Origin: a virus
Length of the DNA stretch: 44,940 bases
IMG/VR virus record: IMGVR_UViG_3300037963_002293
Coordinates: 25,356-70,295 of that record
Reading direction: 5' to 3' (one strand)
Shown here: positions 1 through 44,940 of the stretch, piece by piece
Numbering within the stretch: the stretch's first letter is position 1
How the letters are laid out: every line of letters begins with the position of its first letter
Position numbers and translations under genes: made by a program
The notes under the pieces: model-generated
The model's database searches: none
What the model saw: the letters and a program-made list of their open reading frames with translations, nothing else
What the model was told of the DNA's origin: nothing

Positions 1-890
1 CCATAATCACTACCACTACCATCCCCGTTTGCTGCACCATCAAGGACTAGGGCAGCTGTTCCTCCATTTGTTGATCCAACTAAAAGACTATGATAGTTAG
101 GACCACCAGTTACAAGGTTGTAACCAGCAGGATTACTTACTCCTCCGTGAATTGTACTATCAGAAGTTATACGAAGTTGTTCTGAAAAACTTATATCTGC
201 ATCTGCACTACCACTTGCTGCGCTCTCAAAAATCCATGTTCTACCAGGACTATTAACTCTAAGTCTTGCTGCAGTATCTGCATATCTATATTTCCAGTTA
301 CCACCAGAATGTCTATAAGCGTTATGTAAAAATTGAGTATCTGCTGTTGCAGTTGCAGTACTATAACTTGCTAATCCACCACCAGCACCAAGTTGAATTA
401 AATCATATTGAGTAGCAAGATCGGAATTTGATTTAACTGTTAAACCATCTTTCGCAACAATTAAGTTTGCTTTACTATCTCTAATCTCAAGATTTCCTAC
501 TGGATTATTAGTTCCAATACCAACCAGACCAGCAGAATTTATATGAAGTACCTCTCCAACTCCCCCAATGTAAAGTCCTACAGTTGAACCCTGCATACCA
601 ACTGGTTTGAATGCAGAAGTAGCTCTATTATAAGAAACAATCGCCTGACCGCTACCTGGATTAAACTCCAACCCATTATTATTAAGAACTACGGCAAGCT
701 GTCCTTGTGGATCGTTAGTTCCAATACCAAGTCTACTATTCTTTAATGTAAGTATATCAGTAACACTTCCAGCATTGCCATAACCTAACCTTACCGTACC
801 ATCTGGTGATGCTGGTTGATAAAGTGTATAGTTATTAGCTGCGGTCCCATCTTGACCAACTTGTAAATTGTTAACCTTTAATGTGCTCAC
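1..890 (-). CDS. tail-fibre-like structural protein, 3' part missing (window edge)
   Basis: The reading frame is open from a GTG at 888-890 to the left edge, 296 codons without a stop. It begins MSTLKVNNLQVGQDG, an opening I associate with cyanophage fibre-like proteins. It contains the repeated fibre motifs GIGTNDP, GIGTNNP and EQLRITSD that also occur in the fibre genes at 1257-5189 and 5547-7736. No ATG start fits. A late-promoter box (GATAAATA, 911-918) lies 21 bases upstream, which supports the GTG. The Shine-Dalgarno sequence is weak. Role inferred: virion fibre or fibre-associated protein. The receptor-binding end, if it has one, lies outside the window. Confidence 0.75.
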   Translation of the reverse strand, partial: MSTLKVNNLQVGQDGTAANNYTLYQPASPDGTVRLGYGNAGSVTDILTLKNSRLGIGTNDPQGQLAVVLNNNGLEFNPGSGQAIVSYNRATSAFKPVGMQGSTVGLYIGGVGEVLHINSAGLVGIGTNNPVGNLEIRDSKANLIVAKDGLTVKSNSDLATQYDLIQLGAGGGLASYSTATATADTQFLHNAYRHSGGNWKYRYADTAARLRVNSPGRTWIFESAASGSADADISFSEQLRITSDSTIHGGVSNPAGYNLVTGGPNYHSLLVGSTNGGTAALVLDGAANGDGSGSDY

Positions 891-910
891 AGTATTACCG
901 CTTTATTGAT

Positions 911-918
911 TATTTATC
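911..918 (-). promoter_or_regulatory. T4-type late promoter box (GATAAATA)
   Basis: Minus-strand GATAAATA, matching the NATAAATA late consensus, sits 21 bases before the GTG of the window-edge fibre gene and overlaps the stop of the 98-aa gene. Assignment rests on motif and position only. Confidence 0.55.
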
Positions 919-1213
919 ACTCTTCTGGTGATGATGATTTATCAGCAATCAACTTTGCTTTCCATGCATCTTTAACGGATTGAGTCCAAACAGCATTACA
1001 AATTGCCTGAACATCAGCATCTTGTCCAGAGATATCAGTATCTACTAGATTATTGTCAGCGTCTAATGTTCCTGGTTGGAGAGTATTACGATTAAATGAT
1101 CGAGCAATTTCGATGCCATCTCTCTCAACAATATCGGCTCTACGAACTTGAACTATTTTGTATTGACCAACGACTTCAATCTTGTCGTTTTCAAATCTTT
1201 CAGTAAGTGCCAT
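917..1213 (-). CDS. small conserved-looking structural-region protein (98 aa)
   Basis: 98-residue acidic protein with no membrane segment or signal peptide. It starts MALTERFENDKIEVV and is preceded by a good Shine-Dalgarno (GGAGG about 9 bases upstream). I do not recognise a named family. It lies between two long fibre genes and has its own late-type promoter box upstream, so a virion or fibre-assembly role is likely. The C-terminal half (VWTQSVKDAWKAKL) has the short W/K-rich pattern of fibre-associated assembly proteins such as its neighbour at 5218-5529, but the similarity is too short to name it. Function unknown. Confidence 0.75.
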   Translation of the reverse strand: MALTERFENDKIEVVGQYKIVQVRRADIVERDGIEIARSFNRNTLQPGTLDADNNLVDTDISGQDADVQAICNAVWTQSVKDAWKAKLIADKSSSPEE

Positions 1214-1250
1214 TAGGGAAGTCCTCCAGACTAAACAGGTTTAGGCGTAC

Positions 1251-1258
1251 TATTTATT
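1251..1258 (-). promoter_or_regulatory. late promoter box (AATAAATA)
   Basis: Minus-strand AATAAATA 37 bases before the ATG of the 98-aa gene, at the stop codon of the 1310-aa fibre gene. It fits NATAAATA. Confidence 0.5.
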
Positions 1259-4200
1259 ATGGTGTGACGTAACTAATAGCAAATGCAATTTCATCGTTTG
1301 CTGCAGGATTAAGTCCTCCAAGTGCATGAAGATTAAGTATTTTCAGAGTGGTTGTTCCTTCAGTTACATGAATAGGGACTGCTTTATAATAATTACCACT
1401 TCCAGCACTAGCATCATAGTAGAAACAATTTGCTCCAGCTCTACCTTGTTCAGTTGTTGATTGTACTGTGAAAGGTAAATTCGTTATACTTGTATTACCA
1501 CTAGGTGAGCTTACACTTGAAATTCTGATTTGTCCACTGATGTGAACAAGACGACCAATTCTTGTATAAGATAGAGTATTATAACCACTATTTAAAGTAA
1601 TAGATCCTGTATTGGGAGAAATAGTTGGATCAAATGTGCCTTCTTCATACTCATCTATTGTATTAGCTGATGCATTTCCACCAATAGCAACACTACCACT
1701 AAACCATGCTGATCCATTGCTACCATTAATTCCAATGTTGTTAGTGCCAGCTAAATTACCTCCCAAATAGAGATCACCATCTGTTTGTAATCCAGAGTGC
1801 CAAGTATTTGATGATGAATTTTTAGCTGCCCAAACATAATTATATGAAGCTATACTAGTTCCAGTCTGGAACCAAGATGAAGTGCTAGAGTTCTGTAAGT
1901 TAACCCCTGTTGCTTGTATTGAACCCTGAGTTATAATGTTTCCATTACCAGAATCAATGGAACATCTAGCATTCGATATAAGTTCACCTGATGTTGCAAC
2001 TAAAAGAGAACCATATTGACTAATTCTTGTATCAAGACCAGAAGGTCTATTTTTACCTTTAAACTGTGCGCTACCATTAAAATCTACAGTAAGTACGTTT
2101 GTTGTCCTAATTGTAAAATTATAATTTTCAGCTCTAAATTGAGCACCCGCCCATCCATCAGTAGTAATAGATCTTAAAACAATATTTTCTTGAGTACCAC
2201 TTCCGCGAGACAGTACATTAAGAGCAGCAGTACCTCCAGCAGATGGCACAACAGCATTTATCGTTGCAAATGCTGCTTTAGCATCTGCTATACTTGATGT
2301 GCCTGCATCTCCATAAGCACGAATATGACCATCAGAATCTATGCGAAGTCTTTCTGTTGGTGAATCACCATCACTACCATCATTAGTTCTAAACATCAAA
2401 ACGCCTTTTTCATCATCGGCAGTACCCTCATGATGTGACCCAATACTAGCAAGGGTGGTTCTTTCACCACCACTCTGTCTTCCAGAGAATAATAAATTAC
2501 CACTTCTTGCACCAGCAGAATCATCAGCTGTTGAATTAATTATTGCGAGGTCATTAGCAGAATTTCCTTTATAGATTTCAAGTGCAGAACTACTAATTCT
2601 ATCAGTTAGACCATTATGACCGATCAATATTTTTCCGTCTGCATCAATAGCAAACCTTTCCGCCATATTGACATAGGTTGCCATTCTATTGTCACTAAAT
2701 TGATACACAATGTATCCGGCCAAGGAATCAAAGAATGATGTTCCCTTTGAGAATGCTAAGCGAGCATCTTGATTACTTGCAGCAGCAATAGTGATACCAC
2801 CTCTATGTCCTGAACCAGTATGACCAACAACTAGATCATCAGCATTTGCATTTCCGTAGACAGTAGAACCACCACCCATAATTACTCGGCCATCAGAGAG
2901 AATACGCATTCTCTCTGTTCCTTCTGTAGTTACCTTAAAGTGACCATCAGAACCTGTATCTACTACTTCTGCTTCAGTATTACCTTCAGAAATCTTATCC
3001 GATGAACCACCGCCACCGCCACTGGATACTGTTGCCCAAGATAAATTTCCTGATCCATCAGTCTGTAATACCTGATTGGCATTTCCATCATCATCTGGGA
3101 GAGTTAATGTATAACTTGCAGCTGCACTATGTGGAGGTGATTTAATTTTTACACCATGACTATTTGCAGAACAATTAAGTTGTAGTATTCCATCATTACC
3201 GCCAGCACCTTTAACCTCCACAACACCAGTTCCATTTGGTGTGAGTTTGATATTACCATTAGTTGTGCTTGTGTTAATCTCACTAGCTTGCACATCAAGA
3301 TTTCCACCAAGTTGTGGTGTTGTATCTTCAACGACATTAGAGATTCCTGATCCGCCACCACCAGTACTAACAGAACCATCTGCCATCAAATATTGAGAAG
3401 ATGTTCCGCCAGATTTAACAAAAGAAGTAGCAGTTAGTGCTCCTGTGAGTGTAGCACCAGCATAAGTGGTTTCAAGTCTCTTGGTATTATCGTAATAAAG
3501 TTCTACTCCACCATTTGCTTGAGCAACAACACTATTTTCGCCAGATGGAGATTGTATTCTTAAATTACTTCCATTAGCACCACGAATGTAAAAATCGCCG
3601 GTAGTATTATCAATATATGAACCACCACTAGCATGATATAGTTGTAAGTCATCACCAGTACCAACTTTAATCTTCTGATCATCACCAAGACTCAGTTCAG
3701 TTCCATTGATAAGTTGAAGTTCATCTTGATTCCATCTAGCACTAATGTTGTTAGATCCATTCTTTCTGTGAGCGATCTCAATAATACCATCTTCAGAACC
3801 ATTGGTGGGGTCACCAATCTTACCTGTAATTTTGGCATAAAGACGAGTTGCACCGGTACTGCTTTCACCTTGAAACTTAATCTGTCCAATATAATCGGCA
3901 TTAGCAGGTGAAGAACTATTTCTGTATAGAGAAAGTTCTGGACCTGCAGAATTTCCACTATCCGTAGAAGTGATAGTAGCATTACCAGTAATATCAATAT
4001 TACCAGTTCCAGTTATATTTTTACTATTAATATCTAAATTGCCACCAAGTTGTGGACTAGTGTCATCGACAAGATCGGAGAGACCTCCACCTCCTCCACT
4101 GCCAGTTTGATCTGCAACCCAAGCATAATCAGAACCATTCCAACTTAAAATTTGACCAGAAGAAGCTCCACCAGTATTAAGATGGTTATCTACATCAGAG

Positions 4201-5189
4201 TTTCCATAGGAACCACCTCCACCTGATATTGTTGTCCAAGTGGGAGCAGCACCAGAACCGCCAGATGTTAATACTTGACCAGCAGTACCATAATTAGCAC
4301 CACCAAGACCAATTTGTCCAGAAGGACCAATACGAAGTCTTTCATTTCCGCCATTAGTTCTAAATAAAATTGGGGTTGATGTTCTTGTGGTTAAATACAG
4401 TCCACTAGTGGCGGCAAAGATATCACCAATAAGTGTTCCATTTGCTTCAAGATCAATTTCTCCACCATTTGTTCCATTAATAGTAAGTGTAGTGTAGTTG
4501 GTGTAACTATTGGGAGAAGGTGTTCCCAATGACACGTTACCAACAGAATCTATACGAAGTCTAGTTAAAGTTTCACTTCCATTCTGTGAATATACTCTGA
4601 AACCTCCGTGAGATGTATTATTTCGAGTTACGATATAAGAATCACCACCATTATGTGCCAACATAACATGCTGGTTTGTCCCATCCGTATCACTTATTTG
4701 TAATGTTGGGTCTCCTGAACCCGACATATGAAAACCAATTCCACTGAAATTGGTTTGTTGGATTTGACCAGTAGAAGTTATACGAAGTCTTTCATCACCT
4801 TCTGTAGTTACCTTAAAGTGACCATCGGAACCTGTATCTACTACCTCTGCTTCGGTATTACCCTCAGACATCTTATCTGAGACTCCTCCGCCTCCTCCAC
4901 TGGAATTATTAGTCCAACTTAAATTTCCTGATCCATCAGTCTGCAATACTTGTCCACTACTACCAGCTGTACCTGGAAGTGTGAATGTAACGTTACCAAT
5001 AAAGTCACTGTGAGGAGGTGCTTTTAAAGATGCATAATGAGCATTACTCGATTCACAAAATAAACGCATTTCTGACTGAGCACCGGTATTTTTAATACCA
5101 AGTACTCCACTAGATACCGCTAAGATATCAGTTCCGTTTATCTGTAGATAACCGTCGTTAGCTTGTCCAGCTCTAAATCCTGCGCTCAT
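1257..5189 (-). CDS. long tail-fibre protein with glycine hinges and internal module duplication (1310 aa)
   Basis: A 1,310-residue fibre-like protein. It is built from short beta-rich modules (LRITSTGQI, LRIGPSGQI, ERLRIDSDG) separated by flexible SGGGGG linkers at about residues 97-102, 320, 365, 655 and 735. A module of about 95 residues (LTLP...VLQTDGSGNLSW...GGGGG...EGNTEAEVVDTGSDGHFK) occurs twice, near residues 50-145 and 675-770. The C-terminal 115 residues start NTIDEYEEGTFDPT and contain YTRIGRLVHISGQI, a compact end domain I associate with phage fibre tips and which probably contacts the host surface. No S74 chaperone motif is seen. A late box (GATAAATA) lies just upstream. Virion role inferred from family character and neighbourhood. 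Confidence 0.85.
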   Translation of the reverse strand: MSAGFRAGQANDGYLQINGTDILAVSSGVLGIKNTGAQSEMRLFCESSNAHYASLKAPPHSDFIGNVTFTLPGTAGSSGQVLQTDGSGNLSWTNNSSGGGGGVSDKMSEGNTEAEVVDTGSDGHFKVTTEGDERLRITSTGQIQQTNFSGIGFHMSGSGDPTLQISDTDGTNQHVMLAHNGGDSYIVTRNNTSHGGFRVYSQNGSETLTRLRIDSVGNVSLGTPSPNSYTNYTTLTINGTNGGEIDLEANGTLIGDIFAATSGLYLTTRTSTPILFRTNGGNERLRIGPSGQIGLGGANYGTAGQVLTSGGSGAAPTWTTISGGGGSYGNSDVDNHLNTGGASSGQILSWNGSDYAWVADQTGSGGGGGLSDLVDDTSPQLGGNLDINSKNITGTGNIDITGNATITSTDSGNSAGPELSLYRNSSSPANADYIGQIKFQGESSTGATRLYAKITGKIGDPTNGSEDGIIEIAHRKNGSNNISARWNQDELQLINGTELSLGDDQKIKVGTGDDLQLYHASGGSYIDNTTGDFYIRGANGSNLRIQSPSGENSVVAQANGGVELYYDNTKRLETTYAGATLTGALTATSFVKSGGTSSQYLMADGSVSTGGGGSGISNVVEDTTPQLGGNLDVQASEINTSTTNGNIKLTPNGTGVVEVKGAGGNDGILQLNCSANSHGVKIKSPPHSAAASYTLTLPDDDGNANQVLQTDGSGNLSWATVSSGGGGGSSDKISEGNTEAEVVDTGSDGHFKVTTEGTERMRILSDGRVIMGGGSTVYGNANADDLVVGHTGSGHRGGITIAAASNQDARLAFSKGTSFFDSLAGYIVYQFSDNRMATYVNMAERFAIDADGKILIGHNGLTDRISSSALEIYKGNSANDLAIINSTADDSAGARSGNLLFSGRQSGGERTTLASIGSHHEGTADDEKGVLMFRTNDGSDGDSPTERLRIDSDGHIRAYGDAGTSSIADAKAAFATINAVVPSAGGTAALNVLSRGSGTQENIVLRSITTDGWAGAQFRAENYNFTIRTTNVLTVDFNGSAQFKGKNRPSGLDTRISQYGSLLVATSGELISNARCSIDSGNGNIITQGSIQATGVNLQNSSTSSWFQTGTSIASYNYVWAAKNSSSNTWHSGLQTDGDLYLGGNLAGTNNIGINGSNGSAWFSGSVAIGGNASANTIDEYEEGTFDPTISPNTGSITLNSGYNTLSYTRIGRLVHISGQIRISSVSSPSGNTSITNLPFTVQSTTEQGRAGANCFYYDASAGSGNYYKAVPIHVTEGTTTLKILNLHALGGLNPAANDEIAFAISYVTP
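2921..3025 (-). repeat. intragenic direct repeat, copy 2 (in fibre gene)
   Basis: 105 bases nearly identical, without gaps, to 4799-4903 in the same gene and frame. It encodes a glycine hinge plus EGNTEAEVVDTGSDGHFK (residues about 722-757). Most differences are at third codon positions. Confidence 0.9.
4799..4903 (-). repeat. intragenic direct repeat, copy 1 (in fibre gene)
   Basis: Partner of 2921-3025, encoding residues about 96-131. Weaker similarity continues on the N-terminal side (VLQTDGSGNLSW in both copies), so the duplicated unit is about 95 residues. Confidence 0.9.
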
Positions 5190-5210
5190 TTTATTAGTTC
5201 TTTATAGTTG

Positions 5211-5218
5211 TATTTATC
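5211..5218 (-). promoter_or_regulatory. late promoter box (GATAAATA)
   Basis: Minus-strand GATAAATA 22 bases before the ATG of the 1310-aa fibre gene, in the gap after the 103-aa gene, touching its stop codon. Confidence 0.55.
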
Positions 5219-5529
5219 TATGGTTTAACTGGCCAGGTTACATTACCTAAACCATTTGCTGTATCCCAAGTTGGATTAGGATTGTCTTGTGGAGCATCAC
5301 GTAATGATTGACGATATGTTTTCCACTTATCTCTAGTCGCTTTGGGAATATCAGGATTCTGAGTCCAGTCAGTTTCTGCTAACTTTTTGTCTCTAACCGC
5401 TCTCAACCATGCCATTGGTTTTTCATCATCATATGACCATTCAACAGTTAAGTCGCTGAATTGTGCTATATTACGTGGAACCAGATCTTTTTGTGCTTCG
5501 ATTTCTGCTTGTAGTTCTTCCTCTGTCAT
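5218..5529 (-). CDS. fibre-region tail assembly chaperone-like protein (103 aa)
   Basis: 103 residues with the pattern AVRDKKLAETDWTQNPDIP followed by TRDKWKTYRQSLRD and a C-terminal tryptophan-proline tail (VTWPVKP). This is the signature of the small phage tail/fibre assembly chaperone family (Phage_tail_APC type: RD..L..TDWTQ..D.P...W..YRQ.LRD). Such proteins sit next to fibre genes and are thought to help fibres fold or attach. Here it lies between two long fibre genes (17 bases from the upstream one, 28 from the downstream one), which agrees. It starts at ATG 5529 with AGGAG just upstream. Confidence 0.75.
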   Translation of the reverse strand: MTEEELQAEIEAQKDLVPRNIAQFSDLTVEWSYDDEKPMAWLRAVRDKKLAETDWTQNPDIPKATRDKWKTYRQSLRDAPQDNPNPTWDTANGLGNVTWPVKP

Positions 5530-5546
5530 TTTAACTCTCCTATTAA

Positions 5547-7736
5547 TTAAGGTGTAGTTCTGTCTACAGTAACGTTATTAATACCACCTCTTGGCATATT
5601 TATTCTAAAGTGGCACATAGAACTATTAGAATATGCAATATTAGATAACTTGAACAGAACATCAGTAGTTCCGCCACTATGAGACCAACTAGGAGTTGCG
5701 CCACCATACGCTGATTGATGATTAGTGCCACTATATAATGTATTTCCGTTTGCTGAGTAGAATGATATGTATGCAACACCAGTAACTCCATGGTCCACTT
5801 GGTATCCACCACCACTAAAATAATCAATGCTTATTGAAGGAGCATTAGAACTTCTAGAAAATTTCAATTGTATTGAAGTATTTGTAGAGTGTTGATAAAA
5901 TTCACAGGAAAACTCAAGGTAATAACGTGTCCTGACCATTGCTCCTACGAACATAGCGGCAGATCCCGCAACAGTGACACCATATGGAATACTTTGGTCT
6001 TCTATAATATCAAGTTTAGTTTTAGGAGTTCCATATGATGCCGCCCCCATTCTTACATCACCATTGGATGCAATATTAACTTTTTCAGTATGAGCTGTAC
6101 CAAGTCTCAGACTATCATTGTTATGATAATACTCAATATATCCTTCATATCTGTCGTTACCTGATCCATCTGCACTATCACCAAAAGCAACAGTTCCAAA
6201 AGCACCAGTTCCGCTTGAGATAGTAATACCTCTATTTCCATTGCCATCTCCTACTTGTATGTCATCCATATTAGGATGAGCAGCTAAAGATGATTTGCCA
6301 ACAAGTAATTGACCTGTATTTAACAGTCGCATTCTCTCGCCCCATCCACCATTATAAGTTTCAAAGGCAAGATTACCACTTGCAGTTCTAGTACCAATAA
6401 CTGCTGTATTTTCATTGGTTCTTGTACCAATCCATAATCCTGCAGCAGAATTATTACTGGTAAGCGCACCGATAATACTGACTACTGAACGAGTATTTGA
6501 TATTCCGTGTCCATTATGTCCTTCACCTTGAATATAAAGTGTCTCATTACCAGCATTTGCTGACATACTTCCAGCAGTTACTATAGCAAGACCAGCATCT
6601 GCAGTCAGACGCATTTTTTCTGTTCCACCAGTTGTAGTAGTGTTTGTGGCAGTATAGAACGATAACTGTGTTGCAGCATTTACTAAAGAAGTACCACCCC
6701 CCATGTGGAGTTCATTGGCACTTGATCCAGATGTGCATCTAATAATACCAACAGGTTCTTCTGCATTTACATAGTGGGCACCAGCAAATCGTCCGTCTTT
6801 ATTTGCATTATTTGCCCTGTTTCCATTTCCATCACTACCTCCCATTATAATAGCCCAATCATTATTGGGAACATCAATACCTGCATAACCACATTTAGGA
6901 GTAGCAATTGCACCAGGTCCAACTAATATTCGCCCATTAGCATCTATACGAAGTTTTTCAGTAATATTTGTTTCACTACTACCAGCATTTGTATAAAAAG
7001 AAAGAGCACCATGCCAGTTATTACCCTTTCTAATACCTGCTACTTGTGCAGTTGTCCAAGTGGGGTAATCGCCATGGAACTGACCAAAAGATATAGCGGG
7101 ACCTGCATCATTTGAATTACTAGATGAGTAAGTTCCAAGTGTGGTTATTCTTAATGCTTCATTAACTGCACCATTTGAATGTGTTGACTGTGAGATAAGT
7201 TTACCATCAGAAGTTATACGAAGTCTTTCTGCACCACTTATAAACGCTCGAAAATCATCTCCTACTGCACCAATGCGAACAGTTGAATTTGCTGTTGTCC
7301 CACTTGCTTGGAAAGATATGAAAGCATCTGTCTGATTAGTTTCAAACAAACCTGCAATTGATGATCCACCAGTTTCATTAGAATGTAATTTAAAGTCTGG
7401 ACTATCAGTGCCGATGCCAACCTTGAGAGTAGCACCATCAAAGGTTGCAACATGAGCACCCCTTGCATAAATTTGTGTTTTATTTAATGTGGTAGATCCA
7501 GTCGAACCAAGTCTTGCTGCATAACCCCCTGAAATTGATGAAAAACCAACTACTGGGTGTCCTGCTACTTTAAGTCCTGTATCAGATTGAATTTCTCCAG
7601 CAACATCTAATGGCGTTCCAGGACTGCTAGTTGCAATACCAACACGGTTATTTACTGCATCAACTGTTAAAGTTGTACCATCAATTCCAATATCTGGTGC
7701 AAGAATACCAGTTGTTCCATTAATAGTTACTGCCAT
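5547..7736 (-). CDS. tail-fibre-like protein (729 aa)
   Basis: 729 residues beginning MAVTINGTTGILAPDIGIDG, an N-terminus I associate with cyanophage fibres. The body consists of repeated beta modules with the motifs GIATSSP, GIGTDSP, AERLRITSDGKL, EKLRIDANGRI and EKMRLTADAGL. These look like stacked trimeric fibre repeats. The last 150 residues are rich in aromatics and serine (SAMFVGAMVRTRYYLEF) and probably form a globular tip domain. It is almost contiguous with the 229-aa gene (one base between). Specific receptor or ligand unknown; a fibre role is inferred from motifs and context. Confidence 0.85.
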   Translation of the reverse strand: MAVTINGTTGILAPDIGIDGTTLTVDAVNNRVGIATSSPGTPLDVAGEIQSDTGLKVAGHPVVGFSSISGGYAARLGSTGSTTLNKTQIYARGAHVATFDGATLKVGIGTDSPDFKLHSNETGGSSIAGLFETNQTDAFISFQASGTTANSTVRIGAVGDDFRAFISGAERLRITSDGKLISQSTHSNGAVNEALRITTLGTYSSSNSNDAGPAISFGQFHGDYPTWTTAQVAGIRKGNNWHGALSFYTNAGSSETNITEKLRIDANGRILVGPGAIATPKCGYAGIDVPNNDWAIIMGGSDGNGNRANNANKDGRFAGAHYVNAEEPVGIIRCTSGSSANELHMGGGTSLVNAATQLSFYTATNTTTTGGTEKMRLTADAGLAIVTAGSMSANAGNETLYIQGEGHNGHGISNTRSVVSIIGALTSNNSAAGLWIGTRTNENTAVIGTRTASGNLAFETYNGGWGERMRLLNTGQLLVGKSSLAAHPNMDDIQVGDGNGNRGITISSGTGAFGTVAFGDSADGSGNDRYEGYIEYYHNNDSLRLGTAHTEKVNIASNGDVRMGAASYGTPKTKLDIIEDQSIPYGVTVAGSAAMFVGAMVRTRYYLEFSCEFYQHSTNTSIQLKFSRSSNAPSISIDYFSGGGYQVDHGVTGVAYISFYSANGNTLYSGTNHQSAYGGATPSWSHSGGTTDVLFKLSNIAYSNSSMCHFRINMPRGGINNVTVDRTTP

Positions 7737-7737
7737 G

Positions 7738-8427
7738 TTACACTACCGTCCATGTTGTTCCGTTAGGAATGGTTACCGTTGCACTATTATTTATTGTGAT
7801 GGGTCCTGCCGACATGGCATTTTTGTTAGTTGTAATTGTATAGTTCGTTGTCACATTAATATCATTCTCGTAAAATACAGAGTCTCCACCAGCACCAGAA
7901 GCACCGCCTAGACTACCCCAACTACTACCGTCATATCCTTCATATCTATTGAAGTTGGTATTGAAACGCAACATTCCAGTATTCGCTGAACCTGGTCTTT
8001 GTGCAGTCGTACCAGCAGGAATGTCAACATATCCATTACCATTGATACTTAAATTACCAGCTGCATCCCATGTTGGACCGGGTGCTGCAATCTTTGCAGA
8101 TGTTACTGATCCATCAGCAGCAGTACCGATATCAAGAACATGACCATATGAAATTATAAAACAATTCGTTCCAGCTGACGGCGCAACAGCAAAAATAATT
8201 TGATTGCCATTAATATAAAATCCTGTATTGCCAGTTCTATCAGGTTCTTGAAGAACACCACCAAGAGATACTATTAAGTGTTCTGATGATATAGCATAAA
8301 AATCTTGATCTACACCGTTTACTGTTCGGTGAAGATCAAAAGTATCTGTAGAACCATTAAAACCCGATTCAATATTTTTTAATACTATTACCTCACCAAA
8401 CGATGGTGTCCTTCCAATATATGCCAT
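7738..8427 (-). CDS. fibre-associated structural protein (229 aa)
   Basis: 229 residues. It starts MAYIGRTPSFGEVIVL, has a beta-rich N-terminal domain (DTFDLHR...LIVSLGGVLQEPD) and a collagen-like glycine/alanine hinge (GGASGAGG) before a short terminal domain. A fibre-type motif (RPGSANTGMLRFNTNFNRYEG, with trailing WGSLGG) occurs at about residues 143-175; this type recurs in many phage tail proteins. I read it as a virion fibre or collar protein. A NATAAATA box within its 3' end (7788-7795) might serve the next gene. Confidence 0.8.
   Translation of the reverse strand: MAYIGRTPSFGEVIVLKNIESGFNGSTDTFDLHRTVNGVDQDFYAISSEHLIVSLGGVLQEPDRTGNTGFYINGNQIIFAVAPSAGTNCFIISYGHVLDIGTAADGSVTSAKIAAPGPTWDAAGNLSINGNGYVDIPAGTTAQRPGSANTGMLRFNTNFNRYEGYDGSSWGSLGGASGAGGDSVFYENDINVTTNYTITTNKNAMSAGPITINNSATVTIPNGTTWTVV
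7788..7795 (-). promoter_or_regulatory. possible late promoter box inside coding sequence (AATAAATA)
   Basis: AATAAATA 52 bases before the ATG of the 729-aa fibre gene, within the 3' end of the 229-aa gene. Distance and coding location make it weaker than the intergenic boxes. Confidence 0.25.
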
Positions 8428-8435
8428 TACTTACC

Positions 8436-8762
8436 TCAGGTTTGTTCTAGGACACTGACAATAACATCTACGCTTGATGCTGTGTCTGAGACTATTTTTA
8501 TTGCATCTCCTGTCTGCAAAACGAATTTATTCCCAGCATTAAATTCAAAAGATGCTCCGTTGGGAATTGGAATATTTTTTACTAGAAAAACATCATCTCC
8601 AGATGCTTTATCAACTTTTAAATCAACGTTTATTTGATTACCTGTGATATTGGCAACGTTCAAACCAATAACAACTGCAACAGTAGCAGAAGGGACAGTA
8701 TATGCTGTCGCTTCAGATGTACCTACACCAGTATCTGTAAAACTTTTAAATATATTTGCCAT
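8436..8762 (-). CDS. small structural-region protein (108 aa)
   Basis: 108 residues, compact and beta-rich, beginning MANIFKSFTDTGVGTSEATA and containing NQINVDLKV and IPIPNGASFEFNAGNKFVLQ. The hydrophobic/polar alternation suggests a small beta-sandwich. I do not recognise a named family. It lies 8 bases downstream of the fibre-region gene at 7738-8427 in the map and 4 bases from the 72-aa gene on its other side. These short spacings argue for one late operon and a decoration or fibre-network role. Function otherwise unknown. Confidence 0.75.
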   Translation of the reverse strand: MANIFKSFTDTGVGTSEATAYTVPSATVAVVIGLNVANITGNQINVDLKVDKASGDDVFLVKNIPIPNGASFEFNAGNKFVLQTGDAIKIVSDTASSVDVIVSVLEQT

Positions 8763-8766
8763 GTTC

Positions 8767-8985
8767 TTATCCTAATGCGATTGCAAGAGCAAGAGCATCA
8801 TTTACTGCAGTATTTGTCGCTTGTCCACCTACATCTATGACGGTATCACTATTACTTCCATCACCTTTTCTAATATAAATTTTTCCGTCAGCAGTATTGA
8901 TTGCCAACTCTCTTAGAGATAAGTTGCTTAAAGAAGGTACTGCACTAGCAGTAGCACTAGACTTTAATTTGATTGTTGTTGCCAT
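8767..8985 (-). CDS. short fibre N-terminal-domain-like protein (72 aa)
   Basis: 72 residues starting MATTIKLKSSATASAVPSL and containing LRELAINTADGKIYIRKGDG. The L.ELA.NTADGK.Y.K pattern is a common phage tail-fibre attachment module, usually found at the N-terminus of much longer fibres. Here it stands alone with an alanine-rich tail (ALALAIALG). It could be a free adaptor binding the baseplate, or a remnant of a longer fibre. It is the first gene after the terminator/late-promoter region at 9023-9053, so it probably leads this late fibre operon. Confidence 0.75.
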   Translation of the reverse strand: MATTIKLKSSATASAVPSLSNLSLRELAINTADGKIYIRKGDGSNSDTVIDVGGQATNTAVNDALALAIALG

Positions 8986-9022
8986 TTAGCTCAACTCCGA
9001 ATAAAGGTATATACCTACAAAA

Positions 9023-9044
9023 AAGAGGGATATATATCCCTCTT
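9023..9044 (-). terminator. intrinsic terminator after the 195-aa gene
   Basis: Perfect 8-bp inverted repeat AAGAGGGA/TCCCTCTT around a TATATA loop, followed on the minus strand by a run of T (9018-9024). It lies 5 bases beyond the stop at 9049. Confidence 0.85.
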
Positions 9045-9045
9045 C

Positions 9046-9053
9046 TATTTATT
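9046..9053 (-). promoter_or_regulatory. late promoter box abutting the terminator (AATAAATA)
   Basis: AATAAATA on the minus strand overlaps the stop of the 195-aa gene and lies directly before the terminator stem. A T4-type late start about 6 bases on would fall inside the left arm of the hairpin. It would drive the 72-aa gene. Confidence 0.5.
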
Positions 9054-9636
9054 GATTTAAATTTGCTTCTATTTCAGCAATTTGTTCATCACTTAGATCT
9101 AATGCTTCCATTTCAGCATCATCTGGAATAATAGTTTCATTAACTGAATTTTCATTTTGAATAAACTCATCAACACTAGAAACACCCATTTCATCTAAGA
9201 CAGATTGTGGTGGCCCACCATAATTAGCAACAACTTCTTCAGTTGTAATCTCTGCCGGCATAGTTTCAAGTTCAACATCATCAGTAAATGTTGTATCTTC
9301 TGGTATAGATTCCTGTTGTAAAGCATTAATACCAGCAGCATCTAAATTAATGTCATCTCTAGCTGGATCACACAATGCTACTGATTTATTAGTCAAATGA
9401 TGATGGGCATAAATTCTATTTCCATCACTACATGGTGTAAATGAAATCGTATAGTATCCTACGATTGGATCAAAAGCAGGCAAAGGACTATCTGATTCAA
9501 CTGACTTCTTTACTATTTCAGCTAGATCGTCGGGGAGCATCCTAGATTCTAGTTGCTCCTCGCACATTTTTCTATTCTCTTCGTCTAGAAATAAATTCAA
9601 TTCATCTTCTTGCGAATCTGTTAAAAAGAATGACAT
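9049..9636 (-). CDS. acidic protein of unknown function (195 aa)
   Basis: 195 residues from the ATG at 9636, preceded by a GGAG Shine-Dalgarno. An earlier in-frame ATG at 9693 would overlap the giant gene and has no support. The protein is strongly acidic (DSQEDELNLFLDEENRK; C-terminal DLSDEQIAEIEANLNQ) and has no membrane segment. A central YYTISFTPCSDGNRIYAHHH stretch (residues about 62-81) looks like a small folded core. I do not recognise a family. It begins 13 bases after the giant virion gene, so it is probably co-transcribed with it. It could be an assembly partner for that protein, but this is only inferred from position. Confidence 0.75.
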   Translation of the reverse strand: MSFFLTDSQEDELNLFLDEENRKMCEEQLESRMLPDDLAEIVKKSVESDSPLPAFDPIVGYYTISFTPCSDGNRIYAHHHLTNKSVALCDPARDDINLDAAGINALQQESIPEDTTFTDDVELETMPAEITTEEVVANYGGPPQSVLDEMGVSSVDEFIQNENSVNETIIPDDAEMEALDLSDEQIAEIEANLNQ

Positions 9637-9649
9637 ATTCAGTCTCCAT

Positions 9650-12600
9650 TTAGATATTAATTTGAGATCCAACGACAGAAATAGAACGTTCAATATGAGT
9701 CTTAGGATTAAGTCTCGTAACAGCTACATTCATAAGTTGTCCTTGGAACTCCGATAAATCACCAATTCTAGGTAACATAACTTTGTTAGCAGATGTTGGA
9801 CCATCAACCGGAGTGATCTCTCCTCTGGTATTTAGTAGAGGAGTTTGGTTGTATGTTCTCTTCTGGATTCTGAAAGCAAAGTTATATTTATCAAAACCTG
9901 CCACAGCAGATTTGATAACATTGTTACCAGGAGTATCAAAGGCATTAGATATTCTATTTGCAAGAACACCACCATTAGTAATTGTCAAACCGGATGCTTG
10001 TGAATTACCAGAGAAAATAAGTGATTGGTTAGGGGCATTAATTCCTGCTTGTTTAACTCTACTGGAAATAACACCCCATGTAGAGGTATTAGTAACAGTA
10101 ACAGCAGCATTTGCTTCTAGTGTCAGTGAACTACCACTTTCGATAGAAGCAATTGTTCCAACCCAAGTAGGATTTGTAACGTTTCCGCCACCAGCAGAAC
10201 TATAGAGTTGATCACCTGGCATTAAATGTTGGGTAAATGTAGCACCGCCACTTGGTTTTGAAACAGTTTTACTACTAGTAGAAGTAGTTATATTCAAAGA
10301 TGCCGTATTAGAATTTAATGCAAAACTTGCACCAGAATCCATAGAAGGCCATCCAATTGGTTTATAATGTTGTACATGACTGATGATTAATCCTTCAGTA
10401 ACTCTAGATCCAGATCCACCAGCACTAATACTACCATCAGATGTATCAACAACACCATCCTGAAGACCAATTTCTAACTTAGTAGAAGATGGTGACCATT
10501 GATATTGAGCGGTATCATATGCACCGGCATAACCAAATGCAGTGTTTGCGGTGTTTAGACCAGCATACAGACTACCACATGTTAAGTGACTGTGGTTGAT
10601 TGGATAGAATGCAGTGTTATCACTACCAGAACCTTCAAAATTAGGTGTAGTTTTTCTAGTGGTCATCCAATCTTCAATACTTGCATTACTTTGGATCTGC
10701 ATCATCAAGTTAGAGAAATCTGTTTTACTAGAATAGCGATCATCATAATTAACCCATCTTGGGGTTGTTGGGTGTGCAGCCAACCATACACCAGTGTTGT
10801 ATTGTCTACCCCACTGAATTGCAGAAGCACCACCTAATCCAAGACCACCTACTTTCTTACCAGTAGAAGATAATGCGAAGTTACCAACCCAACCAGCACG
10901 TCCTGTAATACCATTCGTAATACTAATGTAGTTATTAATATTTTCATACCACATACGATATTCACCAAATGTCATCTTAAGACCAGTATCACTGAAGATA
11001 AACGAATCCATCACAGGACCATTAGTAACAAAGTTACCTGTTCTATGACTTATGAAGATATCTCCAATACTCAACCACTGTTGTTTATGAGTATGACCAG
11101 TATATAAGATATGAGGAGATGAGAGAGTAACTGTGGAATAACCATTAGATACTGCTGATACACTAATAATTTGAGCACTATAGTTTACAACTTCAGGTGT
11201 TGCTTCCTTTTCAGATGAAGATACATCATCTTCATATGAATATCTAATAGTATCACCGGGTTGAATTCTTCCTGCTCTATTTGGAAGTAACAATTGGGTG
11301 TTAGTAGATCCAGGAGCAGCGTTGTTTGCACGGAAAGTTGAACCTCCCTGTGAAGGATATGTCCAACCACCATAGTTAACAAACAGGAATCCAAGATTTC
11401 TATGATTAGCATCAGAGGAATAATCTTCTGGTAGTGGATCAGCAAGATAAAGATTAAGACCACCGCTTCCTTCATCACCAATGTCTATAATTCTAGACTT
11501 AAATACTTTCGCTAGATTTGTTTGTCCTCTAGTCTTAGTAAGGTTCCAAGACAGTTTAAATTCATTTCCTGCTTGACCAGCAGTTGTTTGACAATCCTGA
11601 AGAAGTGCTTTGTCTAGTGCAAGAACAACATTATCTTCAGATGCACCATAGAAGTACATCAAGATAGAACCACCACTAAATGTATTAGAAGTAGTACTAT
11701 TAAAGGTTAGAGTTGTTTTACCATTACTAGAATTATATTGTTTGTTCGTAACCCTTCTCTGCCAGTATCCAGTTTGACCAGGATAGTAGACTGCATAGTC
11801 TTGACCACTAGCAGGTTTAGTACCGGTTACGGTAGTACTACCAGCAGTAGTAGATGTTACAGCACCAGCAACACTAACAACATAAGTACCAGTACCACCT
11901 CTACCAGTCAATGCAACTCCAGATGGTTCATTGTAACCAGCATATCCAGAAATATAAGCATTTGCAGGAATACCAGTACCAGAAATTGATTGACCTAAGA
12001 ATAAACCACCACTAGTCATAGAAGTAACATTTAAGATACCACCAGATCCTAGCGTTGCAGTATATTCACCCTCAGTCTGGATATACATAGTATCTCCACT
12101 ACTAATAACAACATCAGAACTACCTGCGGTTACCTGAGCAGAATCTAGAGAGTACCATCTATAACCATAGAATCTAATACCATTAGATGTCATGTAATAA
12201 CCAGCACCAGATAATCTATTTCTTCCACCAGGTGACCAGTAAATCTTCGTAGTTGCGAGGGAACTTACAGCATTATAAATCGCTGCATTATCTCTAGTAT
12301 TGTTAAGAATGTGATATCTATACCAATAATTAAAATACTTAAGAGTGGAACTAGTCAATTTACCACTAATTCTGAGGTCACCTGCACGGTTTGTAGATAC
12401 GTTAGAACCAGGTTCACCTAAAGCAGGACCAATTTTAAAACTAGCAGTGTTGAATGGTGAATAACTATAGTTAACACCCAAATCAACATAAGGCATATGT
12501 ACTACCTGACCGATAGATAGTTTTTCTCTCGCAATATTGCGATCAGAGTCAGCTTCAATATTGATCCGTGCAACTTGAGTATTGTACTTTCCGTCAGGAG

Positions 12601-15600
12601 CAATATATGCATTAGGTACACTAACATTCTCTACCACCTGTGCATTCTTACCAGCAATTCTCTTAAGACCAGTGCATGTAACATCAACTGGATCAGCAAG
12701 TTTTAGTGATGTTGGAATGAAAGAACCAACAGTAACGTCTTGCGCCAAACTCTCAAGTGGATCTAGACCTTCCCAGTCACGAATATATGATGGGAAGTAT
12801 TGTTCCATTTCTCTTTGTAGAGTAATAGTATAACCAGTATTTGATGTAGGATCTCCAGTCTTAGCAAAATCGCATAGTTCTAGATCACCAATCATTACCT
12901 TACCTTTTTCAGGCCAGTAATCTAATACATTATCATTATCAAAGATATCAAATCTAGTGTTAGATCCATAAGTTGGTTGATATTCAACATCTTCGAGCAT
13001 AACAACTAGGTTTGCACGAATATCAGCGGTGTTATTTTCATTTACATACTTATACACACCGAGATAAGGTTTGTTTGGATATGATTGATCATCCTCAGCA
13101 ATCTTATAATAAGTACTTCCAAGAAGGACATAACTTCCTGGTTTAAATAATGTTTTCGCTTTCTTGAGTGCAGTTACCAAGTTAGCAGTACTTGGGTTAT
13201 TGATACTATTAAGAACAAAACAGTTAGATGGTAGAACACCAATCATTTCACCGGGTTCAAACATTTCAATGTTATCAGTTAGGTTTCTAACTGCTGTTAA
13301 TGTAATACCACTTGTAACTACGGCAGATCCAGCACTTGATGTTTGTCTGACTGTAAATACATCTGACTCAAGATGACCGGAACCATAGGTAATAAAGTCA
13401 AGTGAAGTAATATTTCCTGAACCATTCGTTGTCAAATATGCTTGAGCTGGTGTTGATCCTACTCTACCAGAATGTAGATAAACTATAGCACTTCTAGTTA
13501 GATTTGTTGTAGGTGTTCCAGTTTTTTCAACTTTAATGTCAGCATGAATTTCATACTGAGTTCCACTTTCGATTAGGTTAAGATTGGAGTGACCCTGATA
13601 ATTAACCTTTGCATATCTAGAAGTTGTAGTCGTAGTGTACTTATATCTATTTGTAGTTAAGTAACTTGTTAAGAACAATAGATTAGAACCGTCAGCAGTT
13701 GAAAGTGGAATTGAACCACTATATCTAATTCTTGCAAGTCTATAGATACCACCACCAGTTGCAACACCAGCATCATTGTATGCTGTAGTTGGTAATGTAA
13801 CATTAGTTACAGTTGCGTAACAAGTGTCAATGTTTGTTGTTTTAACAATCTTGGATGCAAATGCACCAACGAAGATATTCTTAACAAATTCGGCATCATT
13901 AACAGGATATAAGAATGTCAATTCTTTGGAGGAAATAGAACCACCAACAGAACTTCCATTGGAAACAGTGGATCCACTATTATTCCATCTTAGTCTAAAT
14001 GCAGATGCATCACCACTAGTATATCCTGAATTTAAATCATTATATCTAACTGGTTTTGGTGTCAAGAATCTTTCATTGATTGAAGTTCTTGTTAGAAGTC
14101 CTCCTGCAGGGATAGTAACTGCAGGGAAGATTTGAACTCCATTAGAATCTTGTACTTGTGGGAATGTAACTTGAGTACCCTGGTTAAATCTTCTAATTGC
14201 CTGATAACTAGAAATCGGGAATGTTCTTGCATCAGCGTCAGCTAAATCTCCATACGGAGTCTTAGATGGTTCTAAGAACAGAGTTTGATCTGTATTGAAA
14301 CCAGAAACTCTTTGGAAATCTTCGTCATCTCTTGCAACACCAAGTCTCCTTGCATTTGTTCCACCCAAAGCTTGTAATGAATTCTCATCTTCCATCTGTA
14401 GTAGTTCTACAGAGTGTCCATATGTGAATGAACCACCAGCACGTGAACTACCAGTATACATCAATCCAGTCCAGTCAAGAGATAGGTTACCTCTAATTCT
14501 TAGACCACTGAGTGATAGATTTGAACCTCTTGCACGAATTAGTCCACCACCATATCCACCACCAAATCTATTTGCGAGAGGATCCGATGGGGACTGACCA
14601 CCGATTGTACAATTTGCAAGTGAGAATGGAACATTTGAACCAGGAATTGCATCAACATTAATAAGTGGTGAAGTAAAGTTACCAGTACATGGGAGAACAG
14701 CTGCCTTAAATCTTTTTCTTAAAGCTCTATGGTTGAACGGCCAGTTAAGGTAAATGTTCTTACCAATAGCATTATCTCTAGTAGTACCAGAATCTAGATA
14801 TGGACAAACAGGAGCAAGTAGGTTGGATTTAGCAACTGCAATAAATTGTTCATCATTGGCGAAACTGGTAGCAGAAGTACTAACAGCAGTACCATTAACG
14901 TCAATGAAACCTCTACCATCTTCAATAAGTGCAGTAAACGTTCCATTGTATTGCGTACTGATAGTACCACTTACGGAGAAAGAAACAATTCCATAACCAG
15001 AAGCTTCACTTCTGTTTACAGAAATATTTGCACCAACACCAGTTGCACCTCCCTGTGGAATTAGAATTACTTTAGCACGAGAGTTGTAACCAGTACCATT
15101 AGATGCTAATGCTGAATCCAGTGCTGCTTTAATTTTAGCGGTGGTATCAGCACTAGAGAATGTAACTTGACCACTAGAGAATGCAGCACCAGTACCATCA
15201 GCACCAGCTGCACCTAGAGCAAATGGTGTAAATCCACCAAATCTACCCATGATACCAGAGTTAATACCAGCATTATCTACATATGAACTAGCATTGCCTT
15301 CTGGACTTTCAACAGCACCTACACTATCTCCAGAACTGTATAGTTCATTTGGAGAAACTTGTAGTAGTACAAATCTGTTAGATGTAGTACCAGTAATTCT
15401 CTTAAATCCATTGAATTTATAAGGAAGAGTTACACCACCATCTTCATTAGTGTCACTTCTTAGTTGCAGAATCATAGCAACATAAGAATAGAAATCCGAG
15501 TGAGGATATGGTCTAATAGAACTATCAATTTCTACACTTGGATTCAAGTCGATAACGAGGTTAATTGTTCCTCTATCATAACCATTAATAATACCAAAGA

Positions 15601-18600
15601 TTTCTGGAGTATCAAACTTGGCAATTTCATTACCAAAATCATCTGATTGTGTAAATGATACTTTAGTGTTTGCAGTGATTATTGCAGTTGTAGCATCACT
15701 TAATCCAATCTCAGTTGAACTATTGACAGTAATTGTAGTACCAGTTGCAATACCTGGACCAAAAATAATATCACCATCTTTCAATGTTGTTGTATCATTT
15801 AATGATAATACCAAAACACCAGAAGCAGCTTGAGCAGGAACTGTCTTAATAATCGCACCTTGATAACCACCAGCCCACGCAAATCCTTTTGGTAGGACTT
15901 GTCTTCTTCTTGCAAGACACCAGTTATATGCAAGAGTTGTAAATTCGTCACCATCTCTGTTAACGAATACCATGTTTGCATTATTACTATTAACATAGGT
16001 ACTCAAATCTAAATCTTCAGTGGTATTTGTAAATGATCCACTGTTACCATCATTGGTATTAGTACCACCAACTCTGGAGACTGAAACTAGAATTACAATT
16101 CTTTCGGAGTTAGCACCAGTTTGCCAATTAGCAGGATTTTCTTCAATAGTTCTATTAACGTATCTAACGTTAATAACTTTAGCAGAAGGAGTGGAATTTG
16201 TTACATCATCAGAAGTGTTCTGCAACCAGTACATTGTTGTACCAGGAATAATATAATTTCTTGCCCAGATAAATCTCTGTGCATCAGAAGGTGATCCAGA
16301 AGTTGATGTAAATTGAGCTGCATCAAGCGTTATAGTCATATAACGAGCATTTTGTGTTAGATCAAGATCTGTGCCAGGGAAATTTGTTCCACCTGGATTT
16401 AGAATACAGTCATCACCACTACCAGTTAGACTTTCAGCTGTAGCAAGTTTTGCAACTAAGAAGTCATCACTGTGAATGTATGGATCTAGTTTTGCATTAC
16501 CAGTAGCAGTTGCACTCTGTTTTCCGGTAAACATTAGTCCACCAGCAACACCTTTTGTAGATGCAGGGAATCCAGCACTAGTTTTAATGTACCATGCTTT
16601 TCTTACAAGTTTTCTAGACTCAGATGTCTTGCTATCAGATGAATAAGTTTCATCAAGAATTTCGTTCTTGGTGATAGCATCATTTATACCCAAGAAGTGA
16701 ACATTATTTAAACTAAAACCACCTTTAGAAGTTAGACCACCAGAAACACTTGAATAGAATGAGTCACTATTTCTACCATATTGATCATAGAATGATGGAG
16801 CACGATATAGATAGATACTATCTCCTCTCTTAACGGTAGACTCTAGGAATCCACCCATCCTACCAGCGGATGTACCAGTTTGTTCTTTACCAGCGTAAAT
16901 ATTACTCTTAGTAAGACCAGTACCATTAATGGTAAGTTGACATGGGAATGAAGCACCATCTAGTTTGTAATAACCTGGTTTGAGTAGAAGTTCAACATTA
17001 TCTTGTAGACCAAAACCAGATATTTCACACCAAGTTTGAGCCTGTCGGAATGTTGCTAATGGTGAGAACTTCTTAACAGCTTGTCTGTTCTGTAAGTTAA
17101 CACCAAGTGCTTTAGCACTGAATGGGTTTGGTAGAGAATTATCAACGAAACTCTCATCAATTTCACCAGTATAAGCATCAACTTTTTCTGGAACTGTATA
17201 TAGAGTTGCAGACTCTAGATCAACATCCTCAGAAATAGACTCAACAGAAGGAATGAATGGTTCTTCTTTTGCCCATCTATCATAGAAGGAAACTGTAGTT
17301 GTACAACCGGAGAAGAATACGTTCTTACTTGGTACACCAGCTAGTTGGTTATTATAATTGGTCATATATGTATGACCAGTATCATTAGCAGAAGCATTAG
17401 GTACTTTTCTTACAAGAACGAGGTTTCCAGAAGAACTTGACTTATAGTAAATATAAGTCGAATATCTATATGTTCCATTAGCTGGATTTTCACGTAATGT
17501 TACAGCACCACGATCTGGGAAATTATTCCAATCACTAGCTACAATTGATATTGTAACGGGAGATGCAGGCGTTGGGTTACCAACACTATCAACATCTACG
17601 TTTGATGTAAGAACTGATCTTAGATACTTAATATCTTTTTCACTAGCACTAGCACCATCATCAATTGGGTTTGACCAATGTTTGATAATATTTGAATAAG
17701 CACCTGTACCTAGAACATCTTCTAGATATGATTGTCTATTCTTATAGTTTTGAGTTGAACTTAGTGTAATTGTATTGGTCGTGTAGTCAATACCAGTATA
17801 ATAAAGTGATACTAAAATTTGAGGATTTAAATACGTATCTGTACTTCCAACTGTCTTAAAGTCATTAGATTCAACATACTTAAGTTGCATACCAACGTCA
17901 ACAATACCAAATGATGGAATACCAGATGCTTCCTTAACTTTAACTGCAGTAGATGTAGAGGTTAGAGCAACAGATCCTGTTGCATTATTATCCATTAGAG
18001 TTCTACTCAATGGTTGGATATAAATTCTGTTATTATCTAGTGTAACGTTAGAAGCAGAGATAAGTTGTCTCTTAATTCTCCAAGCATCGAGGAATTTAGG
18101 AGAAACATAGAGTCTATCGTTAGTATCAGTTGAGATGTAACCAGTTTTTTCTGGTCTTGCACCTTTTACAAAACCATATGCTTCCTGGTTTGCTTCTGGG
18201 AATTTCTCTCCATTAGCAATTCTAGTACTTGCAATAAACAATCTTTCATTAACAATAAGGTTTTGAATAGTTGCTCTATCAGTAACACTAAGTTTCGCAG
18301 TATTAAAGAAGTTAGATAGTGCTTTAAGTGCAGACTGACCAGCACTGTTCTTAGCGGTTGTTGCAGTAACGTTAACAACTGCGTTAGAAATTCTGTTCTC
18401 TAGGTTAGTGATGTCAACATAGTTAGATTCAGAAGACTTACGAACTTTAGGAACGTTTAGTGTAACTGTAGAAGTACCACCTGCTTGTACAACCTGCGAA
18501 CCAATATAGAAGTCACCGTTAGAGTTTGTACCAGAAGATGCAACGAAACCACCTGCGTTTTCATAACCCTGTGCAATAAACTGTTCGTAGGGCTTAAGAA

Positions 18601-21600
18601 CTCTGGTCTGTAGGTTGGGGAAACCAGTTGAGTAGTTACCAGAACCAAGACCGACATATTCCCAAGTGTGTGAAGATGCACGTAGGATAGATGGTCTGAA
18701 TAGAGGAACCGTTGGTGATGCATTAGTCATCGAAACTGTATTAGTTTCAGATGGTGCAGTGTAACTCTTATTTCTTTCTACAACAACAATTCTTCTCTCA
18801 TTTGCTTCACCATTAATACCAAATATATTTTGATTAACAGTAGAAGAAATACCTGATAACAAACCATTGTTACCACGACGATAGGAACCAGAACCGTAAA
18901 CATTTACATTAGATGTTGTGTGATCACTGTAACTACTTCTGGAATCCCAAGAAACAACCGGAGCGATAACAGGTGTAGCATTAGCAGATGATGTTGGTCC
19001 AGCGTAACTCAAATCTAGTGACTGTACAAGTCTATGACATGCTTCAGCAGTCACAGAAGTCATAGATGGAACTTCTTTAAATGGTGTGGTAGTAACTCCA
19101 GAATAGAAGTAAGCTGCGTTAGGAACAGATAAATCCTTGACTCTCTTACCACCACCAATAGCTTCAACTAGAACACGGGAATCTGCCTGTGGTGGGTTCC
19201 AGATTCTTCTAATATCATAAGTAGGACCTTCCTCGTTAACGGATGGATATAGGTAGTTAATATTGGAAGATACTCTACAGTCCTTATCGAACAAGTTAAG
19301 ACCTTCGATTTTATTAACTGTGAATGATGCAGAATTGTTTTCTAGAGGTCTTCTAGTAATTGTTTCTGAATTATTGTTAGTACCATACATGAAGGTATTA
19401 ACGTCAGATCTAATAATAGTTAGATAATAAACACCGTCTCTTACGTTAGATTCCCATGAAGTGACTTCTTCAACATCAAATACCTGGAATCTGAAATCCG
19501 TATATGGCATTCCAGTACCATCATTATCCAACCTAGTACCCTTAATGATAAATCTCTTTTCTGGTGGTTTTGGAATAGTTTGAGATGACTTAGGAATAGT
19601 ATATTCAACTCTCCATAATAGATCAGATGGTGATGAAGCACGACCATCAATAAACTTAGAAGTTTGTAGAGTTGATGGGAAACCATCGAAGTACTGTAGA
19701 ACCGTGATATCACTTGTTCCAGTAACAATCGAGATAGAACCATCTGGATTTGTTACTTCATTTGTAGTAAATACGGCTTCAGTTGTTGTTGCAAATATAA
19801 AGTTTGTTAGGAAAGAATCAGTTGCTGCATCACTAGCATTTACTTTTATATAAACTTTATTTACAGTTGGATCCCAGAAATAACCTTGTCTTTCTGCGTT
19901 TTCACCAGTAGTTTCACCCGTTGTTACACCATTGAGAGAAATTCTTGCTGTATAATTGGTTGTACCACCATCTTCTGTTTCAACAACAGTTTGAATTTGG
20001 GCTTCAGAAGAAGGAGCAACACCAGTAGTACTATAATAATCTCTGAAAAGATTATAGTTGTTGTTACTACCAAAGTTTAGGAATCTCTTAGTTACTGTTG
20101 AGCTAGTCGTATAGTCAAATGCATCAACAATAAGTTCTGGAATGTCTTTTTCTGAGTTTAGACCACCAATATCAAGATATAATCTAAATTGGTTTTGGTT
20201 AGATGTAAACGTAGCTACAAAACCAGCATTATAGTTTTTGTCACCCTGACCATTTTTCTGCCAAGTTGTATTATAGTCAATTGCATAGAATTCTGCAGTA
20301 GATTCCGTAGAAGAAATACCTCTAGGTGGAATAATAGCAGTAATCTTACCTTGTGCTGCAGGAGCAAATGATTGAGCCTGTGATCCTTTTGCACGAAGTG
20401 AAATTTGACCAAAGTTGGAGTTAGAGTTGGTGATCGACATGTCACCACCACTTTCAGACAAGAACTGGTCTGCATAACCAACTGCGAAGACCGAAACTAC
20501 CTGAATGAAAGCGCCGTCTGTTGCCTTAATGTGGAAGTGTCTCCAAGATGGACGATATTGTGCATCTGGGTCAGCATAGATTGGTGGGTTAGTAACACCA
20601 TTCGGATCATTGAAGCTTGTATTGTTTGGATCACCTTCTGCGTCTTTTGGTTGCCAGAATGCGTTATTATCTCTCTGGAGTGAAATACCCGTAAACTGTG
20701 CAACAACCATGGATTTAAAGCTCTTCTCAGAGACTTTACTACCATCAGTGTGCATACCACAAAGTCCGAAGACAGAACGTAGCGAGCAGTTAAAGATATA
20801 AGGAGAACAACCGTTAACGGTATCAATAGTTGTACTTAGAGTTCTATCACCAACAATCTCAAATTCTTCTCTTCTTGCTGCTCTTGCATTACCACCATCA
20901 AGGGTTGTATCCCAATGGTCAATCTTCTTATAGTATGTCGCAAGTTCACCATCAACAGTTCTTTGATCTGCGTATGTGAATGAAACAACTCTATGGTGTG
21001 AATACGCAGCACTAGCAGCAGTTGCGAATGTTGGAACACCACCTGAATAAGTTACACCGTTTGCAGGAGCAGTTTTTGCATCCTTGAAGGTCATCTGCCA
21101 GAAGTAGCAACCACCAGTTACTTTGAAGATTGCAGTTCTCTCATATACACCAGGAGTCTTCTCAACTAATTCAGTGTAAGTATTTGGGTTGTTAAGGATA
21201 ATTGCAAAAACACCATCTGAAGATACTGAAGAAGGTCCACTAACAGCACCACCAAGTGCTGCAAGACCAGTGTCAATACTTGAACAATCACCAGCAGACT
21301 GATATTCTACACCAACCGTATATGTTGGTTGTGCAACTGTACTACCAGCAACTGATGTGTGAGTATAACCAGAACCAAATGCATGAGCAGCTTTAATAGC
21401 AACTGTCATCGCATAGTCAATTGCCCATAAAGTAGCAGCTTTTTCGTTAGTTCCAGTAATGTGTTGTAGAGCAGTACCGTTCGTATATCTTTCACCAGCA
21501 ACAAACGTATTTGCGTTACCACCTTCACGAAGGTCAGCAATCCATGCATCAACAACAATACCAATATCTCTCTTACACTTAGAATTGATCTTGAGTACAG

Positions 21601-22435
21601 ATGGGAACTGTGTATCAGCAGCAACGAAAGCTTGATCTACAATATATCCACGAGCTTTCTCAATCATATTTGCAGCATCAAGAGTCGTAGAATTCGACTG
21701 ATATGCTGCTCCAACCTGATCACCAGTATCTGCGCCCAGAGTCGATGATGGGTTAGGAACGAATTTTGGTCTAATAACAGTTTTTCTTAAATCATAACCA
21801 ACAATGGAAGTACCGCGAGGAACGATAATACCACCATTCTTAGGGTTGAACTTATAAAGTTCCTCTTCAAATGTACCGAAAGTTAGGTTTGAATTACCAA
21901 TAACACCTGGTCTGTTATCAACAGTGTAATCACCAGGCATAACCATAATGGTATATGCTTCAAATCTGTCATTTTCGTGATCACCACCAGATCCGGGGAT
22001 ACTACTTCCTGTATCCGCTACATAACTTCTCCTAGCGGCTTCAAGAAGTGCTCTTTCAATCGTTTTGAATGGACTATTAACGTTACCACCATTATTACCA
22101 ATCGAGTCAGTCGCATTCAAGTCAGACTGATTAACATACAACATGATATTTGTTGCATTATCAAAGTCGGGGTTTGTACCACCAACAATACTACCGTCAG
22201 TATCAGATGCATCTCTATATGTCTTTAGTTTACCATCTGCACCAATGGTAAATCTCTTAATTCCTGCAGTAGCAAATGAAATTTCATTTGCAGCAGATTG
22301 GTACATACCAGTGTCAGTGTCCCCATTAAAGCTGATAGCAGGTAAGTTACCTGTCATCTTAGGTTCATTCTGTGCATTAAATTTAATTTCAACACCAGGT
22401 GCAATTCCACCTGAAGTTACTCTTGTTAGAGCCAT
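9650..22435 (-). CDS. giant virion structural protein with beta-helix-like segments (4261 aa)
   Basis: An uninterrupted 4,261-codon frame from an ATG at 22435 with a GGAG Shine-Dalgarno. The N-terminus (MALTRVTSGGIAPGVE) leads into a fibre-type module (ISFNGDTDTGMYQSAANEI). At about residues 118-180 come SPFKTIERALLEAARRS and IMVMPGDYTVDNRPG, the opening of a pectate-lyase-like right-handed beta-helix (S.FKTI..AL..A...V.PG.Y). Similar helix-like or solenoid stretches recur near residues 1790-1850 (VELLLKPGYYKLDG) and 2580-2680 (GNLSLDWTGLMYTGS). Two loops (GPGIATGTTIT, GTGIPANAYISG) share a repeated G.GI..G/N..I pattern. No signal peptide is seen. Giant structural proteins of this kind occur in cyanomyoviruses. 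Position after gp5 and before the fibre cluster, and late promoters upstream, support a virion role, perhaps a long tail appendage or one that binds or cleaves surface polysaccharide. No catalytic residues can be assigned. Confidence 0.85.
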   Translation of the reverse strand: MALTRVTSGGIAPGVEIKFNAQNEPKMTGNLPAISFNGDTDTGMYQSAANEISFATAGIKRFTIGADGKLKTYRDASDTDGSIVGGTNPDFDNATNIMLYVNQSDLNATDSIGNNGGNVNSPFKTIERALLEAARRSYVADTGSSIPGSGGDHENDRFEAYTIMVMPGDYTVDNRPGVIGNSNLTFGTFEEELYKFNPKNGGIIVPRGTSIVGYDLRKTVIRPKFVPNPSSTLGADTGDQVGAAYQSNSTTLDAANMIEKARGYIVDQAFVAADTQFPSVLKINSKCKRDIGIVVDAWIADLREGGNANTFVAGERYTNGTALQHITGTNEKAATLWAIDYAMTVAIKAAHAFGSGYTHTSVAGSTVAQPTYTVGVEYQSAGDCSSIDTGLAALGGAVSGPSSVSSDGVFAIILNNPNTYTELVEKTPGVYERTAIFKVTGGCYFWQMTFKDAKTAPANGVTYSGGVPTFATAASAAYSHHRVVSFTYADQRTVDGELATYYKKIDHWDTTLDGGNARAARREEFEIVGDRTLSTTIDTVNGCSPYIFNCSLRSVFGLCGMHTDGSKVSEKSFKSMVVAQFTGISLQRDNNAFWQPKDAEGDPNNTSFNDPNGVTNPPIYADPDAQYRPSWRHFHIKATDGAFIQVVSVFAVGYADQFLSESGGDMSITNSNSNFGQISLRAKGSQAQSFAPAAQGKITAIIPPRGISSTESTAEFYAIDYNTTWQKNGQGDKNYNAGFVATFTSNQNQFRLYLDIGGLNSEKDIPELIVDAFDYTTSSTVTKRFLNFGSNNNYNLFRDYYSTTGVAPSSEAQIQTVVETEDGGTTNYTARISLNGVTTGETTGENAERQGYFWDPTVNKVYIKVNASDAATDSFLTNFIFATTTEAVFTTNEVTNPDGSISIVTGTSDITVLQYFDGFPSTLQTSKFIDGRASSPSDLLWRVEYTIPKSSQTIPKPPEKRFIIKGTRLDNDGTGMPYTDFRFQVFDVEEVTSWESNVRDGVYYLTIIRSDVNTFMYGTNNNSETITRRPLENNSASFTVNKIEGLNLFDKDCRVSSNINYLYPSVNEEGPTYDIRRIWNPPQADSRVLVEAIGGGKRVKDLSVPNAAYFYSGVTTTPFKEVPSMTSVTAEACHRLVQSLDLSYAGPTSSANATPVIAPVVSWDSRSSYSDHTTSNVNVYGSGSYRRGNNGLLSGISSTVNQNIFGINGEANERRIVVVERNKSYTAPSETNTVSMTNASPTVPLFRPSILRASSHTWEYVGLGSGNYSTGFPNLQTRVLKPYEQFIAQGYENAGGFVASSGTNSNGDFYIGSQVVQAGGTSTVTLNVPKVRKSSESNYVDITNLENRISNAVVNVTATTAKNSAGQSALKALSNFFNTAKLSVTDRATIQNLIVNERLFIASTRIANGEKFPEANQEAYGFVKGARPEKTGYISTDTNDRLYVSPKFLDAWRIKRQLISASNVTLDNNRIYIQPLSRTLMDNNATGSVALTSTSTAVKVKEASGIPSFGIVDVGMQLKYVESNDFKTVGSTDTYLNPQILVSLYYTGIDYTTNTITLSSTQNYKNRQSYLEDVLGTGAYSNIIKHWSNPIDDGASASEKDIKYLRSVLTSNVDVDSVGNPTPASPVTISIVASDWNNFPDRGAVTLRENPANGTYRYSTYIYYKSSSSGNLVLVRKVPNASANDTGHTYMTNYNNQLAGVPSKNVFFSGCTTTVSFYDRWAKEEPFIPSVESISEDVDLESATLYTVPEKVDAYTGEIDESFVDNSLPNPFSAKALGVNLQNRQAVKKFSPLATFRQAQTWCEISGFGLQDNVELLLKPGYYKLDGASFPCQLTINGTGLTKSNIYAGKEQTGTSAGRMGGFLESTVKRGDSIYLYRAPSFYDQYGRNSDSFYSSVSGGLTSKGGFSLNNVHFLGINDAITKNEILDETYSSDSKTSESRKLVRKAWYIKTSAGFPASTKGVAGGLMFTGKQSATATGNAKLDPYIHSDDFLVAKLATAESLTGSGDDCILNPGGTNFPGTDLDLTQNARYMTITLDAAQFTSTSGSPSDAQRFIWARNYIIPGTTMYWLQNTSDDVTNSTPSAKVINVRYVNRTIEENPANWQTGANSERIVILVSVSRVGGTNTNDGNSGSFTNTTEDLDLSTYVNSNNANMVFVNRDGDEFTTLAYNWCLARRRQVLPKGFAWAGGYQGAIIKTVPAQAASGVLVLSLNDTTTLKDGDIIFGPGIATGTTITVNSSTEIGLSDATTAIITANTKVSFTQSDDFGNEIAKFDTPEIFGIINGYDRGTINLVIDLNPSVEIDSSIRPYPHSDFYSYVAMILQLRSDTNEDGGVTLPYKFNGFKRITGTTSNRFVLLQVSPNELYSSGDSVGAVESPEGNASSYVDNAGINSGIMGRFGGFTPFALGAAGADGTGAAFSSGQVTFSSADTTAKIKAALDSALASNGTGYNSRAKVILIPQGGATGVGANISVNRSEASGYGIVSFSVSGTISTQYNGTFTALIEDGRGFIDVNGTAVSTSATSFANDEQFIAVAKSNLLAPVCPYLDSGTTRDNAIGKNIYLNWPFNHRALRKRFKAAVLPCTGNFTSPLINVDAIPGSNVPFSLANCTIGGQSPSDPLANRFGGGYGGGLIRARGSNLSLSGLRIRGNLSLDWTGLMYTGSSRAGGSFTYGHSVELLQMEDENSLQALGGTNARRLGVARDDEDFQRVSGFNTDQTLFLEPSKTPYGDLADADARTFPISSYQAIRRFNQGTQVTFPQVQDSNGVQIFPAVTIPAGGLLTRTSINERFLTPKPVRYNDLNSGYTSGDASAFRLRWNNSGSTVSNGSSVGGSISSKELTFLYPVNDAEFVKNIFVGAFASKIVKTTNIDTCYATVTNVTLPTTAYNDAGVATGGGIYRLARIRYSGSIPLSTADGSNLLFLTSYLTTNRYKYTTTTTSRYAKVNYQGHSNLNLIESGTQYEIHADIKVEKTGTPTTNLTRSAIVYLHSGRVGSTPAQAYLTTNGSGNITSLDFITYGSGHLESDVFTVRQTSSAGSAVVTSGITLTAVRNLTDNIEMFEPGEMIGVLPSNCFVLNSINNPSTANLVTALKKAKTLFKPGSYVLLGSTYYKIAEDDQSYPNKPYLGVYKYVNENNTADIRANLVVMLEDVEYQPTYGSNTRFDIFDNDNVLDYWPEKGKVMIGDLELCDFAKTGDPTSNTGYTITLQREMEQYFPSYIRDWEGLDPLESLAQDVTVGSFIPTSLKLADPVDVTCTGLKRIAGKNAQVVENVSVPNAYIAPDGKYNTQVARINIEADSDRNIAREKLSIGQVVHMPYVDLGVNYSYSPFNTASFKIGPALGEPGSNVSTNRAGDLRISGKLTSSTLKYFNYWYRYHILNNTRDNAAIYNAVSSLATTKIYWSPGGRNRLSGAGYYMTSNGIRFYGYRWYSLDSAQVTAGSSDVVISSGDTMYIQTEGEYTATLGSGGILNVTSMTSGGLFLGQSISGTGIPANAYISGYAGYNEPSGVALTGRGGTGTYVVSVAGAVTSTTAGSTTVTGTKPASGQDYAVYYPGQTGYWQRRVTNKQYNSSNGKTTLTFNSTTSNTFSGGSILMYFYGASEDNVVLALDKALLQDCQTTAGQAGNEFKLSWNLTKTRGQTNLAKVFKSRIIDIGDEGSGGLNLYLADPLPEDYSSDANHRNLGFLFVNYGGWTYPSQGGSTFRANNAAPGSTNTQLLLPNRAGRIQPGDTIRYSYEDDVSSSEKEATPEVVNYSAQIISVSAVSNGYSTVTLSSPHILYTGHTHKQQWLSIGDIFISHRTGNFVTNGPVMDSFIFSDTGLKMTFGEYRMWYENINNYISITNGITGRAGWVGNFALSSTGKKVGGLGLGGASAIQWGRQYNTGVWLAAHPTTPRWVNYDDRYSSKTDFSNLMMQIQSNASIEDWMTTRKTTPNFEGSGSDNTAFYPINHSHLTCGSLYAGLNTANTAFGYAGAYDTAQYQWSPSSTKLEIGLQDGVVDTSDGSISAGGSGSRVTEGLIISHVQHYKPIGWPSMDSGASFALNSNTASLNITTSTSSKTVSKPSGGATFTQHLMPGDQLYSSAGGGNVTNPTWVGTIASIESGSSLTLEANAAVTVTNTSTWGVISSRVKQAGINAPNQSLIFSGNSQASGLTITNGGVLANRISNAFDTPGNNVIKSAVAGFDKYNFAFRIQKRTYNQTPLLNTRGEITPVDGPTSANKVMLPRIGDLSEFQGQLMNVAVTRLNPKTHIERSISVVGSQINI

Positions 22436-22470
22436 GTGTGTTATCTCCGAGCGCTTGGATATCCTGGATT

Positions 22471-22478
22471 TATTTATA
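22471..22478 (-). promoter_or_regulatory. late promoter box, perfect TATAAATA (proximal)
   Basis: Perfect T4 late octamer on the minus strand, 36 bases before the ATG of the giant virion gene, in a non-coding gap. Confidence 0.75.
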
Positions 22479-22483
22479 CAAGC

Positions 22484-22507
22484 AAAACCCTTTATTTATA
22501 GGGTTTT
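22484..22507 (-). terminator. hairpin/terminator carrying a second late promoter in its loop
   Basis: 8-bp stem AAAACCCT/AGGGTTTT with an 8-base loop. The stem lies 38 bases beyond the tRNA-Leu 3' end and ends in a short T run on both strands (longer on the plus strand), so it probably terminates or processes the tRNA transcript. The loop plus the closing pair spells TATAAATA on the minus strand. Confidence 0.65.
22493..22500 (-). promoter_or_regulatory. late promoter box, perfect TATAAATA (distal, in hairpin loop)
   Basis: Second perfect late octamer 58 bases before the giant gene, 14 bases upstream of the proximal one and inside the loop of the hairpin at 22484-22507. Confidence 0.6.
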
Positions 22508-22544
22508 TTCCGTGTATATAACCCGATATTTACGGAGTACAAAA

Positions 22545-22629
22545 TAGGACGAGAGGGACTTGAACCCTCATGAGCGTAATGCTCGACAGATTTTAAGTCT
22601 GGTGTGTCTACCAATTCCACCACCGTCCC
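22545..22629 (-). tRNA. tRNA-Leu (anticodon UAA)
   Basis: 85-base cloverleaf. The acceptor stem GGGACGG pairs with TCGTCCT (G-U pairs at both ends). The D stem is GTG/CAC, the anticodon loop CTTAAAA gives UAA at 22593-22595, a long class II variable arm (GAGC/GCTC) follows, and the T stem is GAGGG/CCCTC with loop TTCAAGT. The discriminator base is A and CCA is not encoded. One pair at the top of the anticodon stem (C27-U43) is mismatched. It decodes UUA/UUG leucine codons, which are frequent in AT-rich phage genes. It has its own sigma70-type promoter at 22728-22756. It is the only tRNA visible in the window. Confidence 0.93.
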
Positions 22630-22630
22630 G

Positions 22631-22657
22631 AAAAAGGCCTACAGTCAATTTTGGCCT
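22631..22657 (-). other. terminator-like hairpin in the tRNA leader
   Basis: Minus-strand AGGCC ... GGCCT (5-bp stem, 13-base loop) followed by TTTTT, ending one base before the tRNA 5' end. It lies between the tRNA promoter and the tRNA, so it is either an attenuator or a processing signal. No gene lies in the leader (22630-22727). Confidence 0.4.
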
Positions 22658-22704
22658 GGAATTTTTTTCCCGACTTTTTGGTAAACAAAGCCGGAATTTC
22701 ACTG

Positions 22705-22716
22705 AGGTTTTGACCT
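22705..22716 (-). promoter_or_regulatory. inverted repeat AGGTCAAAACCT downstream of the tRNA promoter
   Basis: 4-bp stem with CAAA loop, 11 bases downstream of the -10 box. The core GGTCAAAACC is identical to the gp32 leader element at 37039-37052. Confidence 0.5.
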
Positions 22717-22727
22717 ATTACCTATGC

Positions 22728-22756
22728 ATTATACACTGTGTTCCGTGCGTTGTCAA
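22728..22756 (-). promoter_or_regulatory. consensus sigma70-type promoter for the tRNA
   Basis: TTGACA (22751-22756), a 17-base spacer, then TATAAT (22728-22733): a perfect bacterial housekeeping promoter. The -35 box contains the TGA stop of the 61-aa gene. It is probably used by host RNA polymerase early in infection. Confidence 0.85.
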
Positions 22757-22938
22757 TAAGTATACTCTATCATATCATCGGTCAAAGATTCATTGATAAA
22801 GGTACACATTTGTACAAATTCATTAGCAGTATTGTTCTCAACCTCCACTGTCTCTCCATCATGACCTATCAAAGTTACGACTCTTGTTAACATATTAACT
22901 TTGACTGATTGTAAAGTTGAATCGGGTCTTACTTCCAT
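22753..22938 (-). CDS. small early protein of unknown function (61 aa)
   Basis: 61 residues from the ATG at 22938, which has a strong AGGAG Shine-Dalgarno 8 bases upstream. The ATG 24 bases earlier has none. It begins MEVRPDSTLQSVKVN and contains RVVTLIGHDGETVEVE, a short beta-rich region, then an acidic helical end. I do not recognise a family. It is a single gene behind its own sigma70-type promoter (22962-22990), sandwiched between the late genes gp5 and the giant protein. That makes it more likely an early regulatory or host-interaction peptide than a virion part. Function unknown. Confidence 0.75.
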   Translation of the reverse strand: MEVRPDSTLQSVKVNMLTRVVTLIGHDGETVEVENNTANEFVQMCTFINESLTDDMIEYTY

Positions 22939-22961
22939 GGAGCTTCTCCTGTGTTGATACA

Positions 22962-22990
22962 AGTATAATATAAAACCTATCAGGTGTCAA
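22962..22990 (-). promoter_or_regulatory. sigma70-type promoter for the 61-aa gene
   Basis: TTGACA (22985-22990), 17-base spacer, TATACT (22962-22967). The -35 box contains the TGA stop of gp5. Confidence 0.8.
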
Positions 22991-25419
22991 GTGGTGATGG
23001 TGAGTGGTGCGTTAAAGAAGTTGATAGCAGCTGAATTAGTAAACTTGAGACCTTGAGCAGCATCTGAAAATATTCCAGTGGTGTTAGTAAATTTAGCACC
23101 AACAATTGAATCAACATATGCAGAAGCTTTGGTGTATGATGACACACCCAAAGTACTTTTTTGATCTGCTGATAATTTGTTCTCACTCCAAATTCCAGTA
23201 CCAATCTCTGTGAATGTACCACCATACCAATCTTGTTCAGTTCCAAGTTGGGTTTTATTCTGACTTCCAATACCAATCTCAAATGATGTTCCAATTCTAT
23301 TCAAGATATTGTTACCAACAATTTGAGTAAAGTTATTGAGACCTACATGTTTGTTATAGAAAGTAGTAATTATATTATAAGAACCAATACAAATATTATT
23401 TGCCTCATTGACCCACTGAGTAGAAACTGGAGCAAATAATTCATACTGACCAGATGCAGATAGTCCAAGTTTAGAAGCAGTTAGTGCTAATCCATTTGTA
23501 GCTTCTATTCTGGAGTCATTTTTAAATATCGATTTATGTTCTCCATAGTATGTTGCTTTACTTTCTTTATTAACAGACAAATTATAATGACCTAGAACTT
23601 CTAAGTGATAGTCCTTACCAACTTTTAAATGGTAGTTACCATCAACCATCATGTTTACATTTCCATGCACAATGATGTCATTATCTTTAACTACAACTTC
23701 TGTTTTTCTCTGTGCATTAGTAATTCTAACATCACCGTTGTCTGAAATATGAATACCAGATTTACTAGGACCATGTTCAATAACAAGTCTAGTATTATAT
23801 GGAGTGTCATCCATCAACACCATCGTGCCAGTTTCAGAAAACTGTCCCAGGATTCTTGTGTACTGTGGATTTAATCTACCTTTGATTCCAGTAATTGATG
23901 CACCAACACCCTTTCCACCACCAATACCACAATCTAAAGCAAAACCAATTGCACAAGAATCAAACGATATTGCATATGGATCTGCAGTATCTTTGTAACA
24001 ACCAATCTTCAAGAGTTGGAAGATAAATTCTAGAACACTAGTTACATTAAGTTGTGCTAAACTAGATAGATTTTCTATATCAATACCACCAATACCAGCT
24101 GCAATATCATTAACTGTACTGATTACTTGCTCAACTAGATCTGTGATATTGAAGATGGTTTCAAAGATTGCATCAAATACGCACTGAACAGAGTCAATGA
24201 TGTCCATTGCAGTATTGAGTAGTGTGTTGATAGCATCTTCAATGATGCCAAACAAACTATCAATAAGTGAAGTGTCAAATGTACATGCAATCTGTCTAAT
24301 GATAAACATGATTGCTTCTGTGATAGTCTTGGTTACACCAGGACCAGGTGATGGAACTGAATATCCAAGAGTGTTCATGATTTGAGTTGCTTGACCCATC
24401 AACCAAGATTTAATTTGATTGACAAGCCAATACAATGAGTTCCTAATCATCTCAAGATTGTCATCTACAATTGATTGGAGGTCAATTATAGTATCTGTAA
24501 AAGTTCCTAGGAGTTCACCTTTCTTTTTATTTCCATCTTCATCCTTATCAACTCCTAAGTATTCACTTTTTGTTATCAACTTAACTTTAGTTCCAGGTTC
24601 ATGAGCTATTGCTTTTGTTCCATCTCCACCCCTAACAACTGATACAAATTTTCCTTCATCCTTATTAGTATAAGATACTTTCTCACTACCTACTTGCAAC
24701 CATCCATTCCATGGAAAGTCTTGTGTATCTTTTACAAATAAAGTTTGATCTTCTGTATCAGTATCAACGGTAATTTCAGTTTCTGCTTTGTCGATCTTTC
24801 TTGCTTGTGCTATTGCTGTTGCAACAGCTGTTACAGCATAAGAAAGATTACTATCTAGTGTTTTAGCTCCTGCATTTTTTCCATCAGCGAGAGGAACTTT
24901 TGAAACTTTACCAGATGGATTAGCAGCAGAGTATTCTGCTACTGCAGCAGCTTCTGAAGTGGATGATCTTTCTTGCGGTGGAGTTGCTGCTTCGTTAACT
25001 CCACTCTCAGATGTGTTTTGTTTTTTAATAACATTGTCAACACCCCTAAAGTAATCAAACGCTTCCTGACTCTTAGGATCGATTACTGGTTTGATTTTAC
25101 TTAGGAGTGTACCTAAGACAATAGGTTGTTGACAGTCTGGATAGTCAAGAAAAAATCCTATAACAAAACTTCCAGCTTTTAATTGAGCTCCAGCAGATCC
25201 AGCGCCATGAACACCCGGAGATGTCGTGGGACCGGCTACAATAGCCCACGGTAAGTTAGATGGTTTCTCTCCTGGTTTATGGTATCCAAGGATGTTTACT
25301 TTAACTCTACCGAGTTTTGCATCCTTGTCATCAGCATTCTTTACTGTACCCAACCACCACTTGAAATCATCATTACCTATGAAACTGGTAGAAGGTTGTG
25401 TAGGATTATATGTTGACAT
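22987..25419 (-). CDS. 5: baseplate hub/needle protein gp5-like, without the T4 lysozyme domain (810 aa)
   Basis: The N-terminal OB-fold of the gp5/VgrG family is clear at residues about 15-108 (WWLGTVKNADDKDAKLGRVK ... GSFVIGFFLDYPDCQQPIVLG). The C-terminal third (about 515-810) has the repeating short strands of the gp5 beta-helix needle (GIHISDNGDVRI, IIVHGNVNMMVDGNYHLKV). Between them, where T4 gp5 has its lysozyme, there is instead a small beta domain (about 215-285: LFVKDTQDFPWNGWLQVGSE) and a long hydrophobic/amphipathic helical stretch (about 310-480). No T4-lysozyme residues are visible. The family forms the trimeric spike under the tail tube that punctures the outer membrane. It overlaps cp12 by one base (TGATG). 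Confidence 0.85.
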   Translation of the reverse strand: MSTYNPTQPSTSFIGNDDFKWWLGTVKNADDKDAKLGRVKVNILGYHKPGEKPSNLPWAIVAGPTTSPGVHGAGSAGAQLKAGSFVIGFFLDYPDCQQPIVLGTLLSKIKPVIDPKSQEAFDYFRGVDNVIKKQNTSESGVNEAATPPQERSSTSEAAAVAEYSAANPSGKVSKVPLADGKNAGAKTLDSNLSYAVTAVATAIAQARKIDKAETEITVDTDTEDQTLFVKDTQDFPWNGWLQVGSEKVSYTNKDEGKFVSVVRGGDGTKAIAHEPGTKVKLITKSEYLGVDKDEDGNKKKGELLGTFTDTIIDLQSIVDDNLEMIRNSLYWLVNQIKSWLMGQATQIMNTLGYSVPSPGPGVTKTITEAIMFIIRQIACTFDTSLIDSLFGIIEDAINTLLNTAMDIIDSVQCVFDAIFETIFNITDLVEQVISTVNDIAAGIGGIDIENLSSLAQLNVTSVLEFIFQLLKIGCYKDTADPYAISFDSCAIGFALDCGIGGGKGVGASITGIKGRLNPQYTRILGQFSETGTMVLMDDTPYNTRLVIEHGPSKSGIHISDNGDVRITNAQRKTEVVVKDNDIIVHGNVNMMVDGNYHLKVGKDYHLEVLGHYNLSVNKESKATYYGEHKSIFKNDSRIEATNGLALTASKLGLSASGQYELFAPVSTQWVNEANNICIGSYNIITTFYNKHVGLNNFTQIVGNNILNRIGTSFEIGIGSQNKTQLGTEQDWYGGTFTEIGTGIWSENKLSADQKSTLGVSSYTKASAYVDSIVGAKFTNTTGIFSDAAQGLKFTNSAAINFFNAPLTITT

Positions 25420-25631
25420 CAGTCCTCATAGATACGACATTCGTCTGCTTCAGGCCATTCTTCACAATAAAGTTCTAGATCTGTTGGATCATGATGATCT
25501 TCTGGATGTGCTTCTTGATATTTTTCTAATTGATTTAGTTGACCTTCGATGTGACGACGCATCTGAGGTGATGTTGTAGGGTTGTCCAGGATCTCTTTAT
25601 CCTTTTCAATATGCTTTTCGATGTTTTCCAT
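25419..25631 (-). CDS. cp12: CP12-like Calvin-cycle regulator (70 aa)
   Basis: The C-terminus, LELYCEEWPEADECRIYED, is the CP12 signature: two cysteines (56 and 65) eight residues apart and a terminal Y.D. In CP12 this redox loop binds GAPDH and recruits phosphoribulokinase, switching off the Calvin cycle. Cyanophage copies are thought to push carbon to the pentose phosphate pathway and so to dNTPs. The N-terminal cysteine pair and the AWD core motif of many plant and cyanobacterial CP12s are absent here. The N-terminal half is a charged helix (IEKHIEKDKEILDNP) and includes HPEDHHDPT. It is embedded between the gp27-like hub (2 bases) and gp5 (TGATG overlap), so it is expressed with late baseplate genes. 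Confidence 0.85.
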   Translation of the reverse strand: MENIEKHIEKDKEILDNPTTSPQMRRHIEGQLNQLEKYQEAHPEDHHDPTDLELYCEEWPEADECRIYED

Positions 25632-25633
25632 TT

Positions 25634-26965
25634 TTAGTTAGTACCGTCTAAGTTTGTTCGATTCTCTGATCGTTTTGTGTCAGGCATAGGACTTCCGCCA
25701 TAGGAATCCCTAGATAATGTGATGTTAGTACGAAGTTCACTTCTATTTAGAATAGTATGTTTAATAGAAGTGACTAGATACCTACCACTAGCTCTCTTGT
25801 CTGGTTTGACACTAGTTGAGGATGATTCAGCAGGAGATGGAATATCTATACTAACTACATTACCAGCTCTATTTTCTAAATCACCAGGAACAGCTATGTC
25901 AATAGTATTATACTGCATGAAATAGTATCTGTAAAATGCCTTCTCGAAGTTTTTGTTCATATCATCAATATTGTCTTTCTCGGCATCACTCTGGTTGTTA
26001 TCCCAATCTCCAAATGTACTGATAGTAGATGGTCTATAGATAAATCTACTGCCTCTATCTAGCATTTGAAGTTGACCATTGCTTAAATAAGGTTTTGCTT
26101 TTTCTAAATGAGAACTCTTATCCCAAAACTCATCCGCATTAGTTTTAAATACACGGTAGGTTGCTCTGTTCACATCTAGATAAATTGCTTGGTGACAGAA
26201 AGCACCTGCTCTTAAGTCATCATACACATCAAATACTTTAGGAAAATTAAAGTTCATTATTCTATATCTATCAGCTGCTGATGTTGATGTTGTAGTAGCA
26301 TTCGCTTGGGAATACTTATAACTGATATCTGGTGCAGGATATTGTGTTTGATCTATTAGTTTGTCGATAGATTTGAATCTATAACCTTCAAATGTTTCAT
26401 AGAAATAGAATCCAATTGAATCTTTTTTATAGTCTGGAACAGACCTAGTTGATAACCAATTAAATAAATCAAAGACTCTCCAATTAGGAACATACATGTC
26501 AAATGGAAATACTGAAGTGTCTTTTACAAAAGGTTTTGTAGAAAAACTATTTCTTCTCAATACATCTTCGATAACTGTCTCAGAATTCTTTCCATCTATT
26601 CTCTCACATATTCTAAAGTTTTCATTCCTTAGTCCCTCAATAGAAACAGCGTGCATAATATATGTCTGGTCTTTTTCAATAATTGTGCGTGCATCTATTT
26701 TATAAATGTAATAATTTAAATCATATAATTTACTTCTACTCGAAATTTTTATATTAATTCTTTCCTGTCCAACAATTGGCATACTACTAATCAAATTCTG
26801 ACCAATATCTTGAATCAAAATTTCAGCCTGTAGTGCTGAGGACATAACACTCTCATATAAATTAATCTCCAACACGAGATTCTTTATATCAGTTGGATTA
26901 GTATTGTATACACTATACAGAGTTACTTCTTTTAAGGAGAAGTCTCCAGAAAATTGATTCGCCAT
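25634..26965 (-). CDS. 27: baseplate central hub protein, gp27-like (443 aa)
   Basis: 443 residues with the character of the gp27/gpD hub family: N-terminal DFSLKEVTLYSVYNT and INLYESVMSSALQAEI, a middle region VFDLFNWLSTRSV, and a C-terminal barrel segment ending in GRYLVTSIKHTILNRSELRT. Hub proteins form a trimeric ring that joins the gp5 spike to the tail tube. It lies immediately after the tape-measure-like gene (TAATG overlap) and before cp12-gp5, the expected hub order. The assignment rests on pattern and position; overall sequence similarity to T4 gp27 is low by eye. Confidence 0.75.
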   Translation of the reverse strand: MANQFSGDFSLKEVTLYSVYNTNPTDIKNLVLEINLYESVMSSALQAEILIQDIGQNLISSMPIVGQERINIKISSRSKLYDLNYYIYKIDARTIIEKDQTYIMHAVSIEGLRNENFRICERIDGKNSETVIEDVLRRNSFSTKPFVKDTSVFPFDMYVPNWRVFDLFNWLSTRSVPDYKKDSIGFYFYETFEGYRFKSIDKLIDQTQYPAPDISYKYSQANATTTSTSAADRYRIMNFNFPKVFDVYDDLRAGAFCHQAIYLDVNRATYRVFKTNADEFWDKSSHLEKAKPYLSNGQLQMLDRGSRFIYRPSTISTFGDWDNNQSDAEKDNIDDMNKNFEKAFYRYYFMQYNTIDIAVPGDLENRAGNVVSIDIPSPAESSSTSVKPDKRASGRYLVTSIKHTILNRSELRTNITLSRDSYGGSPMPDTKRSENRTNLDGTN

Positions 26966-29142
26966 TATAACCTACTAAGGATTTGATTAACAGACTTCTT
27001 ATCTTTATTTAGAATGAGACCAGTGGTCTGTACTCCTACGTTTTCTTCTTTAATGTTGTTTATAACAATTGGTTGTTCACTAACAACACTATGTTTTATT
27101 TTTTCATTGATGGTAAATTCAGCACTCATAGATGGCATATACATATTCTTCACTGGGTTTCTCTTCATTTTGGCAGCGGGTTTAAATACTCCAGATCCAC
27201 CACCTTGACCAAGACTCTTATTATATACCGCTTGTAATGTTTCAAAACTTTTCACTGGTTGATTATATCTACTCCTACCATTCATCATAGGAAGAGAAGC
27301 CCATACAGGTGCCATCTTTGCAATCTGTTCCCTGTTAATTGGAGCATCAATTTCTGCCCTGGACATCCTTGCTTGACCCATCATGTAACCAGCAATTGCC
27401 ATTTTATCCTGAACTTCAGGAGTAAATTTAGTTGTTGCTGGATCGAATCCTGCTTTTACAGCGAACACCTCAGGTTCCATCATCTGATATGCACCCACAG
27501 CAGCAGATGTATAACTTCCATACGTCGCTTCACCGTTACGAAGTCTTCTTTTTTGTTCCTCTACTACTTCATTAATTGTCATGGATGTTAAGTCCATGTC
27601 AGTCCTACCACCAAACCAAGTGTTGTAACCCTCTGCGTGAGATGTTCCCTCAGCAAACCTAATAGTATTCAATAATGCTTTTGCATTTGTCCCTGCTGAT
27701 GGAACTTGACCAGTATATCCTCCACCACTTGTCTGTGGATTTGCAGTCCCATCTCCACCACTCGCTTCTTGTTCATCTTTCTTCGGATCATCTGGATTGT
27801 GACCACTACCAAACCATGCATCATACAACCATCCACCCGCTTCACTACCAACCCATCCACCGATGATAGCTCCTATCGGACCACCAAGCATACCAACAGC
27901 ACCAAGTAGTGCTCCACCTATTGCTTTAAATGCAGACCTAGCAGGAGGTTGTTTAAACAAGAACACATCCATGAAGAACTGTAGGAGAGCACCAATAAAT
28001 GGAACTCTACTTATAATTTTTACAAATCCTCTACCAACTGCTCCTAATAATTTAAATAAACTTTTACCACCAACTTGAATAATAAATCTTCTAAATGGTT
28101 TGAAGATAGCACTCTTAAACAATTTACCCAAAGTCTTGTTCAAAGCTTTTTGAACAAAATTCTGAATCATTCTAATTGGTTTTCGTAAAATTTTATTTAC
28201 AAATTTACCAAACTTACTAAAGATTTTAAATACCTTTTTAAGATCTTTGACTATTTTAAATGGATTTTTTAACCACCTAAGTACAAAGAAACTTCCTATT
28301 AATTTAAGTGCTCCACTAAATCTTTCACCAATACTTCTATCAGGTCCAAGCAGCTGTGCTAATCCTGTTAAAGTATTATCAATAAATCCTTCGACAAAAG
28401 AATTAATAAACTTAAAGGCATGACCTAAGAATTTCATAATACCTTTTACAGCTTCTCTGTTCTTTGGATCTGATATCCAGTTTAAAGCTGCAAACGCTAT
28501 AATATCACCAAACAGTCCAAAGATATCTCCAAATGTTTTCGTTACTTTACCTTTGATCTTTCTACCAAGACCAAATACATCTCTACCCGGAGTTTTTCTT
28601 TCTTTCTTTTTAGTTTTATCCTTTCCTTTCCCTCTGAGTTTATCAGTCTTTTTAGATGCCTTTCCCTGTTTACTTTTTAATTTAGTTATTCTCTTTAGAG
28701 TTTCTAATAACTTCTTAAGAGCATCCTTAAATGTTTCTTTTGATTCTTCGGCTTCCTGTGGTTGTGCATCATCAACATTGACTCTTACTTTTTCTACAGG
28801 TGGTTCTAGATCTTGTACTTCTGTTGATAAAGGACCAGCATCAACAGAACTAAAAGGAACAATAGCACCAGTAGCACCACCAGATCCACCTCCTCCAGCT
28901 GCATCCTCATTTAACTTGTCCATCTCACGTTCGAGATCAACAAAATCTTGAACCTCAGATTCTGCTTTTTTTCTTGCTCTCTCTGCTGCTTTAACGCCCG
29001 AAACAACACCACTTTTAAATGATGATGGGTCAATCTTACTACCCATCCTACCCTTTTTAAAGAGTGCTTTTCTTTCTGCAGGTGAAAGATATTCACCTGT
29101 TTCTGGATTTATACCGTGAGCTGTTACGTTAATATCTGACAT
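26965..29142 (-). CDS. tape-measure-like tail protein with C-terminal lysozyme-like domain (725 aa)
   Basis: Order of parts: a charged helical N-terminus (1-190, very lysine-rich at 155-185); a hydrophobic region starting with ALNWISDPKNREAVKGIMKF (about 218-238); basic amphipathic helices (270-400); a glycine-rich transmembrane-like segment (about 403-440, GGPIGAIIGGWVGSEAGG); and a C-terminal domain at about 485-645. The last contains LLNTIRFAEGTSHAEGYNTW, FGG and SAAVGAYQMM, the pattern of the lambda-lysozyme/GH104-like muramidase fold, with Glu498 as probable catalytic acid. Its central region is paralogous to that of the upstream gene. I infer a tail-lumen protein that is ejected first and cuts peptidoglycan glycan strands. 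It overlaps the hub gene by one base. Confidence 0.75.
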   Translation of the reverse strand: MSDINVTAHGINPETGEYLSPAERKALFKKGRMGSKIDPSSFKSGVVSGVKAAERARKKAESEVQDFVDLEREMDKLNEDAAGGGGSGGATGAIVPFSSVDAGPLSTEVQDLEPPVEKVRVNVDDAQPQEAEESKETFKDALKKLLETLKRITKLKSKQGKASKKTDKLRGKGKDKTKKKERKTPGRDVFGLGRKIKGKVTKTFGDIFGLFGDIIAFAALNWISDPKNREAVKGIMKFLGHAFKFINSFVEGFIDNTLTGLAQLLGPDRSIGERFSGALKLIGSFFVLRWLKNPFKIVKDLKKVFKIFSKFGKFVNKILRKPIRMIQNFVQKALNKTLGKLFKSAIFKPFRRFIIQVGGKSLFKLLGAVGRGFVKIISRVPFIGALLQFFMDVFLFKQPPARSAFKAIGGALLGAVGMLGGPIGAIIGGWVGSEAGGWLYDAWFGSGHNPDDPKKDEQEASGGDGTANPQTSGGGYTGQVPSAGTNAKALLNTIRFAEGTSHAEGYNTWFGGRTDMDLTSMTINEVVEEQKRRLRNGEATYGSYTSAAVGAYQMMEPEVFAVKAGFDPATTKFTPEVQDKMAIAGYMMGQARMSRAEIDAPINREQIAKMAPVWASLPMMNGRSRYNQPVKSFETLQAVYNKSLGQGGGSGVFKPAAKMKRNPVKNMYMPSMSAEFTINEKIKHSVVSEQPIVINNIKEENVGVQTTGLILNKDKKSVNQILSRL

Positions 29143-29146
29143 TTAC

Positions 29147-31468
29147 TTATAACTGGTAACTATAAATTGCCCACAAACCAGATGTAGGAAGTGTACTACC
29201 GACAGCTGTTTCAGTTGCTTTGTGCATTGCTTGAGTAGAAGATGAATTGTTAATAACAGTAGGACTAGTATTTTTAGACCCACCTGAAGACAATGATCTA
29301 TTTTCCCTCTGGACAGAACCTAAATTAGATCCTGATGATGGTGGAGTTGGCGTTATCTTTGGTGAGGGTGTTGAAGCACCAGGAGGCGCATCTAAATTGG
29401 ATGGTTCATTACTAGGAGAAAGTTTTATACCACCAGCTCCAGCAGTATAAGGTGCTTTAAAATTATAATGACTGAGTGGATCAGATTTACCAGTAAGAAC
29501 ACCACCAGTCCAACCAGTTCCAGTTTCCCAATGAAGGTGAGGTCCTGATGATCGACCAGTAGAACCAGTTCTACCAACCATCTCTCCCGCTTTTACCTTC
29601 TGTCCAATCTGCGCTATATCTTTCTCCAACATGTGACCATATAGATGATATAGTCCAGAGTTTTCTCTATACACAACAAAATTGCCCCATCCTCTTGGAT
29701 CTCCATTCCCTCTAGAAAGAAGTCCAACATCAACAACTTCTGCATCAGCAACTGCTACAAGAGGTGATCCACTTTCTGCTCCAATATCTGTTCCACCATG
29801 TGCTTTTGAGCCTCTCATTTTACCATACTCGCTAGTGAGTACAGGATTTCCCATTACAGTTCCACTAGCAGCTACAGGTTGAGAATCTGTGGTAGTGGTG
29901 GTGTCATTCTCAGAATCCATGCCTCCATATTGTTGGTCAAACGCTTGAACTAGACCCTCAACTTTACTTGCATCTACACGTCTTGTTTGTGTCTTCACTC
30001 CTCTAGAAGTTCTTGCTTGTACTTTTGTAGTAACTGACCAACGATGACCATCCCCATCTTTCATTCTGGTGAAAGTATATTTTTTACCATCGAGTTCAAC
30101 AGTCTTCGCCGCTCCCATCTTAACGCCATAATTTCTCTGACCAAGATCTGCAGCTGAAGAAGTCTTTGTTAAAGGTTTGGCTGTTGCTGGTGGTGTTGAT
30201 GTTTTAGGTGCTGTAGTGGTTGATGATCGTCTACCTCTTCGATTTCTTCCTCCCTGACCAGATCTATTCTGTGATGGTTGAGTTTTTTTATTACCTCCTC
30301 CGCCACCAAATAAACCACCGACAAGATTAGTAATACCAGTCCATGCATTACCAAGTAATCCCTTAACAAAGTTTGCAGCACTTCCAAGTAAACTTCCTAC
30401 GTTACCAAGATCAATTCCTTTCAGTGGATTATTAAATAAACCACTAACTAAGTCACCAATTTTTGATACAGCACCACCAGTAATTGCATTTAGTAATGAT
30501 CCAATAATTCCTGGTACAACTTCAATTAATGTTTTAGGAATCTCCATCAAAGTATTGAAGAATTCCCCTGGATTAGTCAACCACTTAAGTGTAATAACAT
30601 CCTTGGCTACATTAAAGAAAGCCATGAATATTTTAAATCCACCACCAAAAAGTTTCTTAGTAAATTCCCACCACGGTTCAACGAATCTTTTCCATAGGAA
30701 CTTTAAGGCACCCGGAATAGCTCCTATAAACTTAACTAATGATTGAACTTTTTTTCTATTCTTTGGATCAGCAACCCAATCTAAGACTTTATATAAAATA
30801 AAATCTTTAAAGATTCCCATTAAGAAATCAAATATATTACCGAGACCTTTTTTAGCAGCTGATACTACAGGGTTACTTTTCTTCCTACCTTTCTTTGCTT
30901 TATTAGCTTCCTGTTTTTCTTCTTCCTCGTCTCTCTTCTCAGCTTCTAATAATTTTCTTTCTTTCTCTTTTTCTTTCTTTGTATCTTTATATTCTTTATT
31001 ATCGTTATCTAATTCTTTTACTTCTACTTCAAGAATCTGATCTGCAGTTTGTTTTATCTGTTCCAACAAACCAAGTACATTATCTTTAGTAGGTCCAGTC
31101 TTTACAATTGCAGAAGACTTCTGACTAGTTGGACCTAATGATGAAGATAATGCTCCACCCTCTTTTATGGTTCTACCCTGTACGGCAAGACCACCATTCT
31201 CAGATCTAACAATAGCAGAGTCGTTTGTTCGTTTAACTAATCCTCCGCCGCGGTTTCCACCACCTCCTCGTCCTCCACCGATACCACCTCTCAGGGTGTT
31301 TCTTGCACCTTGTCTTACTCCTGCTCTTATTCCTTGTCTTAATCCGCCCTTAGCTCCCGCTCGCACACCAGTCATTAGAGCACTACGACCGCCCATAAGA
31401 GCACCACGACCTACTCCTCCTAGGAGTCCTTTTAATAATGGTGCAGCTGCTGCGAGTGGTGCGGGCAT
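29147..31468 (-). CDS. tape-measure-like tail protein with C-terminal M23 endopeptidase domain (773 aa)
   Basis: Start taken at the ATG at 31468 (MPAPLAAAAPLLKG), just after the frameshift ORF stop (31470). The frame extends 17 codons further but overlaps that ORF. The N-terminus is glycine/arginine-rich (to about 80), then come a coiled charged helix (about 140-200), a hydrophobic core with VLDWVADPKNRKKVQSLVKF (about 228-247), and more helices to 390. The M23/LytM domain is at about 540-670, with zinc ligands His557 and Asp561 in AHGGTDIGA and His646 (with His644) in GPHLHWE. A proline/serine tail follows. M23 enzymes cut peptide crosslinks. It is the paralogue of the next gene. Inferred role: tape measure plus entry peptidase. 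Confidence 0.8.
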   Translation of the reverse strand: MPAPLAAAAPLLKGLLGGVGRGALMGGRSALMTGVRAGAKGGLRQGIRAGVRQGARNTLRGGIGGGRGGGGNRGGGLVKRTNDSAIVRSENGGLAVQGRTIKEGGALSSSLGPTSQKSSAIVKTGPTKDNVLGLLEQIKQTADQILEVEVKELDNDNKEYKDTKKEKEKERKLLEAEKRDEEEEKQEANKAKKGRKKSNPVVSAAKKGLGNIFDFLMGIFKDFILYKVLDWVADPKNRKKVQSLVKFIGAIPGALKFLWKRFVEPWWEFTKKLFGGGFKIFMAFFNVAKDVITLKWLTNPGEFFNTLMEIPKTLIEVVPGIIGSLLNAITGGAVSKIGDLVSGLFNNPLKGIDLGNVGSLLGSAANFVKGLLGNAWTGITNLVGGLFGGGGGNKKTQPSQNRSGQGGRNRRGRRSSTTTAPKTSTPPATAKPLTKTSSAADLGQRNYGVKMGAAKTVELDGKKYTFTRMKDGDGHRWSVTTKVQARTSRGVKTQTRRVDASKVEGLVQAFDQQYGGMDSENDTTTTTDSQPVAASGTVMGNPVLTSEYGKMRGSKAHGGTDIGAESGSPLVAVADAEVVDVGLLSRGNGDPRGWGNFVVYRENSGLYHLYGHMLEKDIAQIGQKVKAGEMVGRTGSTGRSSGPHLHWETGTGWTGGVLTGKSDPLSHYNFKAPYTAGAGGIKLSPSNEPSNLDAPPGASTPSPKITPTPPSSGSNLGSVQRENRSLSSGGSKNTSPTVINNSSSTQAMHKATETAVGSTLPTSGLWAIYSYQL

Positions 31469-31469
31469 A

Positions 31470-31655
31470 TTAACTCTGTTGACTCTTTTGACGTTCGTTT
31501 TCTTCTTTAATATAATCAACTAACATTTGAACATAGATTTCTCGTTCCCAAGGAATCATGTTATCTAGTTCAGTTAAACTATATTTGTGGTGTTGCATCA
31601 TAGCAAAGTTAACTTGAAAATAATTTTCAAGTGATTCATGAGATAGGGCTATGAG
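31470..31655 (-). CDS. gp26 -1 frameshift extension (T-domain-like), 61 codons
   Basis: In the -1 frame relative to gp26 the sequence is open from the slippery site (31655-31661) to a TAA at 31470-31472, adding 61 residues to make a gp26 fusion of about 298 aa. It contains HESLENYFQVNFAMMQHH and YSLTELDNMIPWEREIYV. The second stretch resembles the short C-terminal extension of lambda-type GT tail chaperones that recruit the tape measure. A separate ORF could start at the double ATG at 31596-31601 (43 aa), but no Shine-Dalgarno precedes it, and the frame reads like protein upstream of those ATGs. It ends one base before the M23 tape-measure start. Prediction, not demonstrated. Confidence 0.6.
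   Translation of the reverse strand, partial: LIALSHESLENYFQVNFAMMQHHKYSLTELDNMIPWEREIYVQMLVDYIKEENERQKSQQS
31612..31632 (-). other. perfect 9-bp hairpin downstream of the gp26 slippery site
   Basis: ACTTGAAAA/TTTTCAAGT with a 3-base loop, 22 bases after the heptamer. It is AT-rich and further away than usual stimulators, so a role in frameshifting is uncertain. Confidence 0.5.
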
Positions 31656-32365
31656 AAAAAACTTGCTAGACCCTCAATCACTACTGCACTCGTTACTTTA
31701 GTATTTGGATTTGTAACAGAAACAGTGTGAGATAATTTTGGCATAGTCTCAAAGAATTTTTGAACCTTCAGGAATTGTTTAGTATCCATCCCTTCTAAAA
31801 ATTCATTGATCTCTTTCTTTGAACAATTGGAAGCTTCATATACTTCTTCACCATCTACAATTTGATCAATACACATAGATGCAATTTCAAATACATCATC
31901 AACTTCAGATGAACCTTCTGCCATATTATTTTTAATGAATAAATCCATACTTGGATATTTCATTACAACTGATACATCATCATTCATTTTTATAATATTT
32001 GAATGATCTTCCTGTTTTTCAACAGTAATTTCATCCAGATCAATTTGTACATCAACTGTAGTTACTTCATCATCAGGACATGTGATCTTAAGATCTACAG
32101 TTTCACCTACAGATTTTCCTCTAATATTTAAGAAGATGTATTCGATATCAAACAAAGCAAGATTATCAATTTTAAATCTGGGTGTTTGAATACAGTTAGA
32201 CAAAATAGTTTTAACTGCATTTGCCATCTGGGATTCATCCTCAGTTTCCATAGCAAGTAAAAGAATTTTTTCTTCTTTCACTAGGAAAGGTCTATATTTA
32301 ATCTTCTTATTAGTAGAAGGAACAACCAACTCATAAGTTGGCGTAGAAAGTTTTGGTAATGTCAT
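31649..32365 (-). CDS. 26: baseplate/tail assembly protein gp26-like (238 aa)
   Basis: The N-terminus MTLPKLSTPTYELVVPSTNK followed by KYRPFLVKEEKILLLAMET is the signature of the T4 gp26 family (T4 base plate protein family), present in cyanophages. The central part, FDIEYIFLNIRGKSVGE, is also typical. In T4 this protein is assigned to baseplate hub assembly. Its position directly upstream of tape-measure-like genes, and the slippery heptamer TTTTTTC at 31655-31661 two codons before the TAG, suggest that it also acts as a tail assembly chaperone with a frameshifted form. A perfect late promoter (32400-32407) lies 35 bases upstream. Confidence 0.85.
   Translation of the reverse strand: MTLPKLSTPTYELVVPSTNKKIKYRPFLVKEEKILLLAMETEDESQMANAVKTILSNCIQTPRFKIDNLALFDIEYIFLNIRGKSVGETVDLKITCPDDEVTTVDVQIDLDEITVEKQEDHSNIIKMNDDVSVVMKYPSMDLFIKNNMAEGSSEVDDVFEIASMCIDQIVDGEEVYEASNCSKKEINEFLEGMDTKQFLKVQKFFETMPKLSHTVSVTNPNTKVTSAVVIEGLASFFS
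31655..31661 (-). promoter_or_regulatory. candidate -1 ribosomal slippery heptamer TTTTTTC
   Basis: T TTT TTC in gp26 codon phase fits the X XXY YYZ rule. It is followed by TCA TAG in frame 0 and by the 61-codon open frame in -1. Confidence 0.6.
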
Positions 32366-32399
32366 TACAACTCCGTATGATGTAGAATACTATCTGAAG

Positions 32400-32407
32400 T
32401 ATTTATA
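32400..32407 (-). promoter_or_regulatory. late promoter box, perfect TATAAATA
   Basis: Minus-strand TATAAATA in the 47-base gap between the tube-like gene and gp26, 35 bases before the gp26 ATG. It probably drives gp26, both tape-measure genes, the hub, cp12 and gp5. Confidence 0.75.
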
Positions 32408-32412
32408 CACCA

Positions 32413-33255
32413 TTAAGTAAGAAGTCCAACTAGTGCTTCTAGAACATCTAATCCTGGTCCACCACCAATAGGATCTCTAAAGTTAGCAGCGGAAGCAGAG
32501 TTAAGAGTTGTAGTTGTATAAGTTTCATATTCAAAACTAACTGACAGTTTTGACATTGATGTCTCTTCTCTACTTAACGGAACTGATGATATATTTGATG
32601 GGAAAGCATTAAATATTTTTGTAGCATGTACTGGGATTGCTCTATAGAATTTAGTACGATCAATACTCTTCTTATCTGGCACGTCTGGAATTATATCTCT
32701 GAAAGAATATGCATTTCTCTTATCATTTGGTTCTCTACCATTCACAGTTCCATTCATAGATCTTTCGTATTTCACAATTACAATATCAACTGTGTAGTCA
32801 TCTCTATATGCTGCTCTAAAATTTTGTTGGGGTTCTCCTATTCCAAGTAAATTTGATAGACTTAATCGTTGAGTTGCATAACCATAAATCCAGTTAGACC
32901 ATAAATCAAACATATTTTTTATCACGGAATCAGCATCCATCATAAAAGATAATTCCATCTCACTAAACACTGCACCATAAGCATACTTTAGATTTGGTGT
33001 GTTAGTAATTCTATAATCGCCAGTTGACAACTGCAAACCAGGCATCGTGGCTTCATCACAGTAAAGTTTAAGCAATTGTTTTGTAGAACTCAAATTAAAT
33101 TGAGGATCTTTAGACAATTGCTGGATTAGTTTTGGATTACTATCTAGTTCTATAGTAACATCATAGAAATTACTACTACTATATCCAGACTTTTTAAATT
33201 GTTCTTTGAATGTCGCATAATTCGACATCGGCGCAACGCCAGATATTCTACTCAT
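32413..33255 (-). CDS. tail-tube-fold baseplate protein, probable gp54 (tube initiator) (280 aa)
   Basis: 280 residues with the pattern of the T4 gp19 tube fold: a KLYCDEATMPGLQLSTGDYR strand, then YAYGAVFSEMELSFMMDADS and MFDLWSNWIYG, matching the C..A..PG...G and F..L...FM.D....FD.W...I motifs shared by gp19, gp48 and gp54. A later segment YTVDIVIVKYER completes the barrel. gp54 starts tail-tube polymerisation on the gp48 ring. Being twice the length of a tube protein and next to gp26/gp48, gp54 is the best guess. It overlaps the 168-aa gene by 4 bases (ATGA). Confidence 0.65.
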   Translation of the reverse strand: MSRISGVAPMSNYATFKEQFKKSGYSSSNFYDVTIELDSNPKLIQQLSKDPQFNLSSTKQLLKLYCDEATMPGLQLSTGDYRITNTPNLKYAYGAVFSEMELSFMMDADSVIKNMFDLWSNWIYGYATQRLSLSNLLGIGEPQQNFRAAYRDDYTVDIVIVKYERSMNGTVNGREPNDKRNAYSFRDIIPDVPDKKSIDRTKFYRAIPVHATKIFNAFPSNISSVPLSREETSMSKLSVSFEYETYTTTTLNSASAANFRDPIGGGPGLDVLEALVGLLT

Positions 33256-33758
33256 TGAGAAGTTTCTCCCCAGACTGCTGATTTACTATATTGTTGATAC
33301 ATACCTTTCCTTCTAGTAACAAAATTTTCAATGGGAAGAAAGATAGATGTTTTATAATCTTCTCTATTTATTTTATATAGGGGTGTTTCTAGTCCTGCTA
33401 CAACATAATGATGGTAACATTGTTTAGGAAATCTAGCTCTACCGTTTTCAAGTCCTAATATAACATTCATTCTAGACCTATGTCTTAGGTAATGTAAGTT
33501 AGCACCAAAGAATTTTGGTCCTGTACTTAGTACATATACCAGAGGAAACTCGTCATAGAATTTTAACTTTGCAGCATATGTTGCCTTGTACTCAAACATA
33601 TAAAGTTCACCTGGAGTCGGTATCATAGACTCCTCCATCTCAGACATATCTGAATACAGATCGCCTGACTGAAATTTCATCCGTACTGTATCACGATACC
33701 AAGAGTAAGATCTCGGTTCATTGCCTGCTAATTCTCTTATCTCTTGAAAGATACTCAT
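33252..33758 (-). CDS. conserved-looking morphogenesis-cluster protein of unknown function (168 aa)
   Basis: 168 residues, no membrane segment. The core pattern is GELYMFEYKATYAAKLKFYD, EFPLVYVLSTG, FFGANLHYLRHRSRMNV: a K-rich strand, 'FPLV', then G.N.HYL.....R. I have the impression of similar FPLV...NLHYL patterns in unnamed proteins of other tailed phages, but cannot name the function. It overlaps gp4 on one side and the tube-like gene on the other by ATGA, so it is translationally coupled to head/tail completion genes. A completion or DNA-end-binding role is possible but not shown. Confidence 0.75.
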   Translation of the reverse strand: MSIFQEIRELAGNEPRSYSWYRDTVRMKFQSGDLYSDMSEMEESMIPTPGELYMFEYKATYAAKLKFYDEFPLVYVLSTGPKFFGANLHYLRHRSRMNVILGLENGRARFPKQCYHHYVVAGLETPLYKINREDYKTSIFLPIENFVTRRKGMYQQYSKSAVWGETSQ

Positions 33759-34192
33759 ACTTTGAGTTCGTCTTCTGTGATTAACATAAATTTATAATTC
33801 CTATCATCACAAAACTCTTTCGCCGCTGACCATTTAGCTTGATTTTTGGCATACTCAGTTACTTCATAGATATATTTTTTCGTCATCCTCTTCTGAACCT
33901 TAGGTTCTCTTGTTTGTTTCTTTGGTTTGACTTCAATCAAATACTTTTGAATGTTTCCATTAACATCCTTAACCTTTATATAAAAGTCAACAAAGTATCT
34001 ATGAATTCTATTGTCAAGTGGCGATCTATATGGAATAATAATTTCTTCACTACCCCACTCAAGTATATTGGGATTACCATCACAGTACTTCATGAATTTT
34101 AACTCCCATGAAGATCTATAAATAATATTATGGTAGTCTCCTCTATACTTAGCAGAGTTTTTGGGAATATACTTTCCCTTAAGAGTGTTCAT
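33755..34192 (-). CDS. 4: head completion protein gp4, nuclease-like fold (145 aa)
   Basis: 145 residues with YRSSWELKFMKYCDGNPNI, EEIIIPYRSP, HRYFVDFYIKVKD and YLIEVKPKKQ. This is the T4 gp4 (50/65) head completion family, which has a TnsA-like restriction-endonuclease fold. The E...D...E.K arrangement (Glu30, Asp69, Glu87 with Lys89 by eye) fits an active site. gp4 acts after packaging, finishing the head before tail joining. It is the first gene of the leftward cluster. A CATAAATA box lies 28 bases upstream, and the gp48 late promoter is embedded in its 5' end on the other strand. Confidence 0.88.
   Translation of the reverse strand: MNTLKGKYIPKNSAKYRGDYHNIIYRSSWELKFMKYCDGNPNILEWGSEEIIIPYRSPLDNRIHRYFVDFYIKVKDVNGNIQKYLIEVKPKKQTREPKVQKRMTKKYIYEVTEYAKNQAKWSAAKEFCDDRNYKFMLITEDELKV
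34117..34124 (+). promoter_or_regulatory. plus-strand late promoter box TATAAATA inside gp4
   Basis: The perfect octamer lies antisense inside the gp4 5' end, 113 bases before the gp48 ATG. No better plus-strand box lies in the 45-base intergenic gap. Confidence 0.5.
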
Positions 34193-34219
34193 ATATAGAT
34201 ATAGGAATAATCATACAAA

Positions 34220-34227
34220 TATTTATG
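34220..34227 (-). promoter_or_regulatory. late promoter box CATAAATA for gp4
   Basis: In the gp4/gp48 divergent gap, 28 bases before the gp4 ATG, reading leftward. Confidence 0.55.
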
Positions 34228-34237
34228 AGTCCAACCT

Positions 34238-35272
34238 ATGGCAACTCAATTATACAACCAAAGTAAAAACCAAGGGGGTCAATTATATTGGCCTTCCAAT
34301 ATAGCGGATCAATATGATTACTTGGAAATGGAAATATTGAGGTTCAGTCAGAGAAATATATTAAAGAGGGATCAAGCGAGAAGATTTGGAAATCAGACAG
34401 CGACTGCTGTTCCAGCAGCAGATACTACTAGTTCTTTAGTTTCTCAAGTAATACCAACGGCACCACAAGAATCTAGTACAACTAAATTAATACCAAAAGG
34501 AAAAATATTATTACCAATTCCAGATAATGTATCTTATACAGATGGTCCACAATGGTCGGATCAATCAGTCGGTGCATTAGGAAGATTTGGAGCACAAGCA
34601 ATTCAAGAAATGATGTCAGGTAATCCTGAACAAGCAACAGATGCTGTTAGAGCAGCTGCAGAAGCGGGAAAGGTTGATGTTGTTAAAAGACTTTTACAAA
34701 GAATCGGTGTTGACCCAAATGCTTTATCTCAAAACATAGCAGGAAAAATTGCAAACCCATATCTACAGCAAGTATTCCAAGGTGTTGGAATGAGACAGTT
34801 TGATTTTAATTGGAAACTTGTGCCTAGAAATGAAGGAGAACAGAAATCAATACATAATATAATAAATGCTCTTCGTAGAAATGTATTACCAGGTTTCTCT
34901 GATAATTTCTCAGAGGGAGTGGGGAGAGATGTAAATGCAATCGGTAATTTACTTTCAGCAGATCTTGCGGCAACAACAAATGCTAACGGTGAAGCCGTCA
35001 CGGGAGGTTTTGCTGGAAGACCTGAAGTTGACAGATGGTTAACACTACCAAATATATTCAATCTTAAATGGAAGTATCAAGGGTCTGAAATAGATTCTCT
35101 ACCAAGACTAAAACAGTGTGTATGCAAAAACATATCTGTTCAATATACTCCAGATGGTGTGTGGGCGACACGTATGATGGATGGAACTCCTCAACCTATT
35201 GCATATAATTTAACAATGTCATTTGGTGAAATGTCTATCATCACAAATTCAGACGTTGCTGACGGTTTCTAA
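34238..35272 (+). CDS. 48: baseplate tail-tube cap protein gp48 (344 aa)
   Basis: One of only two plus-strand genes. 344 residues. The N-terminus is LYWPSNIADQYDYLEMEILR, there is an alanine-rich middle (about 120-165), and the C-terminal half carries the tube-like signature: GMRQFDFNWKLVPRNEGEQ, IHNIINALRRNVLPG, NIFNLKWKYQG and YNLTMSFGEMSIIT. This matches cyanophage gp48, which caps the baseplate hub and nucleates the tail tube. Two bases separate it from gp53, with which it is co-transcribed. Confidence 0.82.
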   Translation: MATQLYNQSKNQGGQLYWPSNIADQYDYLEMEILRFSQRNILKRDQARRFGNQTATAVPAADTTSSLVSQVIPTAPQESSTTKLIPKGKILLPIPDNVSYTDGPQWSDQSVGALGRFGAQAIQEMMSGNPEQATDAVRAAAEAGKVDVVKRLLQRIGVDPNALSQNIAGKIANPYLQQVFQGVGMRQFDFNWKLVPRNEGEQKSIHNIINALRRNVLPGFSDNFSEGVGRDVNAIGNLLSADLAATTNANGEAVTGGFAGRPEVDRWLTLPNIFNLKWKYQGSEIDSLPRLKQCVCKNISVQYTPDGVWATRMMDGTPQPIAYNLTMSFGEMSIITNSDVADGF

Positions 35273-35274
35273 AA

Positions 35275-36024
35275 ATGTTATTCAACTCAACACCCAACTT
35301 TCTATATCCAGACTTTAAAGTAGCTGGTAAGTTTAAACTATCTAAGAATCTATTTCGTAGAGTAAGAGCTAGAGATAGTTTTAATGCAGTGTATGCATCA
35401 TCCAAACAATATACAATTAAACCAGGTGAAACACCAGATTCAATTGCTCATGCTGCATATGATGACCCAGAAAAATTTTGGGCGATCTTGTTATTGAATA
35501 ACATAACCAATATGAATACAGAATGGCCTCTGGATCATGATCAGATGGATGTTTATATTAATGAAAAATATGGTTCTACATCAGACGACCCAAGACACTG
35601 GGAAACAACAGAGATAAAAGACAGTAAACAAAACATAGTGTTAGAAGCTGGTATCGTAGTAGAAATGTATACCAATAGCACTACACAAAAACAGTCTGGA
35701 TATTATCCTAAAGTTTTTAATCAAGCAGCAAATAGTGGTAATGGTGCTTTTGAAACCTGGTCATTTACATATCGAGATGTAACATCGTTCAATGATCAAG
35801 ATGAACCAGCTACATTTGTTGATACTACTGTAACAGCTCAACAGAATTTAACTAAGGTCACGAACAGAGAATATGAATACTCATTAAATGAATTGAAAAA
35901 ACTTATATACTTACCTACGACTCTTGCTATAAGTATTATGGAAGATGAAATTGCAGGGTTACTAGAATACAGTACAGAATATAAGATTACTGATGACGGA
36001 TATAGAATTTCAGAAAAGGTATAA
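35275..36024 (+). CDS. 53: baseplate wedge protein gp53 (249 aa)
   Basis: The N-terminus MLFNSTPNFLYPDFK is followed by the LysM-like core of the gp53 family: YTIKPGETPDSIAHAAYDDP, EKFWAILLLNNI (residues about 47-77), and WPLDHDQMDVYINEKYG. gp53 joins baseplate wedges during assembly. It is longer than T4 gp53, with an extra C-terminal region (about 110-249) rich in aromatic residues and including YEYSLNELKKLIYLPTT. The gene ends four bases before a strong terminator shared with gp32, which converges from the other side. Confidence 0.85.
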   Translation: MLFNSTPNFLYPDFKVAGKFKLSKNLFRRVRARDSFNAVYASSKQYTIKPGETPDSIAHAAYDDPEKFWAILLLNNITNMNTEWPLDHDQMDVYINEKYGSTSDDPRHWETTEIKDSKQNIVLEAGIVVEMYTNSTTQKQSGYYPKVFNQAANSGNGAFETWSFTYRDVTSFNDQDEPATFVDTTVTAQQNLTKVTNREYEYSLNELKKLIYLPTTLAISIMEDEIAGLLEYSTEYKITDDGYRISEKV

Positions 36025-36027
36025 AAA

Positions 36028-36049
36028 AAGGGGGTCCTAAGACCCCCTT
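36028..36049. terminator. bidirectional terminator between gp53 and gp32
   Basis: Perfect 9-bp stem AAGGGGGTC/GACCCCCTT with CTAA loop. The T run is long on the minus strand (serving gp32) and short on the plus strand (serving gp53). Confidence 0.93.
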
Positions 36050-36053
36050 CTTA

Positions 36054-37004
36054 TTAGTCATCAAACTCAGCAAGGTTTGCAAAGAAACTCAGTGCATCGT
36101 CATCATCAGTTGATTCGCGTGGTTTAACTTCCTCACGAACTGGTTCTGGTGTTGGTGGAGTAACACGAGCAGACATTGTGATGTCAGGTGCATTGAATCC
36201 ACGACCTTCAGACATATCTTCTAGTTCGTTCTCTTCAGTCTCCATGTCAACACGAGGTTGTTTCTTGGTGTTTAACACAGTGTTCAAACGTTTCTGAAGT
36301 TCTTCATAAGTCTTGAAGTTTGAAGCATCAGTGAACGCAGAAAGAGAATGAGTCTTAGAATAGATTTCCTCTAGTTGACTATCTTCAAAGTTACCAAGAG
36401 TAGATACAGATGCAAACTCAGAAGAATCATAGTTCCAGTAACCTGCAACTTTCTTGATCTTCAGTTTGAAGTCAGCACCCTGCCAGAAATCAAAAGGATT
36501 GATTGGGGTTTCATCTTCAAACTCAGGTTGCATTGCACCGATGATCTTATCATAGATCTTCTTACCGAACTTGTACAAGAACACTTGTCCTTCATTCTCT
36601 GGATGCAGAGGATCACGAACGACATAGATGTTGCTGTAGTAAGACAGTTTGCGTTTCTGTTTACGTGCAATTTCTTTATCAGAGTCACGACCACTGTTCC
36701 AGAGTTCGCGATTCAGTTCTCCAATAGGATCAGACTTGTTAATCGTAGTCAACGAATTTTCAATATACCATCCTCCGGGTCCTTGGAATGCGTGACTAAA
36801 AACTTTAGCCCAAGGAAGATCTTCCCCTTCAGGTGCGGGAAGGAAACGGATCACAGCGTAACCATTACCAGACTTATCCATCTCGGGTTTCCAGAAACGA
36901 TCATCACTCGATGATCCTTGTTGTGTACTCGCAACTTTCTCTAGTTCGCGAGTCAGTTTCTCAAAAGATGAATTGGAATTTTTCTTGAGTGCAGCAAAAG
37001 ACAT
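36054..37004 (-). CDS. 32: single-stranded DNA-binding protein gp32, cysteine-free (316 aa)
   Basis: Start at the ATG 37004 (MSFAALKKNSNSSFEKL) with a GGAG Shine-Dalgarno, rather than 16 codons upstream. The core is GYAVIRFLPAPEGEDLPWAK, HAFQGPGGWYIEN and IYVVRDPLHPENEGQVFLYK, the T4 gp32 fold, and it ends in the acidic tail DDDDALSFFANLAEFDD that recruits replication proteins. T4 gp32 binds zinc through one His and three Cys. This protein contains no cysteine at all; the region has INKSDPIGELNRELWNS instead. The basic LAST-like stretch (KKNSNSS) at the N-terminus supports cooperative binding. It has its own promoter and a leader hairpin. Confidence 0.93.
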   Translation of the reverse strand: MSFAALKKNSNSSFEKLTRELEKVASTQQGSSSDDRFWKPEMDKSGNGYAVIRFLPAPEGEDLPWAKVFSHAFQGPGGWYIENSLTTINKSDPIGELNRELWNSGRDSDKEIARKQKRKLSYYSNIYVVRDPLHPENEGQVFLYKFGKKIYDKIIGAMQPEFEDETPINPFDFWQGADFKLKIKKVAGYWNYDSSEFASVSTLGNFEDSQLEEIYSKTHSLSAFTDASNFKTYEELQKRLNTVLNTKKQPRVDMETEENELEDMSEGRGFNAPDITMSARVTPPTPEPVREEVKPRESTDDDDALSFFANLAEFDD

Positions 37005-37038
37005 GTGTATTCTCCGTATTTGTAAGTATTTGGCCTTT

Positions 37039-37052
37039 GTGGTTTTGACCAC
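37039..37052 (-). promoter_or_regulatory. gp32 leader hairpin GTGGTCAAAACCAC
   Basis: Perfect 5-bp stem with CAAA loop in the gp32 5' untranslated region, 6 bases after the -10 box and 34 bases before the ATG. In T4, gp32 represses its own translation by binding the leader. This is a plausible site for that, or a DNA operator. Confidence 0.55.
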
Positions 37053-37058
37053 CTAGTT

Positions 37059-37087
37059 ATTATACCAGATGGACGGGGATCAGTCAA
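37059..37087 (-). promoter_or_regulatory. sigma70-type promoter for gp32
   Basis: TTGACT (37082-37087), 17-base spacer, TATAAT (37059-37064), with an extended -10 TGG. The -35 box includes the TGA stop of the DUF1825-like gene. Confidence 0.85.
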
Positions 37088-37419
37088 CCACCTTTGTGCA
37101 TTGACTGTTTCATCCTTTCAATATCGGATTTCATCCGCCGAAAGGACTCGGTGACATCTGTTTCACCCTCGACAGCTACAAGAGGGAATGACATATTCAA
37201 AAACGTGACAAATTCTTGTGCGTCTTCTTCACTAGAATATTTAGCACGAAAATAAATCATCTCCTGTAGTTCAATCATACGAGATACTTTGTTTAAGTAG
37301 AGCTCTAGTCCTTCTGGAGATTTAAACTTTGCAGATCCCATGAGGTCAACAATGTCCTCATAAGTTTGCATCATTTCTGCAGCTTCAGAACGAACTATTT
37401 CATTGTCGAAGAATTGCAT
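37084..37419 (-). CDS. DUF1825-like cyanobacterial-type protein (111 aa)
   Basis: The start MQFFDNEIVRSEAAEMMQTY, then LELYLNKVSRMIELQEMIYF, matches the cyanobacterial DUF1825 family (FFDSEIVQ.EA..L...Y..L), small helical proteins of unknown function that are widespread in the hosts. It is therefore probably a host-derived gene. It starts inside gp59 (25-base overlap), and its stop is part of the gp32 promoter. A helical C-terminus (FRRMKSDIERMKQSM) may mediate oligomerisation. Position between gp59 and gp32 suggests expression with replication genes. Confidence 0.72.
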   Translation of the reverse strand: MQFFDNEIVRSEAAEMMQTYEDIVDLMGSAKFKSPEGLELYLNKVSRMIELQEMIYFRAKYSSEEDAQEFVTFLNMSFPLVAVEGETDVTESFRRMKSDIERMKQSMHKGG

Positions 37420-37997
37420 AACTTTAACAGAATACCTTTATATTTAGACTTGTCCACTGATAGGAATGGTTCGTATTTTACTACCTTCTTTTTGATCTCC
37501 GGCCAAACAATGGGATCAGCAATACTAGAAGTAAAATATGGAACGTAGTTAACCAAGGTGTTTAGAATTACCATGGTTTCTATACAAACATTACCGGATA
37601 AATGTTCTCTCAATATAATTGGATGTTTGCCATCATGGACTTTGAACAATGAATCTAAACTGTCATTATCATCAAGTAAAGATTCTAATTCTTGTTTAAA
37701 ATTAAATGACATACTCTGGATTTTATTTTTCCATCCAGCGTATGTCTTTGATTTGTGGATTGAGATATTACCTATCCAGGTATTTTCGTTTTCTATAAAG
37801 TGACTTACAAAAAACTCTATGATCTCTTCCCTATTAAATTTTGTACCTAGTTTTTTAAAGAAATACCTATCGTTTCTTTTTTCAAATGAAGATAGACTCG
37901 CTCTAGACTTACCATTAAAAGTAAAGAAGTTGTATGTATCTTTGGTGAAATGTAGTTTTAGAGCGAGGTATATCTTGTAAACCTCGTACCCATCCAT
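37395..37997 (-). CDS. 59: replicative helicase loader gp59 (200 aa)
   Basis: 200 residues. MDGYEVYKIYLALKLHF, then RYFFKKLGTKFNREEIIEFF, NTWIGNIS, and the C-terminal EPFLSVDKSKYKGILLKLC line up by eye with T4 gp59 (DGKSVYKLYLMIKQH, KYFFQKLSEKY, AWIGDIS, ILNIDSQKAKNVFIE). gp59 loads the gp41 helicase onto gp32-coated forked DNA. It starts one base after gp33, and gp32 lies just downstream, so partner genes are adjacent. Confidence 0.85.
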   Translation of the reverse strand: MDGYEVYKIYLALKLHFTKDTYNFFTFNGKSRASLSSFEKRNDRYFFKKLGTKFNREEIIEFFVSHFIENENTWIGNISIHKSKTYAGWKNKIQSMSFNFKQELESLLDDNDSLDSLFKVHDGKHPIILREHLSGNVCIETMVILNTLVNYVPYFTSSIADPIVWPEIKKKVVKYEPFLSVDKSKYKGILLKLCNSSTMK

Positions 37998-37998
37998 A

Positions 37999-38268
37999 TC
38001 AAATAGGCAATTTTGCCCGAGAAGATCTTTTCATAAATGATAACCTTTGAGCATCATACTTAAGTTTTTCTTTCAATGTCTTAGACAACAACTTTGGTAC
38101 TGATTCAAACTCAATCTCATTCTCTTCGCAGAAAGTAAGAATAGCTTCAATGTAATTCAGTTCTCCATTGCTAGACTTTACAATGTTTTCGATCTCCATA
38201 GAAAACTTACTGGAAGTCATGAACTTTTCTTCAAGAACTTCGTTGATAGCTTCTTTACTTTTATTCAT
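37999..38268 (-). CDS. 33: late transcription co-activator gp33-like (89 aa)
   Basis: Start taken at ATG 38268 (MNKSKEAINEVLEEKF), overlapping the exonuclease by 8 bases. The longer frame lies wholly inside that gene. The body IENIVKSSNGELNYIEAILT, FCEENEIEFESVPKLLS resembles T4 gp33 (MVEEFDMSYLEATTAFLEEN). In T4, gp33 bridges RNA polymerase and the sliding clamp so that the late sigma can work at TATAAATA promoters. The late boxes in this window agree with such a system. It ends with a basic tail (KRSSRAKLPI) in place of the T4 hydrophobic clamp-binding tail. Confidence 0.78.
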   Translation of the reverse strand: MNKSKEAINEVLEEKFMTSSKFSMEIENIVKSSNGELNYIEAILTFCEENEIEFESVPKLLSKTLKEKLKYDAQRLSFMKRSSRAKLPI

Positions 38269-38923
38269 GAGCAAACTTCCACTCTCGTATATACTGAGTA
38301 AGTTTTCTAATGTATTCTTTTTTGTGATACTTTTCATAGACAACGCATTCTCCATTTTCACAGGACATAATGATAACAAGTTTCTTGACTATTATACCAG
38401 TTAACTCGTATAACATGCAAGCGTATGCAACAGCTTGCACAAAATAACCCTCAATCCATTCTTCAGGTTTGGGTTTCTCTGAAGTTTTGAAATCAATTAC
38501 TGCAAGTTCACCGTTGTACTCAGCAATGCAATCAACGGTTCCTGCAATACCTAACTTAAAACTATATAGGGGAGTTTCTAGTGCATGAATATTATCTATC
38601 TTATTTAATTCTGGTTTAGCAAACTTAAATAAGAATTCTGATAATGGTTGAACCTTTGGCAGTTCTTCATTCTTCAAATAATATTCAGTAAGGGTGTGCA
38701 TACCAGTACCCCGACTAGCAGCACGTCTAGACTTTCGATTAGCTGCTTCTTCACCTACACGTCTTCTCCATGCCGCAATAGATTTAGCAGACTGGAAACT
38801 AGTCACGGTAGTAACAGAGACTAGTTTCTTATCCTCATGACCAGGGACTTTGTAGTATCTCTTACCATCAATAGTTTCTCTTGTTAACTTATCAGGTAAG
38901 TTCACCTGTACATGATTGAACAT
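38261..38923 (-). CDS. PD-(D/E)XK exonuclease (220 aa)
   Basis: 220 residues with the RecB-like nuclease signature: Glu116 in ALETPLYS, Asp131 in GTVDCIAEYNG, VIDFKTSEK (Asp144, Lys146), and Q163...Y167 in VQAVAYA, i.e. the GxxD...(V)IDxKT...Q...AY set of MGME1/RecB-type exonucleases found in cyanophages. The likely role is processing host or phage DNA ends, in recombination or host DNA breakdown. It overlaps phoH by one base (TGATG) upstream and gp33 by 8 bases downstream. The YKVPGHEDKKLVSVTTVTSF opening is typical of this cyanophage family. Confidence 0.85.
   Translation of the reverse strand: MFNHVQVNLPDKLTRETIDGKRYYKVPGHEDKKLVSVTTVTSFQSAKSIAAWRRRVGEEAANRKSRRAASRGTGMHTLTEYYLKNEELPKVQPLSEFLFKFAKPELNKIDNIHALETPLYSFKLGIAGTVDCIAEYNGELAVIDFKTSEKPKPEEWIEGYFVQAVAYACMLYELTGIIVKKLVIIMSCENGECVVYEKYHKKEYIRKLTQYIREWKFAHE
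38391..38420 (-). promoter_or_regulatory. possible internal promoter before gp33/gp59
   Basis: TTGCAT (38415-38420), 18-base spacer, TATAAT (38391-38396) with an extended TGG, inside the exonuclease gene. The -10 context CTGGTATAATA matches that of the gp32 promoter. Confidence 0.35.
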
Positions 38924-39675
38924 CAGAACCCTAGACTAATTTTACTGACAAGATAACTCTTGATTAGACCAGAGCGAACAATATCATCAACACCAAACTC
39001 AGTCATACCAAACTCATCCATCAAGCGAAGGATACTCATGAAATCTAAGATACCATTCTTCTCATTTGCTTTGACAAGATCAGTTTGTTGAACATCACCA
39101 CAGAACATGATCTTAGAATCTTCACCAACACGAGTGATAATAGAATCAAGTTCATGGAAGTTCAGGTTCTGACACTCATCAACAATGATAATAGCACGAT
39201 CAAATGTAGTACCACGGATGAATGAAGTAGACCAGAAAGAGATAGTCTCTTGAGTCTTCAGATTACCATACAACATTTCAAATGAATTATCATCTGGCAT
39301 TTCAAACATGAACTTCACCATATTCTTATATGGAATCTGGTAAAGAGATGACTTATCTTCATGGTCACCAGGTAGGAAACCAATCTCCCTTGTGGATACT
39401 AGAGATCTGACCACATAAACTTTATCATATGGACTATCTTCCTTTAGAACTTCTCTTAGAGCAAGATAAAGACCGATAAAAGTTTTACCAGTACCAGCAG
39501 CACCGAACATGAAAAGATTTTTATCCGCTTCCCAGTCAGCAAATACCTTTTCTTGAGCTGGTGTTAATGGTTCAACACCAACCAGCATATCAGAGTTAAT
39601 TGGTTTCCTGCGTTTCATTTGTTTTGCAGACATACCATTAATATCTGGTGTAGTTTTCTTTCTCGATCTTGGCAT
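38923..39675 (-). CDS. phoH: PhoH-like ATPase (250 aa)
   Basis: Walker A GAAGTGKT at residues 58-65, Walker B IIIVDECQN at about 162-170, and downstream FCGDVQQTDL (sensor-type motif). This is the PhoH P-loop family, a near-universal cyanophage gene. Host PhoH belongs to the phosphate-starvation regulon and has been linked to RNA metabolism, but its job in phage is unsettled. It starts at 39675 (MPRSRKKTTPDINGM) with a basic N-terminus. Two bases separate it from the 79-aa gene upstream. Confidence 0.92.
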   Translation of the reverse strand: MPRSRKKTTPDINGMSAKQMKRRKPINSDMLVGVEPLTPAQEKVFADWEADKNLFMFGAAGTGKTFIGLYLALREVLKEDSPYDKVYVVRSLVSTREIGFLPGDHEDKSSLYQIPYKNMVKFMFEMPDDNSFEMLYGNLKTQETISFWSTSFIRGTTFDRAIIIVDECQNLNFHELDSIITRVGEDSKIMFCGDVQQTDLVKANEKNGILDFMSILRLMDEFGMTEFGVDDIVRSGLIKSYLVSKISLGF

Positions 39676-39677
39676 AC

Positions 39678-39917
39678 TTAGAATCCCTGAATTGTAGAAC
39701 CGTAATGTCCTTTTTTAATGTTGTTAATTTTTGTCTGAAGATCTCCTGGAACTTTGTTCCTCCAATCTCCAACTTCACTGACAGAAGAAGCACATCCTAC
39801 TGACCAGTCTTTGTCCCAGTCAGGATTTTCATCCTTCCAGACACAATATTCTTTCATGGTCATTGAGAGTTCTTTCTTCTCTCCAGTGGTTTTATTTATT
39901 ACTGGGTATGTTGGCAT
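39678..39917 (-). CDS. small MPTYxxxN protein (79 aa)
   Basis: 79 residues from ATG 39917 (2 bases after the upstream stop). It starts MPTYPVINKTTGEKKELSMT, then KEYCVWKDENPDWDKDWSVG. The opening resembles FmdB-type zinc-ribbon proteins of phages and bacteria (MPTY.F......GE..E), but the CxxC knuckles are missing; the two cysteines (in YCVW and GCAS) are not arranged as a zinc ribbon. Function unknown. It is co-transcribed with phoH. Confidence 0.75.
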   Translation of the reverse strand: MPTYPVINKTTGEKKELSMTMKEYCVWKDENPDWDKDWSVGCASSVSEVGDWRNKVPGDLQTKINNIKKGHYGSTIQGF

Positions 39918-39919
39918 AG

Positions 39920-40438
39920 TTAAATCCAATCTGGTTTGCGGGACGGGTCACGAAGATAATTAGATGCAACCCAAGGTTTGCTGCTAATGTACATTTTGTA
40001 AGCAGTAAAAGTATCAATGCTTGTGTCAAGTTTAAACTCATCGGGCATTGCTCTGACGAATGGTGTTAGTTTTGATAGATGAATTGCATCTATCGGAAAG
40101 AGTTTGTCTGCATGTGCAAGTGTAGATAGACAGGAATGAATTTTCTGATATCTATTAGAGTATTCTGCACATAGTGCAAGTCCATGTCTGATTAACCACC
40201 TATGGTTTTGTACGGTTTCATTAGCCCATACAGTGCATGGATGATGACGGAATGCACCTTTATCAGTTTTATATGGTTCACCATTCGCTTTGGGAAGAGT
40301 TCCATATCCACGACCCCATTTGTCAGATGCAACAATAGATAGCATTTGACAGCATTCAAGTGGCATCTTAACAACGTGTTTATCAGGGAGAACTTTAGCA
40401 CATTCAATTGGATCAGGGTCAGTAACAAAAATGTTCAT
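39920..40438 (-). CDS. conserved-looking phage protein with DPxxxAxxLxDKHVVKMPLE motif (172 aa)
   Basis: Starts MNIFVTDPDPIECAKVLPDK, then HVVKMPLECCQMLS, with later HHPCTVWANETVQNHRWLIR and PFVRAMPDEFK. The N-terminal D.DP...A..L.DKHVVKM..E pattern is familiar from unnamed proteins of many tailed phages. The histidines and tryptophans look conserved and could form a nucleotide- or metal-binding site. I cannot name the activity; some such proteins are loosely labelled as DNA glycosylase-like, which I would not transfer here. It lies in the nucleotide metabolism cluster next to thyX. Confidence 0.78.
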   Translation of the reverse strand: MNIFVTDPDPIECAKVLPDKHVVKMPLECCQMLSIVASDKWGRGYGTLPKANGEPYKTDKGAFRHHPCTVWANETVQNHRWLIRHGLALCAEYSNRYQKIHSCLSTLAHADKLFPIDAIHLSKLTPFVRAMPDEFKLDTSIDTFTAYKMYISSKPWVASNYLRDPSRKPDWI

Positions 40439-40443
40439 AATGT

Positions 40444-40578
40444 TTATGAGTCAGGAGTAATTCTGAATCTATGGTCATCAGGATTTTGTTTCCTTATCTT
40501 CTTAAGGATACCATATGCTTGTTCATATGTCAATGAATGATGATACGGTATCCAAGTATCACTTTTTCTTATCTCCAC
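40444..40578 (-). CDS. small protein downstream of thyX (about 44 aa, start uncertain)
   Basis: The frame ends at 40444, 5 bases before the next ATG. Read from the GTG at 40578 it gives a 44-aa product beginning (V)EIRKSDTWIPYHHSL and ending PDDHRFRITPDS, with good protein-like composition. The only ATG (40680) would overlap thyX by 122 bases and its extra residues look like shadow coding, so a GTG or CTG start near the thyX stop is more likely. A GGAG lies 13 bases upstream. Function unknown. Confidence 0.5.
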   Translation of the reverse strand: MEIRKSDTWIPYHHSLTYEQAYGILKKIRKQNPDDHRFRITPDS

Positions 40579-41230
40579 TCGATACAGTCCACTCCAGTGC
40601 CTCTGCAACTGTTGGGAACTGTTCGATAAAGATTTGTTTACAGGATTCTGCGACTTGCATGTGTTCTTTTTGTGTTCCATTTGCAGACCTCAGGGAGATG
40701 TAATGGATCCAAGAACGGCAAGAACCAGTCATGTAGATTCTTGTAGGTACACAGAGGGGTAGCACATTACGAGCACATTCCTTTGCAACACCATGTCCAA
40801 GCATTTGTTCATACAGTGCCATAGATGAATCAAACAGAGTTTGCATCTGCATCTCAAGTTTCTGTTGAACAAATGGATCAAGATCATCTATACTATTCTG
40901 ACGGTTCTTGTCATCTTGACGGCGGAGTTCTGGGAGAGGGATTTTCTCACCAAGTAAAGTAGAACTTGCGTACCTTTGACTAAACTCCTGAAATGTAAAG
41001 CTACGATGTCTCAAAATTTGGGCTGCAATAGCCCGGGTAGTTTCAATTTCCAAAGTCATTGTACTTTGTTCAAACACAGACCAGTGATTGTGTTTAATAC
41101 AATAACTGAGAAGTCTTGCATACTTTTCGTTATCCTGATTGGATGGATTAGAGACTCTAGCAATATATGCCATTGTCTGTTCAGCATCAGGTGTAACAGA
41201 AACTAGTTTTGCATTCATTTTTGAAGTCAT
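40559..41230 (-). CDS. thyX: flavin-dependent thymidylate synthase ThyX (223 aa)
   Basis: The ThyX signature RHRx7S is present: RHRSFTFQEFS (residues 74-84 from the chosen start), and the FAD/dUMP-binding C-terminal half has LPLCVPTRIYMTGSCRSWIH. The start is taken at ATG 41230 (MTSKMNAKLVSV), 2 bases after the upstream stop; the frame extends 15 codons further into that gene. ThyX makes dTMP from dUMP with methylene-tetrahydrofolate and reduced FAD. It supplies thymidylate for phage replication and is typical of cyanophages and their hosts. Confidence 0.93.
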   Translation of the reverse strand: MTSKMNAKLVSVTPDAEQTMAYIARVSNPSNQDNEKYARLLSYCIKHNHWSVFEQSTMTLEIETTRAIAAQILRHRSFTFQEFSQRYASSTLLGEKIPLPELRRQDDKNRQNSIDDLDPFVQQKLEMQMQTLFDSSMALYEQMLGHGVAKECARNVLPLCVPTRIYMTGSCRSWIHYISLRSANGTQKEHMQVAESCKQIFIEQFPTVAEALEWTVSSGDKKK

Positions 41231-41232
41231 AA

Positions 41233-41535
41233 TCACTTTTTCTTTTTGTTGTCTTCTTTTTGGGTGTACCCCCATAGTTTAGCGGGAACTGAACCATCGG
41301 TCCATCCGATGTCCTTTACAACATCACCATATTTGTCGTAGTAGGCATTGAAGATATCAATCTTTGATCCCATAACCACATCATACCACACCTCACTTCC
41401 GTTGTCACACTTTACTAAGTATGAGCTTCGAGGCAGAGTTTTATCTTTAGCGGCTGAAGGATCACAGTTTATATGAATACAGATAACACTATATACGGAT
41501 TTGAAATTAGCTACATCAGCGCTTGATAATACCAT
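41233..41535 (-). CDS. small protein of unknown function (100 aa)
   Basis: 100 residues: SSADVANFKSVYSVICIHIN, then SSYLVKCDNGSEVWYDVVMG and a very lysine-rich end (KEDNKKKK). No membrane segment and no recognised family. ATG 41535 has a good AGGAG 8 bases upstream. It lies between the 150-aa gene and thyX in a tight run (2 bases to thyX), so it is expressed with nucleotide metabolism genes. Function unknown. Confidence 0.75.
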   Translation of the reverse strand: MVLSSADVANFKSVYSVICIHINCDPSAAKDKTLPRSSYLVKCDNGSEVWYDVVMGSKIDIFNAYYDKYGDVVKDIGWTDGSVPAKLWGYTQKEDNKKKK

Positions 41536-41544
41536 ATGTTTCTC

Positions 41545-41997
41545 CTATGAACGATTTCCCCACTGAATTTCTGGATAGGCTTCAGAGATACATGCTTTAG
41601 TAATTTTGTATCTTTTACTGAGTTGTTTATCTTTGGTTAGACAGAGAACCTTTGCTTCAGATTCATGAAGTCCTTCTAGAATTTGGATAAACATCATCTC
41701 TCTACGACCCTGGGCAAGCTTGTCGTTACCACCCTTGACGAAGTGAAATAGTTTCTTGTACTCATGGAAGAGTAAAGTGTGTTCTGTACCCTCTGGCGTG
41801 TCATTAGGGGTGTATGGAACGTCACCAGATGGAACCATGCTCTTCACACTCTCGTCATAAGACCAGATCAGAATCGATTGTAGAGCAGGACTCTTATATT
41901 TTTTGAGCAGTGCGATCTTTTCTTTTTTAGTTTTAGCGTTAGAAATCTTCTGAAGAACTTCAGAGATCAATAGTTTTTCTACAGGTAATTCAGCCAT
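41545..41997 (-). CDS. cyanophage-type protein of unknown function, DUF6433-like (150 aa)
   Basis: 150 residues, helical: LISEVLQKISNAKTKKEKIA, LLKKYKSPALQSILIWSYDE, then VPYTPNDTPEGTEHTLLFHE and a C-terminal TKACISEAYPEIQWGNRS. I recognise it as a family common in T4-like cyanophages, listed as DUF6433 as far as I recall, with no known activity. The LLKKY...L..IL.W.YD..VK pattern is shared by DNA-metabolism-linked phage proteins, but no motif is diagnostic. It starts 2 bases after RNase H. Confidence 0.7.
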   Translation of the reverse strand: MAELPVEKLLISEVLQKISNAKTKKEKIALLKKYKSPALQSILIWSYDESVKSMVPSGDVPYTPNDTPEGTEHTLLFHEYKKLFHFVKGGNDKLAQGRREMMFIQILEGLHESEAKVLCLTKDKQLSKRYKITKACISEAYPEIQWGNRS

Positions 41998-41999
41998 AG

Positions 42000-42854
42000 T
42001 TAAAAATCCTCTATATCATTTAATAGTGTAGTCAGTTTGTTTTCTAAGAAGTACTCGATCGTAACTCCTTGTTTTACAGTACTATTTAACCGATTAAATT
42101 CTTCGACAATCTGTCTTTGAATCTCATCTGGAATGCAACTTAGATCAATAAGTTTTTTGTTACGTTCATAGTTCTTCAACTGAACATCAGTACAAAAGCT
42201 TTTTGGATCTGCAGAAATCCATTTTACTAGATTCTTTTTGTTGATTGGTTTTTGCCTTTTACCAGATACAAATGTATCGTCATCTGATAGGAAGTTTGGA
42301 ATACCATCACTTCGATCTCCTTTGATGATATGCTCCATCAAAAATTCTTTAGGGTTATCAAGAGTGATGTATTTTTTCTGTACAGGATTGTACTGAGAAA
42401 CAAAAGAATACTTTCCTAGTTGCAGAAAATCTTTATCACCAGACATGATAAGAACTTTTTCTGGGTTATCTTTAGTAGAGTTATTCTTGATCAGAACACT
42501 GATGATGTCATCAGCTTCTGCACCATATACATCCATAACGACATAAGGAAAGTTATTCCTAATCTCGTCACGAATTTTGTTGAGACATTCAAAGATGGCG
42601 TTCCAGTCATGCGTTGAATTTTCTCTATCTTTTTTACGATTCTGTTTATAGAAAGGAAACTCTTGCTTCCTCCAATAGAATTTAGAATCATAACAAAGAA
42701 CTAGTTCGCCGTATTCTCCACCAAATTTCTTTCGGTAGTTTCTCAATGAGTTTAATACCATATGACGAACTAGATTTTCATCAAGTCCATTACTAGTTTT
42801 CACTTGTACCATCAGATTACTGATCATACATTGATTCATGTCAACTAAAATCAT
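42000..42854 (-). CDS. rnh: T4-type RNase H / 5'-3' exonuclease (FEN-1 family) (284 aa)
   Basis: The acidic residues of the FEN-1/RNase H superfamily are visible: Asp5 (MILVDMNQ), Asp56 (LCYDSKFYWRK), GAEADDI (111-117), MSGDKDFLQL (137-146) and KGDRSDGIPN (178-187, the helix-hairpin-helix metal loop). In T4 this enzyme removes RNA primers from Okazaki fragments. Length is close to T4 Rnh (305 aa). It has no preceding promoter and is part of the long leftward replication operon, 2 bases after the membrane protein gene. Confidence 0.92.
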   Translation of the reverse strand: MILVDMNQCMISNLMVQVKTSNGLDENLVRHMVLNSLRNYRKKFGGEYGELVLCYDSKFYWRKQEFPFYKQNRKKDRENSTHDWNAIFECLNKIRDEIRNNFPYVVMDVYGAEADDIISVLIKNNSTKDNPEKVLIMSGDKDFLQLGKYSFVSQYNPVQKKYITLDNPKEFLMEHIIKGDRSDGIPNFLSDDDTFVSGKRQKPINKKNLVKWISADPKSFCTDVQLKNYERNKKLIDLSCIPDEIQRQIVEEFNRLNSTVKQGVTIEYFLENKLTTLLNDIEDF

Positions 42855-42856
42855 GA

Positions 42857-43087
42857 TTAGTCCTCTTCGTATTCCTCCTCGTCTATAAACCTAACGGATA
42901 ACAGTTCTTCATCAATCATAAAACCCTGATCGTTTAACATTTCTGGATGAATGTTTGTATTCTGCGAAATGGTTGCTTCCATAAACGCTGAATAGTATTC
43001 ATTACTAAACCATCCAAAAATGAAACCCAGGCCTACACCTATGAGACAAAACAAAAGACTGAACATTAGTGTAGTTACTTCTGTCAT
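42857..43087 (-). CDS. small single-pass membrane protein (76 aa)
   Basis: 76 residues. An N-terminal hydrophobic segment (about 6-26: LMFSLLFCLIGVGLGFIFGW) is followed by a polar tail that ends very acidic (FIDEEEYEED). It has AGGAG 7 bases before the ATG. Probably inserted in the host inner membrane with a short N-terminus and cytoplasmic or periplasmic acidic tail. No holin-like double hairpin. No family recognised; a role in takeover or membrane anchoring is possible but not shown. Confidence 0.75.
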   Translation of the reverse strand: MTEVTTLMFSLLFCLIGVGLGFIFGWFSNEYYSAFMEATISQNTNIHPEMLNDQGFMIDEELLSVRFIDEEEYEED

Positions 43088-43097
43088 GGATTCTCTC

Positions 43098-43274
43098 CTA
43101 AGGTTGTTCCTTAATAATTCTGATCTCCACCCGATACTTTTTCTTTAAACAAGAAATTGATTTATCTAAATGGAGAACATAGTCTGGTTCTGGTTCTGGT
43201 TCATTTTCTACGTTGCCTCCACCTAACATAGCCCTTACGTTAGTATTTAGATACTTCTCAGGGATGTTAGTCAT
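43098..43274 (-). CDS. small acidic/basic protein (58 aa)
   Basis: ATG at 43272-43274 overlaps the preceding stop as ATGA; the stop is TAG at 43098. It reads MTNIPEKYLNTNVRAMLGGG, then an EPEPEPD run and a C-terminal KKKYRVEIRIIKEQP. The ATGA coupling, sensible composition and filling of an otherwise 180-base gap support a real gene. Function unknown. Confidence 0.7.
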   Translation of the reverse strand: MTNIPEKYLNTNVRAMLGGGNVENEPEPEPDYVLHLDKSISCLKKKYRVEIRIIKEQP

Positions 43275-43978
43275 TTAATAATTTTTAATGGAAAGTAATT
43301 TGGAGACACTGTTTTGGGAGCAGATCTAATTTTGTTTGGTAGTTCACCAAACGATCGTGAACAATTTAGAGATGTAACTGACATAATAGTTTGGATTGTT
43401 TGATCAATCTTTTTAATTTTTTTAATGCCAGATAGGTCTTCATCATAGTTGATGATCTTTGCACCAGAACAAGAGAGTTTCTTGCCTGTCAAAAACAAAA
43501 GTTCATTGGTTTTTACGTTGATTAAAAACACTGACTTAGCGTCAATGATCTCCGTCTTGGAAACGGGAGTGTATTTTTCCTTTCCTAGTATAACAGGCTT
43601 TTGGATTAAGTGCAAGTCCTTCGTCAGTTGAGCTGGACTCTTCTTTCTCTTGCGTCGAACAATTTTTTTAGAATCTTTATATTTCTCTACGTCACTAATA
43701 AACCTTTCTAACAAGCACTTGAATTCCTTCAGTTCAGATTTCTTATAACAACCATAAGCTTCCACTAGAAACCTATCACCATTAAGAGCACCATTAACTT
43801 CATTTAAAAGATCGGTGACAAAATGAAATTTGTCTGATGTATATTCATTGATAGTTTTCCTATCAATATCTTCAGATTGTAGATACTTAAAAAAGTCAAC
43901 ACGAATTTTCTTCTTGGTAATTACATACTCATCAAGAATTGTATCTACAAATTGAGTGATTGTTTCCGTGCGAGTCAT
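43271..43978 (-). CDS. protein of unknown function (235 aa)
   Basis: Start taken at ATG 43978 (MTRTETITQFVDTILD), which overlaps the glutaredoxin stop as ATGA; the frame continues 14 codons upstream inside glutaredoxin. It is lysine-rich (KIVRRKRKKSP at about 123, a possible nucleic-acid-binding patch). The C-terminal half has short strands (SVFLINVKTNELLFLTGKKL, GAKIINYDEDLSGIKKIKKI) and then NCSRSFGELPNKIRSAPKTV. The latter half looks like a small beta-domain. I do not recognise a family. It lies in the speD-glutaredoxin group. Confidence 0.78.
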   Translation of the reverse strand: MTRTETITQFVDTILDEYVITKKKIRVDFFKYLQSEDIDRKTINEYTSDKFHFVTDLLNEVNGALNGDRFLVEAYGCYKKSELKEFKCLLERFISDVEKYKDSKKIVRRKRKKSPAQLTKDLHLIQKPVILGKEKYTPVSKTEIIDAKSVFLINVKTNELLFLTGKKLSCSGAKIINYDEDLSGIKKIKKIDQTIQTIMSVTSLNCSRSFGELPNKIRSAPKTVSPNYFPLKIIK

Positions 43979-44211
43979 AGGATTTTTTGTTCCTGTAAAT
44001 ACTGAAGGGTTTCTTTGCATCCACCAATGTGTTTCATTCCGATGGATACTTGAGGGAAGGTAGCACCTTCTCCAAATTCATCATAAAATTGTGACTTATC
44101 AAAATCTTTATTATACTTATATTCTAGATAGTCAATCTCAACTGCATTAAACAGTTGTTTAACTCTATCACACCACTGACAATTTTCTTTTGTGTAAACT
44201 ACTGCTTGCAT
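43975..44211 (-). CDS. nrdC: glutaredoxin (78 aa)
   Basis: Compact glutaredoxin fold: active site CQWC at residues 11-14 (YTKENCQWC), cis-proline region TFPQVSIG (about 52-59) and the GGC motif near the end (HIGGCKETLQYL). Phage glutaredoxins keep ribonucleotide reductase reduced for dNTP synthesis; the CQWC center differs from the usual CPYC. It overlaps speD by 13 bases and the 235-aa gene by 4. Symbol nrdC used by analogy with T4. Confidence 0.88.
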   Translation of the reverse strand: MQAVVYTKENCQWCDRVKQLFNAVEIDYLEYKYNKDFDKSQFYDEFGEGATFPQVSIGMKHIGGCKETLQYLQEQKIL

Positions 44212-44540
44212 TCTAAACTCCTGTCTATAGTTTTAGCTACAAAATCTTTTGCTTTCAATTTTCTACCCATGTAAATAGCACCCTTCTTTGGATTAGTATC
44301 ACCGCATGTAAATACATCACAAACTGCAGTTCCATTCTCAGGCCATGTATGGATACTGATGTGACTTTCTGCAAGAAGAGTAACTGCTGTAACACCCTGT
44401 GGAGAAAATTTATGTGACTGTGTTTTTAAAAATGTGGCACCCATGTGATTAGTTGCCTCAAACAAAGTCTTTCTTATATAGTCTTCATCATCTAGTAACT
44501 CTGCATCACACCCATATAAAGTGAAGAGTACATGTTTCAT
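44199..44540 (-). CDS. speD: S-adenosylmethionine decarboxylase proenzyme SpeD (113 aa)
   Basis: The prokaryotic AdoMetDC signature LLAESHISIHTWPE is present, with the Glu58-Ser59 self-cleavage site that yields the pyruvoyl cofactor, His60/His64, and a Cys in FTCGDTNPKKG (catalytic loop). Length 113 aa is typical of bacterial SpeD. It makes decarboxylated AdoMet for spermidine synthesis; a known cyanophage gene thought to supply polyamines for DNA packaging or host upkeep. It starts inside the 66-aa gene (ATGA). Confidence 0.92.
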   Translation of the reverse strand: MKHVLFTLYGCDAELLDDEDYIRKTLFEATNHMGATFLKTQSHKFSPQGVTAVTLLAESHISIHTWPENGTAVCDVFTCGDTNPKKGAIYMGRKLKAKDFVAKTIDRSLECKQ

Positions 44541-44737
44541 TTACTAAGTTTCTTTACAATCGAGAGTGGGTTCTTTTGTTGACGACGATAATTTTTCAAC
44601 ATTTTATTTAGTGTTGTTGCTCTCGCTTTTTCAAGAGCCTTTCTTTCGTGGTATGACATCTCTGGTTGCACTGGTTGTTCTGGTTCATCAACAACCTCTT
44701 GTGCTTCGACATCAACGATTAGGTTTTCTTCAGTCAT
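44537..44737 (-). CDS. small charged protein (66 aa)
   Basis: 66 residues. The N-terminal half is acidic (EENLIVDVEAQEVVDEPEQP) and the C-terminal half basic and helical (SYHERKALEKARATTLNKML, NYRRQQKNPL). No membrane segment. ATGA-coupled to speD. No family recognised. It is the first gene after the psbD terminator region. Confidence 0.75.
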   Translation of the reverse strand: MTEENLIVDVEAQEVVDEPEQPVQPEMSYHERKALEKARATTLNKMLKNYRRQQKNPLSIVKKLSK

Positions 44738-44754
44738 AGTAATTTGTTTTTTTT

Positions 44755-44783
44755 ATTCTACCAAAAAAGGGGAGTCTTTGCAA
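44755..44783 (-). promoter_or_regulatory. possible promoter before the 66-aa gene, overlapping the psbD terminator
   Basis: TTGCAA (44778-44783), 17-base spacer, TAGAAT (44755-44760) with an extended TGG. The -35 box lies in the terminator loop. Confidence 0.4.
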
Positions 44784-44791
44784 CCCCCCTT
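44763..44791 (-). terminator. intrinsic terminator after psbD
   Basis: AAGGGG (44786-44791 as read on the minus strand) pairs with CCCCTT (44767-44772), 13-base loop, followed by a TTTTTT run. It ends the psbD transcript. Confidence 0.8.
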
Positions 44792-44805
44792 ATAATTTAT
44801 ATATT

Positions 44806-44874
44806 TTATTTTTTCAGTCTGAATGGACAGTCAGGACATCCAGCACCACAGCATCCTTTAGAGAGCGTTACCAC
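44806..44874 (-). CDS. candidate 22-aa Cys-rich peptide, psbC-like start overlapping psbD
   Basis: GTG at 44872-44874 with a perfect AGGAGG 9 bases upstream (44884-44889), TAA at 44806. It reads MVTLSKGCCGAGCPDCPFR then LKK. The first residues MVTLS equal the start of cyanobacterial CP43 (psbC), which in hosts begins at exactly this GTG inside psbD. What follows is not CP43 but a CCxxxCxxC motif, similar to small zinc/iron-binding Cys motifs. An upstream ATG (44911-44913) in the same frame would give 34 aa. Unproven as a gene; the start is partly fixed by psbD coding (see findings). Confidence 0.45.
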   Translation of the reverse strand: MVTLSKGCCGAGCPDCPFRLKK

Positions 44875-44940
44875 GGGGTAGAACCTCCTCAGGGAATACA
44901 AAGTTCTCATGTGGTTGGTCAGCAGGTGCCATCCAAGCAC
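44858..44940 (-). CDS. psbD: photosystem II D2 protein PsbD, C-terminal end (window edge)
   Basis: Minus-strand frame open at the right edge, ending AWMAPADQPHENFVFPEEVL, then PRGNAL and TAA at 44858. This is the highly conserved C-terminus of D2 (host form AWMAPQDQPHE.FVFPEEVLPRGNAL). Cyanophages carry psbA/psbD to keep photosystem II repaired during infection. Only about 27 residues are in the window. Confidence 0.95.
   Translation of the reverse strand, partial: AWMAPADQPHENFVFPEEVLPRGNAL

Follow-up and report, generated by a model that had tools for sequence, protein, structure and literature searches.

The gp26 locus of the window, as we call the whole 44,940-nucleotide stretch of viral DNA analyzed here, very probably encodes a −1 frameshifted tail assembly chaperone in the style of lambda G/GT, from a T4-like marine phage. 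We read the locus as a G/GT-like pair of short and long products because the slippery heptamer and the open −1 frame are conserved, selection acts on the −1 frame ahead of its first ATG, T4 gp51 holds the equivalent of the fusion in a single frame, and gp26 is predicted to adopt a chaperone fold. Coordinates of the features are collected in Table 1.

Table 1. Features of the gp26 locus in the window, with related loci in Ackermannviridae
Feature	Position	Strand	Basis or remark
gp26, short tail assembly chaperone (TAC-N / "G" form), 238 aa	31649..32365	minus	PF12322 T4_baseplate, phrog_150, predicted fold
Slippery heptamer T_TTT_TTC	31661..31655	minus	in phase X_XXY_YYZ, one sense codon (TCA) before the stop
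Zero-frame stop TAG of gp26	31649..31651	minus	read from the sequence
−1 frame extension ("T" domain, gp51 C-terminal part), 63 aa from the two slip-site Phe codons	31470..31661	minus	phrog_634, pN/pS
First ATG pair of the −1 frame	31596..31601 (ATGs at 31601, 31598)	minus	position unconserved, no Shine-Dalgarno, probably not a start
SD-like GAGGG, candidate frameshift stimulator	31671..31675	minus	9 nt upstream of the heptamer
Perfect 9-bp hairpin	31632..31612	minus	22 nt downstream of the heptamer
M23 peptidase gene, candidate tape measure or hub protein	29147..31468	minus	PF01551, E 1.2e-20
Ackermannviridae loci with −1 extension, no canonical heptamer	L192:2188-2260; L206:2250-2430; L208	L208 reverse strand	

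Window gp26 was matched by the PF12322 profile (T4_baseplate, gp26/gp51) with an E value of 2.1e-72 (243.8 bits versus a cutoff of 24.5) and by phrog_150 (baseplate hub) with an E value of 1.2e-79. Its 3′ end reads AGT TTT TTC TCA TAG, and the in-phase T TTT TTC that the preliminary description had placed at the close of the gene (TTT TTC TCA TAG) is indeed present. The bare word TTTTTTC is not rare in the window, with 17 occurrences versus 18 expected; among the ten main minus-strand genes, the gp26 site is the sole in-phase case of T_TTT_TTN. Translated from the heptamer (31661..31470), the −1 frame reads FFLIALSHESLENYFQVNFAMMQHHKYSLTELDNMIPWEREIYVQMLVDYIKEENERQKSQQS and terminates at a TAA (31472..31470), with the ATG of the M23 gene (31468) following one base on; the 61-codon open frame ending just ahead of that gene had thus been described correctly. 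The extension was matched by phrog_634 ("baseplate hub assembly catalyst," gp51) with an E value of 6.3e-30. Since the window is AT rich and the heptamer word common, the −1 frame might stand open by chance or be a decayed relic without a product. We find this hardly credible, as a −1 frame open for at least 61 codons was seen at 0 of 9,104 in-gene codon positions of the window, and the conservation and selection described below speak against it as well.

A comparison of gp26 3′ ends among relatives, proposed in the preliminary description, was conducted. In the first 79 homologues fetched from viral contigs (53 to 100% identity), T_TTT_TTC was found at the same place without exception (79/79), and the −1 frame was open and alignable in all. 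After distant loci were added, an in-phase T_TTT_TT[CTG] was present in 184 gp26 loci (165 TTTTTTC, 17 TTTTTTT, and 2 TTTTTTG), every one of which has an open and conserved extension frame. These include Prochlorococcus and Synechococcus phages, the pelagiphages Mosig and HTVC008M, KVP40-like and PX29 Straboviridae, Stenotrophomonas DLP6, Desulfovibrio phage 7757, the Sinorhizobium phages phiN3 and phiM9, and phages of Rhizobium, Agrobacterium, and Ochrobactrum. A query with the Desulfovibrio phage against viral contigs returned no matches. The patterns used to retrieve loci left the junction out, and the heptamer was therefore not selected for by the search.

Under an 85% identity limit, the 184 loci reduce to 70 representatives. 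Seven different residues (S, D, A, N, G, H, and T) precede Phe-Phe in these, but the codon for that residue ends in T in 70/70 (log10 P −18.6) and the first Phe codon is TTT in all 70 (log10 P −19.4), values that gauge constraint and not exact probability, as homologues share descent and independence is overstated. Other Phe-Phe pairs in the same genes were encoded as T_TTT_TTC in 0 of 78 cases and as T_TTT_TTT in 1 of 78. Judged from these alignments, conservation of the heptamer is far beyond chance. Mosig and some contigs have their zero-frame stop eight codons past the heptamer, which argues that the heptamer is kept for more than being a terminus. Six or seven T residues at the junction of all loci would also suit slippage of RNA polymerase on the T run, which would yield transcripts of altered length that fuse the two frames. 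However, T runs of six or seven rarely support transcriptional slippage; the run never exceeds seven, the base before it is never T, and the exact X_XXY_YYZ codon phase is fixed, such that we consider this explanation very unlikely.

For codons lying after the heptamer but ahead of the usual first Met, pN/pS was 0.21 in the −1 frame versus 1.5 and 1.8 in the other frames, and stops within the extension numbered 0 in the −1 frame versus 294 and 255 in the other two (46 distinct sequences for both measures). By this measure of sequence change, the −1 frame ahead of its first ATG is under purifying selection, which bears out the earlier remark that the extension is protein-like before that point. 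The lack of a Shine-Dalgarno at the ATG pair, likewise remarked upon, was confirmed, as the anti-SD duplexes calculated for the ATGs at 31601 and 31598 were −0.2 and +1.3 kcal/mol, amounting to no useful Shine-Dalgarno. These results bear on the alternative of a separate small gene ("gp51 baseplate hub assembly catalyst") for the extension, with its own start after gp26, as the extension is labeled in many other GenBank records and as a UAAUG overlap in some loci, such as the KVP40-like L086, would allow. Against it, the position of the first Met varies among homologues, and the first 30 extension codons of S-CAM8, Desulfovibrio phage 7757, and locus L129 are devoid of ATG, GTG, and TTG. The extension is also unannotated in the GenBank records of two cyanophages, ACG-2014b (L081) and S-CAM8 (L083), codons from the heptamer onward, ahead of any Met, are under purifying selection, and the fixed T_TTT_TTY would be left unexplained. 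Because the first Met is unconserved, some homologues lack a start codon, and selection acts upstream of the Met, a separate gene cannot explain the data generally, and we regard this alternative as improbable.

The frameshift fusion has a natural counterpart in T4. T4 gp51 consists of a PF12322 domain (E 3.9e-52) and the extension, all in one frame, and T4 gp26, a short form that lacks the heptamer, consists of PF12322 alone (E 8.8e-64). When the proteins were aligned jointly, the C-terminal FF of gp26 and the start of the extension shared columns of gp51. The window locus thus resembles T4 in having the gp26 short form and a gp51-like long form in which that short form is joined to the extension; it differs in that the two forms come from separate genes in T4, with no frameshift involved, and the FF of T4 gp26 is encoded as G_TTC_TTT. 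Short and long forms with a common N terminus are a prediction from sequence in the window, whereas they are two genes in T4 and its relatives.

An AlphaFold2 model of window gp26 (mean pLDDT, 86) was compared with the PDB using VIA-align, and the best matches were 3fgx, 2ob9, and 3klu (Z of 8.0, 7.9, and 7.2, respectively; next match, 3.8). The likeness to these chaperone-type proteins, rbstp2171, the HK97 tail assembly chaperone, and YqbN, respectively, is a moderate-Z match of a predicted model that spans gp26 residues 1 to 95, with 84 to 86 residues aligned at 8% identity; residues 96 to 238 hold further domains outside the match. The model supports a TAC-N fold for window gp26. The long form was modeled through gp51, the natural one-frame equivalent of the fusion, and in this model (pLDDT, 89) the extension appears as a small helical domain starting at the junction. 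A PDB fold search with the L096 gp51 model gave no confident match, and a sequence search of solved structures gave chance matches only.

No match was obtained by hhalign of gp26 with lambda G and P2 E, a comparison of weak power with single sequences opposite. The extension was also compared with lambda T by hhalign, as the preliminary description had suggested, and this comparison, equally weak in power with a single sequence opposite, gave no match either. Because sequence similarity was not detected, the link to lambda G/GT rests on fold, gene order, and mechanism. The two systems are alike in a −1 slip near the 3′ end, in making short plus long products, and in the position of the long form just upstream of the next tail gene; they differ in that the window proteins have no detectable sequence similarity to those of lambda, and in the slippery sequence, which in lambda is G GGA AAG. 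The heptamer, the −1 frame, selection, the gp51 equivalent, and the predicted fold uphold the lambda-style fusion originally proposed; sequence comparison with lambda G/T and P2 E lent it no support. Phage Adele (Vandenendeviridae / Andersonviridae) likewise has a conserved poly-T slippery site and an open −1 frame in its chaperone, although it belongs to another phage group and its motif is GTTTTT (PMC12846349).

Two elements were considered as stimulators of slippage. A purine-rich GAGGG or GAAGG lies approximately 9 nt upstream of the heptamer; across the 70 representatives, anti-SD pairing averaged −6.38 kcal/mol versus −5.17 kcal/mol in synonymous recodings, and none of 300 recodings paired as strongly, although the effect is modest. 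A similar spacing of an SD-like element to the slip site is found in dnaX. The 9-bp hairpin reported downstream in the preliminary description is real and perfect, and the 123 nt around it fold better than shuffles (z −2.8), but it is not conserved in relatives. It is broken in the close relative L007 and absent or different in most others, and a conserved downstream RNA structure was not found in relatives; the hairpin was consequently disfavored. Given that not even the closest relatives conserve the hairpin, it is unlikely to be the stimulator, and the SD-like GAGGG appears to be the better candidate.

In the mechanism that we propose, most ribosomes would halt at the TAG and produce gp26, the short "G" form. 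We infer that slippage occurs in vivo at some rate, in that a fraction of ribosomes would slip back one base at U_UUU_UUC, probably aided by pairing of the GAGGG 9 nt upstream with 16S rRNA. The slip would give a 298-amino-acid fusion of gp26 and the extension, the long "GT" form, equivalent to T4 gp51. We further infer that these proteins act as chaperones for the protein encoded by the next gene. On the lambda model, the short form would coat the tape measure, and the long form would use its helical C-terminal domain to recruit tail tube or hub subunits.

Both T4 gp26 and T4 gp51 appear in the literature among the hub assembly chaperones, with gp51 reported as necessary for assembly yet missing from the particle (PMC3004832). 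T4-like tail assembly chaperones are the subject of Vladimirov, Gautam & Davidson 2022 (Virology 566:9-15), as cited in PMC10885494 and PMC12846349. In the PRFect paper (PMC10885494), that study is the reference given for certain T4-like phages encoding their short and long forms as two genes; in the paper on Adele (PMC12846349), it is the reference for poly-T −1 slippery signals of T4-like TAC-N genes. As represented by these citing papers, the system shares with the window the gp26/gp51-type short and long forms and the poly-T −1 signals, and the mechanism in the window very probably exemplifies one that has been described before. The earlier statement that no frameshift had been described in gp26 of T4-like phages is, going by the same citations of Vladimirov et al. 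2022 for poly-T sites, apparently outdated. The frameshift reading would correct the annotation of hundreds of T4-like marine phage genomes, in which the extension is miscalled a separate "gp51" or missed. It would also link two long-unexplained T4 proteins, gp26 and gp51, with the tape-measure chaperones of lambda (G/GT), making their role directly testable. One frameshifted gene versus two genes would show cleanly how recoding and gene duplication can serve as alternative solutions.

The distribution of the two arrangements was surveyed in 23 phage records. PF12322 was present in one copy in every heptamer-bearing phage and in two copies in T4, Aeromonas ZHF, Acinetobacter fHyAci03, and Morganella Rgz1; Vibrio YC (Ackermannviridae) is the one exception, a single-copy phage without the heptamer. 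The short paralogues of the two-copy phages carry no heptamer. The gp51 genes form one clade (support, 100/100), and in a second tree gp51 and the short paralogues were grouped (support, 94/93). Because the frameshift state is widely spread, it is the likelier ancestral state, although the trees are not firmly rooted.

Other arrangements were observed in the wider family. In the Ackermannviridae Vibrio YC, Salmonella Vi01, and Serratia 2050H1, a −1 extension is present without the canonical heptamer, at gp26/extension junctions that read GCT TTC ATG TAA, ATT TTC ATT TAA, and GTT TTC ATC TGA. The heptamer is hence not universal in the wider family. Homologues lacking the slippery site had been named in advance as counting against frameshifting; 184 loci carry it, but these Ackermannviridae keep the extension in its absence. 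In Bacillus phage SP-15 (L209:2200-2440), a T-domain-like segment, ESMAIFERKEMYSRLLL, lies in the +1 (= −2) frame after a gp26-like gene, and no profile match confirmed the T-domain likeness. Campylobacter CP220 (L210, L211) has two PF12322 genes resembling T4 gp51 and gp26, with a long form of 244 amino acids that includes the extension in frame and a short form of 228 codons. A topology test of whether the CP220 duplication is independent of that in Straboviridae gave an AU P value of 0.22.

It is possible, although we lean somewhat against it, that the chaperone family as a whole has several routes to its short and long forms, namely U_UUU_UUY slippage, two genes, a heptamer-less −1 extension, or a +1/−2 extension. 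Under such a reading, most phages would rely on canonical slippage, T4-type Straboviridae and CP220 on two genes, Ackermannviridae on a heptamer-less −1 extension, and Bacillus phage SP-15 on an extension in the +1 (or −2) frame. If this holds, the family would provide a natural series for studying the gain, replacement, and loss of recoding signals, and the gp26/gp51 gene pair of T4 would descend from a frameshifting ancestor.

The M23 gene that adjoins the chaperone probably starts at the ATG at 31468. Its product matches several tape-measure and endolysin phrogs and had no match to T4_Tape_measure (PF25671), and we regard it, on the basis of the phrog matches and of its place directly behind the chaperone, as a candidate tape measure or hub protein. 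Elsewhere in the tail region, the minus strand of the window carries a single open reading frame of 4,261 codons at 9650-22435.

Follow-up and report, generated by a model that had tools for sequence, protein, structure and literature searches.

A conserved cysteine-rich microprotein gene of cyanophages with a putative start signal inside psbD

The psbD end of the window

The stretch of DNA analysed here (the window, 44,940 nucleotides) is part of a 70,295-base virus record, and its genes are similar to those of Synechococcus and Prochlorococcus phages. At one end of it, read on the minus strand, psbD closes with the codons ...FPEEVLPRGNAL and a TAA at 44858-44860. Within these last codons an ORF opens in the +1 frame at a GTG that the Arg CGT and Gly GGT codons of psbD create together. 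The GTG is followed by GTA ACG CTC TCT AAA and then by a Cys-rich stretch, GGA TGC TGT GGT GCT GGA TGT CCT GAC TGT CCA TTC AGA CTG AAA AAA TAA, which reads VVTLSKGCCGAGCPDCPFRLKK*, so that the predicted product has 22 amino acids counted from the GTG. A GAGGAGG, supplied by the Glu-Glu-Val codons of psbD, lies 9 nt upstream of the GTG. The features of the region are as follows.

44806..44874, minus strand: micro-ORF from the GTG, MVTLSKGCCGAGCPDCPFRLKK, with its stop TAA at 44806-44808; a conserved family, pN/pS 0.04-0.06 in psbD junctions
44815..44856, minus strand: conserved core GCCGAGCPDCPFRL (family GCCG[AS]GCP[DT]CP[FY]RP) with the motif CC-x3-C-x2-C, from family comparison and pN/pS
44872..44874, minus strand: proposed start codon GTG (Arg CGT + Gly GGT of psbD), at the same position as the Fischerella psbC start
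44884..44890, minus strand: Shine-Dalgarno-like GAGGAGG in the psbD Glu-Glu-Val codons; GAGG occurs in 27/28 psbD ends with the peptide and 73/132 without
44858..44940, minus strand: 3' end of psbD (photosystem II D2), from translation and similarity, cut by the window end
44767..44791, minus strand: terminator-like hairpin 3' of the micro-ORF; 1 found vs 0.5 expected in shuffles, weak on its own

A first-pass annotation of this DNA had described a GTG and a GAGGAGG within the psbD end, followed by a Cys-rich +1 frame, and all of these are present as described, on the minus strand. It had also recognized codons of CP43 in the residues MVTLS; the codons are there, but they are the +1 reading of the psbD RGNAL codons and give no independent evidence of CP43. 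Further 3' of the micro-ORF, two genes on the same strand (43975-44211 and 44199-44540) match phage glutaredoxin and S-adenosylmethionine decarboxylase (speD).

A family of micro-ORFs in cyanophages

A degenerate pattern of the core matched at least 120 stretches in IMG/VR, and the junction of psbD with the CCxxxCxxC stretch was found in 35 IMG/VR stretches. In two close relatives of the window (L048 and L055, 98.5-98.9% identical over 1500 nt) the stretch is neither absent nor frameshifted. A tblastn search with the peptide returned 106 phage records at E<=10, all of them named Synechococcus phage or Cyanophage, and a search of whole records found a match in 10 of 12. Among the matches listed, and leaving aside a signal-peptide artefact described below, the core mostly overlaps the 3' ends of genes, namely psbD, gp23 and two small-protein genes near psbD (phrog_32637/275 and phrog_1811). 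The gp23 gene is annotated as the major capsid protein in S-RIM12, and the same context occurs in S-MbCM100 and in ACG-2014g, where gp23 is labelled head vertex precursor. ACG-2014g has the micro-ORF twice, behind gp23 and again downstream of psbD; the two copies are recorded as L403 2001 (KJ019071.1 ~111,623) and L406 1272 (~163,565), and L076 likewise holds two. In all eight isolate records whose feature tables around a copy were read, the micro-ORF is unannotated in its frame, and the open-licence PMC literature yielded nothing on the peptide.

As for the motif in host genomes, which the first-pass annotation had suggested searching, a longer pattern run over the genomes of 84,980 prokaryote species occurred only once, in an apparent phage contig (L272). 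Judged from its ORFs, this contig, assigned to a Rhodobacteraceae MAG, appears to be from a cyanophage. A host origin of the peptide was rejected on this count, the sole match in prokaryote genomes being phage-like. On the same contig the peptide (2698-2738) lies behind a Cys-rich protein of 265 amino acids that ends in ...VKISYM. We also rejected a de novo origin behind psbD. The earlier proposal that a peptide had evolved behind a captured psbC start does not hold, because the same micro-ORF overlaps the ends of several unrelated cyanophage genes, and so was not born there.

Since the search patterns had fixed some residues, pN/pS was counted at free codons only. For 13 distinct psbD junctions the ratio was 0.043, the same bases giving 1.7-1.9 in shifted frames, and for a larger set of 22 it was 0.055; over both sets, shifted frames gave 0.83-1.9. 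It was 0.078 in each of the two small-ORF classes (n=16 and n=13 distinct) and 0.38 in 31 distinct gp23 copies, in which A/S and F/Y alternate. Protein-level constraint is thus found in the micro-ORF frame at 0.04-0.08 in the psbD and small-ORF classes and 0.38 at gp23, and selection on the codons past the psbD stop, which had been proposed as a check, is borne out at 0.04-0.06. Because the Cys stretch recurs in cyanophages and shows these free-codon ratios in psbD junctions, it is not a chance reading. When the first half of the pattern was relaxed, GCCG was still present in 66 of 71 distinct sequences (all loci compared; at least 120 pattern matches), a figure that includes at least 14 cases of the signal-peptide artefact described below; of the other five sequences, one is cut by a contig end and four are apparent chance matches. 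On these comparisons, the micro-ORF is conserved as a protein and is a so far unannotated cyanophage gene for a Cys-rich peptide.

The artefact concerns a group of IMG/VR pattern matches (ATGAAAAAAATTATTGC...) in which the motif is read only in a frame other than that of a signal peptide, MKKIIASLVAAAAVALPA. In L014, L042, L046 and similar stretches, an unrelated phage protein has a signal peptide (MKKIIASLVAAAAVALPALSDP...) whose DNA gives GCCGSGCPTCPFRP when translated in another frame, and the match spans all 14 residues. Overprinting of signal peptide and motif was considered and rejected: because, in that gene family, members sampled without regard to the motif carry unrelated signal sequences, the look-alikes are taken as a product of coincidence and ascertainment. 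Most of them fall in the "other" pN/pS class, whose ratio was not used, and a few may remain in pooled sets; the classes used here (psbD, small-ORF and gp23) were assigned from the upstream gene ends and are unaffected.

With regard to known families, the nearest is DUF5522 (PF17653), matched below its curated cut-off. The peptide aligns with profile positions 33-47 of 48, the C-terminal third, which includes the Cys motif, whereas the first two thirds of the domain are absent from it. Scores range from 13.5 to 18 (18 as a peptide and 16.3 in the genome) against a cut-off of 25 bits, and matches below the cut-off also occur in 7 of 14 control genomes. The Oxidored-like domain of OXLD1 presumably has a similar CC-x3-C-x2-C motif and serves as a lead only; the peptide has no Pfam match to it. 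A longer form of the peptide (residues 2-31) matches the 41-position phage family phrog_10291 weakly (E 0.03), while the 22-residue form of the window gives no match, and this family may or may not be the same gene. The peptide found no match among solved structures.

The psbC start position and psbD codon choice

In cyanobacteria and plastids, psbC starts at a GTG within the 3' end of psbD. A passage on tobacco psbC gives GUG as its native start (PMC9845219), and a paper in the reference list there, Kuroda 2007, reportedly places the psbC start at the downstream GUG with a requirement for an extended Shine-Dalgarno sequence. In the one cyanobacterial junction that we compared, psbD-2/psbC of a Fischerella plasmid, psbC is annotated from a GTG at the position identical to that of the micro-ORF. 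The two arrangements share the GTG within the psbD end, the +1 frame and the Shine-Dalgarno-like GAGG in the Glu-Glu codons; the difference lies in the downstream product, which in the window is a Cys-rich peptide rather than CP43. The micro-ORF was accordingly rejected as a psbC: it has the start position, but it stops after 22 amino acids and contains no CP43 residues beyond the psbD overlap. A single query with 75 N-terminal residues found no CP43 in phages or viral contigs.

We compared 161 distinct psbD ends, dropping one row at a contig edge and counting L070 as lacking the peptide, which left 28 ends with the peptide directly behind psbD and 132 without. An in-frame start within the last five +1 codons is present in 28/28 ends with the peptide vs 71/132 without. 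Of those with the peptide, 26 have a GTG from Arg CGT and two (L032 and L138) use another Arg codon and have an ATG from Asn AAT, in frame two codons later. The CGT codon itself occurs in 26/28 vs 27/132. A start together with GAGG in the Glu-Glu-Val codons is seen in 27/28 vs 41/132 (Fisher 5e-11), or 15/16 vs 40/115 once identical 33-mers are collapsed (p 7e-6), both tests ignoring kinship. Even among ends with the peptide, few have the full GAGGAGG (4/29). An ATG further upstream (His CAT+G) is rarer with the peptide than without (11/27 vs 102/131); this depletion disfavours initiation at that ATG and favours the GTG. At the small ORFs an ATG or GTG mostly lies 5 codons before the core.

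A tree was built from 112 psbD rows (49 of the 161 were dropped, being the edge row and those with short upstream sequence). On it, the state of having the peptide behind psbD requires 8 changes, 7 of them forced by starred branches. Over the 7 independent pairs, CGT went with the peptide in 5.0 and against it in 0.1 (median p 0.0625, short of significance), and any start in 3.4 vs 0.0 (median p 0.25, also short of significance). For GAGG the figures were 1.1 vs 1.0 of 7 pairs, and its link to the peptide is therefore without independent support. The GTG within psbD is tied to the peptide through psbD codon choice. The first-pass annotation had called this start vestigial; most phage psbD without the peptide have no GTG, and the start is no passive vestige. 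Most likely, a peptide that arrives behind psbD takes over or preserves a signal missing from most other phage psbD genes.

Expression of the micro-ORF and competing readings

Comparison of the sequences shows that the family exists, how widely it is spread, that it is constrained as a protein and that psbD codon choice is linked to the peptide; translation of the micro-ORF and its coupling to psbD would follow as a probable reading of these results. The explanation that we prefer, and consider likely to be the right one, is a phage microprotein that is initiated from a signal within psbD, placed where psbC starts. Ribosomes would initiate at the GTG just before the psbD stop codon, the Shine-Dalgarno-like sequence in the Glu-Glu codons would serve this initiation, and psbD and the peptide would be made, coupled, from one mRNA. 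The gene itself is phage-borne, is situated at the ends of several unrelated cyanophage genes, and has come to lie behind psbD in several lineages. Its product, about 22 amino acids long here, is most likely a small protein acting on its own, in which CC-x3-C-x2-C would hold a metal ion or cluster, to judge from the cysteines.

The simplest rival holds that psbD alone keeps the GAGGAGG and the GTG, so that the +1 frame would be open only incidentally and would go untranslated. The first-pass annotation had itself cautioned that psbD could retain both signals, and this much stands: both can be encoded by psbD itself (Glu-Glu and Arg-Gly codons), and the +1 frame has an ATG, GTG or TTG in the 71 peptide-free ends counted above. 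However, the choice of CGT tracks the peptide, the two exceptions both carry an ATG, and pN/pS in the peptide frame is 0.04-0.06; we regard this reading as improbable, and the earlier suggestion that the peptide is translated from a host-like start signal within psbD as probable. Even harder to credit is a role of the stretch as nucleic acid, within a terminator or an RNA structure, with an incidental reading frame. The stretch does stand just before terminators, and at gp23 ends the terminator stem takes in the RP codons, but changes are mainly silent in the peptide frame, and the energy of the consensus RNA fold was no better than that of column shuffles (78/200 as low). With no conserved fold, an RNA element was rejected.

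A C-terminal extension, produced when ribosomes shift to +1 at the upstream stop (psbD, gp23 or the small proteins), would fit the almost constant +1 position of the core relative to the upstream gene. At gp23 the core follows in the +1 frame after spacers of 1, 4, 7 or 13 nt, the scan found no gp23 end with an out-of-phase 6-nt spacer, and within 25 codons no ATG, GTG or TTG occurs in 5 of the 31 distinct copies. Against it, no shared slippery sequence was seen, an ATG or GTG stands close by in the small-ORF contexts, and the psbD codon choice tracks a start codon that a frameshift would not need. Moreover, L035 and L121 encode the peptide behind gp23 in the other frame, where a GTG stands at the stop of gp23, and in L061 it is in the other frame with its own ATG. 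Frameshifting as a general account is, in our judgement, unlikely. As for a start codon in the frame of the micro-ORF, one is present in all 28 psbD ends and mostly so in the small ORFs, and it is not conserved at gp23; the five gp23 copies without a canonical start mean that one initiation scheme does not cover the family. An internal non-canonical start, a frameshift or a silent copy is possible for gp23.

A broader idea, which we put forward tentatively and hold to be doubtful, is that T4-like cyanophages have a mobile gene for a Cys4 microprotein, which relocates between late and photosynthesis genes, always to their 3' ends, and borrows local initiation signals: the ancestral psbC start at psbD, an ATG or GTG at the small genes, and at gp23 either a non-canonical start or a +1 frameshift. 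If so, expression of the peptide would depend on how much D2 or capsid protein is synthesized. What is at stake is a widespread, unannotated microprotein in abundant marine viruses, and a viral lineage that would keep the host psbC start signal in a captured photosynthesis gene and use it for a different product. Since psbD codon choice depends on the downstream neighbour, such a re-use can be tested directly. With the same tiny ORF arriving repeatedly at unrelated gene ends, including that of the major capsid gene, what does the peptide do during infection?

Among gp23 ends, 107 lack the peptide and 25 have it, the latter mostly drawn by the motif. In the gp23 copies the peptide frame often enters the terminator without a stop (e.g. 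L012, L017 and L401), and a frameshift or non-stop product at these ends is possible.
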